The notes beneath the pieces were generated by a model, which saw only the letters and a program-made list of their open reading frames with translations, was not told where the DNA came from and searched no databases. A stretch of DNA of 64,000 nucleotides from Paraglaciecola polaris LMG 21857 (GTDB lineage: Bacteria > Pseudomonadota > Gammaproteobacteria > Enterobacterales > Alteromonadaceae), in the NCBI RefSeq assembly GCF_000315055.1, contig NZ_BAER01000023.1, positions 62,001 through 126,000 on the forward strand. The letters are read 5' to 3'. Below, in pieces: positions 1-64,000 of the stretch (position 1 is the first letter of the stretch; every line of letters starts with the position of its first letter). The position numbers and the translations under genes were made by a program.

Positions 1-1132
1 GTAAAATATGATCGGTTGGTAGTTTATCGGTCGGTAATTCTGCGCTATTCGCACGGATCTCACCGACAACTTGCGCTACCACACAGCTATGATGAGCCGT
101 AATAGCCCGGCCACTTTCACTTACTAAAGTTGGATGAGGGACATTTTCTAAGTCACACACTTCACGCATGCCATAGACGACATCAGCCACGTATTCTTCC
201 ATGGTGTAATTACGTGAAGAATCATTGGTTGATTTACTGCCGTCATAATCGATGCCTAAACCACCCCCTACATCTACGTACTCTAATTTAAAGCCCATAC
301 GGTGCATTTCAGCATAGATACGCCCACCTTCGCTGATGGCTTCTTTCACGGCACGTATGTCGGTTAATTGGCTGCCAATATGGAAATGCAGCAGTTTTAA
401 GCACTCACCCATACCTTCGCTTTCTAGGTAACGGGCCGCACAAATCATCTCGCTGGTGGTGAGACCAAATTTAGCTCGGTCTCCACCTGAACTTTCCCAC
501 TTGCCACGACCTTTAACGGTCATTTTTGAGCGTAGCCCAATGATCGGCATGACATCGAGTTGTTTGGCTGCATTAATGAGTAGACTCAATTCTGAGTATT
601 TCTCGATAACAACGATCATCTTTCGGCCGAGTTTGCGCCCAAGCAAAGCTAGCCGCATAAACTCGGCGTCTTTATAACCGTTTAAGATAGTCAGAGAGTC
701 AATGTTGGTGTTGTAGGCCATCACCGTGATAAGTTCTGCCTTTGAACCAGCTTCCAGTCCGTAATTAAAAGGCGCGCCCGCATCGACTATCTCTTCTACT
801 ACTTCGCGCATCTGATTTACTTTAACCGGATAAACACCCATGTACTTACCCTGATATTGGGCTTCTTCGATGGTGTTAATAAAGGTCTTATTCAGTGCCG
901 CAACTTGTGAACGCAAGATATCGTGAAAGCGCACAACGACTGGAAATTGAATACCTTCTTGCTTAATCTCGTCAATAACGGATTGGAAGTCGATACGCAT
1001 ATTTTTGTTTGAAAGATCGGGTGTAATTTTTAAATTACCGTTTGCTCCGATCTCGAAGTAACCTGCACCCCAACGTTGAACGCCATATACACGCTCAGCA
1101 TCATCGATTGTCCAATCAGCTTGCTCTGCCAT
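1..1132 (-). CDS. speA: Biosynthetic arginine decarboxylase SpeA, 3' end cut by window
   Basis: Decarboxylates L-arginine to agmatine, the entry to putrescine and spermidine synthesis, using PLP in the cytoplasm. Reading the minus strand from the ATG at 1132 gives MAEQADWTIDDAERVYGV, then VYPVKVNQ (the PLP-lysine region of fold-III decarboxylases), HFHIGSQLTD, and the glycine-rich DVGGGLGIDYDGS. All are typical of the long SpeA family. About 377 codons are present; the family is usually about 630-660 residues, so the C-terminal 40 percent lies beyond the window. The gene is divergent from the GNAT-nitrilase fusion. The identification is firm. Confidence 0.95.
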   Translation of the reverse strand, partial: MAEQADWTIDDAERVYGVQRWGAGYFEIGANGNLKITPDLSNKNMRIDFQSVIDEIKQEGIQFPVVVRFHDILRSQVAALNKTFINTIEEAQYQGKYMGVYPVKVNQMREVVEEIVDAGAPFNYGLEAGSKAELITVMAYNTNIDSLTILNGYKDAEFMRLALLGRKLGRKMIVVIEKYSELSLLINAAKQLDVMPIIGLRSKMTVKGRGKWESSGGDRAKFGLTTSEMICAARYLESEGMGECLKLLHFHIGSQLTDIRAVKEAISEGGRIYAEMHRMGFKLEYVDVGGGLGIDYDGSKSTNDSSRNYTMEEYVADVVYGMREVCDLENVPHPTLVSESGRAITAHHSCVVAQVVGEIRANSAELPTDKLPTDHIL

Positions 1133-1609
1133 TACCTTAAATACCTAGTTACGGGACTCTAAAGTCGCGCATTATAGTGAACAAATATCTTCAACGCTAC
1201 GGAACTGAAGACAGTTTATATAAATCTTTAATTGCTGAATAAAAATTCAGTTACTGGATGTAAACTGCGGCTGTGTTTAGGCACGTATAGCACACTAAAA
1301 ATACCTGTTTGATACCCCCCTCTTGATAACCGTCTAACTGGGGCGGTATCCAGCATACATTAATGAGTCGGTACAATAAATTATTCTCATTGGTAGCTCT
1401 GGCTCACTAATTGCTGAATCTTTACTTTTACAAAACGGTTTGAGAAATATATTAATCGCAATATTGAAATTTGAGCGCAGTGAAACGCATCACTGAACGG
1501 CGCAATATTACGCTGAGTAACACTAAACTTTGCTTGACGAAACAACGCTGCTGGTACAGGTTGTTACTAGCAAACAAAACCTATCACAACGGAGCCTCTA
1601 GGTACGCTT
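1133..1609. other. Divergent intergenic region between speA and the GNAT-nitrilase gene
   Basis: This 477 bp stretch holds no convincing ORF. It contains a small hairpin at 1235-1250 (CTGAAT, AAAA loop, ATTCAG) and a longer imperfect hairpin at 1311-1350 (GATACCCCCC pairing with GGGGCGGTATC across about 19 nt). Neither is followed by a T run, so they are not obvious terminators. Both divergent promoters should lie here, but no clear -35/-10 pair was identified. Confidence 0.5.
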
Positions 1610-3172
1610 ATGCAGGATAACAATTGCTCAACCCCATCGGTCGATGACCCTGAACATATTTTAGAATTACGTCACTTAACCATCGAAGATTACGCAGATG
1701 TAAAAGAGCTAATGGACATCGTCTATTCACAAGTGGGTGGTGCCTGGCCTCTGAAAAACTTTCAATCTCAGTTGAATGTTTTTCCTGAAGGACAAATATG
1801 TATTGAAGACAAAGGTAAGGTAGTGGCTGCGGCCATTTCAGTCATCGTTGATTATGACAAGTTTGGTGACAAACATACCTACGATGATATTACCGGCGAT
1901 GCCTATATGTCGACACACGACCCAAAAGGAGACGTATTGTATGGTGTTGATTTATTTGTGTCTCCAGACTACCGGGGTTTGCGTTTAGGGCGTCGTTTGT
2001 ATGAGGCGCGAAAAGAAGTCTGTCGCAACTTAAACTTAAAATCGATAGTAGCGGGTGGACGTATCCCCAACTACATGAAGTACGCAGCTCAGATGTCGCC
2101 ATATGAGTATGTAGAATTGGTTAAGTCAAAGGATATTCACGATCCAATTTTGACTTTTCAATTGTCCAATGGCTTTGAAGTTAAACAGTTACTCAAAGCA
2201 TATTTTCCGGAAGATAAAGCCTCACACGGCTATGCGACACTTTTACAGTGGCACAACATATATTATGACCCGGAAGAGCCAGAATTATTGGGCAGTCAGC
2301 GTAACTCAGCACGCATTGGTTGCATACAATGGCAGATGCGCTACTTCAACGATATTCCCGAGCTATTGCAGCAGGTGGAGTATTTTGTCGATGCCTTGTC
2401 AGATTATAAGTGTGATGTGGCATTGTTCCCTGAATTTTTTAACGCGCCTTTAATGGGCATTAAACAAGCAGATACATCAATCGATGCCATCTGGAACTTA
2501 GCGACTTATACCGATGAAATACTCACTGAGATTTCACGCCTAGCGGTGTCTTATAATATTAATGTCATCGCTGGATCTGTGCCCGTTATTGAGGACAATG
2601 AATTATTCAATGTTAGTTATTTTTGTCACCGAGATGGACGCGTAGAAAGTCAATATAAACTGCATCCTACTCCGCACGAAAAGAAAGATTGGATCATGCA
2701 AGGGGGTAACAAGCTGCAAGCATTCGATACTGACTTTGGCAAAGTCGGAATTTTAATTTGTTACGATGTGGAGTTTCCTGAATTGGGAAGGTTGCTGGCC
2801 GATCAAGACATTCAAATCTTATTTGTACCTTTTTGGACGGATACTAAAAACGGTTATTTAAGAGTACGTAGATGCTCTCAAGCAAGAGCTATTGAGAATG
2901 AATGTTACGTGGCCATCGCGGGTAGTGTGGGTAACTTACCTAAGGTGGATAATGTTGATATTCAGTATGGCCAAACCGCTGTGTTTTCGCCGTCAGATTT
3001 CTCATTTCCCCATGATGCTATTGTGTCCGAAACCACACCGAATACGGAAATGACCTTAATTGTTGATTTAGATTTCGATAAATTGAAACAGTTAAAAAAT
3101 GAAGGTTCTGTACGTAACTATTTAGATCGTCGCCGTGACTTATATGAAGTTAAATGGAAAGGTGAGAGGTAA
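1610..3172 (+). CDS. Bifunctional GNAT acetyltransferase / carbon-nitrogen hydrolase (nitrilase superfamily) fusion
   Basis: This 520-residue protein has two domains. Residues about 18-225 are a GNAT fold, with the acetyl-CoA loop near SPDYRGLRLGRRLYEAR (119-135). Residues about 233-515 are a nitrilase-superfamily amidohydrolase with the Glu-Lys-Cys triad visible as FPEFF (E275), QYKLHPT (K350) and ICYDVEFPE (C384). The architecture matches a known but functionally undefined family that includes B. subtilis YhcX. A GGAG lies about 15 nt upstream of the ATG. It is divergent from speA, and the agmatine route to putrescine uses a nitrilase-family enzyme (N-carbamoylputrescine amidase), so a polyamine-related role is possible. 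That link is inference from position only. Confidence 0.9.
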   Translation: MQDNNCSTPSVDDPEHILELRHLTIEDYADVKELMDIVYSQVGGAWPLKNFQSQLNVFPEGQICIEDKGKVVAAAISVIVDYDKFGDKHTYDDITGDAYMSTHDPKGDVLYGVDLFVSPDYRGLRLGRRLYEARKEVCRNLNLKSIVAGGRIPNYMKYAAQMSPYEYVELVKSKDIHDPILTFQLSNGFEVKQLLKAYFPEDKASHGYATLLQWHNIYYDPEEPELLGSQRNSARIGCIQWQMRYFNDIPELLQQVEYFVDALSDYKCDVALFPEFFNAPLMGIKQADTSIDAIWNLATYTDEILTEISRLAVSYNINVIAGSVPVIEDNELFNVSYFCHRDGRVESQYKLHPTPHEKKDWIMQGGNKLQAFDTDFGKVGILICYDVEFPELGRLLADQDIQILFVPFWTDTKNGYLRVRRCSQARAIENECYVAIAGSVGNLPKVDNVDIQYGQTAVFSPSDFSFPHDAIVSETTPNTEMTLIVDLDFDKLKQLKNEGSVRNYLDRRRDLYEVKWKGER

Positions 3173-3310
3173 GTGAGTATTCACTTGTAGGGGGTATGTT
3201 AAAGTCAGTATAGACGTAAATAGGCGCACTATACTGACTGCTCCTTTTCTTTTTTGACACTCGCAACATGGCTATTTCGAGTCGTTAGTCATTGCTAACA
3301 AATTAATTTT

Positions 3311-3523
3311 CTATCCTTGGTATTGGAACACTTCTTCCAGAGATTGACCAAATACTTCCGCTATTTTAAAGGCAACTTCTAAGGTTGGTGAATACTTACT
3401 TTTTTCAATTGCCATGATGGTTTGGCGTGTCACACCAACTAACTCTGCTAATTCTTTTTGCGTCATTTCATCGGCAAAAAATCGTAACTCTCGGATCTTA
3501 TTTTTAATGGGAACGTTTGCCAC
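3311..3523 (-). CDS. Small XRE/Cro-CI helix-turn-helix transcriptional regulator
   Basis: A stand-alone HTH protein of about 70 residues. The HTH is read as MTQKELAELVGVTRQTIMAIEKSKYSPTLE, followed by helices ending AEVFGQSLEEVF, the usual compact YozG/XRE form. I prefer the GTG at 3523 because AAGG lies 8 nt upstream; a GTG at 3532 adds three residues. Such regulators often sit beside a small membrane protein, but none is visible here. Its target is unknown; it may autoregulate from the AT-rich region upstream. Confidence 0.85.
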   Translation of the reverse strand: MANVPIKNKIRELRFFADEMTQKELAELVGVTRQTIMAIEKSKYSPTLEVAFKIAEVFGQSLEEVFQYQG

Positions 3524-4008
3524 GTTAGGCACCTTTTTTATAGTAAAACAACTGGCTCGAAAAACGTATTAAACAACATGTGTTTTAACCTGAGGAGCCC
3601 ACCGTAAAATTAAAAAATAATAAGTAATATTATTGATTTTTAATCAGTACAAATTGCCTCGTTCACTGTCCTAATGCTGGGTATATTTTTGATTGAAAAG
3701 CGCAATTATCACATGTAAAACCACTTCACCATTATTGTCATTTTGAGGGATTGTGAGAAAATTTGACTTATGGGCATTACGACGTTATTAACGGGTAGGT
3801 CAGCTACCTCAATAAGCGAAAATAAAAACCAAAAAATGAATGTTATAGTGAAATTTAAATACTTTTCTCTTTAAAAAATATGGCTCGACCTGAATAAATT
3901 CCCATTCGCAGGACGTTAAAACAATCTTCAATTAAAGTAAAGTATTTTTAACTTTAAGTTGGTTTTGTAATTCATTTTGTTACTTTTTATTTCTTAGTGT
4001 TTTATTTT
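3524..4008. other. AT-rich intergenic region, no gene seen
   Basis: About 485 bp, strongly AT-rich, between the XRE gene (transcribed leftward from here) and the 3' end of the cytosine deaminase gene. No ORF with a plausible ribosome binding site and no T-tailed hairpin was found. It presumably holds the XRE promoter. Confidence 0.5.
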
Positions 4009-4446
4009 TCATTCTCCGATATCCTCATTCCACAATTCTGGTTTGTTGCGAATAAAATTGTTCATCAAAGTGATGCATGCTTCGCTGTGCACCACGTCTA
4101 TGCTTACACCACGAGACGTGAGCAGTGCTTCTTCACCTTGGAAGGTTCGGTTTTCACCAATCACCACTTTGGGTATGCCGTATAACAATATTGTGCCACT
4201 GCACATGCTGCATGGGGATAAAGTTGTATAGAGTGTAGAGGCTTGGTAAACCTTGGCTGGCTGCCGACCTGCATTATTGAGAGCGTCCATTTCGCCGTGC
4301 AGGATAGGGCTGCCACTTTGTACACGCTTGTTGTGGCCTCGGCCAATGATTTCTCCGTCGTAAACTAAAACAGAGCCGATCGGTATACCGCCCTCCGCTA
4401 ATCCTAATTTTGCCTCATCGATAGCTGCCAGCATAAACTTGTCCAT
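4009..4446 (-). CDS. Cytosine deaminase, yeast Fcy1-like (cytidine deaminase fold)
   Basis: Predicted zinc-dependent deaminase converting cytosine to uracil and ammonia for pyrimidine salvage. The zinc and catalytic motifs are clear: LHGEMDALNN (H50, E52) and TLSPCSMCSG (C79, C82). The spacing and surrounding sequence follow yeast Fcy1 (H62, E64, C91, C94), including YGIPKVVIGEN and the C-terminal PELWNEDIGE. Length (145 residues) also fits Fcy1 rather than the larger amidohydrolase-fold CodA of enterobacteria. The ATG at 4446 has GAGGAT upstream. Guanine or another nucleobase remains possible as substrate. No permease is adjacent. Confidence 0.85.
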   Translation of the reverse strand: MDKFMLAAIDEAKLGLAEGGIPIGSVLVYDGEIIGRGHNKRVQSGSPILHGEMDALNNAGRQPAKVYQASTLYTTLSPCSMCSGTILLYGIPKVVIGENRTFQGEEALLTSRGVSIDVVHSEACITLMNNFIRNKPELWNEDIGE

Positions 4447-4773
4447 GGGATCCTCTTAAACTTTGTTGATTATTAGATATGGTCGCTAAGATATATTCAC
4501 AGTGAGGTGTACCCCAGCGCACTGTGATAAAAGTGAGCCTTGATAGATTCAGGTCAGTTTAACCATACATGATACCGAAATATCCAGACACGTTTTTAGA
4601 GCAAGAATATCAATATGCTATGATAATATCCCTTTGGAAGTAACATGTTTATTCCTTATGTTCTGGCTCTACATTCATTCATCGCTCATTGCTGCCACTG
4701 ATATATTTTCATCTTAATTTAAGAAAAATGTCATGAGTATTCGTTATCATTGATTAAAATTTAGGAGAATTGA
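4447..4773. other. Divergent intergenic region between the deaminase and PHP hydrolase genes
   Basis: About 327 bp containing the two divergent promoters by position. The only clear signal is the AGGAG ribosome binding site just before the ATG at 4774. I see no further gene or hairpin. Confidence 0.5.
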
Positions 4774-5526
4774 ATGACACTTTTGGTTGATACCCATTCG
4801 CATACTGTCGCCAGCACGCATGCATACAGCACAGTGCAAGAATATGCAGTACAAGCGAAGCTAAAGGGTATGCAGATGTTTTCCCTTACTGAGCATGGCC
4901 CTACTATGCCGGACTCGCCTCATCCGTGGCATTTTGGCAACCGCCACGTGTTACCAAGGCTGGTCGATGGGGTGGCTATTTTACGTGCAATCGAAGCAAA
5001 TATAATGCCGACAGATGGCGGGCATGACATTCCAAATGGGCTGCATCCATTTCTAGATTTTGCCATTGCAAGTTTTCATGAACCTGTTTTCGCTCCTGCT
5101 AACAAAGCGCAAAATACTAAGGCGATGATAAAGACCATTGAGACAGGCGATATTCAAATTATTGGTCACCCAGGTAATCCAAATTTCCCGATTGATCTCA
5201 GTGACGTGATTCGCGCAGCGAAAGACAATAATGTTGTGCTCGAAATTAACAACAGTTCTTTCAAAGGTTCACGCTTAGGCAGTGCTCCTAATTGTAAGCA
5301 AGTGCTAGAGGTAACCGATCGACTTGATTGGAAGGTGGTGTTGGCCAGTGATGCTCATGTGGCTTACGATGTGGGCAATGACACTTTGAGCATGGCTTGT
5401 GCAAACGAAGTGGGTTTTCCACAGGAGCGGATTGTCAATCGAGATGCACATAGTTTTTTGGCCTTTCTCGCTGAACATAACAAGGCCGTAGCAGTAGAAC
5501 TCAAAGACTGGTTAGCTACGCTCTAA
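4774..5526 (+). CDS. ycdX: PHP-domain metal-dependent phosphatase/hydrolase, YcdX type
   Basis: A 250-residue single PHP-domain protein. It starts VDTHSHTVASTHAYSTV, the first metal-binding motif. Further conserved stretches follow: LTEHGPTMPDSPHPWHF, IEANIMP, SFHEPVFAP, IGHPGNPNF, LEINNSSF and LASDAHVAYDVG. Together these match E. coli YcdX along the whole length. YcdX binds a trinuclear zinc site and has phosphatase activity in vitro; its physiological substrate, possibly linked to swarming, is unsettled. AGGAG precedes the ATG by 6 nt. It is monocistronic here. Confidence 0.9.
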   Translation: MTLLVDTHSHTVASTHAYSTVQEYAVQAKLKGMQMFSLTEHGPTMPDSPHPWHFGNRHVLPRLVDGVAILRAIEANIMPTDGGHDIPNGLHPFLDFAIASFHEPVFAPANKAQNTKAMIKTIETGDIQIIGHPGNPNFPIDLSDVIRAAKDNNVVLEINNSSFKGSRLGSAPNCKQVLEVTDRLDWKVVLASDAHVAYDVGNDTLSMACANEVGFPQERIVNRDAHSFLAFLAEHNKAVAVELKDWLATL

Positions 5527-5564
5527 TTTAGCCAAGCGGTATGCGAGGGAGCTAAGCATTAACC

Positions 5565-5897
5565 TTAGCCACAGCATTTTTTGAACTTATTGCCGCTGCC
5601 GCACGAACAGGGATCATTGCGATTCGGCTTTTTCTCGAAAGTCTGGGTACCCGGTAGGTTTAACAGAGTATCAAGTTGTACAGTGTTTTCTGGTTTCGTT
5701 GGCTCTAAAGTGATTTCGCCATGCAGCTCGTGTTGCGCTAACAGTGTTTCAATTACTGTTTGTCGTTCTTGCGTTTGCACACTTAATATAAGCGGTGCGT
5801 TTTCACTGCCTAATTTTGTTTTACGTTTGGTGTTGTAACCAAATCGTTGATATTTTTCCCGAGGGTCGATGCGGCCTTTAAAAAATAATTTAGACAT
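5565..5897 (-). CDS. SEC-C motif small protein (PBPRA1643 family)
   Basis: A 110-residue protein ending in a SEC-C zinc-binding tail, RNDPCSCGSGNKFKKCCG, of the type found at the SecA C terminus. The N-terminal part (SKLFFKGRIDPREKYQRFGYNTKRKTKLG) is characteristic of the PBPRA1643 family of SWIM/SEC-C proteins. I place the start at the ATG at 5897, because AGGA then lies 6 nt upstream; the ATG at 5903 directly abuts that AGGA. It is convergent with ycdX. Function unknown; a zinc-mediated interaction is inferred. Confidence 0.85.
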   Translation of the reverse strand: MSKLFFKGRIDPREKYQRFGYNTKRKTKLGSENAPLILSVQTQERQTVIETLLAQHELHGEITLEPTKPENTVQLDTLLNLPGTQTFEKKPNRNDPCSCGSGNKFKKCCG

Positions 5898-6127
5898 ATT
5901 CATTCCTAATAACGTTAAAAAATGGGCGCAGATTCTAGCAGCCTTTTCACTAAGTCCCTATTAATACCTATATTTTCAATGGTAATTATAATTACCTTGC
6001 CAGCAATTTATGACCAAAAAGTATATTAATGCATACCCATGTATTGCGTTGATTGTTTCCTCAATAATCGTATTGCTGTTTAATCCGCGTCATCTGAGCA
6101 CGGCTCGTATTAATCTAAGGAATAACC

Positions 6128-6523
6128 ATGTTGAAAATTGTTAAAACCGCCACTGCTATTGCTATCGCCTGCTGTACTACTTTTTCATCTGCCCATGCGG
6201 ATGTCGTTGAAGATTTGCAAAACATTTGCACCATAGTAAAAGCAGATGATAAAGGCGAATTACGTAAAAAAATGAAGAAAGTAGAAAGCGATTATCGCTT
6301 GAAATTACAGGATTATTACACAGGTATAAGCTGTGAAGGCGAGAGTTTAATTCGTATCGCTTTCCTAAACAACGCACTGGAAACAGGCGAGTTAATGATA
6401 AAAAAGATGCCAAAAAGCTTATTGAATGCGCCTGAAAGTGACGGTAAAACATTACGCGCTTGGGTGTCTGAGCGTCAGTTAATGGGGTCACCTATAGCGG
6501 TCGTGTTGAACGAGCGTATTTAG
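6128..6523 (+). CDS. Exported DUF3718 family protein
   Basis: A 131-residue protein with an N-terminal signal peptide (cleavage probably after SSAHA, residue about 24). The body carries SLIRIAFLNNALETGELMIKKMPKS, the recognisable core of DUF3718 proteins found in Alteromonadales and Shewanella. Two cysteines in the mature part (about residues 33 and 69) could form a disulfide. AAGGA stands 7 nt before the ATG. Periplasmic location is predicted; function unknown. A strong terminator follows. Confidence 0.85.
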   Translation: MLKIVKTATAIAIACCTTFSSAHADVVEDLQNICTIVKADDKGELRKKMKKVESDYRLKLQDYYTGISCEGESLIRIAFLNNALETGELMIKKMPKSLLNAPESDGKTLRAWVSERQLMGSPIAVVLNERI

Positions 6524-6550
6524 CGTTTTTATACTATCGAGTTCACACCT

Positions 6551-6580
6551 AAAAAGCGGCTTATGTTAAGCCGCTTTTTT
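6551..6580 (+). terminator. Rho-independent terminator after the DUF3718 gene
   Basis: AAAAAGCGGCTTA, a short loop, then TAAGCCGCTTTTTT form a GC-rich stem with T runs readable on both strands. It probably also terminates leftward transcription from the membrane protein gene that follows on the minus strand. Confidence 0.85.
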
Positions 6581-6652
6581 GTATTTGCGATCAATACAAA
6601 TATACCCGCTGGTGTTTAGCGAAGGGGGGTTAATACACCCTTGTGCCTAGCG

Positions 6653-7432
6653 TTAGTCTTGAGCCGCAATTGTTGTTGCAGTGACAGGCTCTAAAAAAAT
6701 CTGCACATAAGACGCATAGATGCTAACCATGATCACAGGTAACACAATTAACATACCCAAACCTAGGGTAAACATGCCGAACAGCAGCATAGGCAGCATA
6801 ATCAAACCATACCAAAAAAACGGTAGTGTATTTAAGAAGCAGGCAACAAAGCTTAGTCGTAGTGCAGCATATATAGACAAGTCGTGACGAATGATAAGTA
6901 CCGGCGCAAACCATAAGGCCATCATTAGTGGGATCAATAATAGGCTGGCGATTAATACTGATAATGCTAGACCGTTAAAATCTATATCGGTTGGTAAGCT
7001 TTCCAAGTTTCCGCTTAACATAGCTGGGTACATATCCCCCAATGATATCCACATGATAGCACCCGATACCAACATGCTGACAAGGCCCAGACCCACAAGT
7101 TTAGGCAGATTCTGTTTCAACCCGGCAAACATGTAATTGCTGGTAAATGCGTTTCCTTTATGTGCTTCATGGCACCCTAGCATCAAGCCAGCAATGAAGA
7201 CATAATTCATCAGCCCTGAGACTAGCTGACCAACGATGGGTATAAAAGACAGTAATATCGACAAAACGAACCAAATCAATATACAGGTTACCCATGGGCC
7301 TGGGGCACGTTTGAATTGTTGTTTACCTTCCCGTAACCAAGAGACGACATCCCTAGTTTTACATGCTTTTGGAAAGACCAGACGATACTCATCACCATCT
7401 GGCGATAAAGGGGAGTGGGGAGACGATTGCAT
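6653..7432 (-). CDS. Integral membrane protein, BPSS1780-like family
   Basis: About 259 residues with some five to six hydrophobic segments (for example WVTCILIWFVLSILLSFI, ALSVLIASLLLIPLMMALW and FWYGLIMLPMLLFGMFTLGLGML). The order and motifs resemble the BPSS1780 membrane protein family. I prefer the ATG at 7432, with GAAG 6 nt upstream; a GTG at 7444 would add four residues. No transport or catalytic motif is apparent; function unknown. Confidence 0.7.
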   Translation of the reverse strand: MQSSPHSPLSPDGDEYRLVFPKACKTRDVVSWLREGKQQFKRAPGPWVTCILIWFVLSILLSFIPIVGQLVSGLMNYVFIAGLMLGCHEAHKGNAFTSNYMFAGLKQNLPKLVGLGLVSMLVSGAIMWISLGDMYPAMLSGNLESLPTDIDFNGLALSVLIASLLLIPLMMALWFAPVLIIRHDLSIYAALRLSFVACFLNTLPFFWYGLIMLPMLLFGMFTLGLGMLIVLPVIMVSIYASYVQIFLEPVTATTIAAQD

Positions 7433-7738
7433 AAAGAACTTCACTCGTGGTTGGTTAAACTAGATTTAGCGATTGGCGTATCCTGTCAAAATGAGTCGGC
7501 GAGAACAAGAAATAACCGTATTACATGTTGTAACTCTGTGTTGCTAATGTCCCACATTTACACAGGGATAGCATTACATTATTTATAAAAGTCCAATGAT
7601 TTCAGTTGTTTATGTATTGGCGTAATAATTGCTTTGTATGTTTTGACATTAACTGTTTAACCGAATAAGTCTGTTATTGCTGTCAATCGATTTCATTTGG
7701 AGCAATAAATTACTCATTAAAAATTACAGGAGACAATC
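7433..7738. other. Divergent intergenic region upstream of the small membrane protein gene
   Basis: About 306 bp, AT-rich, holding promoters for the leftward BPSS1780-like gene and the rightward small gene pair by position. The AGGAG ribosome binding site of the latter lies just before 7739. No other element was identified. Confidence 0.4.
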
Positions 7739-7921
7739 ATGTATTTCTTCGTCATCATAGTATGTGCTCTGACGGCACTTTTATCATTGCGAAATGTGGC
7801 TATGTTAGAAGGAGTAGTGCATGGTCTTGGCAAGATAGTTTGTTACTTAGGTTTAATTTTATTCATGGTTAATACCTTAGTAAGAGCAATACTCAATCGC
7901 TTGAATATTCGAGCAGCGTAA
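7739..7921 (+). CDS. Small hydrophobic membrane protein of unknown function
   Basis: Sixty residues with two hydrophobic stretches: YFFVIIVCALTALLSL, and CYLGLILFMVNTLVRAIL. A good ribosome binding site (AGGAGA, 7 nt before the ATG) and the 15 nt gap to the next gene support a real gene and a two-gene operon. I do not recognise the family. It may be an envelope stress or membrane-associated small protein; that is a guess from its partner lipoprotein. Confidence 0.6.
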   Translation: MYFFVIIVCALTALLSLRNVAMLEGVVHGLGKIVCYLGLILFMVNTLVRAILNRLNIRAA

Positions 7922-7936
7922 ATCAAAGGAACTAAT

Positions 7937-8314
7937 ATGAAAAATACATTTACTAAAACAGCTATGGTGATATTTGTTGCTTCACTTTCTCTTGCTGCAT
8001 GTAGTGAGAAAAAAGAAGCGACTACAGGTGAACAATTAGATTCAGCCGTGCAAACCAGTAAAGAAAAAATGGAATCTGCTGGCGAGAAGAGCAAAGACAT
8101 GTACGAAGACGCGAAAAATTCAAGTGCTGAAGCGTATGAAGATGCAAAAGAAGAGAGTGTAGAGGCATATGAAGATGCTAAGGATGCATCAAAAGAAGCC
8201 TATGAAAATGCCAAGGATAAAGCAAGCGATATGAAAACTGACGCAGCTAATGCAATGGAAGACGCTTGTGAAGACGCAAAGTCGAAAATGGGCGCAGAAG
8301 ACACTGATTGCTAA
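7937..8314 (+). CDS. Predicted lipoprotein with LEA-like 11-residue repeats
   Basis: A 125-residue protein with a type II signal peptide and lipobox SLAAC (Cys about 22). The mature chain is Lys/Glu/Ala-rich and built of hendecads: MYEDAKNSSAE, AYEDAKEESVE, AYEDAKDASKE, AYENAKDKASD, MKTDAANAMED and ACEDAKSKMGA. This 11-mer periodicity is typical of group 3 LEA/YtjH-type amphipathic helices linked to desiccation or osmotic protection. The family role is established knowledge; its role here is inference. AAGGA lies upstream of the ATG. The repeat occupies about 8098-8295. It lies just before the convergent rpoS gene and shares its terminator. Confidence 0.75.
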   Translation: MKNTFTKTAMVIFVASLSLAACSEKKEATTGEQLDSAVQTSKEKMESAGEKSKDMYEDAKNSSAEAYEDAKEESVEAYEDAKDASKEAYENAKDKASDMKTDAANAMEDACEDAKSKMGAEDTDC

Positions 8315-8358
8315 TAATATTTCTTCCCTTAGGTTAACAAGGGGGATATCAATTCATA

Positions 8359-8395
8359 TAAAAATGCCGCTCATATAGGTGAGCGGCATTTTTTA
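8359..8395. terminator. Bidirectional rho-independent terminator between the lipoprotein gene and rpoS
   Basis: AAAATGCCGCTCA, loop TATAGG, TGAGCGGCATTTT gives a 13 bp stem with A and T runs on either side. It can stop transcription from both convergent genes. Confidence 0.85.
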
Positions 8396-8406
8396 TGTTA
8401 TTTAAG

Positions 8407-9390
8407 TTATGCGAGTTGGTTGAACAGCGATTCTAAATTTAATCCTTTATGACCCAGCATATCTTTTAATCTGCGTAATGCTTCAACTTGTATCTGGCGA
8501 ACCCGTTCACGGGTCAAACCAATTTCGACCCCCACGTCTTCTAATGTGGAAGGCTCATAGCCCAAAAGCCCAAAACGTCTCGCTAACACTTCACGTTGTT
8601 TTGGATTCAGATCTTCTAGCCAGCCTACAATACTCAATTTTATATTTTTGTCTTGCAGATCCTCTTCAGGATCATGGCCTTTGTCGTCGGCGATGATATC
8701 CAACAATACATTATCGTTTTCGCTACCTATGGGGGTATCGACTGAGGTAATACGCTCATTTAATCGCAGCATTTTAGTCACATCTGCGACTGGCCTTTGT
8801 ACGGCATCTGCAATCTCTTGGGCGGTGGGCTCATGATCGAGTTTCTGGGCTAATTCTCGCGAGGTACGCAAGTAGACATTTAGCTCTTTTACTACGTGAA
8901 TGGGCAAGCGTATGGTGCGGGTCTGGTTCATTATGGCCCGTTCAATGGTCTGGCGGATCCACCAAGTCGCGTATGTAGAGAAACGAAAGCCACGCTCGGG
9001 GTCGAACTTTTCAACGGCTCGAATAAGGCCTAAATTTCCTTCTTCCACTAAGTCGAGCAAAGCCAAACCGCGGTTGTTGTAACGCCTTGCTATCTTAACG
9101 ACTAAGCGTAGGTTGCTGACGATCATTCGTTGTCTGGAGGCTTCGTCGCCTTTAAGGGCTCGGCGAGAGAAGTACACTTCTTCTTCTGCTGATAACAGCG
9201 GAGAAAAACCTATTTCGCCTAAGTATAATTGGGTTGCATCGAGGTTTTTACTGGGAGCTTCTTTGCTCGAGACTATGTCTCTGAATTTATCTTCAGAGGC
9301 TTTTTCTGCTTTGATTAATTCTTTCTCAACGGCTTGTTCTATGTCGTCAACTATATCTAACTCTATGGTATCGCTGTCTTGATGACTCAT
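8407..9390 (-). CDS. rpoS: RNA polymerase stationary-phase sigma factor RpoS
   Basis: Sigma-38, directing transcription of general stress and stationary-phase genes. The 327-residue sequence has region 1.2 ([17 protein letters not shown]), regions 2.1-2.4 ([55 protein letters not shown]), region 3 and region 4.2 with the [22 protein letters not shown]. Length matches RpoS (about 330). AAGGAG precedes the ATG at 9390. As in other gammaproteobacteria it follows nlpD, so its main promoter probably lies inside nlpD. Confidence 0.97.
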
Positions 9391-9456
9391 GGGTGACTCC
9401 TTAGCTAAAACAAATTCCTAAACTTCTCCTGATTTTTTTATATTTATTTATTGTTA

Positions 9457-10275
9457 TTATCGTTTAGGCAGATAGCGTAGCGGGTCTACTGATTGGCCCT
9501 TGTAGCGCACTTCAAAATGAAGTTTGACTGTGTCGGAACCGCTTTTTCCCATAGTCGCAATTTTTTGTCCTGCCCTAACCCACTGTTGTTCTTTCACTAG
9601 GATGCTGTCGTTGTGTGCATAAGCGCTCAAAAATGAATCTGAATGCTTCACTATAACTAGCTTTCCATATCCACGCAGGGCATCCCCTGTGTAAACAACT
9701 TTGCCTGCAGCAGTCGCCAAAATAGGTGACCCTAAAGTTCCATTAAAATCTAAGCCTTTGTTGCCGTGTTCTGTGTTGGAAAAACCACGTGAAACGGTAT
9801 TTTTAGTTGGCCATAGCCATGCTGTGATCTTATTCGGGAACTCACTACTGGAAGAGGTAATCACCTCTTTTTTAACAGTGGCGTTAGATTCACCATACGC
9901 CTGCTTTTTAGGGGGGTCAACTACTTGATTTGATTTTGATTTTGAACTCAGACCAGTGCCATTATTAGACTTTTTGATGATTGACCTTGATTGTTTTTTG
10001 AGCGTTAAACGTTGGCCAGGGAAGATATTATACGGAGGTCGTATATTGTTGAAGCGGGCAATATCGCGGTAATCTTGTCCGCTTTTCCAGGAAATTGAAA
10101 AGAGTGTATCGCCCTTTTCAACGGTATAGATTTGCGAATTATAGGATGATTTTTGGACATCCCGAAAGGTTTTTCCTTGGTACAGTTCGGCTACTGGCGC
10201 GGGGGCCTTACGACCCGAACAAGCCGTTAATAGCAGACAACAAAAAAGCACACACCACCCGTATGCTCCTTTCAT
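9457..10275 (-). CDS. nlpD: NlpD-type lipoprotein, LysM plus degenerate LytM (M23) domain
   Basis: Outer-membrane lipoprotein that activates the septal amidase AmiC during cell separation. It has a lipobox at LLLTAC, a LysM domain (YTVEKGDTLFSISWKSGQDYRDIARFNNI onward) and a C-terminal M23 domain (KGLDFNGTLGSPILATAAGKVVYTGDALRGYG to DPLRYLP). The first zinc-ligand position reads NKGLD without the usual His, as in E. coli NlpD, so it should be a non-catalytic activator. I choose the ATG at 10275, which gives a compact signal peptide; a TTG at 10302 is also open. It lies upstream of rpoS. Confidence 0.93.
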   Translation of the reverse strand: MKGAYGWCVLFCCLLLTACSGRKAPAPVAELYQGKTFRDVQKSSYNSQIYTVEKGDTLFSISWKSGQDYRDIARFNNIRPPYNIFPGQRLTLKKQSRSIIKKSNNGTGLSSKSKSNQVVDPPKKQAYGESNATVKKEVITSSSSEFPNKITAWLWPTKNTVSRGFSNTEHGNKGLDFNGTLGSPILATAAGKVVYTGDALRGYGKLVIVKHSDSFLSAYAHNDSILVKEQQWVRAGQKIATMGKSGSDTVKLHFEVRYKGQSVDPLRYLPKR

Positions 10276-10342
10276 GGGCAAAGCTTGCTTAGGTGGTGGC
10301 AAAAAATCGCTGAATGTAACACTAGGTCTAAGGCTAACAAGC

Positions 10343-11284
10343 TCACTCCCGAGGTGTTGAACCTACTTTATCCAGTAATAATACTATGCCCGCCCCAAAT
10401 ATCGTTAGCGCGATGGCGTACCATACATAAGAGGGCTGACCCGTCATTATTTCGAATGAGTGAGGTAACATATTTTCTTGCACCAAGGGGATAGTTTTAC
10501 CATGACTATTCACCGTTGATTCTAAGGTGTGTTTCCACGGCCAGACCTTATTCAGCGAACCGAGCATAAAGCCACCCAGCAGTGCTAACGTGAGCGTGCG
10601 ATGCACGCTAAACATCCAATTTAGAATGCGTGAGAAGCTCAGCAGCCCTACCACACAGCCCGCAGCAAAAAGGCTCAAAATTGATATTTCGAGGTTTTTC
10701 ACGGCCGTTAAAATTGGCGTATACATTCCCAATAGCAATAAAATAAAACTGCCTGAAATACCGGGCAAAATCATGGCGCATATGGCTAACATGCCAGATA
10801 AAAAGATGAATAAATTAGTGGGCTCAATCGCACTTGGGGGGATCATGGTTATTAAATAGGCCGCTAGAGTACCCATTAAAAAGAAAATCACGGTATTGAG
10901 TTTCCATGTCTCAATATGTCTTATAAGCGACCAGATTGCGGCCAATATTAAACCGAAGAAAAACGACCATAATAAGACGGGATAGGTGTCTAGCCAGTAC
11001 AATACGATCCTAGAAACGGTCAAGATGCTCAATAAGATACCAAACAGCAGGGTAGTGAGAAAAGTGCCATTAATATGCTGCCACATTGCGCCAAACCCTT
11101 GACGAAGAAGCACCTTAATTGCTTCGGGGCCACACTGCTTTAAGGAATAGATGAGTTCTTCATAAATTCCGGTAATAAACGCAATTGTACCTCCGGATAC
11201 ACCAGGTACAGCGTCTGCTGCACCCATTACCATGCCTTTTGCCATTAGGGCTAGGGATTCTTTCCATGATCGTTTACGTTGCAT
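10343..11284 (-). CDS. popT: DUF368 undecaprenyl-phosphate translocase (PopT family)
   Basis: A 313-residue polytopic membrane protein. Family signatures are visible: GMVMGAADAVPGVSGGTIAFITGIYEELI near the N terminus and a second copy, MILPGISGSFILLLLGMY, in the C-terminal half, indicating an inverted-repeat transporter. DUF368 proteins have been shown to return undecaprenyl phosphate across the cytoplasmic membrane for cell-wall synthesis. It is inserted between nlpD and pcm, an arrangement seen in some marine gammaproteobacteria. The ATG at 11284 has GGA upstream. Confidence 0.9.
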   Translation of the reverse strand: MQRKRSWKESLALMAKGMVMGAADAVPGVSGGTIAFITGIYEELIYSLKQCGPEAIKVLLRQGFGAMWQHINGTFLTTLLFGILLSILTVSRIVLYWLDTYPVLLWSFFFGLILAAIWSLIRHIETWKLNTVIFFLMGTLAAYLITMIPPSAIEPTNLFIFLSGMLAICAMILPGISGSFILLLLGMYTPILTAVKNLEISILSLFAAGCVVGLLSFSRILNWMFSVHRTLTLALLGGFMLGSLNKVWPWKHTLESTVNSHGKTIPLVQENMLPHSFEIMTGQPSYVWYAIALTIFGAGIVLLLDKVGSTPRE

Positions 11285-11365
11285 TATTTTCCAGCCAATA
11301 AAAATTGTTATCAGTACCCAAGATTCATTGTCTTGGGTAGCTTTGTCAGATTGGTATAAGGCACA

Positions 11366-12004
11366 TCAAATGATGTCCCCTGCGACAAGTGGTACGAAGC
11401 GTACCGCTTCAATTATTTGTTCGTTAAACTCTTCTCCCTCTCGGGTAATACAATGCAGTTGCTGACTTTGTTCGCCAACAGGAATAATTAGGCGACCACC
11501 GTCGTTGAGTTGCTCGACTAATTTCGCTGGCACCTGACTTGCTGCGGCTGTGACAATTATGGCATCAAACGGCCCTTTACTTGCCCAACCTTGCCACCCA
11601 TCACCGTGCTTCATGGAGACATTGTGTAAATCTAATTGGTTCATTCTGCGCTTTGCTTGAAATTGCAGACTCTTGATCCGCTCTACGCTGAATACCTTGT
11701 CAAATAATTGCGCCAATATGGCGGTTTGATAACCTGAGCCCGTGCCGATTTCGAGTACTGCCTTTGGCGCATTGCTTGAAGCTAACAGCAACTCAGTCAT
11801 TTTTGCGACAATATAAGGCTGAGAAATCGTTTGGCCTTGACCAATAGGCAAAGCCGTATTCTGATATGCTTTGTGACGCAATGCGTCGGGCAAAAACAAT
11901 TCTCTAGGAATGCATGCCACTGCATTTAGGACCGAAGCATTATGGATGCCTTCATGTTTTAACAGGTGGGCTAGGCTTTCCCCTTTGCGTGAAGAAACTC
12001 TCAT
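11366..12004 (-). CDS. pcm: Protein-L-isoaspartate O-methyltransferase
   Basis: Methylates L-isoaspartyl residues in aged proteins with S-adenosylmethionine, allowing repair. The 212-residue chain shows family motifs [19 protein letters not shown], the SAM-binding loop [15 protein letters not shown], and [21 protein letters not shown]. Length is standard. It is in the surE-pcm-nlpD-rpoS cluster, consistent with stationary-phase protein maintenance. Confidence 0.96.
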
Positions 12005-12093
12005 TTAACTGTTTATCCAACGTGTGTGTTATTAATGCCAAATGGTGAACGGCGATAATCACTTAATCGAGTGTATTATGCCGTTTCTAATCA

Positions 12094-12840
12094 TTATATT
12101 TTCGTTATCCATTGTCGCACATCCTCAAGGGATTGATGAGCGGTCATATCCACTGACAAAGGGGTAACTGAGCAATACCCTTCACTAATTGCATGAAAAT
12201 CGGTCCCTGGACCTGCATCTTGCTCGTCACCTACGGTGCCATACCAATAAATTGTTTTCCCTCTTGGGTCTACATCCTTGATCATGGTTTTAGCTCTGTG
12301 CCGCCGGCCTTGGCGAGTCACTTTTATCCCTTTGATTTCGTCGTAGGGCAAATCAGGAATGTTGACGTTTAAAATCTGATCGGCTGGCAATGGATGGGCC
12401 TGTAAGTGCTCTACAATGCGCCGCACAAACTTAGCCGCGCTGATAAAGTTATCACTGGTGTGCGCACATAGCGATACCGCAATGGCGGGTAATCCCATGT
12501 ATCTACCTTCAGTTGCTGCCGCCACTGTGCCTGAGTAAATAACATCGTCTCCCAGATTTGCACCGTGATTAATTCCTGATATGACCAATTCAGGATCTTG
12601 CTGCAAAAAACTGTTTACCCCCACATGCACACAATCAGAAGGAGTGCCGTTGACCGCATAAAACCCACTTTGCATACGCTCCATGCGTAAAGGATGTTGT
12701 AACGATAGCGCGTTGCTCGCCCCGCTACAGTTACGATCAGGTGCGATAACGGTTAACTCGTGTTCCTCATTTAGCTCTCGGTATAATTCAGCTAAACCTT
12801 GGGCAAACACTCCATCATCATTGCTGAGGAGAATTCTCAT
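12094..12840 (-). CDS. surE: 5'/3'-nucleotidase SurE
   Basis: Metal-dependent nucleotidase/exopolyphosphatase of stationary-phase survival. The 248-residue sequence begins MRILLSNDDGVFAQGL with the paired metal-binding Asp, and has SGINHGANLGDDVIYSGTVAAATEG and the substrate loop region GTPSDCVHVG. Its start overlaps the end of truD by 4 nt, indicating translational coupling. Confidence 0.97.
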   Translation of the reverse strand: MRILLSNDDGVFAQGLAELYRELNEEHELTVIAPDRNCSGASNALSLQHPLRMERMQSGFYAVNGTPSDCVHVGVNSFLQQDPELVISGINHGANLGDDVIYSGTVAAATEGRYMGLPAIAVSLCAHTSDNFISAAKFVRRIVEHLQAHPLPADQILNVNIPDLPYDEIKGIKVTRQGRRHRAKTMIKDVDPRGKTIYWYGTVGDEQDAGPGTDFHAISEGYCSVTPLSVDMTAHQSLEDVRQWITKI

Positions 12841-13889
12841 TCTGAGGGACCTATTTCTGCTGTTTCTACGTTCAATATCTCACGTAATACAGAAGTAGCA
12901 AAGGTACCTGCGGGCAGATCAAAGGCAATACGTAAATGGTCTTGCTCCCTCGACCAACTTAGATTTTCAGGATACAAAACGATAGGACGTCGTTCTTGCT
13001 CTAAGCCCAAAGAAATCAAAGTTTCCGTGACTTTAGGGTGTTTTGCAGCAACGCGCGTTTCAAATGCCAAGGTCGCACCCGTCGAAGGCAATTCACCTTT
13101 GCCCCATAGGGGTGCTGACAGCGTTATGTCACGCTCTGTTAAACGTTTTCTGATGTCGTCATCTATGGCTTCGCTAACGAAATAGCTGGCGTTACCGGCT
13201 AGTGACATTACATCACCGCTGATGGGAGTGGCGAAATGACCTGCTTGGATACGTTCACTGAGTATTTCGTTGAATAACCATGAGCGCAGCGCAGATATCG
13301 CCATCGAACGCTTGTTGCGGTTGCGTATCGCTTCTCCGTTAATCATTTTTTCAGCGAGTACTAAGTTACTGCCCTTGGGATCGTAGCGGCTATCACCAAA
13401 TCGCTGGGGACCATAATAGTTTGGCGCGCCATTTTTACATACCTGTTCGATACGTCCGGCCAAGCCGTCTGGGGACGTGATATTGCGCAGTAAAATTGTA
13501 AATTTATTCCCTTTCAATGCCCCTGTGCGCAGTTTTTTATTATGCCGGATAGCTTTAACGACCTTGGCGCCGGGTACATTCAAGGCTGACCAGTCGTATT
13601 CGGCTTTGCCTGGTTTATGTACACCAAACCATTGTTCACTGACCGAATGTTTGTCTTTACGACCGGCATATGTGACTGCGCGTAACGGCAGTTGAGCAAA
13701 TTTGGCAATTTGTTCCGCTAAATAAGCAGTGTTGAGTCCCTCTTTTCGCACCCAAAGGTAAATATGCTCACCTTCACCTTGGGGATCGTAGCCGAGTATT
13801 TCTTGCACAACAAAATCGTCAGCTTGTTGTTTAAATATGCCACAGGTAGCAGGTTTGGGATGCAGGTAAAACCAATTGTCAATTTGCAT
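12837..13889 (-). CDS. truD: tRNA pseudouridine(13) synthase TruD
   Basis: Isomerises U13 of tRNA to pseudouridine. The catalytic Asp motif is present as TYAGRKDKHSVSEQWFGV, with the N-terminal FKQQADDFVVQEIL and the TRUD-insertion region NYYGPQRFG typical of the family. Length (350) is normal. It overlaps surE by 4 nt and is separated from ispF by 2 nt, so it is part of one operon. Confidence 0.97.
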   Translation of the reverse strand: MQIDNWFYLHPKPATCGIFKQQADDFVVQEILGYDPQGEGEHIYLWVRKEGLNTAYLAEQIAKFAQLPLRAVTYAGRKDKHSVSEQWFGVHKPGKAEYDWSALNVPGAKVVKAIRHNKKLRTGALKGNKFTILLRNITSPDGLAGRIEQVCKNGAPNYYGPQRFGDSRYDPKGSNLVLAEKMINGEAIRNRNKRSMAISALRSWLFNEILSERIQAGHFATPISGDVMSLAGNASYFVSEAIDDDIRKRLTERDITLSAPLWGKGELPSTGATLAFETRVAAKHPKVTETLISLGLEQERRPIVLYPENLSWSREQDHLRIAFDLPAGTFATSVLREILNVETAEIGPSE

Positions 13890-13891
13890 CG

Positions 13892-14383
13892 TTATTTGAT
13901 TACTTCGCTTGCTGTTAACAAGACCACTGCGTAACAGGCAATTCCTTCTTTGCGTCCAGCAAAGCCTAATTTTTCTGTCGTGGTGGCTTTTACGTTGACT
14001 TGATTCAATTGTGCGCTTACGTCTTGTGCAATATTTTCACACATAGTGGCTATGTGAGGAGCCATTTTAGGCGCCTGAGCGACTATGGTTAAATCCAGGT
14101 TGCCGATTTGATAACCGTGCTCTTCTACTAGTTTCATTACATGACGCAATAATACTCGGCTGTCAGCACCTTTGAATTGTGCGTCAGTGTCAGGGAAGTG
14201 TCGGCCTATATCACCTAGGGCGAGTGCGCCGAGTAAAGCGTCGCATAATGCATGTAAGGCAACATCACCATCGGAGTGGGCGAGTAGACCTTGTTCATGG
14301 TCAATTTTAACGCCGCAAATGGTAATGGGCCCACTGTCGCCAAATTTATGTACGTCGTAACCATGACCTATACGTATATTCAT
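13892..14383 (-). CDS. ispF: 2-C-methyl-D-erythritol 2,4-cyclodiphosphate synthase
   Basis: Fifth step of the MEP isoprenoid pathway. The 163-residue sequence carries [10 protein letters not shown] (metal-binding D and H), [35 protein letters not shown], and the C-terminal [16 protein letters not shown]. These are invariant family motifs. It overlaps ispD by 4 nt, so the two enzymes are coupled. Confidence 0.97.
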
Positions 14384-15075
14384 AAAGCTGCCTTGTGTTG
14401 AAGATAAAATTCGGCCAATTGTAAGTCCTCTGGTTGGGTCACTTTAATATTACTCCCTCGGCCTTCAACCAAATGCACCGTACCTTGTGCCCATTCTATA
14501 GCGGAGGCTTCATCGGTTATTTTAACCTGAGACCTAGCTGCCTTGTGCAGGGCGTCACGCAGTTGAACCAACGGGAAAAATTGTGGTGTAAGGGCATGCC
14601 ATAAATTATCACGACTTTCGGTGTGGGTTATCTCTTGTAAATCATTAGCACGCTTCATCGTATCGCGAACACGACAAGCGAGTATCGCACCGTATGCTGA
14701 GCGTTGAGCGACTAGCAACAGTTTGCTCAAGTCGTCATGATCCAAGCATGGACGTGCCGCATCATGCACCAATACCCATTTTTCGTTGTTCATGCTATCG
14801 AGCCCAGCAAGTACAGAGTCGGCGCGCTCATTGCCTCCGTCAACCCGTGTTATCCAAGATTTTGATGCTAGGGGTAAGCTGGCAAAGTAATCGTCTTTTG
14901 CATTGAGAACAACGATGACATGTTTAATTTGTGGATGTGCATAAAGGTTTTCTAGGGTGTGTTCTAAAATTGTTTTGCCGGCTATGGTCAAATATTGCTT
15001 GGGTCTATCGGCTAGCATTCGTTGACCTATGCCTGCGGCAGGCACGATCACTGTGTATTGGGGGAGTGAGGACAT
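14380..15075 (-). CDS. ispD: 2-C-methyl-D-erythritol 4-phosphate cytidylyltransferase
   Basis: Third step of the MEP pathway, forming CDP-methylerythritol. The CTP-binding loop [19 protein letters not shown] is near the N terminus, and [17 protein letters not shown] and [12 protein letters not shown] follow as expected. The length of 231 residues is standard. It lies between ftsB and ispF, the common gammaproteobacterial order. Confidence 0.97.
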
Positions 15076-15081
15076 ATTAGG

Positions 15082-15360
15082 TCAATCTTCGCTGGGTAAT
15101 ATACGATAAAAGGTTTCACCCTGTTTAATCAAACCAAGCTCGTTTCTTGCTCTTTCTTCTACCGCTTCAAGACCTACTTTAAGATCCCGAATATCAGCCT
15201 CAAGCAAGTTGTTTCGCTGTAACAGCCCCGCGTTCTGCTCTGCTTGCTCGGCCACTGATTGTTCCATTGCAACATACTCGGGAATACTATTTTTGCCAAA
15301 CCATAAACGATATTGTAATGCAGCCAACAAAGCAAAAAGGAGTATGGGTACTACTTTCAT
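15082..15360 (-). CDS. ftsB: Cell division protein FtsB
   Basis: A 92-residue bitopic division protein. A short N-terminal transmembrane helix (VVPILLFALLAALQYRLWFG) is followed by a coiled coil (EQAEQNAGLLQRNNLLEADIRDLKVGLEAVEERARNELGLIKQGETFYRI). FtsB forms the FtsQLB complex at the septum. It is the first gene of the ftsB-ispD-ispF-truD-surE-pcm series on the minus strand. Confidence 0.95.
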   Translation of the reverse strand: MKVVPILLFALLAALQYRLWFGKNSIPEYVAMEQSVAEQAEQNAGLLQRNNLLEADIRDLKVGLEAVEERARNELGLIKQGETFYRILPSED

Positions 15361-15475
15361 GATTGTTGGCTCCTTGTAAGACTGATGAATAATTCGTTGG
15401 GCGTATTATGCCGAGGTTTTAACGGCGCGGCTAGTGAAACGCTTGGTCTAGGTTGGTGTTCTGCCAGCTGACGGA

Positions 15476-15505
15476 TAAAAAAGGCCAGTTTGGGATAAAC
15501 TGGCC
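15476..15505 (-). terminator. Rho-independent terminator of the TIGR03546-TIGR03545 operon
   Basis: On the minus strand AGGCCAGTTT, a short loop, AAACTGGCCT is followed by six T. It lies about 60 nt past the stop of the TIGR03545 gene and separates that operon from ftsB. Confidence 0.8.
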
Positions 15506-15566
15506 TCATATCAATAGATGATTTGCGCCAACAACAAAGAGGATCGCGTTCATAAGCACATCAGGA

Positions 15567-17330
15567 TCAGTTAAAAAGTTTGCCTTTTAGCTTATCTTTT
15601 AATTTATCTTTGAGTTCGTCTTTCTTTTTATCTACCACGCTATTTAACTTGCTATCCAGCATGCCTTGTATACTGCTTAAGTCACCATCAGCAAGTTTTT
15701 CCCAATCCAACCATTGGCTCATTTCAGAATCGGTTGCGCCTAACGGCCCTTCGATTTTAGCATTGAGTTTCTGTTTAAGCTCAGCGAGCTTGCTATTTTG
15801 GTCGCCACTTAGATTAGACAACATGGCACTAGCCAATTGTTTGTCTAAATCAGAGCTAAAGCTTAAATCCATATCACCCAAAGTACCGCTAATATCTGAG
15901 TTGATGCTCATATTAGATAAACCTGTTAAGGTTTCAGCAATCACATTCGTGAGGTTGTTACTGCCGGTTGCGGTAAGTTGCAATTGACTAAGCGCCGCGT
16001 TGCCTGAACCTGAAATGACGTTTTTATTGATACTTGCCTTACCTGAACTAGACAATAAACCTTTAAGTAAAGTAGATGACAGTTTTTCTTGGTTCAGCAG
16101 GTCTACATCCGCTAACGCCAGCCCGCGTAAATTCCAATCCTGATTGGCTTTTACGCCCGTGTCGTTCAACCAAAAATCGCCATTTAATTTTAGTGATTGC
16201 CATAACGAACTGGCATTTGAATCGACTTTAAATGTGGTAGGACGGCCGATTTTGTCATGTTGGTTGGTAATGTCATGCCATATACTTAGCACACTTTCCG
16301 TACGCCATTTGATAGAAATATCTGCATTTCGAACCAAAAAGTCGGGTAGCGCAGCGGTATCGTCGAACGCTACCCAGCGACCGTTATACGCTTGCTCTTC
16401 CGCCTGTTCTGCTTTGCTGCTGGCTAACATTGGGGCCGCTAAATCGTAAGCGCCCAGCACATACTGGCTGAATTCGCCGGCTTTTTCTCCAAATACCATA
16501 GTGGTGACATCTTTAATCGCCCCTTCATCGCCGGCAATTAACGCTTGTAGTTGTGCGTAATCTTCCCCTGGTGCTGATTTTAACTTAGCTAGCTTAGGTG
16601 CCATGTCGCCCTTTGCTGCACTTGCTGCTTCTTTAAACTCTGTCAGTTTGCGCTTGTCGGTTTGAATTTCTGCACGCAGGGCATCAAATTCTTCTTTTGC
16701 CTTAGCCAGTTCTACCAGGTTTTTATAATCAGTGTTAGTGATCGTCTCAACGCGTTTTTTGTAGTTTTCTAAAGCATCTTTACTGGGTAGTTGCTGGTAT
16801 TTTTCTTTTAATATCTCGCTATGCTTTTTATAGGCCGCTTGAGTTTCCTCTACTGCTTTGGTCGTTTTGAGCGGCGACTGGGCGAGTATTTCATCCACGC
16901 TGGGCAGGTTTTTAGGGTCGAACGCTTCTTGCAGTTCTTCTTTTATTGCCGCACTAGCAGTGCGATATACCGCGCCCTCAGATTCTCTCGGTTGAGCGAA
17001 TTGCACACCACTAATGGTCAGGTCATCAATAATCACTTTACGCAATAATAAGGGAGCCAGCTCAATTTGCGCCGTGACTTCATCGGCTTGCACTTGGTTC
17101 AACGTGGGAGTAGCGGGATCCGTTAACTGAATGCCGGTTAACGTTACCCCAAATGGGGAAAATGTATGGGTGACTTGGGCTATATTCACTTCCGCACCTG
17201 TGCTGGACTCTAAGCCCTTTTCTGCGGCGAGCTTAATCCAAAAATCTAAAAACAGAATAACGATAGCAGCAATCAGCCCTGTGATAACGAAGAATGCGAT
17301 AAGCCCAGGCCAACGAATGAGTTTTTGCAT
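15567..17330 (-). CDS. TIGR03545 family protein, large membrane-anchored protein
   Basis: A 587-residue protein with one N-terminal transmembrane segment (GLIAFFVITGLIAAIVILFLDFWI) and a large soluble part, predicted periplasmic. AsmA-like beta regions (VNIAQVTHTFSPFGVTLTGIQLTDP) flank a long charged helical region (about residues 160-260), and the C terminus is Lys-rich. This matches the TIGR03545 family, found next to TIGR03546. GGAGAG precedes the ATG, placed at the stop of the upstream gene, so the two are co-translated. Function unknown; an envelope role is likely. Confidence 0.85.
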   Translation of the reverse strand: MQKLIRWPGLIAFFVITGLIAAIVILFLDFWIKLAAEKGLESSTGAEVNIAQVTHTFSPFGVTLTGIQLTDPATPTLNQVQADEVTAQIELAPLLLRKVIIDDLTISGVQFAQPRESEGAVYRTASAAIKEELQEAFDPKNLPSVDEILAQSPLKTTKAVEETQAAYKKHSEILKEKYQQLPSKDALENYKKRVETITNTDYKNLVELAKAKEEFDALRAEIQTDKRKLTEFKEAASAAKGDMAPKLAKLKSAPGEDYAQLQALIAGDEGAIKDVTTMVFGEKAGEFSQYVLGAYDLAAPMLASSKAEQAEEQAYNGRWVAFDDTAALPDFLVRNADISIKWRTESVLSIWHDITNQHDKIGRPTTFKVDSNASSLWQSLKLNGDFWLNDTGVKANQDWNLRGLALADVDLLNQEKLSSTLLKGLLSSSGKASINKNVISGSGNAALSQLQLTATGSNNLTNVIAETLTGLSNMSINSDISGTLGDMDLSFSSDLDKQLASAMLSNLSGDQNSKLAELKQKLNAKIEGPLGATDSEMSQWLDWEKLADGDLSSIQGMLDSKLNSVVDKKKDELKDKLKDKLKGKLFN

Positions 17331-17331
17331 A

Positions 17332-17835
17332 TTACTCTCCTAATGCTTGGTAAAGTTGGAACACACGACTACTTTTGATGACCTGAACAATTTTCAGTTT
17401 GTTGACCCACTGCATGAACCTTACGCGGTATTGAACAATCAATACTTTGCTGATAACCAAAATAAAAGGGGCTAAAATTAAGCTGAACAATAAGCTGCCT
17501 AATGTGAGGGTATGGTAAAATTGCATAAGCTGACCGAAGGTCGAATTGTAGAGGTTAGTCCACATCCCATTTAAGTCTGAGGATGTGAGTAGAGATTCAC
17601 CAATATCCGCCATCATAGGGTTGAGTATTAAGGTAAAGCCGGAAAATAGTGCGTAGGCGAGTAAAAACGTACTAAGATTAACGCGTAAAAAAAGTACGAT
17701 AAACAGAATCAAAACGCTGTGTAAACCCAGAAAAGGGGTTAAACCCATTATCATTCCTAACATGACACCAAAAGCCAGTTGCCAGGGGCTATCGTCCGAG
17801 TTCAATGCTTTTAGCAGCTTAGCTAATAGTTGCAT
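17332..17835 (-). CDS. TIGR03546 family membrane protein
   Basis: A 167-residue membrane protein with DUF2062-like features: an N-terminal NSDDSPWQLAFGVMLGMIMGLTPFLGLHSVLILFIVLFL, where conserved Pro/Gly residues sit between hydrophobic helices, then further membrane segments. It belongs to the TIGR03546 family that co-occurs with TIGR03545, and the two reading frames are separated by only one base. Function unknown. Confidence 0.85.
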   Translation of the reverse strand: MQLLAKLLKALNSDDSPWQLAFGVMLGMIMGLTPFLGLHSVLILFIVLFLRVNLSTFLLAYALFSGFTLILNPMMADIGESLLTSSDLNGMWTNLYNSTFGQLMQFYHTLTLGSLLFSLILAPFILVISKVLIVQYRVRFMQWVNKLKIVQVIKSSRVFQLYQALGE

Positions 17836-17878
17836 AGGTAAGTCCTTATATTACTTGTAATTTCAATCATGAATAACG

Positions 17879-18517
17879 TTAGCTGCGACTGACCAGTTCA
17901 TCAACCGCAATAAAGCTGCCAAGTGATAGCAAAAGACCACCACTGAGGCGGTTTTGCCATATTTCAAAAGCGGGATGACGGGTTAACCATTTCCCCAATT
18001 TTCCCGCAAGTAGTGCTACACATACGTCGCAAATAAAGGCGATCAGTGCATACATCATACCTAATACAGCAAATTGGCCGATCACTGCGCCTGACTCAGG
18101 CTTAATAAATTGCGGTAAAAAAGCAATAAAAAACAGCGCAGTTTTTGGGTTGGTTAGTTCAACGACAATACTCTGGGCAAAAATACGCGGAATAGGCATC
18201 AAAGTAACACGAGGTTTGCTGTCGTCATGCTTGTTACTAAAGAGGTATAGCCAACCTAGGTAGAGCAAATAAGCTGCACCGGCAAGCTTTAATAACATAA
18301 AGGCTAAAGGGGAGTAGATAAATATCGCCGCCAAACCAAATGCCGTGGCCAGAACATAGACAAACGATCCCACTGCCATACCACCTGCCGCGGCGATACC
18401 AGCTTGCTGTCCTTGGCCTATGCTGCGCGCCATTATATAAAGGTTGGATGGACCTGGTGACAGACTTAACAGCAATGCTGCAAGAGAGAAAGACAGCAAT
18501 ATGTCCATTGATGGCAT
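17879..18517 (-). CDS. LysE/RhtB family amino-acid exporter
   Basis: About 212 residues with roughly six membrane helices. The LysE/RhtB signature is at the N terminus (LSLSPGPSNLYIMARSIGQGQQAGIAAAGGMAVG), followed by LKLAGAAYLLYLGW and ELTNPKTALFFIAFLPQF. It should export an amino acid or a related compound, with substrate unknown. I take the ATG at 18517 with AAGGA 7 nt upstream; a TTG sits at 18520. Confidence 0.92.
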   Translation of the reverse strand: MPSMDILLSFSLAALLLSLSPGPSNLYIMARSIGQGQQAGIAAAGGMAVGSFVYVLATAFGLAAIFIYSPLAFMLLKLAGAAYLLYLGWLYLFSNKHDDSKPRVTLMPIPRIFAQSIVVELTNPKTALFFIAFLPQFIKPESGAVIGQFAVLGMMYALIAFICDVCVALLAGKLGKWLTRHPAFEIWQNRLSGGLLLSLGSFIAVDELVSRS

Positions 18518-18536
18518 CAATAAATCCTTAATGTTA

Positions 18537-18563
18537 AAAAAAAAGCCGCCTTTGGGCGGCTTT
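18537..18563 (-). terminator. Rho-independent terminator of the SH3-domain gene
   Basis: Minus-strand AAAGCCGCCC, short loop, GGCGGCTTT followed by a run of T. It lies directly downstream of the SH3 protein stop codon and upstream of the lysE start. Confidence 0.8.
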
Positions 18564-18590
18564 ATAATTTATGCGGGATAGCGTACAAAT

Positions 18591-19190
18591 TTACATCCAA
18601 GTGTCGCTTTTGCGACGTTTTTTCGGCAAGTAAGCAACGATCACACCTAAAATCAGACTGATGAGTGCCACAATACCACCGCGTGTGAACCACTGCATTT
18701 TGGCTGTTTGATCTGCTGAATCTAGTTTTTGGCTAAAATCGGCATTTTGTTCTTCAAGGGTTTTAAGCTGTTTGGTGAGCTTACTATTCTGGGTTTGCAG
18801 CTCAGAAAATTGCTGACGTAAGGTTTCGTTTTCAGTTTGTTGCGCACTGGTATTTTGCGTTGCATCAGCAAGTTGCTGTTGAAGCCCAGGTACTAACTCT
18901 CGTAAACTTTTCTGCGGGCTGACAAACTCGCCATCTACCCAGCCTGTGCGGTCTTTGTCATCGACAATTTCTACGTAATTACTGTCACTGTCTGTACGCA
19001 ATACTTGTACTTCAGCGCCTGCAATAACAGAACCTAAAATACGGTAATTTCTACCGGGTCCTGAATGTAAAAAGGTAAATAAATCATCCGAAATATATTG
19101 CGTTTCCCCTTGTGGCTGTTGAGCACTTGCTTGGGTAATTGGCAACAAAAATAAGGCGCAGGTAACACTGATCAAAAATCGCTTTAGCAT
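18591..19190 (-). CDS. ygiM: TIGR04211/YgiM-like SH3 and coiled-coil membrane protein
   Basis: A 199-residue protein with a signal peptide (to about SAQQ, 24), a bacterial SH3 domain (YISDDLFTFLHSGPGRNYRILGSVIAGAEVQVLRTD to GWVDGEFVSP), a Gln/Leu-rich coiled coil (about 90-160), one membrane helix (GGIVALISLILGVIVAYL) and a basic tail. This is the YgiM/TIGR04211 arrangement. It is divergent from ygiF, its neighbour in E. coli too. Role in the envelope is not established. Confidence 0.9.
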   Translation of the reverse strand: MLKRFLISVTCALFLLPITQASAQQPQGETQYISDDLFTFLHSGPGRNYRILGSVIAGAEVQVLRTDSDSNYVEIVDDKDRTGWVDGEFVSPQKSLRELVPGLQQQLADATQNTSAQQTENETLRQQFSELQTQNSKLTKQLKTLEEQNADFSQKLDSADQTAKMQWFTRGGIVALISLILGVIVAYLPKKRRKSDTWM

Positions 19191-19334
19191 AATAAATATA
19201 TAGTCTCTGAATGTCTGGCTCGATCTTATGGCCTAGCTATTGGAAAGGCAAGAGGTGAACCGGATTAGTCTTAAACCTTGACCTTTGCGTTGTACTGCTT
19301 AAGGGGGAAAGGTAAGGTACTTTTTTAAAATTAA

Positions 19335-20735
19335 ATGACAGTCACTATGGACATAGAAATTGAATTAAAGTTGCTCGCAACCCCAAGCGCACAGCAAGAT
19401 ATTTCATCTTGGTTAATGCAAAGTGCGATAAATTACACGGATTCTGCCGGTAAGCAACTGCGCAATGATTACTTCGAAACTCCCCAGAGAACATTACGCA
19501 AGCATGACATCGGTTTGCGCATTCGTGGCTGCAACGGTGAATTTGAACAAACGATAAAAACCAAAGGACGTGTGGTAGCGGGTATGCACCATCGGCCAGA
19601 ATATAATGTTCCTATCGCCAGTCCAGACTTACAGTTAACGCTATTTGATCCTAGGATTTGGCCGGAATCAGTAAGTATTGTCATGCTAGAGAAAGAGTTA
19701 TACCTGATGTTTTCAACTGACTTTTTCAGGGATACCTTTTTACTGACGTTGACCGACGGCTCACAGATCGAGTTAGTCATAGATATTGGCAGCGTTAGTG
19801 CTGGCGGACGCAATCTTGATATTTGTGAAGTAGAGCTCGAATTAAAAAGTGGCTCTGCCGGCGCTATATTTTATATTGCTAAACAACTCGCTGACATCAC
19901 TCCCTTACGCTTCGGCTTGCAATCTAAAGCCGCGCGCGGGTACCGCTTAGCAGATAACCTTCAACAGGAGCATTACCAAGCGCCGGAAAATTTCACCGTA
20001 AACGCTGGCCTATCTATTATCCAAAATGCACTGTCCGGTCTGGAGCAAGCATTTGCTGTGTGGCAGCAAGGGGAAGCTGCATTTTATCAAAGTCAGAGCA
20101 TAGATGACTGGCGCACCATGACTGCCGGTATGCGTTTGGTGCAAGGCTCGTTGGATTTGTATCAAGCCCAATTTGCCTCGTCATTAGGCCAAGAGATCTC
20201 CTCACTCAGTGAGCAAGTAGCACATCTACTGCACCAACAACAGGAGGTTGATTTATATATACAGGCACTCAATCTCACTGAAAGTAGCTTTCTTGCCGAT
20301 GCACCACAAGCGTCTGTACTTAAAGCTGAGCTGGTAAGGTTGGTTGCCAGTTCAGACTTACTGACAAAACTAAACGAGCTACTCACTGATCGGCAATATA
20401 TGCAGTTACAACTGAGTATTGGTGCACTCCTTGTGGAAGGGGTAAATGCGCATATAACTGATGATAGTGATTTGAAGAGTTTTGTGCACAGGACTTTGCG
20501 TCATCTCGATAGCCACTCAGAAAATGAATGCAACAAGTTAGCCGTTTGCAAGGTCTTGTGGTTAGAGCTGAAATTGCCAAAACTTCTTGATTGTCCTGTT
20601 GCTCCATGGTCTGTTTTACGTCAAGAAGATCAAACTAGCTTGAGTGCTGGTCTTATTGCGTTGCTGAAACAAGGTGAATTAGCGTTAACGCCTGAAATAA
20701 GTGAAAAAGTACGTATTTGGTGTACTAAGATTTAA
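19335..20735 (+). CDS. ygiF: CYTH-CHAD inorganic triphosphatase, YgiF type
   Basis: Predicted inorganic triphosphatase. The N-terminal CYTH domain has the ExExK signature as EIELKLLATP, then YFETPQRTLRKHDIGLRIRG, IKTKGRVVAGMHHRPEYN and the C-terminal strand ICEVELELKSG. LQSKAARGYRLADN ends the domain near residue 212. The remaining roughly 250 residues correspond to a divergent helical CHAD-like region. Length (466) is near E. coli YgiF (433). The start could be the ATG at 19335 or at 19347; no strong Shine-Dalgarno distinguishes them. Confidence 0.88.
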   Translation: MTVTMDIEIELKLLATPSAQQDISSWLMQSAINYTDSAGKQLRNDYFETPQRTLRKHDIGLRIRGCNGEFEQTIKTKGRVVAGMHHRPEYNVPIASPDLQLTLFDPRIWPESVSIVMLEKELYLMFSTDFFRDTFLLTLTDGSQIELVIDIGSVSAGGRNLDICEVELELKSGSAGAIFYIAKQLADITPLRFGLQSKAARGYRLADNLQQEHYQAPENFTVNAGLSIIQNALSGLEQAFAVWQQGEAAFYQSQSIDDWRTMTAGMRLVQGSLDLYQAQFASSLGQEISSLSEQVAHLLHQQQEVDLYIQALNLTESSFLADAPQASVLKAELVRLVASSDLLTKLNELLTDRQYMQLQLSIGALLVEGVNAHITDDSDLKSFVHRTLRHLDSHSENECNKLAVCKVLWLELKLPKLLDCPVAPWSVLRQEDQTSLSAGLIALLKQGELALTPEISEKVRIWCTKI

Positions 20736-20911
20736 TCGATTTAACTAATCGGTTTTTCGTACTTTCATCTTTTTTGTTAAATGGCATGCTAGTTAACATA
20801 ACGCGAGCGCGGTTGATTGAATACCGGTCGGCGCCAGCAGCGCACAATCATGAAAAGCATAATGGTGAAAACCTGCGCACTGAGCGCGCTTAACAACAAA
20901 GTGGAGATGAA

Positions 20912-22552
20912 ATGAAAGCGTCAGATTTATTTGTTAAAGCCCTAGAGGCGGAGGGTGTTGAATATATTTTCGGGATCCCCGGTGAAGAGAACTTAGATTT
21001 ACTTGAATCCCTACGAGACTCAGATATTAAGTTAATTTTAACCCGACATGAGCAGGGGGCCGGCTTTATGGCTGCCACTTACGGCAGGTTAACCGGTAAG
21101 GTGGGCGTGTGTTTATCGACTCTTGGTCCAGGGGCCACTAACTTAGTTACGCCCGGTGCTTATGCGCAATTAGGCGCCATGCCCATGTTGATGATCACCG
21201 GACAAAAGCCAGTAAAAACCAGTAAGCAAGGCCGTTTTCAGGTGATAGATGTAGTCGATATGATGCGCTCTATTACCAAGTACACTACCCAAGTGGTTAG
21301 CGGTGATCGTATTCCGTCTGTGGTGCGAGAAGCATTTCGACTTGCTCATGAAGAGCGCCCTGGCGCAACACACATTGAGTTGCCGGAAGATATCGCCGCT
21401 GAAACAACCCAAGCTCAGTTACTAAAACCCAGTATCTCTCGTCGTCCGATTGCCGAATATAAAGCGATTAATAAAGCCATCGAGATGATTGAGGGAGCAC
21501 GTTCCCCCTTGCTACTGATTGGCGCTGCGGCAAATCGCAAACTGACGTCAAAAATGCTAAAAGAATTCGTTGAAAAAACCGGCATTCCTTATGTAACCAC
21601 TCAAATGGGGAAAGGGGTACTGGACGAGTCCCATGAATTATTTATGGGTAATACCGCGCTTTCATCAGGTGACTTTGTGCACCGAATCATCGACAGCTCT
21701 GACTTAATCATTAACGTTGGACATGATGTGGTAGAAAAGCCACCATTTTTCATGAAACACGGTGGTCGAGAAGTTATTCATATTAATTTTGAAACCGCCG
21801 CCGTCGATCCCGTTTATTTTCCACAACTTGAAGTGGTGGGCGATATTGCCAATAGTATTTGGCAGATCAAAGAAAAAATTCAGCAGCAAAGTGCATGGGA
21901 ATTTAGTTTTTTCAAGAAGGCGCATCAAGCATTTTTAGAGCATAAAGCTGAAAGTGAAAACGATGATCGTTTTCCTGTATTACCAGAAAGGTTTGTGCGC
22001 GATATACGTGAAGCGATGCCTAAAGATGGCATAGTCACGTTAGACAATGGCGTATATAAAATTTGGTTTGCGCGCAACTACCCTGCAGCATTGACCAACA
22101 CCTTGTTGTTAGATAACGCTTTGGCCAGCATGGGGGCAGGTTTGCCCTCAGCCATGGCCGCAAAAATGGTTCACCCAGATAAACCCGTGTTGACTGTGTG
22201 TGGAGATGGCGGGTTTATGATGAACAGTCAAGAATTGGAAACCGCCGTACGGTTGAAATTGCACATAGTCGTCATCATTCTAAGAGATGATGCGTATGGC
22301 ATGATCAAATGGAAACAAGCCAACATGCAATTTGCAAACTACGGTTTAGATTACGGCAACCCTGATTTTGTTAAATACGCAGAAAGCTATGGTGCCAAAG
22401 GTTGGAGAATCGAAGCGGCTGATGAAATATTGCCTCTGGTAAAAGCCTGCTTGGCAGATCCCGGTGTACACGTTATTGACGTCCCGGTCGACTATAGCCT
22501 AAATGACAAAATGTTGAACGAAACCATCCGTGAACGTAGTCAGAAATTATAA
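20912..22552 (+). CDS. Thiamine-diphosphate enzyme, acetolactate synthase large-subunit-like
   Basis: A 546-residue ThDP enzyme. The N-terminal domain has YIFGIPGEENLDLLESL (activating Glu) and LSTLGPGATNLVTPGAYAQLGAMPML. The C-terminal domain has the cofactor motif starting CGDGGFMMNSQELETA and ending ILRDDAYGMIKWKQ. The best fit is catabolic acetolactate synthase (AlsS-like), condensing two pyruvates. No regulatory small subunit is adjacent. It is 10 nt before an aldehyde dehydrogenase gene, so it could equally act on another 2-oxoacid to feed an aldehyde to that enzyme. Confidence 0.85.
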   Translation: MKASDLFVKALEAEGVEYIFGIPGEENLDLLESLRDSDIKLILTRHEQGAGFMAATYGRLTGKVGVCLSTLGPGATNLVTPGAYAQLGAMPMLMITGQKPVKTSKQGRFQVIDVVDMMRSITKYTTQVVSGDRIPSVVREAFRLAHEERPGATHIELPEDIAAETTQAQLLKPSISRRPIAEYKAINKAIEMIEGARSPLLLIGAAANRKLTSKMLKEFVEKTGIPYVTTQMGKGVLDESHELFMGNTALSSGDFVHRIIDSSDLIINVGHDVVEKPPFFMKHGGREVIHINFETAAVDPVYFPQLEVVGDIANSIWQIKEKIQQQSAWEFSFFKKAHQAFLEHKAESENDDRFPVLPERFVRDIREAMPKDGIVTLDNGVYKIWFARNYPAALTNTLLLDNALASMGAGLPSAMAAKMVHPDKPVLTVCGDGGFMMNSQELETAVRLKLHIVVIILRDDAYGMIKWKQANMQFANYGLDYGNPDFVKYAESYGAKGWRIEAADEILPLVKACLADPGVHVIDVPVDYSLNDKMLNETIRERSQKL

Positions 22553-22562
22553 GGAAAACAGC

Positions 22563-23993
22563 ATGTTAGAAAAAGAATATCCCTATTATTTGGCAAGTAA
22601 AGCAGTGTATGCAAACCGCGATTTGAAGATCACTAATAAATACACCGGAGAGGTCGCTACTTATGCCGCGCTGGCTGACGCCGAGGTCATTGATAAAGCC
22701 ATCGCAGCTGCTGAAAAAGCGCAGCCATTACTTAATAAAATGGCACCTTATGAACGACAGGCCATTCTGAACCATTGTGTTAAGCGTTTTGAAGAACGCT
22801 TTGATGAATTAGCACATGCACTGTGTATTGAAGCTGGTAAACCGATTAAAGACGCCAGAGGTGAAGTCACACGTCTAATCGACACCTTTAGAATTGCTGC
22901 TGAAGAATCGGTGCGCATGAAAGGCGAAGTGCTTAATCTTGAAATTACTCCTCGCGCTAAGGGATATCAAGGTCAGTATAAACGAGTGCCGATTGGTCCA
23001 TGTTCATTTATTTCACCGTTTAATTTTCCATTGAATTTGGCGGCGCATAAAATCGCGCCAGCGCTTGCGGTAGGTTGTGCGTTTGTTATGAAGCCAGCAA
23101 GCCGTACTCCGTTAGGGGCGATTATCATCGGCGAAATTTTAGCTGAAACGGATTTACCTGAAGGGGCATTCTCAATTTTGCCTTGTAGCCGTGATGGTGC
23201 TGACTTATTCACCACAGATGAACGATTTAAATTACTCAGCTTTACCGGTTCACCACAAGTCGGTTGGGATTTAAAAGCCAAAGCAGGTAAAAAACCCGTA
23301 ATTTTAGAGCTTGGTGGTAATGCTGCATGTGTGGTCGATGAAGATACTGACCTTGATGATGCGATTGAGCGTATTATTTTTGGCGCCTATTACCAATCAG
23401 GGCAAAGTTGCATCAGTGTGCAACGTATTTTGATCCACGAAAAACTGTATAGCGAATTCAAACAGCGATACACCGACAAAGTAGCTAACCTAGTACACGG
23501 TGATCCACTTGATGAAGATACGTTTATCGGGCCGATGATTTCTGAATCAGAAGCCGAGCGTTTAGATAATTGGATCCAAGAGGCGGTCAAAGGCGGCGCA
23601 ACACTGTTAGCCGGTGGTAAGCGTGATGGTGCTATGTTACAGGCTACCTTGCTTGAAGGCGTTGCCCACGACGCAACAGTCAACTCTGAAGAAGCGTTTG
23701 GCCCCGTGTCTATCATTAGCTCGTTCAGTGACTTTGATGAAGCGTTGAAAGAAGTGAATAATAGTCAGTTTGGCCTGCAGGCTGGTGTGTTCACCCGTGA
23801 TATTTACAAAGCCCATAAAGCCTGGGACGAGCTAGATGTAGGCGGCGTGGTCATTGGTGATGTGCCTAGTTGGCGGGTAGACAACATGCCTTACGGTGGG
23901 GTGAAAGAATCAGGCCTTGGCCGTGAAGGGATCACATATGCCATGGAAGATATGACCGAAATTAGATTGATGGTGCTGCGTACACCTCAGTAA
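22563..23993 (+). CDS. NAD(P)-dependent aldehyde dehydrogenase
   Basis: About 476 residues of the ALDH superfamily. The catalytic Cys is in YYQSGQSCISVQRILIH and the general base Glu in ILELGGNAACVVDED. The N-terminal ISPFNFPLNLAAHKIAPALAVG and SFTGSPQVGWDLKAKAG bind the cofactor. The start is the ATG at 22563, with AAGGA 8 nt upstream overlapping the end of the previous gene; an open frame from 22530 is not needed. The operon with the ThDP enzyme suggests linked chemistry, but the aldehyde is unknown. Sequence resembles the broad lactaldehyde/phosphonoacetaldehyde-type clade. Confidence 0.9.
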   Translation: MLEKEYPYYLASKAVYANRDLKITNKYTGEVATYAALADAEVIDKAIAAAEKAQPLLNKMAPYERQAILNHCVKRFEERFDELAHALCIEAGKPIKDARGEVTRLIDTFRIAAEESVRMKGEVLNLEITPRAKGYQGQYKRVPIGPCSFISPFNFPLNLAAHKIAPALAVGCAFVMKPASRTPLGAIIIGEILAETDLPEGAFSILPCSRDGADLFTTDERFKLLSFTGSPQVGWDLKAKAGKKPVILELGGNAACVVDEDTDLDDAIERIIFGAYYQSGQSCISVQRILIHEKLYSEFKQRYTDKVANLVHGDPLDEDTFIGPMISESEAERLDNWIQEAVKGGATLLAGGKRDGAMLQATLLEGVAHDATVNSEEAFGPVSIISSFSDFDEALKEVNNSQFGLQAGVFTRDIYKAHKAWDELDVGGVVIGDVPSWRVDNMPYGGVKESGLGREGITYAMEDMTEIRLMVLRTPQ

Positions 23994-24018
23994 GTTAGTC
24001 ATTTTAGTCATTAAATTG

Positions 24019-24042
24019 AGGCGCCAATTGGCGCCTTTTTTA
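24019..24042 (+). terminator. Rho-independent terminator between the aldehyde dehydrogenase gene and mutH
   Basis: AGGCGCC AATT GGCGCCT, an 18 bp perfect palindrome, is followed by T6 on the plus strand. It ends the ThDP enzyme/ALDH operon. Confidence 0.88.
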
Positions 24043-24064
24043 TTTTTTAATCTCGTGGGAAAGA

Positions 24065-24736
24065 TTATGCAAAGTAGTCGGCTAGGATTTTACCGGTAAA
24101 TTCTTTTCTTAGATAAAACCCTCTGGGCCGTGTCTGCACTATTTGGCCATTTTGGCCAATGGCGTCTGTTAGGGCGCTACCATTGGCAGCTTTAGGACGT
24201 AATTGAAGGTACTCACCATGGCGAGCGGTAATACTTTCTATTTCACCCATGGCGATCATATCCATTATTTCTTCCCAGTCTTGGCGCAAGTACTGTTCTT
24301 GCTGTCCGTGTAAAGACCATAAAAATGGTGTAGCGATACAGCGCTCACTTGGCGGAATATCGCGTCTACCATCAATGGGTACCCACAATACCTTACCCAG
24401 TTTATTGCGCACACTGCTGGTTTGCCACTGACTACCAGCCACGTTTGTTAAATGGGCGTAGCAAACATAAGTTGTTTCCAGGGGGTTACCGTTTGCATCA
24501 ATCGGAATGGTTTTTAGTTCGACACCTATATTGGCAAAGTCTTGTTGCGCCTTGGAGCCTGCTTGTGCGCCTAAGGCTAACTCGAGTAACTGACCGCTCC
24601 AGCCTTTTTCTCGCTTGAAGTCTTTTGGTACGCGAATATTGGCACTGTGGGCTAGTTCTCCTAAGGTCAACCCAGCTAACTGTTCTGCCCGCTGAAGTAG
24701 CTCATCGATACTGCTTGGTGGTGAATTAGGAAACAT
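24065..24736 (-). CDS. mutH: DNA mismatch repair endonuclease MutH
   Basis: Nicks the unmethylated strand at hemimethylated GATC during mismatch repair. The 223-residue protein has the type II restriction-like catalytic core with Asp and ExK visible around [18 protein letters not shown], and conserved [14 protein letters not shown]. Length is normal. Its start overlaps the end of yhhN by 11 nt. A MutH gene implies Dam-directed repair in this organism. Confidence 0.96.
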
Positions 24737-25367
24737 GGTGTTCTTTTGTTAATTGCAGGCAGCCTAGTGCAATAAAGTACTGGGCTGCGTAATAAGTACC
24801 CATAACCAATACGGACTGCAACGGTAGGGGAGTGATAAAGGCATTTATGGCCAAAAGGCTATCTGATGCGACAAAAAACAGCGCGCCAATACGTAATGTA
24901 TAATCTTGTGTATTGGCCGCAAATGCCGTGACAAACATAACACTGATAACGCAAAAGTAAGCTAACACTGGCACACGTAACTCGACGACGGCCGGTAATA
25001 ATACAAACATCATTGTTATAAGGTATGCGGTAAAAATAACCACTGATAAGACGTTAATTTGTTGCCAATTCAGCCATCGATATAAAAATAGCGCGTATAA
25101 AATATGCGCTGCAGCAAAGGCACTTAGCCCTAACAGGAAACTCTTTTCAATGGGCAAAGCGAGTAACATATCGCCAGTGGCACTGAGTATTAATGCCCCG
25201 CATAATAACAGTTTGCTCGGAAGTGAAGTGCGTTGCCAGATGATTATGCAGAGCAACAAGATGGGCGTCGCTTTATGCAAAAAGCTCCACGAATACGTGT
25301 TAACGAATGTCGTTGCAATATAGCTAAGGGCTAATACCCCGTAAATTATTGTGATTATTCTATGCAT
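24726..25367 (-). CDS. yhhN: YhhN/TMEM86 family membrane protein (lysoplasmalogenase family)
   Basis: A 213-residue protein with about seven to eight membrane helices. Family signatures are [27 protein letters not shown] with an acidic residue in the membrane, and [17 protein letters not shown]. The family includes the eukaryotic lysoplasmalogenase TMEM86B; bacterial substrates are largely undefined. It is co-transcribed with mutH, with an 11 nt overlap, and divergent from rppH. Confidence 0.88.
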
Positions 25368-25426
25368 AGTCAGTAGTTTATGGAAGAATGCCAGTCAATA
25401 AAAGAATTGAATTCTCGGGAGTCTAA

Positions 25427-25951
25427 GTGATTGATGCCGAAGGATTCCGCGCCAACGTTGGCATAGTAATTTGCAATAGCTTAGGTCAGGTCTTTTGGGC
25501 CCGGCGCTATGGTCAACATTCTTGGCAGTTTCCGCAAGGCGGAATCGATGAAGGTGAAACTGCTGAACAAACCATGTATCGCGAACTTTACGAGGAAGTA
25601 GGGCTTAAACCAGAACAAGTAAAAATTTTAGCGGTAACCAAGAATTGGTTACGATACAAACTACCGAAGCGCTTGATCCGTCAAGGCAGTGCGCCTGTTT
25701 GTATTGGACAAAAGCAGAAATGGTTTTTGTTACAACTGACATGTAAAGAGCAAGATGTTGATTTGCTACAATCAGGTCATCCTGAGTTTGACGACTGGCG
25801 TTGGGTAAGTTTTTGGTACCCGGTGCGCAATGTAGTATCGTTTAAGCGTGAGGTGTATCGCAGAGCAATGAAAGAGTTTGCGCCCACGGCTATGGCATTA
25901 AGTTCCAAACCTGCCCAAGGTCAAAGAAGTAAACGTAGACGCAAAAATTAA
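25427..25951 (+). CDS. rppH: RNA pyrophosphohydrolase RppH
   Basis: Removes pyrophosphate from triphosphorylated mRNA 5' ends to initiate decay. The complete Nudix box reads [23 protein letters not shown], within a sequence that follows E. coli RppH from [17 protein letters not shown] to [11 protein letters not shown]. The start is a GTG at 25427 preceded by GGGAG. It heads the rppH-ptsP-TSUP-lgt run, and ptsP begins 9 nt downstream. Confidence 0.97.
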
Positions 25952-25960
25952 AGGGCTGAT

Positions 25961-28249
25961 ATGTTAACCAAGCTAAAACGCATCGTTAAAGAGGTCAATC
26001 AAAATCCCGTCCTAGATGATGCGCTTAGCGGCGTGGCAAAGAGTCTCAAAGAGGCGATTAAAGTCGACTCGGTCAGTATTTATCTGGCGAACTACGAAAA
26101 GCAACACTTCACATTGCGTGCAACCGAAGGCTTGGCGAAAAGTGCTATTGGTAAGGTTTCCATAGGTTTTTCAGAAGGTCTCATCGGCTTAATTGGTCAG
26201 CGTGAAGAACCGATAAACATAAGCAATGCCCAGACTCATCCCAGATTCAAACACTATCCTGAAGTGCAAGAAGAACAGTACCACGCTTTTTTAGGCGCCC
26301 CCATTATTCATCAACGTAAAGTCTTGGGGGTACTTACTTTACAGCAACAGCGCAAGCGCCTTTTTAGCCAAGATGAAGAAGCTTTTTTAGTGACGCTGGC
26401 CATGCAATTGGCGGTGGAAATAGTCAACGCTGAGGCTCGCGGTCGTTTTAGCTTGAGTGACGATCATCCCGAGCAAAATGATATAAAAAGCCTGAAAGGC
26501 GTGCCGGGTTCTTCGGGACTTGCTGCTGGTGTGGGGGTGGTACAGAATTTATTGGTTAATTTGCGTAACCACGTAGCCAAGCGCAGTCCAGATCGTGAAA
26601 TCCAAATACAAAATTATCGCGCTGCCGTTATGGAGACCAGAGCACAAGTCGAAGTGTTATCCCAGCGTATTCAAGGGCAAGTGCCTGACGATGTACAAGC
26701 TATTTTTACCTTGTACCATCACTTGCTGGATGCCAATAGTTTGGGACGGGAAGTCGAGCAAAAAATTACGGCAGGATGGGACGCACCGACGTCATTGAAA
26801 ATGGTGGTAGAAACATATATCGCGCAATTTCAGGCCATGAGTGATGCGTACATGCGTGAAAGAGCGGTTGATGTGGAAGATCTCTCCAACCGTATTTTGG
26901 CCAACCTACTGAATCTAGATACGAGTCGTTTGACGCGTGCTGAATTGCCAGATAAATGTATTTTGGTAGCAGAAGAGCTGACCGCGACTATGTTGGCAGA
27001 GTTTCCGAAAGGCAAATTGTGCGGTTTGATTTCCATTCGCGGTTCGAGTAACTCGCATGCCGCCATCATGGCCCGCGCACTGGGCGTTCCCGCGGTTATG
27101 GGGGTGACAGGCGTGCCTTTGTCATTGCTCAATGATAAAGAAATCTTACTCGATGGTTATACCGGTGCGATCATCGTATCGCCTAACCAGACGATTGACC
27201 GTGAGTTCCAGCAGCTTATTCATGAAGAGCAGTTGTTGAGTGAGAAAATTCTCGCTCAAGATGATTTGCCTACGCTAACGAAAGATAATTGTCAGTTGCA
27301 TCTGTTTGTTAATGCAGGTTTGTCAGCTGAAATAGAAAACACCTATTCAAACTATGCTGACGGCGTCGGGTTATTCCGTACCGAAATTCCGTTTATGATG
27401 CGCCAACGCTTTCCAACTGAGAAAGAGCAGGTGGAGCTGTACCGAGCAATGCTCAGTGCCGAGCCAGATAAACCTTTTACCATGCGTACGCTGGATGTGG
27501 GCGGTGATAAACCTCTACCTTATTTTCCGATAACTGAGGAGAACCCATTTTTAGGCTGGCGAGGAATTCGGCTAACGTTAGATCATCCAGAGATTTTTCT
27601 GGTACAGATTCGAGCTATGCTGCGTGCCAGTATCGGGCTCCGTAATTTGCAGATAATGCTACCAATGATTACCTCAGTCAGTGAAGTACTTGAAGCTAAG
27701 CGTTTAATCAGTCAGGCTTTTTTTGAAGTAAAAGAAGAAGCAAAAGAAAAAGACGGTGAATTGTATCATCCGCAAATTGGCGTCATGCTTGAAGTGCCAG
27801 CAGTGATGTATCAATTGCCACAATTAGCTAAAATAGTCGATTTTTTCTCGGTAGGCAGTAACGATTTAACTCAATATTTGCTCGCGGTAGACAGAAATAA
27901 TGCACGCGTTTCTGATCTATATGATAGTTATCACCCTGCTGTTTTAGCCGCTTTATATCATATTGCTCAGCAGGCAAACGTGTTAGACGTACCTATCACC
28001 TTATGTGGCGAGTTAGCAGGTGAGCCCGGCGGAACCATTCTTTTGATGGCGATGGGGTATCGTAAGTTGAGTATGAACAGTCATAGTTTATTGAAAATAA
28101 AATGGGTTGTGCGCAGTGCGAGCTTAAATGAAGCGAAAGTGCTACTGGACGAAGTTTTAGCAATGAACGAGCCCAAGGAAGTCCGTGAGCGGGTCAATTT
28201 GTATTTAGAATCGGTTGGTCTTGGCGGTTTAATCCGCGCGGGTATCTAA
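25961..28249 (+). CDS. ptsP: Nitrogen-PTS phosphotransferase EI-Ntr (PtsP)
   Basis: First enzyme of the nitrogen-related PTS, passing phosphate from PEP to NPr. Residues about 1-160 are a GAF domain (sensing glutamine or similar in studied homologues), followed by the enzyme I core. The active-site His is H366 in GSSNSHAAIMARALGVPAV. The PEP-binding barrel shows GLFRTEIPFM, RTLDVGGDKPLPYF, GVMLEVPAV, FFSVGSNDLTQYLLAVDRNN and TLCGELAGEP. At 762 residues it is full length. It sits directly after rppH as in E. coli. Confidence 0.96.
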   Translation: MLTKLKRIVKEVNQNPVLDDALSGVAKSLKEAIKVDSVSIYLANYEKQHFTLRATEGLAKSAIGKVSIGFSEGLIGLIGQREEPINISNAQTHPRFKHYPEVQEEQYHAFLGAPIIHQRKVLGVLTLQQQRKRLFSQDEEAFLVTLAMQLAVEIVNAEARGRFSLSDDHPEQNDIKSLKGVPGSSGLAAGVGVVQNLLVNLRNHVAKRSPDREIQIQNYRAAVMETRAQVEVLSQRIQGQVPDDVQAIFTLYHHLLDANSLGREVEQKITAGWDAPTSLKMVVETYIAQFQAMSDAYMRERAVDVEDLSNRILANLLNLDTSRLTRAELPDKCILVAEELTATMLAEFPKGKLCGLISIRGSSNSHAAIMARALGVPAVMGVTGVPLSLLNDKEILLDGYTGAIIVSPNQTIDREFQQLIHEEQLLSEKILAQDDLPTLTKDNCQLHLFVNAGLSAEIENTYSNYADGVGLFRTEIPFMMRQRFPTEKEQVELYRAMLSAEPDKPFTMRTLDVGGDKPLPYFPITEENPFLGWRGIRLTLDHPEIFLVQIRAMLRASIGLRNLQIMLPMITSVSEVLEAKRLISQAFFEVKEEAKEKDGELYHPQIGVMLEVPAVMYQLPQLAKIVDFFSVGSNDLTQYLLAVDRNNARVSDLYDSYHPAVLAALYHIAQQANVLDVPITLCGELAGEPGGTILLMAMGYRKLSMNSHSLLKIKWVVRSASLNEAKVLLDEVLAMNEPKEVRERVNLYLESVGLGGLIRAGI

Positions 28250-28264
28250 CAGGAGTGATGTAAC

Positions 28265-29065
28265 GTGGATCCCGCATTATTGGTCTTACTTGTGTGTTTA
28301 GTGCTTGGTGCAGTTGTGGGCTTGTTTGCTGGCCTGCTAGGCATAGGCGGCGGTTTAATTATCGTTCCTTCTTTACTCTATTTGCTCATTGAACACGTGC
28401 ATCTTCCACTTGAGGTGGCTATGCCCATGGCAATTGCTACCTCACTGTCGACCATAGTGCTGACGGCTATATCTTCATCTCGGGCCCACTATAAACTAGG
28501 AAATTTACGTCAGTTTTATTTATTGTGGACTGGTTTAGGCATCTCGATGGGAGCCATTATTGGCCCTCAGTTTGCTACCACGATCCCTGCTGAGGCGCTA
28601 AAAACCTTATTTGCTGCTTTAGTGTTAGTGATTGCAGGGCAAATGGTGTTCTTGGGGAACAAGGAGGCGAAAAGAGATGTCTCTAAGCAGTTATTGATTG
28701 TTATCGGTGTGGTAACGGGTTGTATATCGTCGGTTATGGGCATTGGCGGCGGTGCTATTATGGTGCCTGCATTGTTATGGTGTCGGGTTGATATACGCAT
28801 AGCGATTGGTTGTGCAGCTTTTAGCGGGTTAGTTATTGCGTTGTTTGGTTCTGCCAGTTTTATCGTGGCAGGCTGGGATAACGCCCACTTACCCCAGTGG
28901 GCTATAGGATACATATATTTGCCCGCTACTTTTGGGATTGTGACTACCTCGGTGTTTACTGCTGGCGTGGGGGCAAAACTAAGTCGTAGTTTAGATACAC
29001 AGCTTTTAAAGAAAATTTTTGCCGGCTTTTTAGTCATTGTTAGTCTTCGAATGTTATTAGGATAA
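28265..29065 (+). CDS. TSUP family transporter (TauE/SafE)
   Basis: A 266-residue membrane protein of two related halves. Each has the TSUP glycine motif: GLFAGLLGIGGGLIIVPSLLYLL and GCISSVMGIGGGAIMVPALLW. TSUP members export sulfite or sulfonates, or move other small anions; the substrate here cannot be read from sequence. The start is a GTG at 28265 with AGGAG 10 nt upstream. Its position between ptsP and lgt is common in Alteromonadales and Pseudomonas. Confidence 0.93.
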   Translation: MDPALLVLLVCLVLGAVVGLFAGLLGIGGGLIIVPSLLYLLIEHVHLPLEVAMPMAIATSLSTIVLTAISSSRAHYKLGNLRQFYLLWTGLGISMGAIIGPQFATTIPAEALKTLFAALVLVIAGQMVFLGNKEAKRDVSKQLLIVIGVVTGCISSVMGIGGGAIMVPALLWCRVDIRIAIGCAAFSGLVIALFGSASFIVAGWDNAHLPQWAIGYIYLPATFGIVTTSVFTAGVGAKLSRSLDTQLLKKIFAGFLVIVSLRMLLG

Positions 29066-29074
29066 AAACGCAAC

Positions 29075-29915
29075 ATGGTCAGTAGTTATTTTACGTTTCC
29101 CCAGATAGATCCCATCATCTTCAGTGTTGGACCTCTTAGTTTACGCTGGTACGGCTTAATGTATTTAGTTGGCTTCGCTGCCGCGTTTTGGTTGGCTGGT
29201 GTGCGTTTGTCGCGTACCAACTGGAGTAAAGATCAGCTCAGCGATTTATTATTTTGGGGCTTTTTGGGGGTTATTTTAGGTGGCCGTATAGGTTACGTGC
29301 TCTTCTATCAGTTTGAATTATTCTTGTCTGATCCCATGTATTTATTTAAAATTTGGACTGGAGGCATGTCTTTCCATGGTGGTTTGTTGGGGGTTATTGC
29401 CGCATTGTGGTGGTTCTCTCGCAAAGCGAAATGTACTTTTTTGCAGGTAGGAGACTTCATCGCTCCTTTAGTGCCTATTGGTCTAGGCGCTGGACGTATT
29501 GGTAATTTCATTAATGCAGAGCTGTGGGGACGCACGACGGATGTATCCTGGGGGGGTGATATTCCCGGGGGCTGGGGCGCTTCCACGTCACCCGTCACAA
29601 CTATACGAGTTTGCGCTTGAAGGGGTCGCGTTGTTTTTGATCCTCTGGTTGTACTCTCGCAAACCACGACCTATTGGAGCTGTCAGTGGGTTATTCCTGC
29701 TGTGTTACGGTAGTTTCCGTTTCTTTGTGGAATTTTTCCGCGAGCCAGATCAGCACATTGGTCTGTATGAAGGTGCGTTTTCTTTAGGCATCTCCCAAGG
29801 TCAAATTCTGTCAGCGCCTATGATCATAGGTGGCATTGCGCTAATGGTTTGGGCATTGCGCCGCAACAAAATGGCCGAAACATCAACTACTGCAAGTAAA
29901 CCGGCAAAAACATAG
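29075..29915 (+). pseudogene. lgt: Prolipoprotein diacylglyceryl transferase Lgt, reading frame broken by one extra G
   Basis: Lgt transfers diacylglycerol from phosphatidylglycerol to the lipobox Cys of prolipoproteins. The first 160-odd codons are intact, including the signature [16 protein letters not shown], but at the G7 run (29550-29556) the frame changes. The rest, from [23 protein letters not shown] to the end, continues in the next frame. Removing one G restores WGVIFPGAG and an uninterrupted protein of 279 residues, the normal length. Lgt is essential in most Gram-negatives and this window encodes several lipoproteins, so a sequencing error or very recent indel is likelier than true loss. 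In-frame termination would otherwise occur at 29620. Confidence 0.9.
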
Positions 29916-29927
29916 TTCCTCGATTAT

Positions 29928-29957
29928 CTGACCCACGTTAAACGTGGGTCAGTTCTG
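29928..29957 (+). terminator. Candidate terminator hairpin after lgt
   Basis: CTGACCCACGTT pairs with AACGTGGGTCAG around a minimal loop, a 12 bp perfect stem. The tail (TTCTGTTA) is only moderately T-rich, so termination efficiency is uncertain. Confidence 0.6.
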
Positions 29958-30072
29958 TTAGTCATTTTATTGCTACGCGCGATACTTATTTATCACCCTA
30001 AAAAATAATCAGCATCAAGACTTCTTGTTAATCTCAATCAACGATGGTTGATTTATGTTCAGGAGGAAGAAA

Positions 30073-30855
30073 ATGTTGGAAAATTTGTTTTCAATGCAGG
30101 ACAAAGTTTGTGTGGTAACCGGTGGTTCACGTGGTTTAGGTGCTTTCATGGCGCAAGGTTTCCTGCAAGCTGGCGCTAAACGGGTCTACATCACCGCACG
30201 TAAAGCTCAGGCATGTTTAGATGCGGCACAAGAATTGAGTCAATTTGGTGATTGTGTGGCGCTGGTAGGTGACGTTGCCACCAGTGAAGGTGTCATGGAC
30301 TTGGTTAAGCAACTCACTGAGCGTGAACAGCACATTGATGTGTTGGTGAATAATGCGGGTACAGCTTGGGGGGCACCATTTGGTCAGTTTCCCGAAAAAG
30401 GCTGGGATAAAGTGATGGATCTTAACGTCAAAAGCCCGTTCTTTTTAACACAAGCGTTAACACCGCTTTTGGAGAAAAACGCGACGAGTAGCAACACATC
30501 TTCGGTAATCAATATTGGCTCGATAGCCGGTATTGTAGGCAATGGATTAGATAATTTTAGCTATGCAGTTTCTAAGTCCGCTATACATCAAGTGACTCGT
30601 GTACTGGCTAACGAGTTGGTGGGCAAGCATATTCGGGTTAATGCCATCGCACCAGGGCGTTTTTACTCGAAAATGACCGAGTTTTTAAGTGACGATAAAG
30701 AAGCGTTTGAAGAAGAGTTGCAGTCAATTCCCATGCGTCGCTGGGGAGAAGGTGCTGACATCGCAGGGGTTGCCGTTATGTTGGCTAGTCGTGCTGGTGG
30801 TTTTATGACAGGGCAGATTCTACCGGTTGACGGCGGAACAACCCTAGTAAACTAA
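30073..30855 (+). CDS. Short-chain dehydrogenase/reductase
   Basis: A classical SDR of 260 residues. The NAD(P) loop is TGGSRGLGAFMA, the NNAG motif is VNNAGTAWG, the catalytic Ser is in INIGSIAGIVG and Tyr/Lys in SYAVSKSAIHQ. The C terminus (GGFMTGQILPVDGGTTLVN) resembles 3-oxoacyl-ACP reductase-like members. The start is the ATG at 30073, because AGGAGG lies 7 nt upstream; an ATG at 30055 would place that site inside the gene. Substrate unknown. It begins the group of genes standing between lgt and thyA. Confidence 0.9.
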   Translation: MLENLFSMQDKVCVVTGGSRGLGAFMAQGFLQAGAKRVYITARKAQACLDAAQELSQFGDCVALVGDVATSEGVMDLVKQLTEREQHIDVLVNNAGTAWGAPFGQFPEKGWDKVMDLNVKSPFFLTQALTPLLEKNATSSNTSSVINIGSIAGIVGNGLDNFSYAVSKSAIHQVTRVLANELVGKHIRVNAIAPGRFYSKMTEFLSDDKEAFEEELQSIPMRRWGEGADIAGVAVMLASRAGGFMTGQILPVDGGTTLVN

Positions 30856-30876
30856 CAACACAGGACTGCTAAAGAG

Positions 30877-30902
30877 TTAAGGGCTAGCAAACTAGCCCTT
30901 AA
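30877..30902. terminator. Hairpin between convergent SDR and dps genes
   Basis: TTAAGGGCTAG, loop CAAA, CTAGCCCTTAA gives an 11 bp perfect stem in the 58 bp space between two convergent genes. It lacks a long T run on either strand, so it may act as a weak bidirectional terminator or 3'-end stabiliser. Confidence 0.55.
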
Positions 30903-30913
30903 TATGGCGCTTA

Positions 30914-31384
30914 TTATTTGCGGGTAGCGCGCAACATCCAAGATGTTTTCTCATGAATACGCATGCGGTCAGAAACTAATGCTGCCGTTGATTCATCATC
31001 ACCTGCTTGGGCTAATTTCAGTACATCCCGAGACGTTTTTACCACCTGCTCATGGCCTTTGGTAAGAAGATCAACCATTTCAGCTGCTTTTGGTACACCG
31101 TCAACTTCTTTAATTGAACTTAACTTAACAAATTCTTTGTATGTGCCAGGGGCGGCAACGTCTAGGGTACGGATCCGTTCTGCAATATCATCCACTGCGG
31201 TCGCAAGCTCGGTATATTGCTCTTCGAACATTAAGTGCAGTTCACGGAATTGTGGACCAGTCACGTTCCAATGAAAATTATGGGTTTGTAGATACAAGGT
31301 GTAAGAATCTGCTAGCAAGGCTTTTAGTCCCTCAGCAATTTTTAATCTATTTGTTTCACTGATACCAATATCGATGGTTGTCAT
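30914..31384 (-). CDS. dps: Dps family DNA-protecting ferritin
   Basis: Forms a dodecameric mini-ferritin that oxidises and stores iron and binds DNA in starvation or peroxide stress. The intersubunit ferroxidase signature is clear: [36 protein letters not shown]. The start is the ATG at 31384 ([13 protein letters not shown]) with GGGAG upstream, giving 156 residues, the usual Dps size; the longer frame from 31438 adds an atypical hydrophobic stretch. Likely regulated by RpoS or OxyR as in relatives, but no site was identified. Confidence 0.95.
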
Positions 31385-31652
31385 GTCTATCTCCCTAAAT
31401 AAAGTTATGAAAAGGAACGAAAATTTAAAAATATTCACTTAATACTCTAGTGATATGCGTCGCAAGCTTGTGCTTTACAAGGGGAAGGTCGAAAAATAAC
31501 GTAATTGCGCTTCGATCCGTTTTACAGCATGTAAAAATTATCCTTTTGATAAATACTCGTTAACCCATATAACTTGCTTGCATATTTAGGTGACGTTTTA
31601 ATGAACAAAATGCGGTCAATAATTGTATAATAAATCACCTGGGAGTGTATTT

Positions 31653-32285
31653 ATGCAATTGTTACGTTGGTCAGAGCTGACCTTTCTATTTTTATGTACC
31701 CCATTGTTAATTCTATTTCTCATGACTGATTACGATACTTGGCTCATGCCATTGTTGATTTTAATGGGAGGGTATTGTCTGTTGTTGTTATGGAAAGACG
31801 TGAATTTTAAGCGTTTTCGTCTGTGGCATACGGACGCATTTTGGCTGCATATCAGAGCATCATTAAAGGTTTTTGTACCCGTGGCAATTGCACTTGCATT
31901 GCTGGTGTATTTTTTTGCGCCACACATTTTATTTAAATTACCTCGAGAAGATGTGCAGTTTTGGTTATTGACCTTGGCGATTTATCCTATTGTGTCGGTG
32001 ATCCCCCAAGAGGTGATTTTTAGAACTTTCTTTTTTCACCGTTACAAACATATTATTCCGTCAAAGAACATTCGTTGGGCGTTGAGCACAGTCAGTTTTT
32101 CACTTGCCCATGTGGTCTACGGAAATTGGATCGCGGTCGGATTGTCGTTTATCGGGGGCGGACTTTTTGGTTACCGATACATTAAGTCACGCTCAACATT
32201 GGTGGTGGTTGTGGAACATACCCTATGGGGGTCTTATTTATTCACCCTAGGGGTGGGCGTTTTTCTGCTGACGCAAAATATATAA
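31653..32285 (+). CDS. CPBP family intramembrane metalloprotease
   Basis: About 210 residues with several membrane helices, related to CAAX prenyl protease/bacteriocin-processing (Abi) proteins. Motif 1 is PQEVIFRTFFFHRY, where the usual EExxxR first Glu is Gln; motif 2 is FSLAHVVYGN with the metal-ligand His. A Gln at this position occurs in some family members, so activity is possible but not certain. The start is the ATG at 31653 with GGGAG upstream. No bacteriocin gene is adjacent. Confidence 0.82.
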   Translation: MQLLRWSELTFLFLCTPLLILFLMTDYDTWLMPLLILMGGYCLLLLWKDVNFKRFRLWHTDAFWLHIRASLKVFVPVAIALALLVYFFAPHILFKLPREDVQFWLLTLAIYPIVSVIPQEVIFRTFFFHRYKHIIPSKNIRWALSTVSFSLAHVVYGNWIAVGLSFIGGGLFGYRYIKSRSTLVVVVEHTLWGSYLFTLGVGVFLLTQNI

Positions 32286-32455
32286 ACACAGGTATTTATA
32301 TTGGCAGTGAGTTGTCGGTCGTCGCATTACTTACTCAGTTGTTGGTTTAACGTTAATTAATACGGTACTTACTGTTAAATGCCGGTTTTTGACAAGCACT
32401 AAAAAAGCATTTTGTGCGATTTTACCGCAAAGTAACCGTATTTTATCGACTAATG

Positions 32456-32483
32456 CTGACATTTTCTTAACAAACGCTATATT
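32456..32483 (+). promoter_or_regulatory. Candidate sigma-70 promoter of fadL
   Basis: CTGACA and TATATT are separated by 16 bp, ending about 72 bp before the fadL start codon. Identified by eye from consensus resemblance only. Confidence 0.45.
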
Positions 32484-32555
32484 ATCCGCTTCCTAATTTT
32501 TGGACAAACTCGCCGTTTATTTACGGTGCGTTGTTGATTCGTAAAAAGAGGACGT

Positions 32556-33848
32556 ATGAGATTAAATAAAATTCTTTTAGCCGCAGGTTTAAGTACCTTA
32601 TCACTCAATACCTTGGCTGCTGCTTTTCAATTATCAGAGCACAGTGCTTCTGGTTTAGGTCGTGCGTTTGCCGGTGATGCTGCTATTGCAGAAAATGCAT
32701 CAGTTGTTGCCCGAAATCCGGCCTTAATGTCTCAGTTTACTGAAAACCAATTATCCGTTGTGGGAACCTACATCGTACCTGACGTTAGCCTAACGGGTGA
32801 AAGTGCCCCGGTGTATTCAAGCTCCGCTGCATTAAATGATGACAGCATTGCGCCTGAAGCGTTTGTGCCTGCGGCGTATTTTGTTATGCCCCTAGATGAC
32901 AAATTCGCTGTCGGGTTTGGTTTGTTCTCAAACTTTGGCTTAGCCACTGAATTCGACGAAGATTATGCCGCAGGTCAATTGGCCGGTAAAACGGAGATAG
33001 TGACGGTTAACTTTAATACCAGCGTGTCATACAAGGTGAATGAAAAGTTAACGCTTGCTGGTGGACTGAACGCTGTCTATGCCGATGCGACAATCACTCG
33101 CCATCTTGGTGATTTGAGCAACGGATTAGCCGCTCAGGGGTTAATTATTCCGTCGAGCACTACAGCTCTTGATTTAGAAGGCGATGACTATGGTTACGGC
33201 TATAACTTTGGCGTAGCTTATGATTTAGATGAAAATTCACGCTTTGGCTTTCATTACCGCAGCAAAATCGATATTACGTTTGACGGTACCTATAGTAATG
33301 AGTTACCGCTTATTCCTGGGGTCTTCGATAATGGCCAGTCTGGCGCAACACAGCCTGGGCAGGTGGATTTGGAATTACCTGCCATTGCCGAATTTTCGGG
33401 TAGTCACCAGTTAGATGATTCATGGGGTGTTCACTACAGTGTAATGTGGACTCAATGGAGCAGCTTTGAGCGTTTAGAAGCATACGTTCCGAGTCAAGAC
33501 GAGCCGGTATTTGAAAAAGAAGAAAATTTCTCAAATAGCTTCCGTTACGCTATCGGTGCGGATTACCAATTAAATGCAAACCTTAAATTGCGCGCTGGTA
33601 TTGCTTACGATGAAACACCTACTGACTCTCAATTATTGTCTATTTCTATTCCAGATACTAACCGCTTGTGGTTGAGCGCGGGAGCGACGTATTTAGTTGA
33701 TGATAGCTCGTCAATTGATTTAGGTTTGAGTGTTGTGCGTGGCCAAGATCGTACTTTCACCGAGACCGATGACGCGGGCGGAGCATGGGAGTTCAATAGT
33801 GAAGGGAACGCGTTTATCTTAGCGGCTCAATATAATTACGCATTTTAA
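32556..33848 (+). CDS. fadL: FadL-family outer membrane fatty-acid transporter
   Basis: A 430-residue outer membrane beta-barrel for long-chain fatty acids or other hydrophobic compounds. The signal peptide ends near LAA (22), giving a mature AFQLSEHSASGLGRAFAGDAA; the early NPALMSQF corresponds to the conserved NPA motif of the hatch domain. The rest alternates in beta-strand fashion and ends with the aromatic AAQYNYAF. No fatty-acid degradation genes are adjacent. Confidence 0.93.
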   Translation: MRLNKILLAAGLSTLSLNTLAAAFQLSEHSASGLGRAFAGDAAIAENASVVARNPALMSQFTENQLSVVGTYIVPDVSLTGESAPVYSSSAALNDDSIAPEAFVPAAYFVMPLDDKFAVGFGLFSNFGLATEFDEDYAAGQLAGKTEIVTVNFNTSVSYKVNEKLTLAGGLNAVYADATITRHLGDLSNGLAAQGLIIPSSTTALDLEGDDYGYGYNFGVAYDLDENSRFGFHYRSKIDITFDGTYSNELPLIPGVFDNGQSGATQPGQVDLELPAIAEFSGSHQLDDSWGVHYSVMWTQWSSFERLEAYVPSQDEPVFEKEENFSNSFRYAIGADYQLNANLKLRAGIAYDETPTDSQLLSISIPDTNRLWLSAGATYLVDDSSSIDLGLSVVRGQDRTFTETDDAGGAWEFNSEGNAFILAAQYNYAF

Positions 33849-33854
33849 TACGCT

Positions 33855-33918
33855 GAATTAGCCGAGGCTAATTCTTGCTGAAGCCGGTTTGAAATACTTA
33901 TTTTCAGCCGGCTTTTTT
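33855..33918 (+). terminator. Tandem hairpins forming the fadL terminator
   Basis: The first hairpin is GAATTAGCC, GA, GGCTAATTC (33855-33874). The second is AAGCCGG paired with CCGGCTT (33881-33914), followed by TTTT and C. The second has the T-rich tail of a rho-independent terminator and lies immediately before the convergent EamA gene end. Confidence 0.75.
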
Positions 33919-33920
33919 CG

Positions 33921-34799
33921 TTAGGCCAGTATCACTAATAACGCACCGAGCAGTATTAAAGCTAATCCTAATTTATCTGAGCGTTGTAATTTTTCCTTAA
34001 ACCATTTCGCTGAAATCAATAGCGTAAAGAAGATTTCTACCTGGCCTAAGGTTTTGACTAACGCGACGGTCTCTAAGCTCATGGCAGTGAACCAACCAAC
34101 TGAGCCAACAAAACTGCATAAACTAATGATAAATACGAGTTTTGGGCGAGCCCATAACGCGAGCAAAGTCTTGGGACTGCGCAGGAGTAACCACACTAGC
34201 ATGATGATCGTTTGAACCAATAGAACCCAAAACAATACGTATGCCGCACTGTGCAAAAAAGGCAGTTTGGTCATCAAGCTTGCCTCACGCACCCACAAGG
34301 TAGTTAGAGCAAAACACAGTCCACTGGCTAAGCCGAGTGACAGAGTTAGCCATGATATGTGCCTTACGCCTTTAGGAACACTCATTAGCCACACAGCCAT
34401 GCCGCCTACGAGTACCCCACACCAGGCGGTAGTTGAAAGAGGGGCTGCAAACAACAGGGCGCCTAATACCGCCGCGATTACGGCTTCACTTTTAGCTAAG
34501 CCAACACCCATGGCAAAGTTGCGTAATCTAAATAGCTTAACCATTAAGGCCGTGGCAAATATTTGCGTTATTGCCGCTAACACTATGATGAGGTAAAAAC
34601 GGTAGTTTAATGTGGGAATTGTGATCTTGTCATGCTCGAACAACAACCATGCGTAGAAGGCCGCCATGGGCGCAGCAAGCATAAAGCGGGCTAGAGTGAC
34701 CCCCAATGTATCAACGTCGGCACTTAAACGCTTTTGAAACGCATTGCGCCAAGATTGCATAAACGCAGCCATGACGGTAAAGGGTATCCATAAACTCAT
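33921..34799 (-). CDS. EamA/DMT-family membrane transporter
   Basis: About 292 residues with ten predicted membrane helices in two EamA repeats. The first half shows VTLARFMLAAPMAAFYAWLLF and GLAKSEAVIAAVLGALLFAAPL; the second shows ALVKTLGQVEIFFTLLISAKWFKEKLQRSDKLGLALILLGALLVI, the typical repeat end. Substrate unknown. I set the start at the ATG at 34799, with AGGA upstream, rather than 34829. Confidence 0.88.
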   Translation of the reverse strand: MSLWIPFTVMAAFMQSWRNAFQKRLSADVDTLGVTLARFMLAAPMAAFYAWLLFEHDKITIPTLNYRFYLIIVLAAITQIFATALMVKLFRLRNFAMGVGLAKSEAVIAAVLGALLFAAPLSTTAWCGVLVGGMAVWLMSVPKGVRHISWLTLSLGLASGLCFALTTLWVREASLMTKLPFLHSAAYVLFWVLLVQTIIMLVWLLLRSPKTLLALWARPKLVFIISLCSFVGSVGWFTAMSLETVALVKTLGQVEIFFTLLISAKWFKEKLQRSDKLGLALILLGALLVILA

Positions 34800-34946
34800 A
34801 TCTTTTCCTAATGATGCCAAGACGTTCAAAAAAGCTTAGGTAAGGCGTATTAGGATGCGAAGAGCAACTGCAGTCCGTTTGAATATAAGCATTCTCTGAT
34901 TGAGTGATAAAACATCGCTTTCAAAAGGCGCGATGATACGTTTACT

Positions 34947-35798
34947 CTACACAGAAAAGGGGTACTTGATCCCAGGATGATGCTCATACCCTTGTACACT
35001 AAAGTCATCCATGGTTACCCAGGTTTCTAAATCTTTTAACGATTTTATATCTGGGTTGATGATGAGCTTGGGCATAGCGAGCGGCTCTCGTTTTAATTGC
35101 ACATCGCGCATCAAAGCTAACTGATCTTCATAGATATGTGCGTTGACAATTTTGTGGTACGCAGTCCCGGCTTTTTTACCGGTAATTTGGGCCACTATCG
35201 CGAGCAAAAAATAGACCTGTACCATGTTGAAATTTAAACCTAGAGGCACATCACAACTGCGCTGGGTACTGTTTAAATACAGGGTGTCACCGAGTAATGA
35301 GAAATGATGGCTGTACATACAGGGGCGTAAACAGCCCATGTGGAAAGCCCCAGGATGATAAAAAGTGAAAATTTCACCTCGGTCATCAATGCCGTTTTTT
35401 AGATCATGTATTATTTTGGCCAATAGATCGATATTTCCCCCATCGGGCTGAGGGAAATTACGGCCAATTTTGCCATAGATTAATCCACAATCATCGTCAC
35501 CTTTGCGATGAGGATTATCTAACCACGCTTGGTTTTCATTGGCATTGGCGTCCCATGTTGAGGTGCCAATTTTTCGGAAGTCTGCAGCATTGTCGTAGCC
35601 ACGAATATAACCGATCATTTCTGCAATGGCTGACTTATAAAAGCTTTTGCGCGTGGTGACGAGGGGAAACTCACCTTTTGCCACATCATAAGTCAGGTCA
35701 GCATTGATGACGGTCAGGCATTTTTTACCGGTTCTTTCGTTATTTACCCACACACCTTCGTCGACAATACGTTGGCACAAATCAAGATATTGTTTCAT
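34947..35798 (-). CDS. thyA: Thymidylate synthase ThyA
   Basis: Methylates dUMP to dTMP with methylenetetrahydrofolate. The 283-residue protein has the phosphate-binding Arg region RTGKKC, the folate and dimer region [13 protein letters not shown], the nucleotide-binding [13 protein letters not shown] and the C-terminal [10 protein letters not shown]. The segment [21 protein letters not shown] is the catalytic-Cys region. It is the longer variant found in marine gammaproteobacteria. In E. coli thyA directly follows lgt; here about 5 kb of unrelated genes intervene and the strand is reversed. Confidence 0.95.
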
Positions 35799-35957
35799 TA
35801 CGTCCCATGGTTACTCAATTAAAATATTTCTCCTTAGATCTTATCAGGTTTACCACCATTTTTTATGCTCTGGGGTGAAAAAAATCTGAGCTTTTATTGA
35901 GCATTAATAACGTTAAGCTATCTTTACCGTGAACTAAGGTCTGCTTGCTGAATATTA

Positions 35958-35979
35958 CTATTAACTTTAAAGTTAATAG
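35958..35979. promoter_or_regulatory. 22 bp perfect palindrome in the thyA/response-regulator divergent region
   Basis: The half-site CTATTAACTTT is followed directly by its exact reverse complement. It lies 160 bp from the thyA start and about 85 bp before the response-regulator start. It may be an operator for a dimeric regulator, or a cruciform or RNA hairpin with no T tail. No regulator was assigned. Confidence 0.5.
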
Positions 35980-36063
35980 CGTATTTTCGCACGCCATTGC
36001 TCAATAGGTTGTGGCCCATATGGTTTCAACTACCATGCTTTAACAACGGAATCGGTGCTTTAT

Positions 36064-37080
36064 ATGACAATGTCAGTCCTTATTTGTGATGACTCTGGTT
36101 TTGCTCGCCGGCAAATGGCTCGTTCTATCCCGGATGGCTGGGATGTCGAAATGCATTTTGCACAAAACGGTAAAGAAGCAATTGAGTGTATCAAGCAAGG
36201 AAAAGCGGATGTAATGTTTCTTGATTTGAACATGCCAGTGATGGATGGCTACCAAACTATGCAAGTTGTAAAAGATCAAGACTTGCCTACTCTGGTGATA
36301 GTCGTGTCGGGGGATGTGCAGCCTGAAGCCCACTCGAAAATGTTAGGGCTCGGTGCGCTGGCCTTTATTGGCAAGCCTGTGGACAACCAAAAGCTAACTG
36401 ATATTCTCCGTCAATATGGCTTGTACTCAGGTGATGCTAGCTGCGTAGGGCGTACACAAGCGGTCGCTGTTATTGAACCTCATAGCCAAGGAGCTGAACT
36501 TGACGCGTATCGTGAAATGGCAAATGTCGCCATGGGCCGAGCGGGTGAACAAGTCGCTAAGTTATTGGGTGAGTTTATTCAGTTACCGATCCCTAATGTG
36601 AATCTGATTACCAATAATGAGCTGCATATGGCTATCTCTGATGTGAAAAGTAGTGATAGCGTATCTGCTGTGTCCCATGGATTTATCGGTGCCGGCATTA
36701 ATGGTGAAGCGCTTGTGCTATTTAATGACGCGAATTTTTTTAATATGGGTAAGTTATTAAAATATAGCCATAAAAGTACCGACGAAGAATTTGAATTAGA
36801 GGTGCTCATGGATATTTCGAATATCTTAGTGGGTGCATGTTTGAATGCCTTATCTGAGCAGTTACATGTGACTTTCAGTCATAATCACCCGATTATCTTG
36901 GGTCGCCATTGTGATATCGACCAAGTACTGGAAAATAACAGTCAGCGCTGGGACAAAATTCTTGCGATTGAAATAGCGTACGCGATCAGCTCGCAAGATA
37001 TTCAGTTTGATCTGTTGTTGCTGTTCCCGGGTAACGCCATGGGGTTAATGTACGAAAAACTTGTAAAACAAACACATTAG
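36064..37080 (+). CDS. Response regulator fused to a CheC/CheX-like domain
   Basis: About 338 residues. The N-terminal receiver has the acidic pair D9/D10 (ICDDSGFAR), phosphoacceptor D54 (MFLDLNMP) and K104 (FIGKP). From about residue 140 comes a CheC-like domain with two signatures: REMANVAMGRAGEQVAKLL (complete ExxN) and LMDISNILVGACLNALSE, where Asp stands in the usual Glu position. CheC-type domains dephosphorylate CheY~P, so this may self-dephosphorylate or act on another regulator. Start choice lies between ATG 36064 and GTG 36055. The diguanylate cyclase gene follows at once. Confidence 0.85.
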   Translation: MTMSVLICDDSGFARRQMARSIPDGWDVEMHFAQNGKEAIECIKQGKADVMFLDLNMPVMDGYQTMQVVKDQDLPTLVIVVSGDVQPEAHSKMLGLGALAFIGKPVDNQKLTDILRQYGLYSGDASCVGRTQAVAVIEPHSQGAELDAYREMANVAMGRAGEQVAKLLGEFIQLPIPNVNLITNNELHMAISDVKSSDSVSAVSHGFIGAGINGEALVLFNDANFFNMGKLLKYSHKSTDEEFELEVLMDISNILVGACLNALSEQLHVTFSHNHPIILGRHCDIDQVLENNSQRWDKILAIEIAYAISSQDIQFDLLLLFPGNAMGLMYEKLVKQTH

Positions 37081-37091
37081 GAGTGCGGTTC

Positions 37092-38042
37092 GTGCAAGAT
37101 ATGAAAGACATAGCTGAAATGCATTGGAAGCATGATTTACTTAGCTCTATCGAAGTCGGCATTGTGGTTGTCGACCGTGAATATCATGTACAGGTGTGGA
37201 ATCTGTTTATGGAAAATCACAGTAATATCGCACCGGGCATGATCCGTGATAAATCCCTATTCGCGAGTTTCCCAGAGATAGATGAATCTTGGTTACGAGC
37301 GAAAGCTGAACCGGTCTTTTCCATGAAAAGCCCGGTGTTCGTTATCTGGGAGCAAAGACCCTACTTATTTCGTTTTGGCGCCAATCGACCTATAACGTCC
37401 CCTTCCCAATTCATGTATCAAAATATCACTATTTTCCCACTGGCATCGTTATCGGGTCGGGTGGACCAAATCTGTATAGTAGTTTACGACGTCACCGACC
37501 AAGCTGTCAGCCGACAGGCTGTGGATGAATTGAACGAAGAATTGCAACGCTTGAGCAGGGTGGATGGCTTAACCGGGATATTCAATAGACATTATTGGGA
37601 AGAGCAGTTTAGTCGAGAGTTTAAACGTAATGTGCGTAACCCTGGGCATTCCTCTGTGATCATGTTGGACATAGACCATTTCAAAAAAATTAATGATACT
37701 TATGGGCACCCTGCTGGCGACGAAGTCATCCGCCAACTGGCTAAGTTGATCAGCGATGTGTCTAGGGAAACCGACATCTGCGGTCGGTATGGTGGAGAAG
37801 AATTCACCATTTTATTGCCCGACACCGCCTCTGAAAATGTCATGGTGCTCGCCCAGCGGATTCGCCAGACCGTTGAAAAGCTAACAATAGAGTATGAACA
37901 GCACATAATTTCCTTTACAGTCAGTTTAGGGATAGCACAATTCGACGCTGCATTTGAACAACATATGCATTGGTTAGAGCATGCAGACAAAGCCCTTTAC
38001 AAAGCTAAAACGGGCGGCCGCAACCAGGTGGTTATTGCCTAA
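37092..38042 (+). CDS. PAS-GGDEF diguanylate cyclase
   Basis: Makes cyclic di-GMP from GTP. A PAS-like sensory domain (about residues 15-135, from LLSSIEVGIVVVDREYHVQVWN) precedes a GGDEF domain with the A-site CGRYGGEEFTILLP and metal-binding MLDIDHFKKINDTYGHPAGDEV. An I-site RETD lies five residues before GGEEF, so product inhibition is expected. No membrane segment is seen; it is cytoplasmic. GTG 37092 is the likely start, with AGGAG 8 nt upstream overlapping the previous stop. It forms an operon with the response regulator/CheC gene. Confidence 0.92.
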   Translation: MQDMKDIAEMHWKHDLLSSIEVGIVVVDREYHVQVWNLFMENHSNIAPGMIRDKSLFASFPEIDESWLRAKAEPVFSMKSPVFVIWEQRPYLFRFGANRPITSPSQFMYQNITIFPLASLSGRVDQICIVVYDVTDQAVSRQAVDELNEELQRLSRVDGLTGIFNRHYWEEQFSREFKRNVRNPGHSSVIMLDIDHFKKINDTYGHPAGDEVIRQLAKLISDVSRETDICGRYGGEEFTILLPDTASENVMVLAQRIRQTVEKLTIEYEQHIISFTVSLGIAQFDAAFEQHMHWLEHADKALYKAKTGGRNQVVIA

Positions 38043-38088
38043 TTTAACCCGTATCTTCACAGTATAATTATAAGAATACCTAGTTGTC

Positions 38089-39333
38089 ATGAATAATAAA
38101 ACGTTACGCCAGGCGTTGTTAAATAAGCGTATGCTTATTTGTATTTGCACTGGTTTCTCCTCCGGCTTGCCGCTGTATTTATTGATCCAATTTGTGCCGG
38201 CATGGCTGCGTTCAGCAGACATTGATTTGTCCACCATAGGTTTAATCAACCTTGTACTTTTCCCCTACACATGGAAGTTTATATGGTCTCCCGTCATGGA
38301 TCGCTTTGTGGTTCCGGTGCTGGGAAGACGAAGAGGTTGGATGTTTATCACCCAGATTGCGCTGATAGCATTGATGAGTTTGTTGTCTTTCTATGATCCC
38401 GCTACTGAAATTAGTCATATCATTGTTATTGTCGGTGCCATCGCATTCTTTAGTGCTAGCCAAGACATAGTGATTGACGCTTACCGGCGGGAATTACTGC
38501 CCGATGATGAGTTAGGTGCAGGTAATGGGTTTTATGCGCAGGCCTATCGTATTTCGTCATTTGTACCTGGTTCACTGGCAATGATCTTGGCTGGTTTTTA
38601 TCCTTGGTCTGTAGCGCATTTGAGTATCGCGGTCTTCATGTTAGTGGGGTTGGTGACCACATTGATGATCAACGAAACATCCAAAGCCGGGGAAGAACCG
38701 CAAACATTACGTTCCGCTGTGGTGGAACCATTTGTTGAGTTTTTTCAACGCCAAGGGTGGCAGCAAGCTGTGCTTATTTTGTTGTTTATCATGTTTTATA
38801 AACTAGGTGATAGCATGGCAACGGCGCTGGAAACGCCATTCTTTTTAGATATGGGGTTCTCCACTGTGGAGATCGGTTCCATAGCCAAAATAGCCAAAAC
38901 CATAGGCGCCACCGCAGGGACCATTTTAGGCGGGGTGGCCATGATAAAGCTGGGGATCAATCGTAGCTTATGGATATTTGGCATATTCCAACTGATTTCT
39001 ATTTTAGGTTATGTGATGTTGTCTATGGTGGGATACAACCACCTTGTTTTGGCGATTGCCAGTGGCTTTGAATATTTTGGCGTGGGATTAGGCTCAGTGG
39101 CATTGATTGCTTTTATGGCTAAATCAACTAATCGCCACTTTACGGCTACCCAGTTTGCGTTATTTTCCAGTATTGCCGCTGTGCCTAGAACCTTTGTGAG
39201 TGCTGGTACGGGTTATATTATAGAATCTGTAGGCTATACGCAGTTTTTCATTATTTGCTTCGTGTGTGCCTTACCTGGCATGTTAATGCTGTTAAAAATC
39301 GCACCTTGGAACACGAAAAGCAGTGCAGCATAA
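38089..39333 (+). CDS. ampG: AmpG-type muropeptide permease (MFS)
   Basis: Inner-membrane importer of anhydro-muropeptides for cell-wall recycling, which also influences AmpC induction in species with that system. The 414-residue MFS protein has family motifs near the N terminus (GFSSGLPLYLLIQFVPAWLRS, NLVLFPYTWKFIWSPVMDR) and FFSASQDIVIDAYRRELLPDDELGAGNG. The last matches the AmpG family closely. Twelve helices are plausible. No ampD or ampC is in the window. Confidence 0.93.
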   Translation: MNNKTLRQALLNKRMLICICTGFSSGLPLYLLIQFVPAWLRSADIDLSTIGLINLVLFPYTWKFIWSPVMDRFVVPVLGRRRGWMFITQIALIALMSLLSFYDPATEISHIIVIVGAIAFFSASQDIVIDAYRRELLPDDELGAGNGFYAQAYRISSFVPGSLAMILAGFYPWSVAHLSIAVFMLVGLVTTLMINETSKAGEEPQTLRSAVVEPFVEFFQRQGWQQAVLILLFIMFYKLGDSMATALETPFFLDMGFSTVEIGSIAKIAKTIGATAGTILGGVAMIKLGINRSLWIFGIFQLISILGYVMLSMVGYNHLVLAIASGFEYFGVGLGSVALIAFMAKSTNRHFTATQFALFSSIAAVPRTFVSAGTGYIIESVGYTQFFIICFVCALPGMLMLLKIAPWNTKSSAA

Positions 39334-39350
39334 GAACACTAAACCTTAAC

Positions 39351-39683
39351 TTAAGGTCTAGCGCCTGAGTACTCACAAGGGAAAGGGTAGTCTTCTTGGC
39401 TTTCTAAGAAGTGTACACATAAGTCCAAATCACTGCGTAGACTGATGTCTTCGCGTAAATTCTGTTCAGGCCAAAAATGTAATTGATGTAGAACGTACCA
39501 AAACACACGTTCTTTTTGTGAACTCGGCTGATCTGCTAGGTGACTGACTTGAGACCATTCTTCCATGGTATCCCAAAAATACATATCTAACTCGGTGTAG
39601 ACTATGCGGTTATTCCAAAAAGCCCGAACAAAGTATGCGAGTTGCTGAGATTTAACATTTAAGAATTTTTGTACGCTTATCAC
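39351..39683 (-). CDS. Small Trp/Tyr-rich protein of unknown function
   Basis: A 110-residue soluble protein, rich in aromatic residues (WNNRIVYTELDMYFWDTMEEW and FWYVLHQLHFWPEQNL), with no signal peptide or membrane helix. The start appears to be a GTG at 39683 with AGG upstream. It is convergent with ampG. I do not recognise a family; even codon use and the open frame support a real gene. Confidence 0.6.
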   Translation of the reverse strand: MISVQKFLNVKSQQLAYFVRAFWNNRIVYTELDMYFWDTMEEWSQVSHLADQPSSQKERVFWYVLHQLHFWPEQNLREDISLRSDLDLCVHFLESQEDYPFPCEYSGARP

Positions 39684-39838
39684 TGCCTAATACCCTCGTA
39701 TTCATAAGTCGAATTAGACAAAAGTATAGTGGTTCGAATCGGTTTTGTTTGAAAATTATGCAAAAAATAGGCGAGTATTCTGCTATACCACTGATAAACA
39801 AGATATTTTATATGGTTACTACATTGCTGAAAGTTACC

Positions 39839-40777
39839 TTACCAGCCTAAATAATGCAGCCAACCATAGATTTCTTTACTCAGAAATGCGCTATCTGTTT
39901 GCGTATTAAATGCGCTGGTCAGCTGTCGTTGACGATAATCTAATTTTAAGTTTTTGCTTGCAGTGCTTCCGCGTTCTGAGGCACTGATTAAACTCCAGTT
40001 ATTATCTTGCTGACTGTAGATGTCGAGCATCGGCATTTCTGTATTGGCCGTGTAATTCGCTATGAGCGAGTTTAGATTGCGCTGGGGCCAAAACGCACTG
40101 ATGGCAACCATCGCATCTGGGATGGGGATTTGCTTTTCAGCATAAATCTTTATTAACCAAGCTGCGCTGCTGCCCTGAGCGATGATTAAGCGGAACCCCG
40201 AATAGGTTTGTGCTCGCTGCATTGTCACCTGCATCAACTCTCTTAGTTGCTGTTCGTGAACCAAAAAATGCGCATTACTAATGCTATGAACCTGATATTG
40301 CGGAGAGCTTGGCGGTGTTTCCTTCTTCGCTTGGGCTTGCTGCTCAGTTTGCCCTGAGCTTTGATTTTCTGTCGTGGCTGTAGATGTACTTTCAGCATTA
40401 GGCGATTCAGTGGATTGCTCGTTTACTTCGCGGCTTGCTGCATCAGGTAAATCGGGCTCGAATCCAATAGTCGGAGGGGAAATTTGCATGGTGACCCAGC
40501 CGAGGTCATTTAGATATGTTGTCAACATTGCCAAGTTTTGTTGACTCACTGGAGAGCGGCCAGATTCACCGACTAAGATTGCCACACCATTTAGGTTAGC
40601 GGTGGTATTCTGGGATTCAATCATGGGCACTGAAGCGTTGTTAACTTGCAGGATTTTTGCCCGATCGGGAAAGAGCTGTCTTTGTACATCGCCTAGTGTG
40701 CTGGCTTTTGCAACATTGATGGCAAAGGCCACACAATACATAGCCAAGCAGCAAATAGTGGTACTACGGATGTTCAT
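39839..40777 (-). CDS. DUF3530 family exported protein (alpha/beta-hydrolase-like)
   Basis: A 312-residue protein with an N-terminal signal peptide (to about VAKA, 25), so it is periplasmic or envelope-associated. The fold shows GVAILVGESG and RLIIAQGSSAAWLIKIY, which stands where a nucleophile elbow would be, and ends GWLHYLGW as in DUF3530 proteins. Between about 115 and 155 lies a low-complexity Ser/Thr/Glu/Gln linker. No confident catalytic triad can be named; function unknown. Confidence 0.8.
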   Translation of the reverse strand: MNIRSTTICCLAMYCVAFAINVAKASTLGDVQRQLFPDRAKILQVNNASVPMIESQNTTANLNGVAILVGESGRSPVSQQNLAMLTTYLNDLGWVTMQISPPTIGFEPDLPDAASREVNEQSTESPNAESTSTATTENQSSGQTEQQAQAKKETPPSSPQYQVHSISNAHFLVHEQQLRELMQVTMQRAQTYSGFRLIIAQGSSAAWLIKIYAEKQIPIPDAMVAISAFWPQRNLNSLIANYTANTEMPMLDIYSQQDNNWSLISASERGSTASKNLKLDYRQRQLTSAFNTQTDSAFLSKEIYGWLHYLGW

Positions 40778-40847
40778 AAAAAGCCGTTTTTCACCTAGTC
40801 ATAGCCTGTTATCGGGCATGAATTGAAGTAACTTTAATTTACGTGGA

Positions 40848-41451
40848 TTAAAATGCCGCCTGTGTGCTGACACCTATGATTTCCTTCGTTACCGGATGAA
40901 TAAAATACACAGTGTAAGCTTGAAGCTGAGGGTGGTCAGCCATGTTAAGTGCATCAGTGTGTGTATATAACCTATCACTCAATATTGGGTGACTAAGCTC
41001 AGCATATGAACTCTTAACTGCTGAGATCGCCCAGTGACTCGTGTTCTCTTCAATCGTGTCCAGTCGCTGAGGCGCTCAAGTACATTCCAATGGGTTAACG
41101 AAGGTTTACCTTTTTTGTTGGCGGACCATCAGTTTGGCCCAATTAGGCCGGTCGCATATTCAGGGTAAATCGAGGCTGCCGCGTTTTTCGGATACACAAG
41201 CAAACACAGGAGCAATGTACGTCCTTATTCAGCACCATGACCAGTAGGCCTGAGGTCGCCATATCTAAGCGATAAACAATCGCACTTTGCTTTAAACGCG
41301 CTTAGTATCTAGCGCGAGGCTGGTTTTATGCTCAGAGCTTAACCTGATACAGTAAGCTGACCATTTGGCTTATTTAATACAAGATAATATTCATCCCTGA
41401 ATACTATCTCTATATAGGCCGCGTAAACGGCGCTTAGTTAACCGGTGTCAT
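40848..41451 (-). pseudogene. rluA: Decayed rluA, 23S/tRNA pseudouridine synthase A remnant
   Basis: No ORF is open, but minus-strand reading in shifting frames recovers RluA from end to end. The pieces are EIVFRDEYYLVLNKPNGQLT, then VYRLDMATSGLLVMVLNKD (the catalytic Asp region, HRLD now YRLD), KKGKPSLTHWNVLERL, TGRSQQLRVHMLS and the tail HPILSDRLYTHTDALNMADH ending FIHPVTKE. Damage includes in-frame stops (for example TAA at 41339-41341 and TGA at 41129-41131), a frameshift inside MLSL/HPIL and a deletion after NKD. The former start at 41451 overlaps the rapA stop as TAATG. RluA modifies U746 of 23S rRNA and U32 of tRNAs in E. coli, and sits downstream of rapA there too. Confidence 0.9.
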
Positions 41452-44282
41452 TAGGGATTATTGACGACCAGACGAATTGCTTCTAGGTTGACCCGGGCAT
41501 CACTAATCACCTGCTTAAGGTTGTCAACTTGACGTTGCAAATGTTCGATCTCTTCGTCTCGAATCGACGGGTTGACCTTTTGCAGGCTTTGCATACGTTT
41601 CAATTCACCGCCAAGTAGGGCTTTCATTTGTTTCTGGCATTGCTTACGGACTTTTTCAGCATCTAGCTCGCCTTGGTTTTGGGCAACCGTCAAGGCTTGA
41701 GTTAACTGAGGAGTCAGCGCTTTAATCAACTGATTACCCATTTTACCGCGTACTTTTTCGAGCTTAATAAACTGTCTTTCCACGACATTATTGTTGGTAT
41801 CTACGCATATCTTTATAGGTGTTGGTGGTAAGAAACGGTCAAGTTGTAATGATTTCTCAGCCTTGCCTGACAATACAAATAAACATTCAAGCCAATAGGC
41901 TCCAGCAGGCAGTGACTTATCCTCGGCTAATGCCACTGAGCTCTTCCCTGTAATTTCTGTGGTCACTGTTTCCATGGCGTGCTGCACCATGGGGTGATCC
42001 CAGCTAAAGAAGCTCACATGTTCCAAGCGAGTCGCAGTGGTGCGTTCGTACGTTATGGTCATGCCTTCCTCATCAAGCCCGGGCAAGGCTGCGACCATGG
42101 TTTCTGTGGGGCGAAGAATATAGCAGCTCTCGTCTTTGTCTTCTTGGGCGAGGCCGAGCGTATCGAACAGGCGAGTCATGAAAAGCTCAAGAGTCGGTGA
42201 GTCTTCGACCTGCAAAATTTCTTTTTGCAGCTTTTCGACTCGACCTTTACCTGAGGAGTTAAGTTCAAGCAACTTGTCTCGTCCTTGCTCCAAACGGGCT
42301 TTTAGCTCTGTGTGTAAACTCGCCGTCTGATTAATTAACTTTTCACTTGCCGCGAAGTCTGTAGGGAACATTAAGCAGCTGTGCAATAACTCTTGGGTCT
42401 CTTCATACACTGTCATACCTGTGGGGCAGGTATGCTCAAAGGCATTTAAGCCTTGATGATACCAATCGAGTAAGACTTGCTGGGCACTCATGTCAAAATA
42501 CGGTACGTGAATACAGACATCATGGGCCTGACCGATACGGTCTAAACGACCGATGCGCTGTTCGAGTAAATCGGGAACTTGAGGTAAATCGAACAATACC
42601 AAATGGTGTGCGAATTGGAAGTTGCGCCCTTCGCTACCGATCTCACTACAGATAAGAACTTGTGCGCCTTCCTCGGTTTGAGCGAAGTAGTTAGCGGCTT
42701 TATCTCGTTCCACTATGCCCATGCCTTCATGAAATACGGTAGCTCGCGTACCCGCTTTTACGCGCAATACTTCTGCAAGCTGCAGCGCTGTGCCAGCATT
42801 AGCACAAATAGTGAGCACTTTTTCACCCTTAAGATCTTGAAGCTTCTCGATAAACCAATCAACACGAGGGTCGACATTGAACCAAGTGTTAACCATGTCT
42901 GGATTACGTTCAGGTGTCAGATGTAATGACAGGTTAGTCGGATCTTCAGCTTGCGCATTAAGATACTCTTCCGGTTGCTCTAGGGCGTAGCTAAATAATT
43001 GGCGGCTTGGAAATCCGCTGACACCCGCTCGGCTGTTGCGGAATAACAATCGTCCGGTGCCGTGTCTGTCCAGCAGGTTATGCAGCAATTGGGTCTTTTT
43101 CTTTGGCGTCATGCCATTGATGTCACCAAGCTCTTCGTCTGCTGCGAATGCTTCAATCGCGGTAATATCCTGTTGACTTAATACGTCACCGGATATTAAA
43201 GGGGAAATAGCTTTTGCTAACTGGCTATATTGTTGTTCTTCTTTAACAAAGCTTTGATAATCATGGAAACGTGCTGGGTCGAGTAAGCGCAGACGAGCAA
43301 AGTGACTTTCATGACCGAGTTGGTCAGGCGTAGCCGTTAACAGCAACACGCCTTTTGTGACCTGTGCTAAACCCTGTACCACGCGATACTCTTGAGAAGC
43401 TTGGCCTTCACTCCATGTCAGGTGATGGGCTTCATCTACGACCAATAAATCCCACGGGGCTTGCATGGCCAATTCGTAATAGCTGCTGTTGTGGGTGAGA
43501 AAGTCTAAACTACAAATAACCAATTGCTCTGATTCGAACGGATTACCACTTTCACCCGCCATGGCACTGCAACGCTCCTCGTCAAAGATAGAGAAGGCTA
43601 AGTTGACCCGGCGCAGCATTTCGACCAACCATTGATGTACCAAGCTCGAAGGGACGACGATCAACACCCGCTCGGCTCTAGCCGTTAATAGTTGCTGGTG
43701 GATGATAAGGGCCGCTTCAATGGTTTTACCTAAACCCACTTCATCGGCCAACAGTACTCTTGGGGCAAAGCGACGACCAACTTCAGCTGCTATGTGTAAC
43801 TGGTGAGGAATAAGATCAACCCGAGCACCGACAAACCCAAGCAACGACGAAGTGCTATGGGCATATTGATGATTCAAGCATTGCTCACGTAAATCAAACC
43901 ACTTGGGGTGATCGAATTGTCCGGCAAACAAGCGCTGCTCAGGCTGATTCAATTGAAAATGGTGGTCGATGAAGGTCTCTTTTAACAGGACTTCTTCTTG
44001 GGTGTCTAAGCGAATGCCTGCATAAGTAAGCATGCCGCTGTTATCACTTACGCTAGTTATTTGCATATCCCAGCCTTCGTGGCTAGAGATCTTGTCACCT
44101 TCGGCAAATGATATACGGGTAAGGGGGGCGCTTTGCTTTGCATAAGCTCGACTATCGCCGGTGGCCGGAAAGAGCACATTAACCGCTCGGTTATCAACGG
44201 ATACCACGGTACCTAAGCCGAGTTCTGTTTGGGTATCGCTTAGCCAACGTTGACCAAGTGCGAATGAGTGTTTTTGCGCCAT
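41451..44282 (-). CDS. rapA: RNA polymerase-associated ATPase RapA
   Basis: SWI2/SNF2-family ATPase that recycles stalled or post-termination RNA polymerase. At 943 residues it is full length. N-terminal Tudor-like domains are followed by the helicase core with Walker A LLADEVGLGKTIEAALI, DEAH in LLVVDEAHHLTW, and C-terminal motifs ICSEIGSEGRNFQFAHHLVLFDLP and QRIGRLDRIGQ. The start is the ATG at 44282 (MAQKHSFALGQRWLSD) with GGGAG upstream; a frame open to 44387 is extra. The stop overlaps the former rluA start. Confidence 0.96.
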   Translation of the reverse strand: MAQKHSFALGQRWLSDTQTELGLGTVVSVDNRAVNVLFPATGDSRAYAKQSAPLTRISFAEGDKISSHEGWDMQITSVSDNSGMLTYAGIRLDTQEEVLLKETFIDHHFQLNQPEQRLFAGQFDHPKWFDLREQCLNHQYAHSTSSLLGFVGARVDLIPHQLHIAAEVGRRFAPRVLLADEVGLGKTIEAALIIHQQLLTARAERVLIVVPSSLVHQWLVEMLRRVNLAFSIFDEERCSAMAGESGNPFESEQLVICSLDFLTHNSSYYELAMQAPWDLLVVDEAHHLTWSEGQASQEYRVVQGLAQVTKGVLLLTATPDQLGHESHFARLRLLDPARFHDYQSFVKEEQQYSQLAKAISPLISGDVLSQQDITAIEAFAADEELGDINGMTPKKKTQLLHNLLDRHGTGRLLFRNSRAGVSGFPSRQLFSYALEQPEEYLNAQAEDPTNLSLHLTPERNPDMVNTWFNVDPRVDWFIEKLQDLKGEKVLTICANAGTALQLAEVLRVKAGTRATVFHEGMGIVERDKAANYFAQTEEGAQVLICSEIGSEGRNFQFAHHLVLFDLPQVPDLLEQRIGRLDRIGQAHDVCIHVPYFDMSAQQVLLDWYHQGLNAFEHTCPTGMTVYEETQELLHSCLMFPTDFAASEKLINQTASLHTELKARLEQGRDKLLELNSSGKGRVEKLQKEILQVEDSPTLELFMTRLFDTLGLAQEDKDESCYILRPTETMVAALPGLDEEGMTITYERTTATRLEHVSFFSWDHPMVQHAMETVTTEITGKSSVALAEDKSLPAGAYWLECLFVLSGKAEKSLQLDRFLPPTPIKICVDTNNNVVERQFIKLEKVRGKMGNQLIKALTPQLTQALTVAQNQGELDAEKVRKQCQKQMKALLGGELKRMQSLQKVNPSIRDEEIEHLQRQVDNLKQVISDARVNLEAIRLVVNNP

Positions 44283-44632
44283 AGAGTGTCTCCCAACAGT
44301 GTATGCATAACTGACTTTTTGATGCGGACCGAATAATTTCGGCGCGCATTGTATACCAATAGTGCCCAGGGATGGAGGCGAATCCACCTTCTTATAAACA
44401 TATTGTGCATAAAAGCCCTTAACCCAAGCTTACACAGGTAAAACCATAGGCGTTAGGGCGTCACTCGAACTTTATAGGCTCATAAAGCTCATATAATAAA
44501 AGTAGATGAATAAGGGCGAAAAGTGGTTTATTGTTTAGCTAACGGATAGCCAATAGCAGTTGAGTGAACAATTAAATTGGCTGTTTATTGGTGATTTGTA
44601 ATGCAGTGCCTTTTACTCAAACGGAGTGACGA
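44283..44632. other. Divergent intergenic region between rapA and the PhoH gene
   Basis: About 350 bp with promoters for both genes by position. GGAG precedes the PhoH ATG, and GGGAG precedes rapA. No further ORF, hairpin or repeat was recognised. Confidence 0.4.
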
Positions 44633-46030
44633 ATGCCAGAAAAAAAAGCGTTAGACACCAGAATTTATGTACTAGATACCAATATACTGCTTCACGAACC
44701 TCTCGCCTTTTTATCTTTCAAAGAACACGATGTTGTCGTCCCGATGACTGTCCTTGAAGAGCTCGATTACATTAAAGACAGCAAAAAAGATGTTGCTCGT
44801 GACGCACGAGTATCGATTCGAGCCATGGAAGATTTACTCCACGACGCTACCCCAGAACAATTAATGGAAGGCGTCAGTATGCAGGGGATTGGTGCGGGGG
44901 ATAATGCGCCAACAGGTAGCTTGTCTATTTTTGTCGACCACGCGCTACCTGCTGATCAGCATATATTTACCAGTGATGAAAATGACAATCGTATTATCAA
45001 CACCGCACTGCATTTGCAAGGGCAATCCAGCCCAAGGCAAGTCACGCTTGTGACCAAAGACATCAATATGCGGCTCAAAGCAAAAGGAGCGGGACTGGCG
45101 CATGTCGAAGATTATAGAACCGACCAATTAGTCAGCGATATTAAGTACCTGTCAAAAGGATTCCATCGTTTCAAAGGGGATTTTTGGGGCGAAGTCACTG
45201 CGGTCGATAGTCGTACTGAGGGGCGAGATACCATTCACACGCTTGCTCGAGATGTGTTGCCCGAAGCATACGTAAATGAATATTTATTGGATGATACCGA
45301 GCATTTCGCAGGCGTAGTGGAGTCCGTAAACGAACAAGAAATAGACGTTTTGGACTTAGGTTACGAGCGCTTAATGGGGCACAGAGCATGGGGCATCAGC
45401 CCAAAAAATATTGGTCAAGCTATGGCGTTGCATTCGCTATTAGATCCACACATTGATTTGGTTATTCTGACCGGACCAGCTGGCAGTGGTAAAACCTTAT
45501 TGGCGTTAGCGGCGGCACTTGAAATGGTGGTCGAGAAGAACATGTACGACAAGATCATTGTTACCCGTAGCACTCCAGAAATTGCTGAGTCCATCGGCTT
45601 TTTACCTGGCACCGAAGAAGAGAAAATGGCGCCATGGCTGGCGGCTATTACCGATTCGTTAGAAGTGCTGCATAAGAATGATGAAAATGTCAAAGGCTCC
45701 ATGAGCTACATAATGGAAAAGGCCAACATTCAGTTTAAGTCGGTTAATTTTATGCGCGGAAGAAGCATTCAAAATGCCATTGTGATTTTGGATGAATCAC
45801 AAAACTTGACTGCTTCTCAACTGAAAACGATTATCACTCGTTGTGGCGAAGGCACTAAGTTAATTTGTAGTGGTAACTTGGCGCAAATCGACAGTAATTA
45901 TTTGTCTGCGGTCACCTCAGGTTTAACTTACATAGTAGAGAAATTTAAAAACTTCTCAGGCAGTGCCACGATCAATCTAGACGGTGTGGTGCGTAGTCGC
46001 TTAGCGGAGTTCGCTGAAGAGCAGTTATAA
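44633..46030 (+). CDS. PIN-PhoH family ATPase (YlaK/PhoH2-like)
   Basis: A 465-residue fusion of an N-terminal PIN ribonuclease domain (YVLDTNILLHEPLAFLSF, VVPMTVLEELDYIK, then VTLVTKDINMRLKAKG with the acidic site) and a C-terminal PhoH ATPase with Walker A LTGPAGSGKTLLALAAALE and Walker B AIVILDESQNLT. PhoH2-type fusions unwind and cleave RNA in studied mycobacterial examples, usually as toxin-antitoxin partners; this stand-alone version may act in RNA turnover. No antitoxin-like gene is adjacent. Confidence 0.92.
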   Translation: MPEKKALDTRIYVLDTNILLHEPLAFLSFKEHDVVVPMTVLEELDYIKDSKKDVARDARVSIRAMEDLLHDATPEQLMEGVSMQGIGAGDNAPTGSLSIFVDHALPADQHIFTSDENDNRIINTALHLQGQSSPRQVTLVTKDINMRLKAKGAGLAHVEDYRTDQLVSDIKYLSKGFHRFKGDFWGEVTAVDSRTEGRDTIHTLARDVLPEAYVNEYLLDDTEHFAGVVESVNEQEIDVLDLGYERLMGHRAWGISPKNIGQAMALHSLLDPHIDLVILTGPAGSGKTLLALAAALEMVVEKNMYDKIIVTRSTPEIAESIGFLPGTEEEKMAPWLAAITDSLEVLHKNDENVKGSMSYIMEKANIQFKSVNFMRGRSIQNAIVILDESQNLTASQLKTIITRCGEGTKLICSGNLAQIDSNYLSAVTSGLTYIVEKFKNFSGSATINLDGVVRSRLAEFAEEQL

Positions 46031-46058
46031 TTATCACACTGCAGCACGGTAGAAATAG

Positions 46059-46090
46059 AAAACCGCCAATGAAAAATTGGCGGTTTTTTT
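46059..46090 (+). terminator. Bidirectional terminator after the PhoH gene
   Basis: AACCGCCAAT, loop GAAAA, ATTGGCGGTT followed by a run of T, preceded by AAAA. It sits between convergent genes and can serve both strands. Confidence 0.88.
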
Positions 46091-46092
46091 CA

Positions 46093-46761
46093 TTAGCCGG
46101 AAAAGGGTTTGGCAATGCCTACATACGCTTCCAAAATGAGTATCAGCCAAATTGTTATCACCCAAGGTTTTACTTTGTTCAAACTGCGGACCATTTTTTG
46201 GTTATCGCTTTCGTCATAGGTATTGTGGATTATTTTGGCGTAGATCAAAGAAAAGTCTTGTAAATTAACGCGGATCATCAAGCCGCAGAAAATCAAAAAG
46301 CCGAAACCTAACAGTTTTAAGATCACCCAAGGCGTGTCTGTTAATCGGCCCGTGTTATAGGCATACACGGATGAGCTCAAAATGGCGAAGATCATGATGC
46401 AGCGAAAGAAAAAATCAATTTTGCTCAGCATAGGTATATAGCTGGCATGGTGTTTATAATGCAAAACCAACACCATGCTAAGCCATACAGGGCCAAGTAA
46501 GATAATGCCCACAAACTGCCAAGTTTCGTGTTGTACGCCTAAATAATGAGCCAGTATGCCGCCGACGGTGAGCATTAAGCTCATGCATATTTTTGGAATG
46601 AGATCACATCCCAACATAATTTTTGCTGCGGTCATGCGGGTTTCTCTACTGAGCTGACCATTTACGACGAATTGACTCGAATAGAAAACACCGACGTCAC
46701 CACCGAGCCAATAACAAAATAACAGAATGTGAATTAACAGTACGATATCGTATGGATTCAT
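46093..46761 (-). CDS. Polytopic membrane protein of unknown function
   Basis: A 222-residue protein with about six hydrophobic helices. The N terminus (DIVLLIHILLFCYWLGGDVGVFYSS) has a His in the first helix followed by a Trp-Leu-Gly-Gly-Asp turn, as in CopD/DUF2269-like heme or copper-linked membrane proteins, but I cannot assign it. Charged loops separate the helices, and the C terminus is hydrophobic. It appears monocistronic. Confidence 0.65.
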   Translation of the reverse strand: MNPYDIVLLIHILLFCYWLGGDVGVFYSSQFVVNGQLSRETRMTAAKIMLGCDLIPKICMSLMLTVGGILAHYLGVQHETWQFVGIILLGPVWLSMVLVLHYKHHASYIPMLSKIDFFFRCIMIFAILSSSVYAYNTGRLTDTPWVILKLLGFGFLIFCGLMIRVNLQDFSLIYAKIIHNTYDESDNQKMVRSLNKVKPWVITIWLILILEAYVGIAKPFSG

Positions 46762-46883
46762 GAGGCGTTTACCATTTTACTGAATGAGGACTATTCAGGT
46801 TAGGTATAACCAACTACAAAACTAAAGCATATGGCAATTATCAAACATGACGGCATTATCGCTGATTAATGCCCCCGCTGGGT

Positions 46884-47858
46884 TCAAGGAATTATTTCGT
46901 AGCTATACATGCCAGTATCAATAGCCCGTTGGCTGCTTGATGCGGTTTCATTTAATGACATTAACGCCGGTCCTGTGGGTTCCATCAATACATAAGGTTC
47001 GCCGGCTATTTGCAGGCCTTGCTCATCATCCACCAAGGGGATAGCGATGCCTAAAAGCGCGTGATTGGGTAAATACAGCATAACCAGTTCAATTTGTGGG
47101 AATAACGCCCGTATGACACTCGCCATTAATACCGACTTACTGTCACAGTCACCACGGTTGTTACTCAGCAGCGCAAGCGGCGGTGAAAAGCCCGCGCCAT
47201 TTGACGATAAACGATTTTCTAAATCGTCATAGGGAATACTTTGCAACCAGCTAAGCAGCAGGTTTAAAAAGGCCCGCATATCCCCTGACTCTGACGCCTC
47301 TAGATACATGGCCTGAGCAAAGGGTTTGAGCACAGCTTGGTTTTCGCTGATATAACGTAAGTGATCTGGCTTGATACCCTGCTGACCAAGGTAATCGCTA
47401 AAATGACTATAGTAGTTATCACTGAGATATTGTTCAAAGGCATTATCTTTGGCTTCGAGTAGTTGCTGCTGATATTTTTTCGCGGCTTGTTGTGACCGAC
47501 TATTGACCTTGATTTGCAACGACTGCCCGATGCGCTTTATCTCAATACGAGCATCTTTGGCATCTATGTTATTTCGTTCTTTTTGCATGGCAATATACTG
47601 ATAGCGAGTGACTTGCTGAGGGACAAAACGTTTGTGATGACTGGTTTTGATGTCACTTAGGGGCAGGGTAAATGAAAACTGATGACGTTCTTTGCTTTTA
47701 TCTTTCCACGTGTAGCTGAGCTGGAGGTCATTTTCGAGGGGCGTTTTATTAAAGCGAATTTGCTCACTCTGGGCTGTTCGTGCAAACACTAACGTGAGCA
47801 AGAACGGTATGAGTAATAACCTGCAGCCTAATCGGCTGCAGGTACTATTACCCTGCAT
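46884..47858 (-). CDS. Exported transglutaminase-like cysteine protease family protein
   Basis: About 324 residues with an N-terminal signal or anchor segment (CRLLLIPFLLTLVFARTAQS). The C-terminal part has a transglutaminase-like triad: Cys in NNRGDCDSKSVLMASVIRALFP, His in YLPNHALLGIA and an acidic residue in YVLMEPTG. It should act outside the cytoplasm as a peptidase or similar. An ATG at 47903 adds 15 residues and would overlap the previous gene; the ATG at 47858 avoids this but has no clear ribosome binding site. It is the last of a three-gene set with two small proteins. Confidence 0.75.
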   Translation of the reverse strand: MQGNSTCSRLGCRLLLIPFLLTLVFARTAQSEQIRFNKTPLENDLQLSYTWKDKSKERHQFSFTLPLSDIKTSHHKRFVPQQVTRYQYIAMQKERNNIDAKDARIEIKRIGQSLQIKVNSRSQQAAKKYQQQLLEAKDNAFEQYLSDNYYSHFSDYLGQQGIKPDHLRYISENQAVLKPFAQAMYLEASESGDMRAFLNLLLSWLQSIPYDDLENRLSSNGAGFSPPLALLSNNRGDCDSKSVLMASVIRALFPQIELVMLYLPNHALLGIAIPLVDDEQGLQIAGEPYVLMEPTGPALMSLNETASSSQRAIDTGMYSYEIIP

Positions 47859-47871
47859 TAAGGGGGCAAAC

Positions 47872-48228
47872 TTAACTAAGTAGTTTTTTATGCAAAAAAC
47901 CATTGCGCTCTACAGCGTCAACCAAGGGTATAAAGCCAGCCGGTGTAGACAGGTTGATATAGCCTGTTTTACGTTCTAAAAGTATGTCGTTGAATTGTGT
48001 TGGGCGATTAACCGCAGGGGTACACGCAATCTCAGTGGCATCACCATTGGCGAAGTGACTGGGTCCGCCTGATGCGGCAAACGCGATATCTAATTCTGAA
48101 TGCGCTACCCGAGTGGAAAAGCGGTACTGACTTAAGTTCTTGAGTACTAATTGCATGAGGTCACGCTCGTTTTCTATAGCTTGTAATTTGCGTCGTAAAG
48201 AGTCTGACGCATGGAAAATATCAATCAA
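47872..48228 (-). CDS. Small conserved protein of unknown function, TTG start
   Basis: About 118 residues beginning (M)IDIFHASDSLRRKLQAIENERDLMQLVLKNLSQYRF. The TTG at 48228 is preferred because CGGAG lies 7 nt upstream. The longer frame to 48297 overlaps the CPXCG gene by 44 nt and lacks such a site. No membrane segment or recognised domain. Its position between a CPXCG protein and a transglutaminase-like gene suggests an operon. Confidence 0.6.
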   Translation of the reverse strand: MIDIFHASDSLRRKLQAIENERDLMQLVLKNLSQYRFSTRVAHSELDIAFAASGGPSHFANGDATEIACTPAVNRPTQFNDILLERKTGYINLSTPAGFIPLVDAVERNGFLHKKLLS

Positions 48229-48253
48229 AGTAAAACTCCGTATAAAAAATAGA

Positions 48254-48451
48254 CTATTCGCTGTCGGTTCGGGCTTGGATAATGAAGTCGTTATCATTGT
48301 CTTGGGTAATGAGGATTTCTATAGGGCTGCAACAAATCTGGCAATCAGCGATCTGTTGTTGACCGATATCATTGTCCGGATCAATTTCTATATCATTGAT
48401 TTCCATGCAATATGGGCAGCTGAATTTAGCGTTTGAAGTAAGGCTCATCAT
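48254..48451 (-). CDS. CPXCG-motif cysteine-rich small protein
   Basis: Sixty-five residues with two Cys pairs, SCPYCMEIND and DCQICCSPIEI, forming the zinc-ribbon-like signature of the CPXCG family; here the usual CPYCG reads CPYCM. The rest is acidic. Function unknown. It heads the group running to the transglutaminase-like gene. Start is MMSLTSNAKF at 48451, or one codon later. Confidence 0.8.
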   Translation of the reverse strand: MMSLTSNAKFSCPYCMEINDIEIDPDNDIGQQQIADCQICCSPIEILITQDNDNDFIIQARTDSE

Positions 48452-48517
48452 GATTCTCCTATATGAGCCTTATATGGTAAAGGAAGAACCCCTGTTGAGC
48501 CTACCGTTTATCGAGGT

Positions 48518-49180
48518 TTATTTTTGAAAACTTGTAACATACTCCACAAAGGCTTTATTGGCCGTTTTTCGATCCGCTGCTATTTTTTGTACCTCAGGTA
48601 ACTCATTTAACTTAGCCATCAATGCTTTAGCCCCGTTTGATCCTTCGAGCAGGTCTATTTCGAACAGCTTTTTAGCCACAGAACTAGCTAAATCAACACT
48701 GTACAAAAACATAATGTCAGCAGCGCTAAATTCTTCACCTGCTACATAAGGTGAAAAAGATGCCAATCTATTCAACCCTGTCATACCTCTGAAGAGCGCG
48801 CGTTTGACGTCTTTGCGAGTTTCATCACTAACCTTACTGCCAAAAAAGGCTTCTTGATGGCAGCGACGAGCCGGCAGTTCAAGATATAGTTCGATGAATT
48901 TGACTAACTCTTTGACCCTAGCTTGCGCAAAAGGGTCTGCCGGGTATAGCGGTTTGTCAGGGTATTTGGCGTCGAGATATTCCATAATAATGTTTGTTTC
49001 GACAATCATGCCATCTTCGGTTTCAAGGGCCGGTACTTTACCCATAGGGCTTTTGGTCAAAAATTCAGGTTCTTGGTTGGGATAAACAACTTCTACTTGG
49101 TAATCTAAGCCTTTGTAAGCAAGGGCGAGTTTGATCATGTTGAAGTAATTACTGACGTCAAATCCGTACAATTTAAGCAT
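48518..49180 (-). CDS. Glutathione S-transferase family protein
   Basis: A 220-residue GST. The N-terminal thioredoxin-fold domain shows LYGFDVSNYFNMIKLALAYKGLDYQVEVV, KSPMGKVPALETEDG (cis-Pro in KVPAL) and the glutathione gamma-Glu-binding VETNIIMEYLD. The all-helical C-terminal domain includes YVAGEEFSAADIMFLY. The active-site residue is probably Ser10 or a nearby Asn; Cys is absent there. Substrate unknown; monocistronic. Confidence 0.92.
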   Translation of the reverse strand: MLKLYGFDVSNYFNMIKLALAYKGLDYQVEVVYPNQEPEFLTKSPMGKVPALETEDGMIVETNIIMEYLDAKYPDKPLYPADPFAQARVKELVKFIELYLELPARRCHQEAFFGSKVSDETRKDVKRALFRGMTGLNRLASFSPYVAGEEFSAADIMFLYSVDLASSVAKKLFEIDLLEGSNGAKALMAKLNELPEVQKIAADRKTANKAFVEYVTSFQK

Positions 49181-49397
49181 AATGATTCTCGAGTTTTTAT
49201 ATGTCGTTCAATAATCAGTCAAGTTGCTAGGCTTCTCAACATCGCAGTATTGATAGATATCTATAAGTGGTTTTTACCTTGTTATCGAGTCCTGTTGCGC
49301 TGGCGGCTATACGGCCAATTGTGCTAACTTAAACCCTTCATCATGAGAGTGGAACGTCGCGGTCATCAATAAAAAACTCAACCTTAAACAAGTATCA

Positions 49398-50399
49398 GTG
49401 CAGCTTGGTGTATCCACTGCGACTGTGTCCAATGCATTCAATCGTCCGGATCAGTTGTCAGCTAAATTGCGTGAACGTATTTTGCGTGAATCAGCAGAAC
49501 TGGGCTATCACGGGCCGAACTTTGCTGCACGTTCGTTGCGTAAAGGCGAGTCAGGGGTCATAGCTGTGGTGCTTGCTGATTCAATCAGTTATAGCTTGTC
49601 AGATCCGGTTGCCAGTCAGTTTTTACAAGGTGTGGCAGAGGTATTGGTTAACGAGAACAAGCAATTACTCTTGTTATCCAGTGAGTCTAATCAGCAGGCC
49701 CAAAGTAGTTCTGAATCGTTACCCGATGGGTTTGTCTTTTATGGGGCGCCCACAGGGGATATTTTTGAACGGGTGCAACGCAGTGGAAAACCACTAATAG
49801 CCGTGGACTTTGAAACCCACGATAGCGCATCAGTAAATATCAACAACGAGGATGGCGCTTATACAGTAGCAAACCACGGGTTAGTCTCTAAGCCGGACAG
49901 CGTGGCGATTTTAGGTTTGCGTTTGGTGGACTCTAACCGTATTTGTCGATTAACCGCTGCAGATATCGATCTTGAGTCAAAAGAAATATCGCGCAGTCGT
50001 TTAAAAGGCTACGTGCGAGCGTTAACCGATAACCAAGTTGTGTTTTCCCCTAGTCAGATTTGGCATATTCCCCTTAATACCCCTGATATGGCTGAAATAG
50101 CTGCTCGAGAAGCCCTTACGTTAAGCCCATTGCCTAAATTGGTGTTGTGTATGAGTGACGTTATCGCATTGGCGGTTATTCGGGTGGCCGGGGAGTTGAA
50201 CATTGATATTCCAAAGGACTTACAAGTCACCGGGTTTGATGACATACCTGAAGCACAGAGAAGTGTCCCGGGCCTTACCACCGTGTGCCAGCAAAGTTTG
50301 GAAAAAGGCCGAGTCGCCGCAGGATTATTATTTAGTCATGACGCTAAGCAGGAAGTCTTGTTAGATACACGTTTAGTGGTACGTCAAAGCTGTGCGTAA
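49398..50399 (+). CDS. LacI-family regulator, probable sucrose repressor (ScrR-like)
   Basis: LacI-type repressor of about 333-344 residues. The HTH reads QLGVSTATVSNAFNRPDQLSAKLRERI, followed by the hinge FAARSLRKGESGVIAVVL and a periplasmic-binding-protein-like sensor ending VTGFDDIPEAQRSVPGLTTV. The frame extends upstream as KKLNLKQVSVQL, the first helix of the HTH, but without an ATG, GTG or TTG before a stop. The first canonical start (GTG 49398) would drop that helix, so a rare ATC start near 49365 is possible. It is convergent with amylosucrase. It is inferred to control the sucrose genes via the operators at 52580-52626. Confidence 0.85.
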   Translation: MQLGVSTATVSNAFNRPDQLSAKLRERILRESAELGYHGPNFAARSLRKGESGVIAVVLADSISYSLSDPVASQFLQGVAEVLVNENKQLLLLSSESNQQAQSSSESLPDGFVFYGAPTGDIFERVQRSGKPLIAVDFETHDSASVNINNEDGAYTVANHGLVSKPDSVAILGLRLVDSNRICRLTAADIDLESKEISRSRLKGYVRALTDNQVVFSPSQIWHIPLNTPDMAEIAAREALTLSPLPKLVLCMSDVIALAVIRVAGELNIDIPKDLQVTGFDDIPEAQRSVPGLTTVCQQSLEKGRVAAGLLFSHDAKQEVLLDTRLVVRQSCA

Positions 50400-50418
50400 C
50401 TAAACATTGATAACCGTC

Positions 50419-50441
50419 GCCAGCGTGAAATTTTTGCTGGC
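50419..50441. terminator. Weak hairpin between convergent regulator and amylosucrase genes
   Basis: GCCAGC, an 11 nt loop, GCTGGC in the 102 bp between convergent genes. There is no following T run, so its role as a terminator is doubtful. Confidence 0.3.
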
Positions 50442-50501
50442 AGACTGTTATTGTGGGTTCGTTGATGAACTAGCGTATTTTACGCTTGGGCGTTAGTCGT
50501 G

Positions 50502-52433
50502 TTAATCCAGCTGCGTTAACCACATCACTTGATAGGGCTGTAAATTAATAGAGTTTGCTGCTGACGTTTTAACAAAATCAGTCAAAAGATCATGCCAAAC
50601 TTGACCATTATCTAGCCCTAGGTAAGTGCTGCTAATAACTTGCCGGTGTTCACTGAAACTGCATATGGCAATTAACTTTTTGCCCTCATCTGTATAACGC
50701 TCGAAAGCGAAAATAGCTGGATTATCACTGTTCAAAATACGCGTACCGGCTTGCCCAAATAGACTGTGCTGTTTACGAATAGCAATGCGTTGCTGTAAAC
50801 CTGTCGTCACTTGGTGTTGCGGAGTATTGAGGGTGTTACTTTGCGCAATCACCGCGTCTGTTACTGGAATACGGTGTACCCAACGGCCGTCGTGTTTTTT
50901 GCTGTCATCTTGCTCATAGCTATAATCGTTCAAAAGGGCTAATTCATCCCCAGAGTACAATAGCGGTATACCGCCAATACTTAAAATGATGCTATGCACC
51001 ATTAAAATACGAGCAATCGCATGATTAATTAAGGTGTCATTGTCGGTATTGATGCCCTGTTCTAGCCCAGCCAGAGAGGCAAGGGAACCGCATACTCGGC
51101 AGTCCCCGTTACTGGGATTCTCCGCAAAAGCCACGCCTGTCGCAAATGAGCCTTCAAAGCGACCAGTATAAAATTGGTTTAAAAACTGCCTGTGATCCTG
51201 TCCCTTAACTCCCAAGTTCTGCGCGACCGCGTCATCGAACGTCCAGCCAATATCGTCATGACAACGCACATAGTTAACCCAAGCGCAGTCGGGTGATATG
51301 GCAAAGCTTTTGTGCATCGATTCCGTGAGTAAATGCGTATTGCGCGTCGCCAGTGTGTTCCAAATCAAGGCCATTAATAGTGGGTTGTACGATAACTGGC
51401 ATTCGTCTTTGTCGATGTACTTAAGTACTTCATCTGGGTGCACAATGGCTTCTGATTTGAATACCACCGCAGGAGCCGCAATTTGCAAACAACAATTGAA
51501 TGCTTGAATAAGTTTGTGGGCTTTATCTTGGTTCTCACAATTGGTGCCCATTTCTTTCCAGATAAACGCTAATGCATCGAGGCGAAGTGCTTCACATCCA
51601 AGATTTGCTAAATAGAGCATTTCGTCGGTGATGGCGTTAAATACCGCTGGGTTAGTGTAATTTAAATCCCACTGAAAATTATTAAATGTAGTCCATACCC
51701 ACTTGCTTGAGTCATCATCCCAGCTGAAATTTCCGCGTCTTATCTGCGGGAAAATCTCGCGTAAATGTTGCTCGTACTGATCCGGAATATGTTTGTCGTC
51801 AAACATATAATAGTATTCGCTGTAATCTATATCCCCTGCTTTCGCAGCGAGCGCCCAAGGATGTTCATCTGAGGTGTGATTGAATACAAAGTCCAGCACT
51901 AAACTAATGCCCGCTTCAGCAAGGGTATTTGCAAGTGATTCAAGATCTTTGTTGTTGCCTAACGTAGTATTGACTTGGCGATAATTTGATACGGCATAAC
52001 CACCGTCACTGTCACCTTTGGGTGAGTCGTATAGTGGCATGAGGTGTAAATAGGTCACACCCGTTTCGACTAGATAGGGGATCTTGTCTTTAAGCCCTTT
52101 GAGATCACCGGCAAATAAATCCACGTAACATGCCATGCCCAACATATTTTCGTGCTGATACCAGTGAGGATCATTCAAGCGAGCCTGATCTTTATCTTTA
52201 AGCTTGCGTGAACGTTTTGTGTGAGCATCGGCTAGGGTTTGTATAACCGACTGTAAATAAAAGAAAAAGTCATAACGGTGGCCGTAAATTTCAAACAATA
52301 AGACAAACAGCTGAGGAAATTTTTCATGTAAACGGCGAATGAATAACTTTTGGTCACGTTTGGCCATTTTCGACAGATCAAGGCTATGTAAAATACGCTC
52401 TAAGGAGCGTTTGCTTTCAAGTTCTAAGTTCAT
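50502..52433 (-). CDS. Amylosucrase (GH13 subfamily 4)
   Basis: Converts sucrose into an alpha-1,4-glucan, releasing fructose. About 643 residues, like Neisseria polysaccharea amylosucrase (about 636). Conserved stretches include CYVDLFAGDLKGLKDKIPYL, YLHLMPLYDSPKGDSDGGYAV, the nucleophile Asp in LRLDALAFIWKEMGTNCEN, the acid/base Glu in VFKSEAIVHPDEV, the third Asp in VRCHDDIGWTF and the C-terminal LQPYQVMWL. ATG 52433 is chosen; a GTG at 52496 is open but adds residues without a clear family match. A sucrose hydrolase of the same subfamily cannot be excluded. Confidence 0.9.
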   Translation of the reverse strand: MNLELESKRSLERILHSLDLSKMAKRDQKLFIRRLHEKFPQLFVLLFEIYGHRYDFFFYLQSVIQTLADAHTKRSRKLKDKDQARLNDPHWYQHENMLGMACYVDLFAGDLKGLKDKIPYLVETGVTYLHLMPLYDSPKGDSDGGYAVSNYRQVNTTLGNNKDLESLANTLAEAGISLVLDFVFNHTSDEHPWALAAKAGDIDYSEYYYMFDDKHIPDQYEQHLREIFPQIRRGNFSWDDDSSKWVWTTFNNFQWDLNYTNPAVFNAITDEMLYLANLGCEALRLDALAFIWKEMGTNCENQDKAHKLIQAFNCCLQIAAPAVVFKSEAIVHPDEVLKYIDKDECQLSYNPLLMALIWNTLATRNTHLLTESMHKSFAISPDCAWVNYVRCHDDIGWTFDDAVAQNLGVKGQDHRQFLNQFYTGRFEGSFATGVAFAENPSNGDCRVCGSLASLAGLEQGINTDNDTLINHAIARILMVHSIILSIGGIPLLYSGDELALLNDYSYEQDDSKKHDGRWVHRIPVTDAVIAQSNTLNTPQHQVTTGLQQRIAIRKQHSLFGQAGTRILNSDNPAIFAFERYTDEGKKLIAICSFSEHRQVISSTYLGLDNGQVWHDLLTDFVKTSAANSINLQPYQVMWLTQLD

Positions 52434-52579
52434 GGTTATCAAATCATCTAATTCGTTTAAGTTAAAAACTATTGTAGGGACCAATAGTACTTCCACTTCT
52501 ATTTGTAAATAGATTCGGCTTTTATTTTTACAAGGTATTTACAATAAGGTTTTTATTTGTTAATTTCAATTTACATTAT

Positions 52580-52593
52580 CTTAATCGATTAAG
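52580..52593. promoter_or_regulatory. Operator-like palindrome 1 in the sucrose locus
   Basis: CTTAATCGATTAAG is a perfect 14 bp palindrome with a central CG, the form bound by LacI-family repressors. It lies in the 263 bp between the amylosucrase and permease starts. Binding by the adjacent LacI-family regulator is inferred. Confidence 0.6.
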
Positions 52594-52612
52594 TTTCTTT
52601 TGGCTAATCTCT

Positions 52613-52626
52613 TTGAACCGGTTAAA
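52613..52626. promoter_or_regulatory. Operator-like palindrome 2 in the sucrose locus
   Basis: TTGAACCGGTTAAA is a near-palindrome with one mismatched pair and a central CG. Its centre is 33 bp, about three helical turns, from the centre of the first site. That would let two repressor dimers bind one face of the DNA. Confidence 0.6.
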
Positions 52627-52696
52627 CGAACAACTAAATCATGCGGTCGATATAAGAGCCCGTTGAGCATAAGCCACTTTTTACAAGGCATAAGCA

Positions 52697-53968
52697 ATGA
52701 AAAATGTTCCAGACACAAGTAATGCAACACTAATCCGCTGGCTTACCTATTTGATGTTTATGATGTTTGCTATGACCTCGGACTCTGTGGGCGAGATCAT
52801 AAAAGAAGTCAAACGTGAATTTGATGTGAGCAATACTGAAGCCAGCTTGATGCATTCATTATTTATGATAGGCATTGCTTTTTCAGGGCTATTTTTAGGA
52901 TTTTTAGCCGATAGGTTTGGTCGCAAAAAGACCATTATTTTGGGTTTAGCCTTGTTTGCACTGTCATGTTACTTATTCCTAGTGGGTAACAGTTTCGAGT
53001 TTATCTTAGGCTTGATCACTCTCTCGGGTTTAGCGGTTGGCGTGTTTAAAACGGCAGCATTGGCGCTTATTGGCGATATATCTCGTTCAACCAAAGAACA
53101 TACTGGCACCATGAATGGCGCTGAAGCTTTTTTTGGCGTAGGGGCGATCATTGGCCCGCTGATCGTGGCTTGGATGGTGCGAGAGGGGGTTGATTGGAAG
53201 CTATTATACGTTCTTGCTGGTGGCCTATGTACCTTATTGATCCTCATGGCTTGGAAGGCGGATTATCCAGCGCACGCGCCAGTTAACAAAAACCATAAAC
53301 CGGTTAATTTCATGAGTAGTTTGAAATTGCTCAAAAACCCCTATGCCATGGGATTTTCAATCGGGGCATTTTTGTACGTGGCTGCCGAAAGTGCGATTTA
53401 TGTATGGATGCCAAGTTACCTGGTCTGTGACGCGGTTTCTGTGAGCGAGTCATTTGCCTGTTACACCACTGGCCCTGAAAAAATGCTTGCTATGTATGCG
53501 GTATCGGTTTTCTTTTCATTACGTGCCGTGGGCAGGTTTGTCGGTATTTGGATGATGCAGCGCTACAACTGGGCATTAGTATTAATGCTTTTCAGCTTAG
53601 CCATAACCCTGTGTTTCATCGGTGGCTTAATCGGCGGGAAAGACGTTGCGTTATATCTTTTCCCACTGACGGGTGTGTTTATGTCGGTCATTTATCCTAC
53701 CTTTAATTCGAAAGGTATATGCTGCTTCGCTAAAAGTGAGCATGGCACTGTCGCCGGTGTTATTTTATTTTTTACTGCCGCGGGTGCAGCAGCAGGACCC
53801 TTCATCATGGGGATAGTCAGTGACGCCTATGGTGGAGACGCCAAATACGGCTTTATCGTGGCAACGGGTTTTGCCTGCGTCTTATTCATCGGCTTATTAC
53901 TTAATTATATTTTTAATCCAACTGAGGCCCATCTGGCCTCGGTGGAAAAAACAGAATACGGCGGGTAG
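52697..53968 (+). CDS. MFS transporter, probable sucrose permease
   Basis: A 423-residue twelve-helix MFS protein. The A-motif loop is GFLADRFGRKKTIILG, and the chain ends with a charged cytoplasmic tail. It is divergent from amylosucrase across the operator region and upstream of the TonB-dependent receptor, so sucrose (or a related saccharide) is the inferred substrate. AAGG precedes the ATG. The extracytoplasmic loop near residues 235-260 carries three Cys (LVCDAVSVSESFACYTT region), which is unusual and may form a disulfide. Confidence 0.85.
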   Translation: MKNVPDTSNATLIRWLTYLMFMMFAMTSDSVGEIIKEVKREFDVSNTEASLMHSLFMIGIAFSGLFLGFLADRFGRKKTIILGLALFALSCYLFLVGNSFEFILGLITLSGLAVGVFKTAALALIGDISRSTKEHTGTMNGAEAFFGVGAIIGPLIVAWMVREGVDWKLLYVLAGGLCTLLILMAWKADYPAHAPVNKNHKPVNFMSSLKLLKNPYAMGFSIGAFLYVAAESAIYVWMPSYLVCDAVSVSESFACYTTGPEKMLAMYAVSVFFSLRAVGRFVGIWMMQRYNWALVLMLFSLAITLCFIGGLIGGKDVALYLFPLTGVFMSVIYPTFNSKGICCFAKSEHGTVAGVILFFTAAGAAAGPFIMGIVSDAYGGDAKYGFIVATGFACVLFIGLLLNYIFNPTEAHLASVEKTEYGG

Positions 53969-54149
53969 TCGTAATGTGTTTAATAGCGTGAAAATAGGAC
54001 TCTAGGTGTGGCGGCTTTTATCCGTCAAAAACGCATTTAACGTGAATTTTGAGCAACCGAGTTTAGGTCAGCTTAGTACAGTGATACAGCGACTTTTCAA
54101 TCAATGTTGGGAAATAGTGCGTTGTAGAACATAACAATGAGGAACACAC

Positions 54150-57053
54150 ATGAAGAACACACAATTTTTTAAACCAGCTTTGTTGTCAATCGCCGTATCA
54201 ACGGCTATGTACTCGCATCACTCACTTGCCCAAGAAATAGCACAGGCGGAAGATGTTGAAGTTATTTCGGTGTCAGGTATTCGTGGTTCGCTTATCCGTG
54301 CTCAAGCGGTAAAAATGGAGAATACGTCTATTGTTGAAGCGATATCTGCGGAAGACATAGGTAAATTACCCGATTCTTCTATCGCGGAGTCTTTGGCGCG
54401 CTTGCCAGGCATGTCGGGTGAACGAGTGGGTGGACGTACGTCGGGTATCTCAGTACGCGGTTTCAAAGAAGATTTCACAGGCACCTCGTTAAATGGTCGT
54501 GAACTCATCGGCATCGGTGATAACCGTGGCGTTGAATACGACTTGTACCCATCAGAAATTATGACCGGTGCAACTATCTATAAAACCTCTGACGCCGCGC
54601 TTATGGTGCAAGGCATTGGTGGCACAGTTGATTTGCAAACTGTACGACCTTTACAAGCACAAGAAACATTAACCGTTAATGGCAACTATGAGCTGAGTGG
54701 TCGCGATTCAGACAATCCCGAGTTTGATAACAAGGGGCATCGTTTGTCTTTGTCGTTCGTCGAAAAATTCGCGGATGATACGATTGGCTTAGCCGTAGCG
54801 TTGGCGAGTACTGAGTCACCAAATAACCAGCGTAAGTACGGGGTGTGGGGTTACAATACCAACGATGATGGGCAAATCACCCCATCAGGGTTAGACACCC
54901 AAGCGATCAGCACAGTGTTAGAGCGTGACACTATTTCCGCCGTATTGCAGTTTCAACCCACTGAGAACTTAGATATTGTCATTGATGCCTTAGACATCAG
55001 CTATTCTGACTCAGGTGTTATACGCGGTTTTATTGAACCCTTCAGTGCCGAAGACGTGACCGGAACGGGTATTAATACCACAGGCACACAAGTCGGCGTG
55101 AATCCAGTTTTGAGAACCGACCCGTCGAAAAAAGACGGCGACTTACAAGTGTTCGGCTTAAATGTTGAGTATCACTTGAATGACAATTGGTCAGTTGAAG
55201 TTGACGTGGCTAACAGTGAATCCACTAAGCGTGACTTACGTGGTGAATCTTATGCGGGACTGGCACGAAATGGTGCGCTTGATTCATCAGGTTTTGGTAC
55301 ACGGAATTTTGAGATGAGCCAAGACGGGATTTTATTTACTGACTCAACAGGATTAGACGCCTTTGCTGATCCAGCAGCCCTACAATTGGCTGGCCCACAA
55401 GAGTGGGGTGGTGGTTTAGCGAATTTGGCTGATCAATTTACCAGTACTGAATTAACCGCCAATGGCTCGCCTTACAGTTATCTCAATGCGCAGGATGGAT
55501 TCTTAAACTACGCGGATTTTAGCGAAGAGCTCACCACCTATAAATTTGAAGTCGTTGGCTTACTCGACGGTGATGTCTTTACCAAAGTGACGGCGGGTGT
55601 GAACTACAGCGACCGATATAAAGACAAAGAGAACAAAGGCTTCTTTGCTACCTCTTCATCCTATCCATCTTCTAGCGTTATACCGCAAGAATACTTATAT
55701 AACGGCTTAGCCGATTTAACGTGGGCGGGCTTGGGGTATGTCGTGGCTTATGACGGTTTTGCACCTTATAACGACGGTGAATACACCCTTAATGACGCAG
55801 GCTTACTTGAGCCTGACCGTTTAGGGGATACCTATGTGGTAGAAGAAGAAGTCACCACGTTATACGCAAAAGTAGACTTTAATACTGAACTAGGTGACTT
55901 CCCTGTGATGGGTAATATTGGTTTGCAATACGTGCAAACGGACCAATCTTCATCTGGTTATACAGGTGTGGTTGGCGCTAACTTCGCCGTATGTGACGCC
56001 GATAACGACCAGCAAATAGATGCTGACTGTAAAGTGTCGGTCAGTACAGATTATAGCCATGTGTTACCTAGCTTAAACGTGAGTGTGGAAGTGGCGGACA
56101 ATAAATTTGTGCGCTTTGCGGCCAATAAAACGATTAGTCGTGCGCGAATCGATCAAATGAAAGCGTCTGGCTTCGTGAAGTTTGACCAAAATATCGACCA
56201 AATTGCGATCCCTAATACCCAAGCAGCGGTAGATGAATACGGCTCACCTTGGTCTAAGTTTGCTGGTAACCCGTTACTGAAACCACTGGAAGCCAATAAC
56301 TTTGATTTGTCTTTCGAGAACTACTTTGAAGATGAAGGTTATGTCTCAGCCGCTATCTTTTATAAAGATTTGGTTAATTGGACGCGGGATGGTGACCTAG
56401 GCATTAATTTCCGTAATGATGTTACCAATGGTGGCGCAGATTATTTCATCCCTGGATTTCATGACCGTATTGCGTCTGAAGATGGCCTGTATGGTCCAGC
56501 GAACACCCCTTATTCAGCGGGTGATGTGATAACGCCGCCAGACTTCGGAAGTTACTCTTTCTTTGAAGATGGCTTAACCGGTGAAGTAAAAGGCTTGGAG
56601 TTAACGGCAAACGTACCTTTGAATATGTTAGCAGATGCCCTAGAAGGCTTTGGTATAGCAGCATCGGCTACCTTAATTGATGCTGAGTTAGAAGATGGTA
56701 CTGCCATTCCCGGGCAATCGGATCGCACCTATTCCGTCACGGCCTATTACGCCATGGGCGGTTTTGAAGTACGTTTAGCGGGGACTGACCGTTCTGAATT
56801 CAGCACCTATCAGCGTGGTGGTTCAAACAAGATTGAAACATCTACCCGTAATGCTGTGACCTTACTAGATGCGCAAATCAGTTACGACTTTGAGGATTCT
56901 GATATCCATTATTTGCAAGGATTACGCGTGTCATTACAAGGCACCAATTTGACTGATGTGGATGAAGAAACGGTTGACGACAATGGTATTGTGACCACGC
57001 GCCGCCAGTTCGGTCCGTCTTATATGGTTAACTTTAACTATGCTTTCTATTAA
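54150..57053 (+). CDS. TonB-dependent outer membrane receptor, probable sucrose uptake
   Basis: A 967-residue receptor. A signal peptide ends near SLAQ (28). The TonB-box region is DVEVISVSGIRGS, and the plug follows (EAISAEDIGKLPDSSIAESLARLPGMSGERVGGRTSGISVRG). A 22-strand-type barrel then ends in the aromatic MVNFNYAFY. It is of the Caulobacter/Xanthomonas carbohydrate-receptor type. GAGGA lies before the ATG. Its location downstream of the permease in the amylosucrase locus makes sucrose or sucrose-containing sugars the inferred ligand. A terminator follows directly. Confidence 0.9.
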   Translation: MKNTQFFKPALLSIAVSTAMYSHHSLAQEIAQAEDVEVISVSGIRGSLIRAQAVKMENTSIVEAISAEDIGKLPDSSIAESLARLPGMSGERVGGRTSGISVRGFKEDFTGTSLNGRELIGIGDNRGVEYDLYPSEIMTGATIYKTSDAALMVQGIGGTVDLQTVRPLQAQETLTVNGNYELSGRDSDNPEFDNKGHRLSLSFVEKFADDTIGLAVALASTESPNNQRKYGVWGYNTNDDGQITPSGLDTQAISTVLERDTISAVLQFQPTENLDIVIDALDISYSDSGVIRGFIEPFSAEDVTGTGINTTGTQVGVNPVLRTDPSKKDGDLQVFGLNVEYHLNDNWSVEVDVANSESTKRDLRGESYAGLARNGALDSSGFGTRNFEMSQDGILFTDSTGLDAFADPAALQLAGPQEWGGGLANLADQFTSTELTANGSPYSYLNAQDGFLNYADFSEELTTYKFEVVGLLDGDVFTKVTAGVNYSDRYKDKENKGFFATSSSYPSSSVIPQEYLYNGLADLTWAGLGYVVAYDGFAPYNDGEYTLNDAGLLEPDRLGDTYVVEEEVTTLYAKVDFNTELGDFPVMGNIGLQYVQTDQSSSGYTGVVGANFAVCDADNDQQIDADCKVSVSTDYSHVLPSLNVSVEVADNKFVRFAANKTISRARIDQMKASGFVKFDQNIDQIAIPNTQAAVDEYGSPWSKFAGNPLLKPLEANNFDLSFENYFEDEGYVSAAIFYKDLVNWTRDGDLGINFRNDVTNGGADYFIPGFHDRIASEDGLYGPANTPYSAGDVITPPDFGSYSFFEDGLTGEVKGLELTANVPLNMLADALEGFGIAASATLIDAELEDGTAIPGQSDRTYSVTAYYAMGGFEVRLAGTDRSEFSTYQRGGSNKIETSTRNAVTLLDAQISYDFEDSDIHYLQGLRVSLQGTNLTDVDEETVDDNGIVTTRRQFGPSYMVNFNYAFY

Positions 57054-57068
57054 ATAATACAGGGTATT

Positions 57069-57105
57069 GGCCCCTCAGCATCTTCGCTGCAGGGGCCTTT
57101 TTTTT
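57069..57105 (+). terminator. Rho-independent terminator of the sucrose receptor gene
   Basis: GGCCCCTCAGC, loop ATCTTC, GCTGCAGGGGCC with one bulged base, followed by eight T. Strong form. Confidence 0.9.
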
Positions 57106-57460
57106 GCTTAATTGATTGGGCTTTGCGTAACCCCAGAGTGACTAAGGTGTATAAATTTTAGCGGCTTAACAACCTCCGCTAGTTAAATGCTTGCAAGTCT
57201 AGCTACCCCATGCTGAGTTTTTAGCGCGTTTCAGCAAATATCCGTCTTGATAAAGTGAATTGGCAAAGCAATCCTATGACGTATGAAATTAAGGAGTAAG
57301 AAGGAACGGCAAAAGACGTTCTGACACTAGATATGCAACTTGGCAGCGGTGCGGCGATAACGTTCCATAAGCTCGACTAAATGAACGCAAGCGCAGTGGG
57401 TATCTTGTACCCAGTATATTTTGCGTTATACTGCGCGGGTCTTAACTAGTTGGGTGAATT
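57106..57460. other. Intergenic region upstream of the DUF3010 gene
   Basis: About 355 bp without a convincing gene. A hairpin TGGGTA, TCTTG, TACCCA lies at 57397-57413, overlapping the candidate promoter -35. Nothing else was recognised. Confidence 0.45.
57405..57432 (+). promoter_or_regulatory. Candidate sigma-70 promoter of the DUF3010 gene
   Basis: TTGTAC, a 16 bp spacer, TATACT lie about 30 bp before the ATG at 57461. The -35 falls within a small palindrome (57397-57413) that could be an operator. Confidence 0.5.
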
Positions 57461-57907
57461 ATGAGAGTTTGTGGTGTTGAATTAAATAGTAACGATGTGA
57501 ATGTGTGTTTATTGTCTTTGGCAGACGAGGTGTTTCAACTGCCCGATTTTCGCAGTCGTCGCTTGACCTTAACCGATATAAATAGCAGCAAAGATTTGCG
57601 CTATTTTCAGCAAACTTTCGCCAAGCTAATGAGCGATTACAAAGTTGATAAAGTGGTTATTCGTCAGCGTCCTATGAAAGGCAAATTTGCTGGTGGTGCC
57701 GTGGGCTTTAAATTAGAAGCGGCGATAGAGCTTATCGCTGATTTAGATGTGACGATTATGTCATCAACCGATATCAAAGAATCGCTAAAGCGCAACCCAG
57801 TGCATATCCCTTATGGTGATACTGGCCTTAAAATGTATCAAGAAGTCGCGTTTAATACCGCATTCGCTTATTTGATGAAAGATAAGTACGCCCCAAGAGA
57901 AGACTAG
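57461..57907 (+). CDS. DUF3010 family protein
   Basis: A 148-residue soluble protein beginning MRVCGVELNSNDVNVCLL, with an RNase H-like/RuvX-like strand order, and KVVIRQRPMKGKFAGGAVGFKLEAAIELI typical of DUF3010. The early Glu and the later IKESLKRNP and YQEVAFNTA fit the family. Function unknown; a nuclease-like fold is plausible but unproven. It is followed by its own terminator. Confidence 0.85.
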   Translation: MRVCGVELNSNDVNVCLLSLADEVFQLPDFRSRRLTLTDINSSKDLRYFQQTFAKLMSDYKVDKVVIRQRPMKGKFAGGAVGFKLEAAIELIADLDVTIMSSTDIKESLKRNPVHIPYGDTGLKMYQEVAFNTAFAYLMKDKYAPRED

Positions 57908-57936
57908 TCCTGTAAAGATAGCATTATTTATTGTTT

Positions 57937-57960
57937 AAAAAGGCGCTTAGCGCCTTTTTT
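57937..57960. terminator. Bidirectional terminator between DUF3010 and the NRAMP-like gene
   Basis: AAAAAGGCGC TTA GCGCCTTTTTT. Stem plus A and T runs on both sides, between convergent genes. Confidence 0.85.
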
Positions 57961-58004
57961 ACTGCCGGTATTTTAACGGATTATATTCGTTGCAAGGACG
58001 GCAG

Positions 58005-59231
58005 TTACATCACCGAGAGTGATTTCAGCACTAAACGTACGCCTAGACCCACGGACACTAAAAATACTAATGCCCCCAAACCATTGGCTAGCATTCCATT
58101 GGTGTGTTTGCCTAGCAATGCCTTGTTATTCATGGTGTAAAGTAAGAATGCAGCGATGATGGGCAGTAATAAGCCATTGGCGAACTGAGCGCCGATAATG
58201 ATATTAATCGGTTTTGCTCCGCTGAGTGCAAATACCACCCCAACAATCAACACACTTAAGCTCACACTGCGAAAAATGAGCTCGCGTATTTTCGCTTTCG
58301 GGTTAATGATTTCTGTGATGGCGTATGCCGTTGCCAGTGGTGCAGTGAGTGAACTGCTTAATCCGGCGGCAAGTAGACCCGCGCCCAATAAATACTTGGA
58401 AAAGGAACCGAAAAGGGGCTCCAGTTGAATGGCCATGTCGGCCGCACTACTGGCACCTAACCCTCTGGAAAATAAACTAGCTGCGGCCGTGGACACAATG
58501 AACATAGCTACCAATCCACCTAGACCAATAGAGATAACCGAGTCGGCTCGGGCAGCAGGTAAATCAGCTTCACCTTGCCAGCGTGCTTTCGCGGCTGAGG
58601 CGTGTAAAAACAGATTATAAGGCACCACGGTCGTGCCGATTAAAGCCACCACTGTGATCAGGCTGTCATCGGGTAAGGTTGGCGTAAACAAGCCATGGGC
58701 AAATGCCGAGAGATCGGGTTGGCTGACAACAAATGTACCGATAAACGCCACGCCCATAAATAGCACCAATACCATTAATAAGCGCTCAACCTGACGGTAG
58801 CTACCGCGCCATAACGCCAAACCTGCTACGGTCGCGATACTCAATATCGTCCATGTAAAAGACGCATCACTAGGGCCGCTTAATATTGCACTGACGCCCA
58901 GTGCAGCACCGGACAAGTTACCTGCTTCATAGGCTGCGTTACCGCCATACAAAGCGAGGGCAATTAAACCAAATAGCGGCCATCGCCATATGGAGTGTTG
59001 CAGGCTTTCGCGCAATGCTTCTCCTAAGCCTTTTTGCGCTATGGTGCCTAAGCGGCCTGACATTTCTTGAAAAATAATGGTGGCTATGGTGGCAAACAAT
59101 AACGCCCACAGTAGTACGTAGCCAAAATTAGCTCCGGCCAACGTACAAACTGTCACTGTACCTGGGCCAATAAACGCTGCGGCGACAAGCGCGCCCGGGC
59201 CAACGTTTTTAATGAAATTCAGTGAGGGCAT
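58005..59231 (-). CDS. NRAMP-family transporter lacking the canonical metal-binding residues
   Basis: A 408-residue protein with about eleven membrane helices in the NRAMP (LeuT-fold) family. The TM1 motif DPGN, which holds two metal ligands, reads GPGT (residues 22-25). In TM6 the canonical Met-Pro-His reads V203-P204-Y205 (TTVVPYNLFLH). Ligand Asp, Asn and Met are thus all replaced, so divalent-metal transport is doubtful. A related protein, YcsG, lies in the 5-oxoprolinase operon of B. subtilis, and this gene is divergent from a 5-oxoprolinase. I infer an organic substrate such as 5-oxoproline. The ATG has AGGA upstream. Confidence 0.88.
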   Translation of the reverse strand: MPSLNFIKNVGPGALVAAAFIGPGTVTVCTLAGANFGYVLLWALLFATIATIIFQEMSGRLGTIAQKGLGEALRESLQHSIWRWPLFGLIALALYGGNAAYEAGNLSGAALGVSAILSGPSDASFTWTILSIATVAGLALWRGSYRQVERLLMVLVLFMGVAFIGTFVVSQPDLSAFAHGLFTPTLPDDSLITVVALIGTTVVPYNLFLHASAAKARWQGEADLPAARADSVISIGLGGLVAMFIVSTAAASLFSRGLGASSAADMAIQLEPLFGSFSKYLLGAGLLAAGLSSSLTAPLATAYAITEIINPKAKIRELIFRSVSLSVLIVGVVFALSGAKPINIIIGAQFANGLLLPIIAAFLLYTMNNKALLGKHTNGMLANGLGALVFLVSVGLGVRLVLKSLSVM

Positions 59232-59434
59232 TATTCTTCATTCCTATGTGCACGCTTGAGCGTATCTAATGTCGTTAGGCAATATCAGTTAAGCATATTT
59301 GCTCACGTTGATGATGCGCCAACTTAGCAACATAAAAAACGCATATCAACATTATATTTATAAAATGTTGATAAATTGTCATTGTATGGTTAGATTGATC
59401 CCAGATAAAGCATTCAATCTGGGGATGAAGACAC

Positions 59435-62400
59435 ATGAGCAGCACAGCAAACAAATCGAGTAAGCCTATTCAAAATCCGAGTCAGGCGATCAGCAATGCC
59501 GATAGCCCCTGTTGGGATTTCTGGGTCGACCGCGGAGGAACATTTACGGATATCGTGGCCAAAGATCCGCAAAATCGTTTGCTGACCAAAAAGTTGCTCT
59601 CTGAAAACCCCACCGCATACGAAGACGCTGCGCTGCAAGGGATCCGCGATTTTCTTGGTATCGATGGTGATGCCCCTATCCCAACCCATTTAATTGGCAG
59701 TGTTAAAATGGGTACCACGGTTGCGACAAATGCCTTGCTTGAACGCAAAGGGGAGCCGACCGTGTTGGCGATCACCCAAGGGTTACGGGATGTGCTGGAA
59801 ATTGGCTATCAAGTACGCCCCAAAACCTTTGCCCTAAATATTGAAAAGCCCGAGTTGTTGTATCAAGACGTGATTGAAGTGACTGAGCGGTTTGATAATG
59901 ACGGTAACGTGCTTGTGCCGTTAGACGAGCAAGCAGTGCGACGCAATCTTCAGCAGCAATATGTTGCTGGGTATCGCAGTGTGGCTATAGTACTCATGCA
60001 TGCTTACAAATACCCAGAGCATGAATTACGTGTTGCCCACATTGCTAAAGAAATTGGCTTTAGCCAAATCAGCACCAGCCATGATGTCAGCCCTATGGTG
60101 CGTATTGTACCCAGAGGTGATACCACAGTCGTTGATGCGTATTTATCGCCTATTTTACGCCGTTATGTGCAGCGGGTGGGCGCCGCTATCGGGGCAAACA
60201 CGGATGACCAGCCTCAACAAGAAGGGCAGCAAAGCAGCAACAAACGCTTGCAGTTTATGCGCTCATCTGGAGGCTTGACGGCCGCCAGTAAATTCCAAGG
60301 GCGGGATGCGATATTGTCTGGGCCAGCAGGTGGCATTATTGGCGCGGTACGCACCAGTGAATTAGCAGGTTTTAATAAAATCATCGGCTTTGATATGGGC
60401 GGTACGTCTACCGACGTTTCCCATTACGCCGGTGACTATGAGCGTGCATTTGAAACCCAAGTCGCTGGCGTGCGCATGAGTGTACCTATGATGAGTGTGC
60501 ATACAGTGGCCGCCGGGGGCGGCTCAGTGTTACATTTTGACGAACAGCGTTTTCGGGTTGGGCCTGAGTCAGCTGGGGCATTTCCTGGGCCCATGTCTTA
60601 TCGAAATGGCGGGCCGTTAACCGTCACTGATGCCAATGTATGTTTAGGCAAAGTCGATCCACGTTTTTTCCCAAAATTATTTGGTCCAGAGCACAAGCAA
60701 GCCATTGACGATAAAGTGGTTAAAAGCGCCTTTAATGCCATCGCGCAAAAACAGGGAATGGATGCCAGCGGCGAGCAAGTGGCCGAAGGTTTTTTAACCA
60801 TTGCCATTGAGCATATGGCGCAAGCGATTAAGAAAATATCCATTGAGCGCGGTTACGATGTACAACAATATGCCTTGACCTGTTTTGGTGGTGCGGGCGG
60901 GCAGCACGCCTGTTTAGTGGCTGATCGTTTGGGTATGCAGACTATTTTCATTCATCCTTTCGCCAGCATCTTATCTGCTTATGGTATGGGACTGGCTGAT
61001 GTTCGTAGCCAGCGAACTGAGACGTTCCAGCATGTAATGGATGCCAGCAGTTTGGCTGATTTGCATCAGGCATTTTCCCGCCTGAAAGCCCATACCGGTA
61101 ATGAGCTTACGGAGCAAGGTATAACCAGCGACGCGCAAACCCATAGCGCAACCGTGTTTTTACGTTACCAAGGAACTGATACGACCTTGCCTATTGTGCA
61201 AGGCTCGATAACACAGATGCAAGCCGAGTTTGAGAGCGTACATTTGGCCCAGTATGGCTTTATTTCCCCAGATAAAGAGATCATTATTGAATCGATCTCC
61301 ATGGAATCTGCTGGTGGCGGGCAACATATTGACGAGCCAGTTTATCCCCTTATCGATAGTGGTTTACCCCAGGCCCAAGAAAAAACTCAAATCTTCTCTG
61401 CTGGGCAGTGGCATAACACCCCCATTTATCAATTGAATCAGTTGCTTCCTGGTCATAAAGTGCAAGGCCCAGCCATTATCATAGAAGACAATGGTACTGT
61501 CATAGTCGAGCCTAACTGGACTGCGAATATGACTGCGCACAAGCATTTAGTTTTACACAAAGCGCAAACGGCCAGTGCGGCAAAAACGTCAAATAATGAT
61601 ATTTCAGCCACGGACAAAAAACAGCAGAATAAGCCAGAACAGGGGCAAAGCGATCCGGTGTTGGTCGAGATTTTCAATAATCAATTTATGTCTATTGCTG
61701 AGCAAATGGGCATAGTGCTGCGTAACACCTCGTCCTCGGTGAACATCAAAGAGCGGTTAGACTTTTCCTGTGCAGTGTTCGACCTAAGCGGGCGCTTAAT
61801 TGCCAATGCGCCACATATTCCAGTGCATTTAGGCTCAATGGACGCCACAGTCAAAGTGTTGATAAAAAGTGGTTTAAGCATAGAGGCCGGGGATGTCTTT
61901 ATTCACAATGATCCCTTCAATGGTGGTTCACATTTACCCGATGTGACGGTAATTACGCCGATATTCGACCAGCATAATGAACAGGTTATATTCTATGTAG
62001 CCAGTCGAGCGCATCACGCAGACATTGGTGGTATCGCACCGGGCTCAATGTCACCCAAAGCGAAAACCATTATCGAAGAAGGGGTGATTATTCCGTGTAT
62101 GAAACTCGTCTCAAAAGGACAGTTTTTGCAGGATGAATTAGAAACCTTGATGCTTGGGGCAAAATACCCAGTACGAAATTTCGCGCAAAATGTCGCTGAC
62201 CTGCATGCACAAATTGGCGCAAATCGCCGCGGGTACCAAGAGCTACTTAAACTCATCAATGAATACACTCTGCCTGTAGTGAACACCTATACCCAGCACA
62301 TTATGGATAACGCCGAAGAAAGCGTGCGTCGCACGATAGACTCGTTGGAAGGCGGCCAGTACAGCTATGAAATGGATGGCGGCTTGCGCATCTGCGTTAA

Positions 62401-63187
62401 GGTTGATGTTGACAGAACCACCCGCAGTGCAAGTATCGATTTCACCGGAACCAGCGCACAACAACCGAGTAACTTCAACGCGCCAGCGGCCATCACCCAA
62501 GCGGTGGTGCTGTATGTATTTCGTTGTTTGGTGGATAGTGATATTCCACTTAACGCAGGCTGTATGCGCCCACTGACGATCACTGTGCCACAGGGCTCTA
62601 TGCTCAACCCTGTTTATCCCGCTGCCGTCGTGGCGGGTAACGTTGAGGTTAGCCAAGCGGCGACCAATGCGTTATTTGGTGCGATGGGTACCTTAGGCAT
62701 GAGTCAAGGGACCATGAACAACCTAACTTTTGGTAATGACGAGTATCAGTACTACGAAACGATATGCTCTGGCGCGCCGGCTGGACCTGGCTTTCACGGT
62801 GCAGCAGCGGTACATACCCATATGACGAATTCACGTTTAACGGATCCTGAGATACTTGAGTCACGTTATCCGGTTTTACTCGATAAATTTGTGGTACGCC
62901 GTGACTCAGGAGGCAAAGGACAATGGCATGCCGGGGACGGTATAGAAAGGCGTATTCGCTTCTTAGCCAATATGCAGTGCGCGATTTTGTCTGGCCATCG
63001 TGAAGTACCGCTCGCTGGTGTGAAAGGTGGCCAAGCAGGGGAGCTTGGGCACAATTGGATTGAGCGCGACGGCCAAAAATGGTGCGACCTTGGTGGTAGC
63101 AACGAGAGCGAAGTACAATCTGGCGATGTTGTGGTTATTCAAACCCCCACTGGCGGCGGATTTGGCCGAATCAGCGAAGATCAATAA
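59435..63187 (+). CDS. Fused hydantoinase A/B, 5-oxoprolinase (ATP-hydrolysing) type
   Basis: A 1250-residue fusion. The HyuA-like half (to about 700) has FWVDRGGTFTDIVAKDP, KMGTTVATNALLERKGEP, GFDMGGTSTDVSHY and SVHTVAAGGGSVLHFDEQ, an actin/hexokinase-type ATP site. The HyuB-like half (from about 742) has NTSSSVNIKERLDFSCAVFD, HIPVHLGSM, NDPFNGGSHLPDVTV and a C-terminal GGGFG. A Ser/Lys/Gln-rich linker joins them (about 705-742). This fused form matches eukaryotic-like OPLAH, converting 5-oxoproline to glutamate with ATP, although hydantoinases share the fold. It is divergent from the NRAMP-like gene and followed by a regulator. Confidence 0.92.
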   Translation: MSSTANKSSKPIQNPSQAISNADSPCWDFWVDRGGTFTDIVAKDPQNRLLTKKLLSENPTAYEDAALQGIRDFLGIDGDAPIPTHLIGSVKMGTTVATNALLERKGEPTVLAITQGLRDVLEIGYQVRPKTFALNIEKPELLYQDVIEVTERFDNDGNVLVPLDEQAVRRNLQQQYVAGYRSVAIVLMHAYKYPEHELRVAHIAKEIGFSQISTSHDVSPMVRIVPRGDTTVVDAYLSPILRRYVQRVGAAIGANTDDQPQQEGQQSSNKRLQFMRSSGGLTAASKFQGRDAILSGPAGGIIGAVRTSELAGFNKIIGFDMGGTSTDVSHYAGDYERAFETQVAGVRMSVPMMSVHTVAAGGGSVLHFDEQRFRVGPESAGAFPGPMSYRNGGPLTVTDANVCLGKVDPRFFPKLFGPEHKQAIDDKVVKSAFNAIAQKQGMDASGEQVAEGFLTIAIEHMAQAIKKISIERGYDVQQYALTCFGGAGGQHACLVADRLGMQTIFIHPFASILSAYGMGLADVRSQRTETFQHVMDASSLADLHQAFSRLKAHTGNELTEQGITSDAQTHSATVFLRYQGTDTTLPIVQGSITQMQAEFESVHLAQYGFISPDKEIIIESISMESAGGGQHIDEPVYPLIDSGLPQAQEKTQIFSAGQWHNTPIYQLNQLLPGHKVQGPAIIIEDNGTVIVEPNWTANMTAHKHLVLHKAQTASAAKTSNNDISATDKKQQNKPEQGQSDPVLVEIFNNQFMSIAEQMGIVLRNTSSSVNIKERLDFSCAVFDLSGRLIANAPHIPVHLGSMDATVKVLIKSGLSIEAGDVFIHNDPFNGGSHLPDVTVITPIFDQHNEQVIFYVASRAHHADIGGIAPGSMSPKAKTIIEEGVIIPCMKLVSKGQFLQDELETLMLGAKYPVRNFAQNVADLHAQIGANRRGYQELLKLINEYTLPVVNTYTQHIMDNAEESVRRTIDSLEGGQYSYEMDGGLRICVKVDVDRTTRSASIDFTGTSAQQPSNFNAPAAITQAVVLYVFRCLVDSDIPLNAGCMRPLTITVPQGSMLNPVYPAAVVAGNVEVSQAATNALFGAMGTLGMSQGTMNNLTFGNDEYQYYETICSGAPAGPGFHGAAAVHTHMTNSRLTDPEILESRYPVLLDKFVVRRDSGGKGQWHAGDGIERRIRFLANMQCAILSGHREVPLAGVKGGQAGELGHNWIERDGQKWCDLGGSNESEVQSGDVVVIQTPTGGGFGRISEDQ

Positions 63188-63263
63188 TGTTTTTGGCAAC
63201 TTATAGTGGGCTAAAAACAAGCATACAACAAATATCGTAAATCCAGTAACAGAGAGTAATGCC

Positions 63264-63836
63264 GTGAGTAAAGAAAAAAAACAGGCTGAAGGCTTAACAC
63301 GCAATAACCCGCAAGGCGGAACTGTTCATGGGCACGGGCAAAAAATAGTGTCATCTGAGCACTTAGCCTCCCCTGAAAACTGGCCTTTGTCTGAAGTGGA
63401 ATATGGCATGACAATCGTCTACAACGCGTTTTCACAATGGATGGTGCGCTGCGCCACAGCGTCCGGTATTGGTGAGCTGGCGGTGTTAGATATTCTTATT
63501 CTGCACAACATTAATCACCGAGGCCGGGAAAAACGCCTGAATGATATTGCCTTCATGCTCAATATCATTGATACCCATACAGTCAACTACGCCATAAAAA
63601 AACTGCTTAAACTTGAATTAGTCGTCGGCAGCAAGCGCGGTAAAGAAATTTTTTACGCAACGTCAGATAAAGGTCGCGCAGCCTGCGAAGAGTACGGCCG
63701 AGTGCGTGAGCAGTGTTTGCTTGATGGTTTAAAATTGTTAGATGTAGACGCCGACCAGTTGGTGACGTTAGCGGCTACCCTACGTTCGATGTCTGGATTG
63801 TACGACCAAGCATCTCGCGCGGCTGCGTCTTTGTAA
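63264..63836 (+). CDS. COG5631-type winged-helix (MarR-like) regulator
   Basis: A 190-residue DNA-binding protein. The wHTH core includes GELAVLDILILHNINHRGREKRLNDIAFMLNIIDTHTVNYAIKKLLKLELVVGSKRGKEIFYATSDKGRAACEEY, similar to the predicted MarR-like family COG5631. The start is a GTG at 63264. It lies 76 nt after the oxoprolinase gene, so it is probably a pathway-specific regulator of that gene and the divergent NRAMP-like gene. This is inferred from position; members of this family often neighbour oxoprolinase/hydantoinase genes. Confidence 0.85.
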   Translation: MSKEKKQAEGLTRNNPQGGTVHGHGQKIVSSEHLASPENWPLSEVEYGMTIVYNAFSQWMVRCATASGIGELAVLDILILHNINHRGREKRLNDIAFMLNIIDTHTVNYAIKKLLKLELVVGSKRGKEIFYATSDKGRAACEEYGRVREQCLLDGLKLLDVDADQLVTLAATLRSMSGLYDQASRAAASL

Positions 63837-64000
63837 CAGTATGTGCAAATTGAGCCGCGTTTACACATAACCGCGGCTCAGTTTCACTCTTAATCCCGCG
63901 TCAAATAGCATATTAACACTTCTATAACATCTGAATATGGTCACTCATAGTTAGATTCAATTTTACAATTTTACCCACTCAGTGGCATTGTCTATGACCT

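Follow-up and report, generated by a model that had tools for sequence, protein, structure and literature searches.

In the cited sections of one paper, growth of C. glutamicum on 5-oxoproline depends on PxpT, and the same paper cites deletion of ycsG as blocking use of this compound (PMC13274462). Elsewhere YcsG is called a Mn importer, in passages stating that its overexpression raised cell Mn and that a triple mntH mntA ycsG mutant was not obtainable without a second ycsG copy (PMC10448178); the portion of PMC5050338 drawn on here likewise states that deletion of mumT in A. baumannii lowered cell Mn. These proteins are treated here as one branch, MumT being placed by operon order in the A. 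baumannii record and PxpT and YcsG by presumed membership. The TM6 Tyr is found in 15/15 proteins of this PxpT-type branch, for which GPG in TM1 is part of the definition, and PxpA lies within the fetched stretch in 11/11 loci opened. A phmmer search with a PxpT-type protein gave no match among PDB sequences, and PxpT-type carriers amount to 1/247 in the class of G279.

In three other branches the TM1 Asp is retained, as DPGN in the canonical one (cited part of PMC12873925) and as DxxN-AxxT and DxxG-TxxA/T in the Al and Mg branches (cited part of PMC8806188). The metal ligands of DraNramp and their numbering follow the pertinent section of PMC10185341.

An NRAMP-fold carrier with non-canonical TM1 and TM6 breaks

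The window, a 64,000-nucleotide stretch of the Paraglaciecola polaris LMG 21857 genome, encodes at 58005..59231 on the minus strand a 408-residue protein with an ATG start, assigned by Pfam, tree and structure model to the NRAMP-fold carriers of a GPGT/VPYN clade. Pfam Nramp (PF01566) matches this frame at 7e-86, and the AlphaFold model (pLDDT 91.9) predicts a confident LeuT-type NRAMP fold. The best structural match of the model is EleNRMT (7qia), an NRAMP-related Mg carrier (TM-score of 0.89) that is not coupled to H+ according to the cited part of PMC8806188; the fold is also common to DraNramp and BfraNramp (TM-scores by query length of 0.83 for 10ky and 0.86 for 8e5s).

The TM1 break reads G22-P23-G24-T25 (59157..59168, minus strand) where DPGN is expected, and the TM6 break reads V203-P204-Y205 (58617..58625, minus strand) in place of MPH, as judged from the alignment to DraNramp and from relatives. 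In that alignment (8e6l, read by eye), the metal ligands D56, N59 and M230 correspond to G22, T25 and V203, and the neighbouring H232 to Y205; the canonical proton-pathway residues Glu134 (TM3) and His232 (TM6) are thus N105 and Y205, whereas the water-bridging Q378 is retained as Q349. The Mg-type site DxxG-TxxA/T is equally absent, its positions being occupied by G22, T25, T200 and V203. Among 75 relatives from the window's family, collected without regard to motif, F[IV]GPG is present in 75/75 (the next residue being T in 73 and S in 2); 75/75 also have the TM6 Tyr. The Tyr also occurs in 44/45 GPGT rows of a motif-picked alignment; invariance of GPGT in those rows was set aside as evidence, the rows having been chosen by that same motif. 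The initial annotation had described an NRAMP fold carrying GPGT for DPGN and VPY for MPH, which these data confirm, and had called the metal site lost. The latter term presumes a direction: in the rooted tree of the cited part of PMC12873925, proteins without the motif are paraphyletic and fall outside the canonical metal carriers, so the site may have been ancestrally absent from this lineage.

The PxpT-type branch shares with the window carrier the PF01566 fold, GPG in TM1, the TM6 Tyr and an Asn at 352, but its breaks read GPGF and GGY, against GPGT and VPY in the window carrier; in the loci opened, this branch did not occur next to HyuA–HyuB. The YcsG model (9a52 chain A, taken as B. subtilis YcsG from its title, length and fold) is 21% identical to the window carrier, which rules out orthology, and PxpT-type proteins are 19–21% identical and form a separate tree branch (support 100/100). 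The GPGT rows, including the window carrier, make up one clade of 46 rows (support 100/99). By sequence, the GPGT clade is a second NRAMP-type lineage, distinct from YcsG, because YcsG is so divergent; no paper on this lineage was found. The initial appeal to YcsG is not supported as worded, YcsG being 21% identical and called a Mn importer in the cited passages of PMC10448178. The initially proposed novelty of the substrate class does not hold either, since a link to 5-oxoproline is already in print for PxpT and ycsG (PMC13274462, cited sections).

A metal could still be supplied through such a site if main-chain carbonyls, Q349 and other groups coordinated Mn(II) or another divalent metal; the genes would then be neighbours because HyuB-type and related enzymes require one. 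This reading is quite unlikely. The Mn phenotypes of YcsG and of MumT, a member of the PxpT-type branch, favour it, as do the conserved Q349 and the statement in the cited part of PMC8806188 that EcoDMT with its site changed to NRMT residues, the Asp kept, still moved Mn. Against it, the canonical, Al and Mg branches all keep the TM1 Asp that is Gly here, including in the 75 family relatives, and YcsG and the PxpT-type proteins share only some 20% identity with the window carrier.

The fused enzyme and the intergenic region

Divergent from the carrier gene, as initially noted, and separated from it by 203 bp, a single frame at 59435..63187 (plus strand) encodes 1250 residues comprising Hydant_A_N, Hydantoinase_A, Hydant_A_C and Hydantoinase_B. 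Pfam, PDB match, residues and genome distribution point to a fused HyuA–HyuB of the ATP-dependent lactamase family, probably a 5-oxoprolinase, which we take to resemble animal OPLAH. It shares domain order, the DxGGTxTD phosphate site and metal ligands with the fused N-methylhydantoinase 7hk5 and with CapAB (6yra), the phosphate motif reading DRGGTFTD here and DVGGTFTD in 7hk5. The residues aligned to the four metal ligands of CapB are kept (counted by hand on the alignment), so that the enzyme shows the domains, phosphate site and ligands of the family; the same ligands fit a metal-supply role for the carrier. The vicinal Cys410-Cys411 pair of CapB is replaced by Met-Thr at the aligned place, which sets the enzyme apart from caprolactamase. 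The CapAB paper was also used to look for substrate-deciding residues, but its Lys40 did not map onto the printed alignment.

The best full-length PDB match is 7hk5 itself (410 bits), which would suit a transporter whose solute is a different cyclic amide or resembles an amino acid (hydantoin, N-methylhydantoin, a creatinine product or a pipecolate-like compound), with 5-oxoproline one member of the range or none. We regard this as unlikely: the window's family has the fused enzyme in 12/16 genomes without PxpA and in 0/131 with it (four genera), and this mutual exclusion speaks for 5-oxoproline. Because it is confined to PxpA-less genomes there, taking the place of PxpABC, the fused enzyme is probably the replacement 5-oxoprolinase of the family.

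Downstream, at 63264..63836 (plus strand), lies a gene for a 190-residue winged-helix protein (PF13463 HTH_27), a candidate regulator that also adjoins the fused-enzyme gene in relatives of the genus. Between the divergent genes, a perfect 10-bp inverted repeat with a 10-bp spacer (59344..59373, no strand assigned) is a candidate shared operator; it is the sole perfect copy in the genome and is found between the same two genes in relatives too.

Genomic linkage of GPGT carriers to oxoprolinases

A peptide-pattern scan across 84,980 species, which detects only genomes with one of two patterns, yielded 63 loci: 38 GPGT (by TM1 or TM6 motif), 20 GPGS and 5 others, mostly fragments and none linked (L047, L069, L073, L074, L075). 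Two of these, L047 and L069, may be GPGT-clade members. Oxoprolinase-type genes lie within 6 kb in 22/38 GPGT-clade loci, 17 with Pxp and 5 with HyuAB genes, and Pfam confirms LamB_YcsF, CT_C_D, CT_A_B, D-Glu_cyclase and Hydantoinase A/B in example loci. The Pxp genes are on the carrier's strand in 17/17 cases, with a gap below 300 bp in 16. Such genes were found near 0/20 GPGS-type loci of the same scan and near 0/24 paralogous NRAMP loci, the latter taken from L004 and 20 selected regions, some of them on short contigs, leaving out a few over-cut-off matches (for example G284:C268, G281:C237 and G746:C24) and region G746:C37, which contained a GPGT carrier. Near-copies account for several of the scan loci (Saprospiraceae L022, L034, L036, L038 and L041; Paraglaciecola L013–L015), so the p-values assume more independence than there is. 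Each of the pairs L013/G802 and L014/G889 appears to be a single genome met twice, and the 38-locus and 147-genome counts were not pooled. On a tree of 27 rows the enzyme partner switches at least three times. Linkage beyond chance is supported; it spans phyla and involves two non-homologous enzymes. That two such enzymes share one substrate class argues against metal supply, and the 17/22 linked loci with Pxp genes, a dedicated 5-oxoprolinase, argue against another solute.

Haloarchaeal plasmids (6 of 23 such records opened) show the linkage too: the carrier is followed by HyuA and then HyuB without a gap in 5/6 loci. The two HyuA proteins checked carry DVGGTFTD, not DRGGTFTD, and 3/5 linked operons hold an annotated Asp/Glu racemase family gene, the product of one having arylmalonate decarboxylase as its best Pfam match. 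Because of this HyuA type and these racemase family genes, the haloarchaeal substrate could be a hydantoin. Neither PxpA nor Hydantoinase_B was found in 5/16 unlinked scan genomes, one of only 1.1 Mb. The carrier of Tissierella creatinophila, where these two were likewise not found, adjoins arginase-family and nitrilase-family genes, a setting that also suits another solute; the organism is presumably a creatinine user, judging by its name.

Within the window's family the recurring link that was initially proposed is confined to the genus. Neighbourhoods were opened about 8 kb each side of the carrier or up to the contig end; 5/76 carriers lie beside an oxoprolinase gene, and in the other 71, all outside the genus, no intact one was found. 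One of the 71 adjoins a PxpA fragment with an internal stop. In carrier genomes of the family, none of the 8 PxpA loci examined had a carrier next to it, and 7 genomes have the fused enzyme without a GPGT carrier (carrier cut-off E<=1e-80). Oxoprolinases are present in 76/76 carrier genomes and 67/71 others (p=0.05), so common that genome-level co-occurrence carries little information here, and it was dropped as evidence. The proposed link stands for the clade (22/38 against 0/20 and 0/24) and was not seen for 71/76 carriers of the family. The 71 unlinked carriers would fit a reading in which only history has made the carrier and the enzyme neighbours, the carrier's role in Alteromonadales being unrelated. 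This is very improbable given the tight same-strand operons that recur in distant phyla with three or more partner switches, and given that, at the thresholds used, carrier and fused enzyme are both present in 5/6 genomes of the genus and both absent from 1/6.

Proposed function and wider reading

The window carrier most likely moves 5-oxoproline (cyclised glutamate) or a close relative and not metal, because the metal site is absent and relatives adjoin two unrelated kinds of 5-oxoproline-splitting enzyme in bacteria and archaea. That carrier and fused 5-oxoprolinase together import and open 5-oxoproline, as a full explanation of the locus, is moderately probable. We infer its substrate, binding mode, coupling ion and regulation as follows. 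The NRAMP-fold protein, as a secondary carrier, would take up 5-oxo-L-proline (pyroglutamate) through a central site, between the broken TM1 and TM6, where the customary side-chain metal ligands are missing; the GPGT break, Tyr205 and nearby Asn/Thr side chains may bind the carboxylate and ring amide. The fused HyuA–HyuB would open the ring with ATP to give L-glutamate, in place of the PxpABC absent from the genus, and a regulator, plausibly the winged-helix protein, would act on the shared palindrome.

A broader view is tentative and on balance doubtful: NRAMP-fold proteins without a metal site may form a broad group of organic-acid carriers within which the MntH/NRAMP metal site arose. Separate lineages would serve 5-oxoproline (the GPGT clade with PxpABC or HyuAB, and the GPGF branch, which goes with PxpABC), while the GTGS type, in alginate/uronate loci, would probably serve uronates or sugar acids related to them. 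All have a G-x-G break in TM1, which could bind a carboxylate much as APC amino-acid carriers do. On this view the Mn import claimed for YcsG and MumT would be an indirect effect.

The fused enzyme offers a clear-cut example in which one 5-oxoprolinase has probably taken over from another. If the GPGT proteins do carry 5-oxoproline, the dispute over whether YcsG moves Mn or 5-oxoproline gains an independent test lineage lacking the metal ligands, and many of the public records that name such proteins 'Nramp family divalent metal transporter' would be wrongly labelled.

The carrier and its residues at the NRAMP metal site

The right end of the window holds three genes: an NRAMP-family carrier (408 aa; 58005–59231, minus strand; PF01566, 7e-86), a fused HyuA-HyuB protein divergent from it (1,250 aa, Pfam; 59435–63187, plus strand) and a winged-helix protein (190 aa, Pfam; 63264–63836, plus strand). 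This divergent pairing of an NRAMP gene with a fused oxoprolinase-type gene is as the initial annotation described it. After the winged-helix gene, beyond the window, lie enoyl-CoA-hydratase-like and acyl-CoA-synthetase-like genes (by eye; opened locus L005, 5563–8068), a pair kept at this position in three relatives. At 49398–57053, consecutive genes for a LacI-type regulator, a GH13-like enzyme, an MFS carrier and a TonB-receptor-like protein (by eye; MFS by Pfam) look like a sugar-use locus.

The AlphaFold model of the carrier is confident (mean pLDDT 91.9, pTM 0.91), with TM1 and TM6 as broken helices, and its best matches among solved structures are EleNRMT (TM 0.89), BfraNramp and DraNramp (Foldseek). 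The pocket was read from alignments alone, without model coordinates. In our reading, the DraNramp metal ligands D56, N59 and M230 (ligand roles from the available text of PMC10185341) correspond to G22, T25 and V203, their neighbour H232 to Y205 and the proton-pathway residue E134 to N105; Q378 is matched by Q349. The proposed motif difference in an NRAMP-fold protein is borne out.

A class-level search of 274 genomes gave six matching at E≤1e-30, including the own genome, and yielded two good relatives. With a three-row alignment as query, a pattern-based scan covering 84,980 species gave 63 loci. In a 95-row tree, rows with F[IV]GPGT[VIL] form a single clade (support 100/99, 46 rows, one cut short in TM1). 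DPGN rows, NRMT-like-motif rows, a clade of GPGS rows and a distant branch with GPGF fall outside it. The GPGT clade spans Pseudomonadota, Bacteroidota, Balneolota, Bacillota, Actinomycetota and KSB1, with Halobacteria entering via plasmid records. Among rows chosen by the TM1 motif, T200, T201, N206 and Q349 are conserved in 45/45 and Y205 in 44/45. In 75 relatives from the organism's family, found independently of the motif, F[IV]GPG and Tyr205 are invariant (75/75 each) and Thr25 occurs in 73, while Asn206 is replaced by Ser or Ala in 12.

The GPGS-type NRAMP-related clade (L048–L070) comprises Bacteroidota and KSB1; in its Flavobacteriaceae loci the neighbourhood is conserved, with genes for an unknown protein, a DHDPS-like protein, a GNAT protein, a GSDH-cytochrome c and an oxidoreductase of GH109 type. 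The own genome encodes two more NRAMP-family proteins on contig C20 (L004, 8091–9332 and 12276–13514), with GTGSVT in TM1, amid uronate/alginate-type genes (UxuA, mannitol-dehydrogenase family, RbsD/FucU; Pfam). This type recurs in relatives and Saprospiraceae (L182–L185, L187–L191), in several adjoined by a uxuA-like gene, and Alteromonas alginolytic systems include an 'Nramp, metal-ion transporter' (PMC6431674, available text). GTGSVT-type proteins are candidate sugar-acid carriers.

Gene neighbours and their limits

The predicted recurrent tie between GPGT-type NRAMP proteins and oxoprolinase genes emerged from the scan: such genes lie within 6 kb of the carrier in 22 of 38 clade loci, against 0/20 GPGS-type loci (10 with both flanks ≥5 kb) and 0/24 other NRAMP paralogues in genomes also holding a GPGT carrier. 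Partners, identified by Pfam on example genes, are Pxp genes in 17 loci and HyuA-HyuB in five. All 17 Pxp-linked loci have these genes on the carrier strand, with a gap below 300 bp in 16; PxpA, B and C are all present in 14, and the remaining three, cut by a contig end, show PxpA only. The best matches among plasmid records are haloarchaeal, and in five of six opened records HyuA begins directly after the carrier stop codon and is followed by HyuB. A ribbon-helix-helix gene precedes the carrier in four of these five linked loci, and in three an annotated Asp/Glu-racemase-family gene comes after HyuA-HyuB. Among 27 rows of the tree, the enzyme partner switches at least three times. Since PxpABC and HyuAB have no Pfam domain in common in the loci examined, their common ground is the substrate class.

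Within the family, linkage is sparse. The carrier occurs in 76/147 genomes; among the 75 other loci, opened with flanks of ~8 kb or as far as the contig reached, four (same genus) adjoin the fused enzyme, one adjoins a PxpA fragment with an internal stop and 70 adjoin neither. A glutamate-5-kinase-like gene (by eye) lies within two genes of the carrier in 9/75 loci, and none of eight opened PxpA loci of carrier-bearing family genomes has a carrier. Outside the window's genus PxpA is found in 71/71 carrier genomes; genome-level co-occurrence adds little, because 60/70 carrier-less genomes also have it. Of 16 unlinked scan loci, 11 are in genomes with PxpA or Hydantoinase_B elsewhere, and five are in genomes lacking both (L020, L027, L028, L043, L049). 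In one of the five, Tissierella creatinophila (L043), genes of the arginase, nitrilase and choloylglycine-hydrolase families lie near the GPGT carrier; this carrier may have a different amide substrate.

The fused enzyme and PxpA

PxpA is present in 131/147 family genomes and Hydantoinase_B in 24. A long-frame enzyme (≥1,200 aa) occurs in 12/16 PxpA-less genomes versus 0/131 PxpA-bearing ones (P=1e-14 by genome, 3.7e-6 by genus over four genera, kinship ignored), and DRGGTFTD is found in 7/7 long-frame loci outside the window's genus. Within that genus PxpA is absent from 6/6 genomes; fused enzyme and carrier are adjacent in five and both missing from one. The fused enzyme retains residues aligned with CapB Asp41, His99, Asp102 and His124 and lacks the CapB-type Cys pair. 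Its mutual exclusion with PxpA fits the expectation for a replacement 5-oxoprolinase, which it probably is. In seven family genomes the fused enzyme is present but the carrier is not, which counts against a carrier–enzyme tie.

A proposed 5-oxoproline carrier and its known relatives

The carrier is most likely a secondary transporter of the 5-oxoproline anion. In APC amino-acid carriers, GxG breaks offer main-chain amides to carboxylate; the GPGT break would make such amides available here. Tyr205 and Asn352 are common to the carrier and the PxpT-type branch (15/15 each) and are not shared by GPGS rows. A perfect palindrome between the carrier and fused-enzyme genes (59344–59373) is a candidate operator. 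It recurs between these genes in L013–L015 and L219; the exact palindrome was not found in L218. With a search pattern derived from the site itself, the sole other genomic site within three mismatches is one at exactly three, on contig C56.

The initial annotation held this substrate class to be new for NRAMP proteins, which the literature contradicts. The available text of PMC13274462 reports that growth of C. glutamicum on 5-oxoproline depends on the NRAMP-family gene pxpT (essential), and cites Niehaus 2017 for the loss of B. subtilis 5-oxoproline use on ycsG deletion. That of PMC10448178 questions the earlier ycsG result on grounds of polarity, reports raised Mn on overexpression and renames the gene mntG; MumT is described as a Mn importer in the portion available of PMC5050338. 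An A. baumannii operon (L149, 5899–12100) has the gene order published for mum: NRAMP, LamB_YcsF-like, D-glutamate-cyclase-like, fused carboxyltransferase-like and biotin-carboxylase-like genes, with names assigned from similar sequence starts and sizes. It reads as a pxp operon, and its 'urea carboxylase' and Mn assignments therefore merit a second look.

YcsG (deposited model 9a52; Foldseek) is 21% identical to the window carrier and PxpT-type proteins of pxp operons 19–21%; the latter carry GPGF in TM1 and form their own branch (support 100/100, 95-row tree). By sequence, the carrier lineage is separate from the YcsG/PxpT branch, and the published 5-oxoproline claim therefore concerns another NRAMP branch. 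Within the literature available, a text search found no paper on Nramp together with hydantoinase, and one on 5-oxoproline uptake by NRAMP proteins gave nothing relevant beyond two of the papers cited above. The 5-oxoproline-transport interpretation is partly supported, by linkage that recurs with two kinds of enzyme. Since YcsG and PxpT have already been tied to 5-oxoproline in published work, the surprise is smaller than first claimed. A deep second lineage that pairs with a second enzyme and lacks the metal ligands appears to be undescribed.
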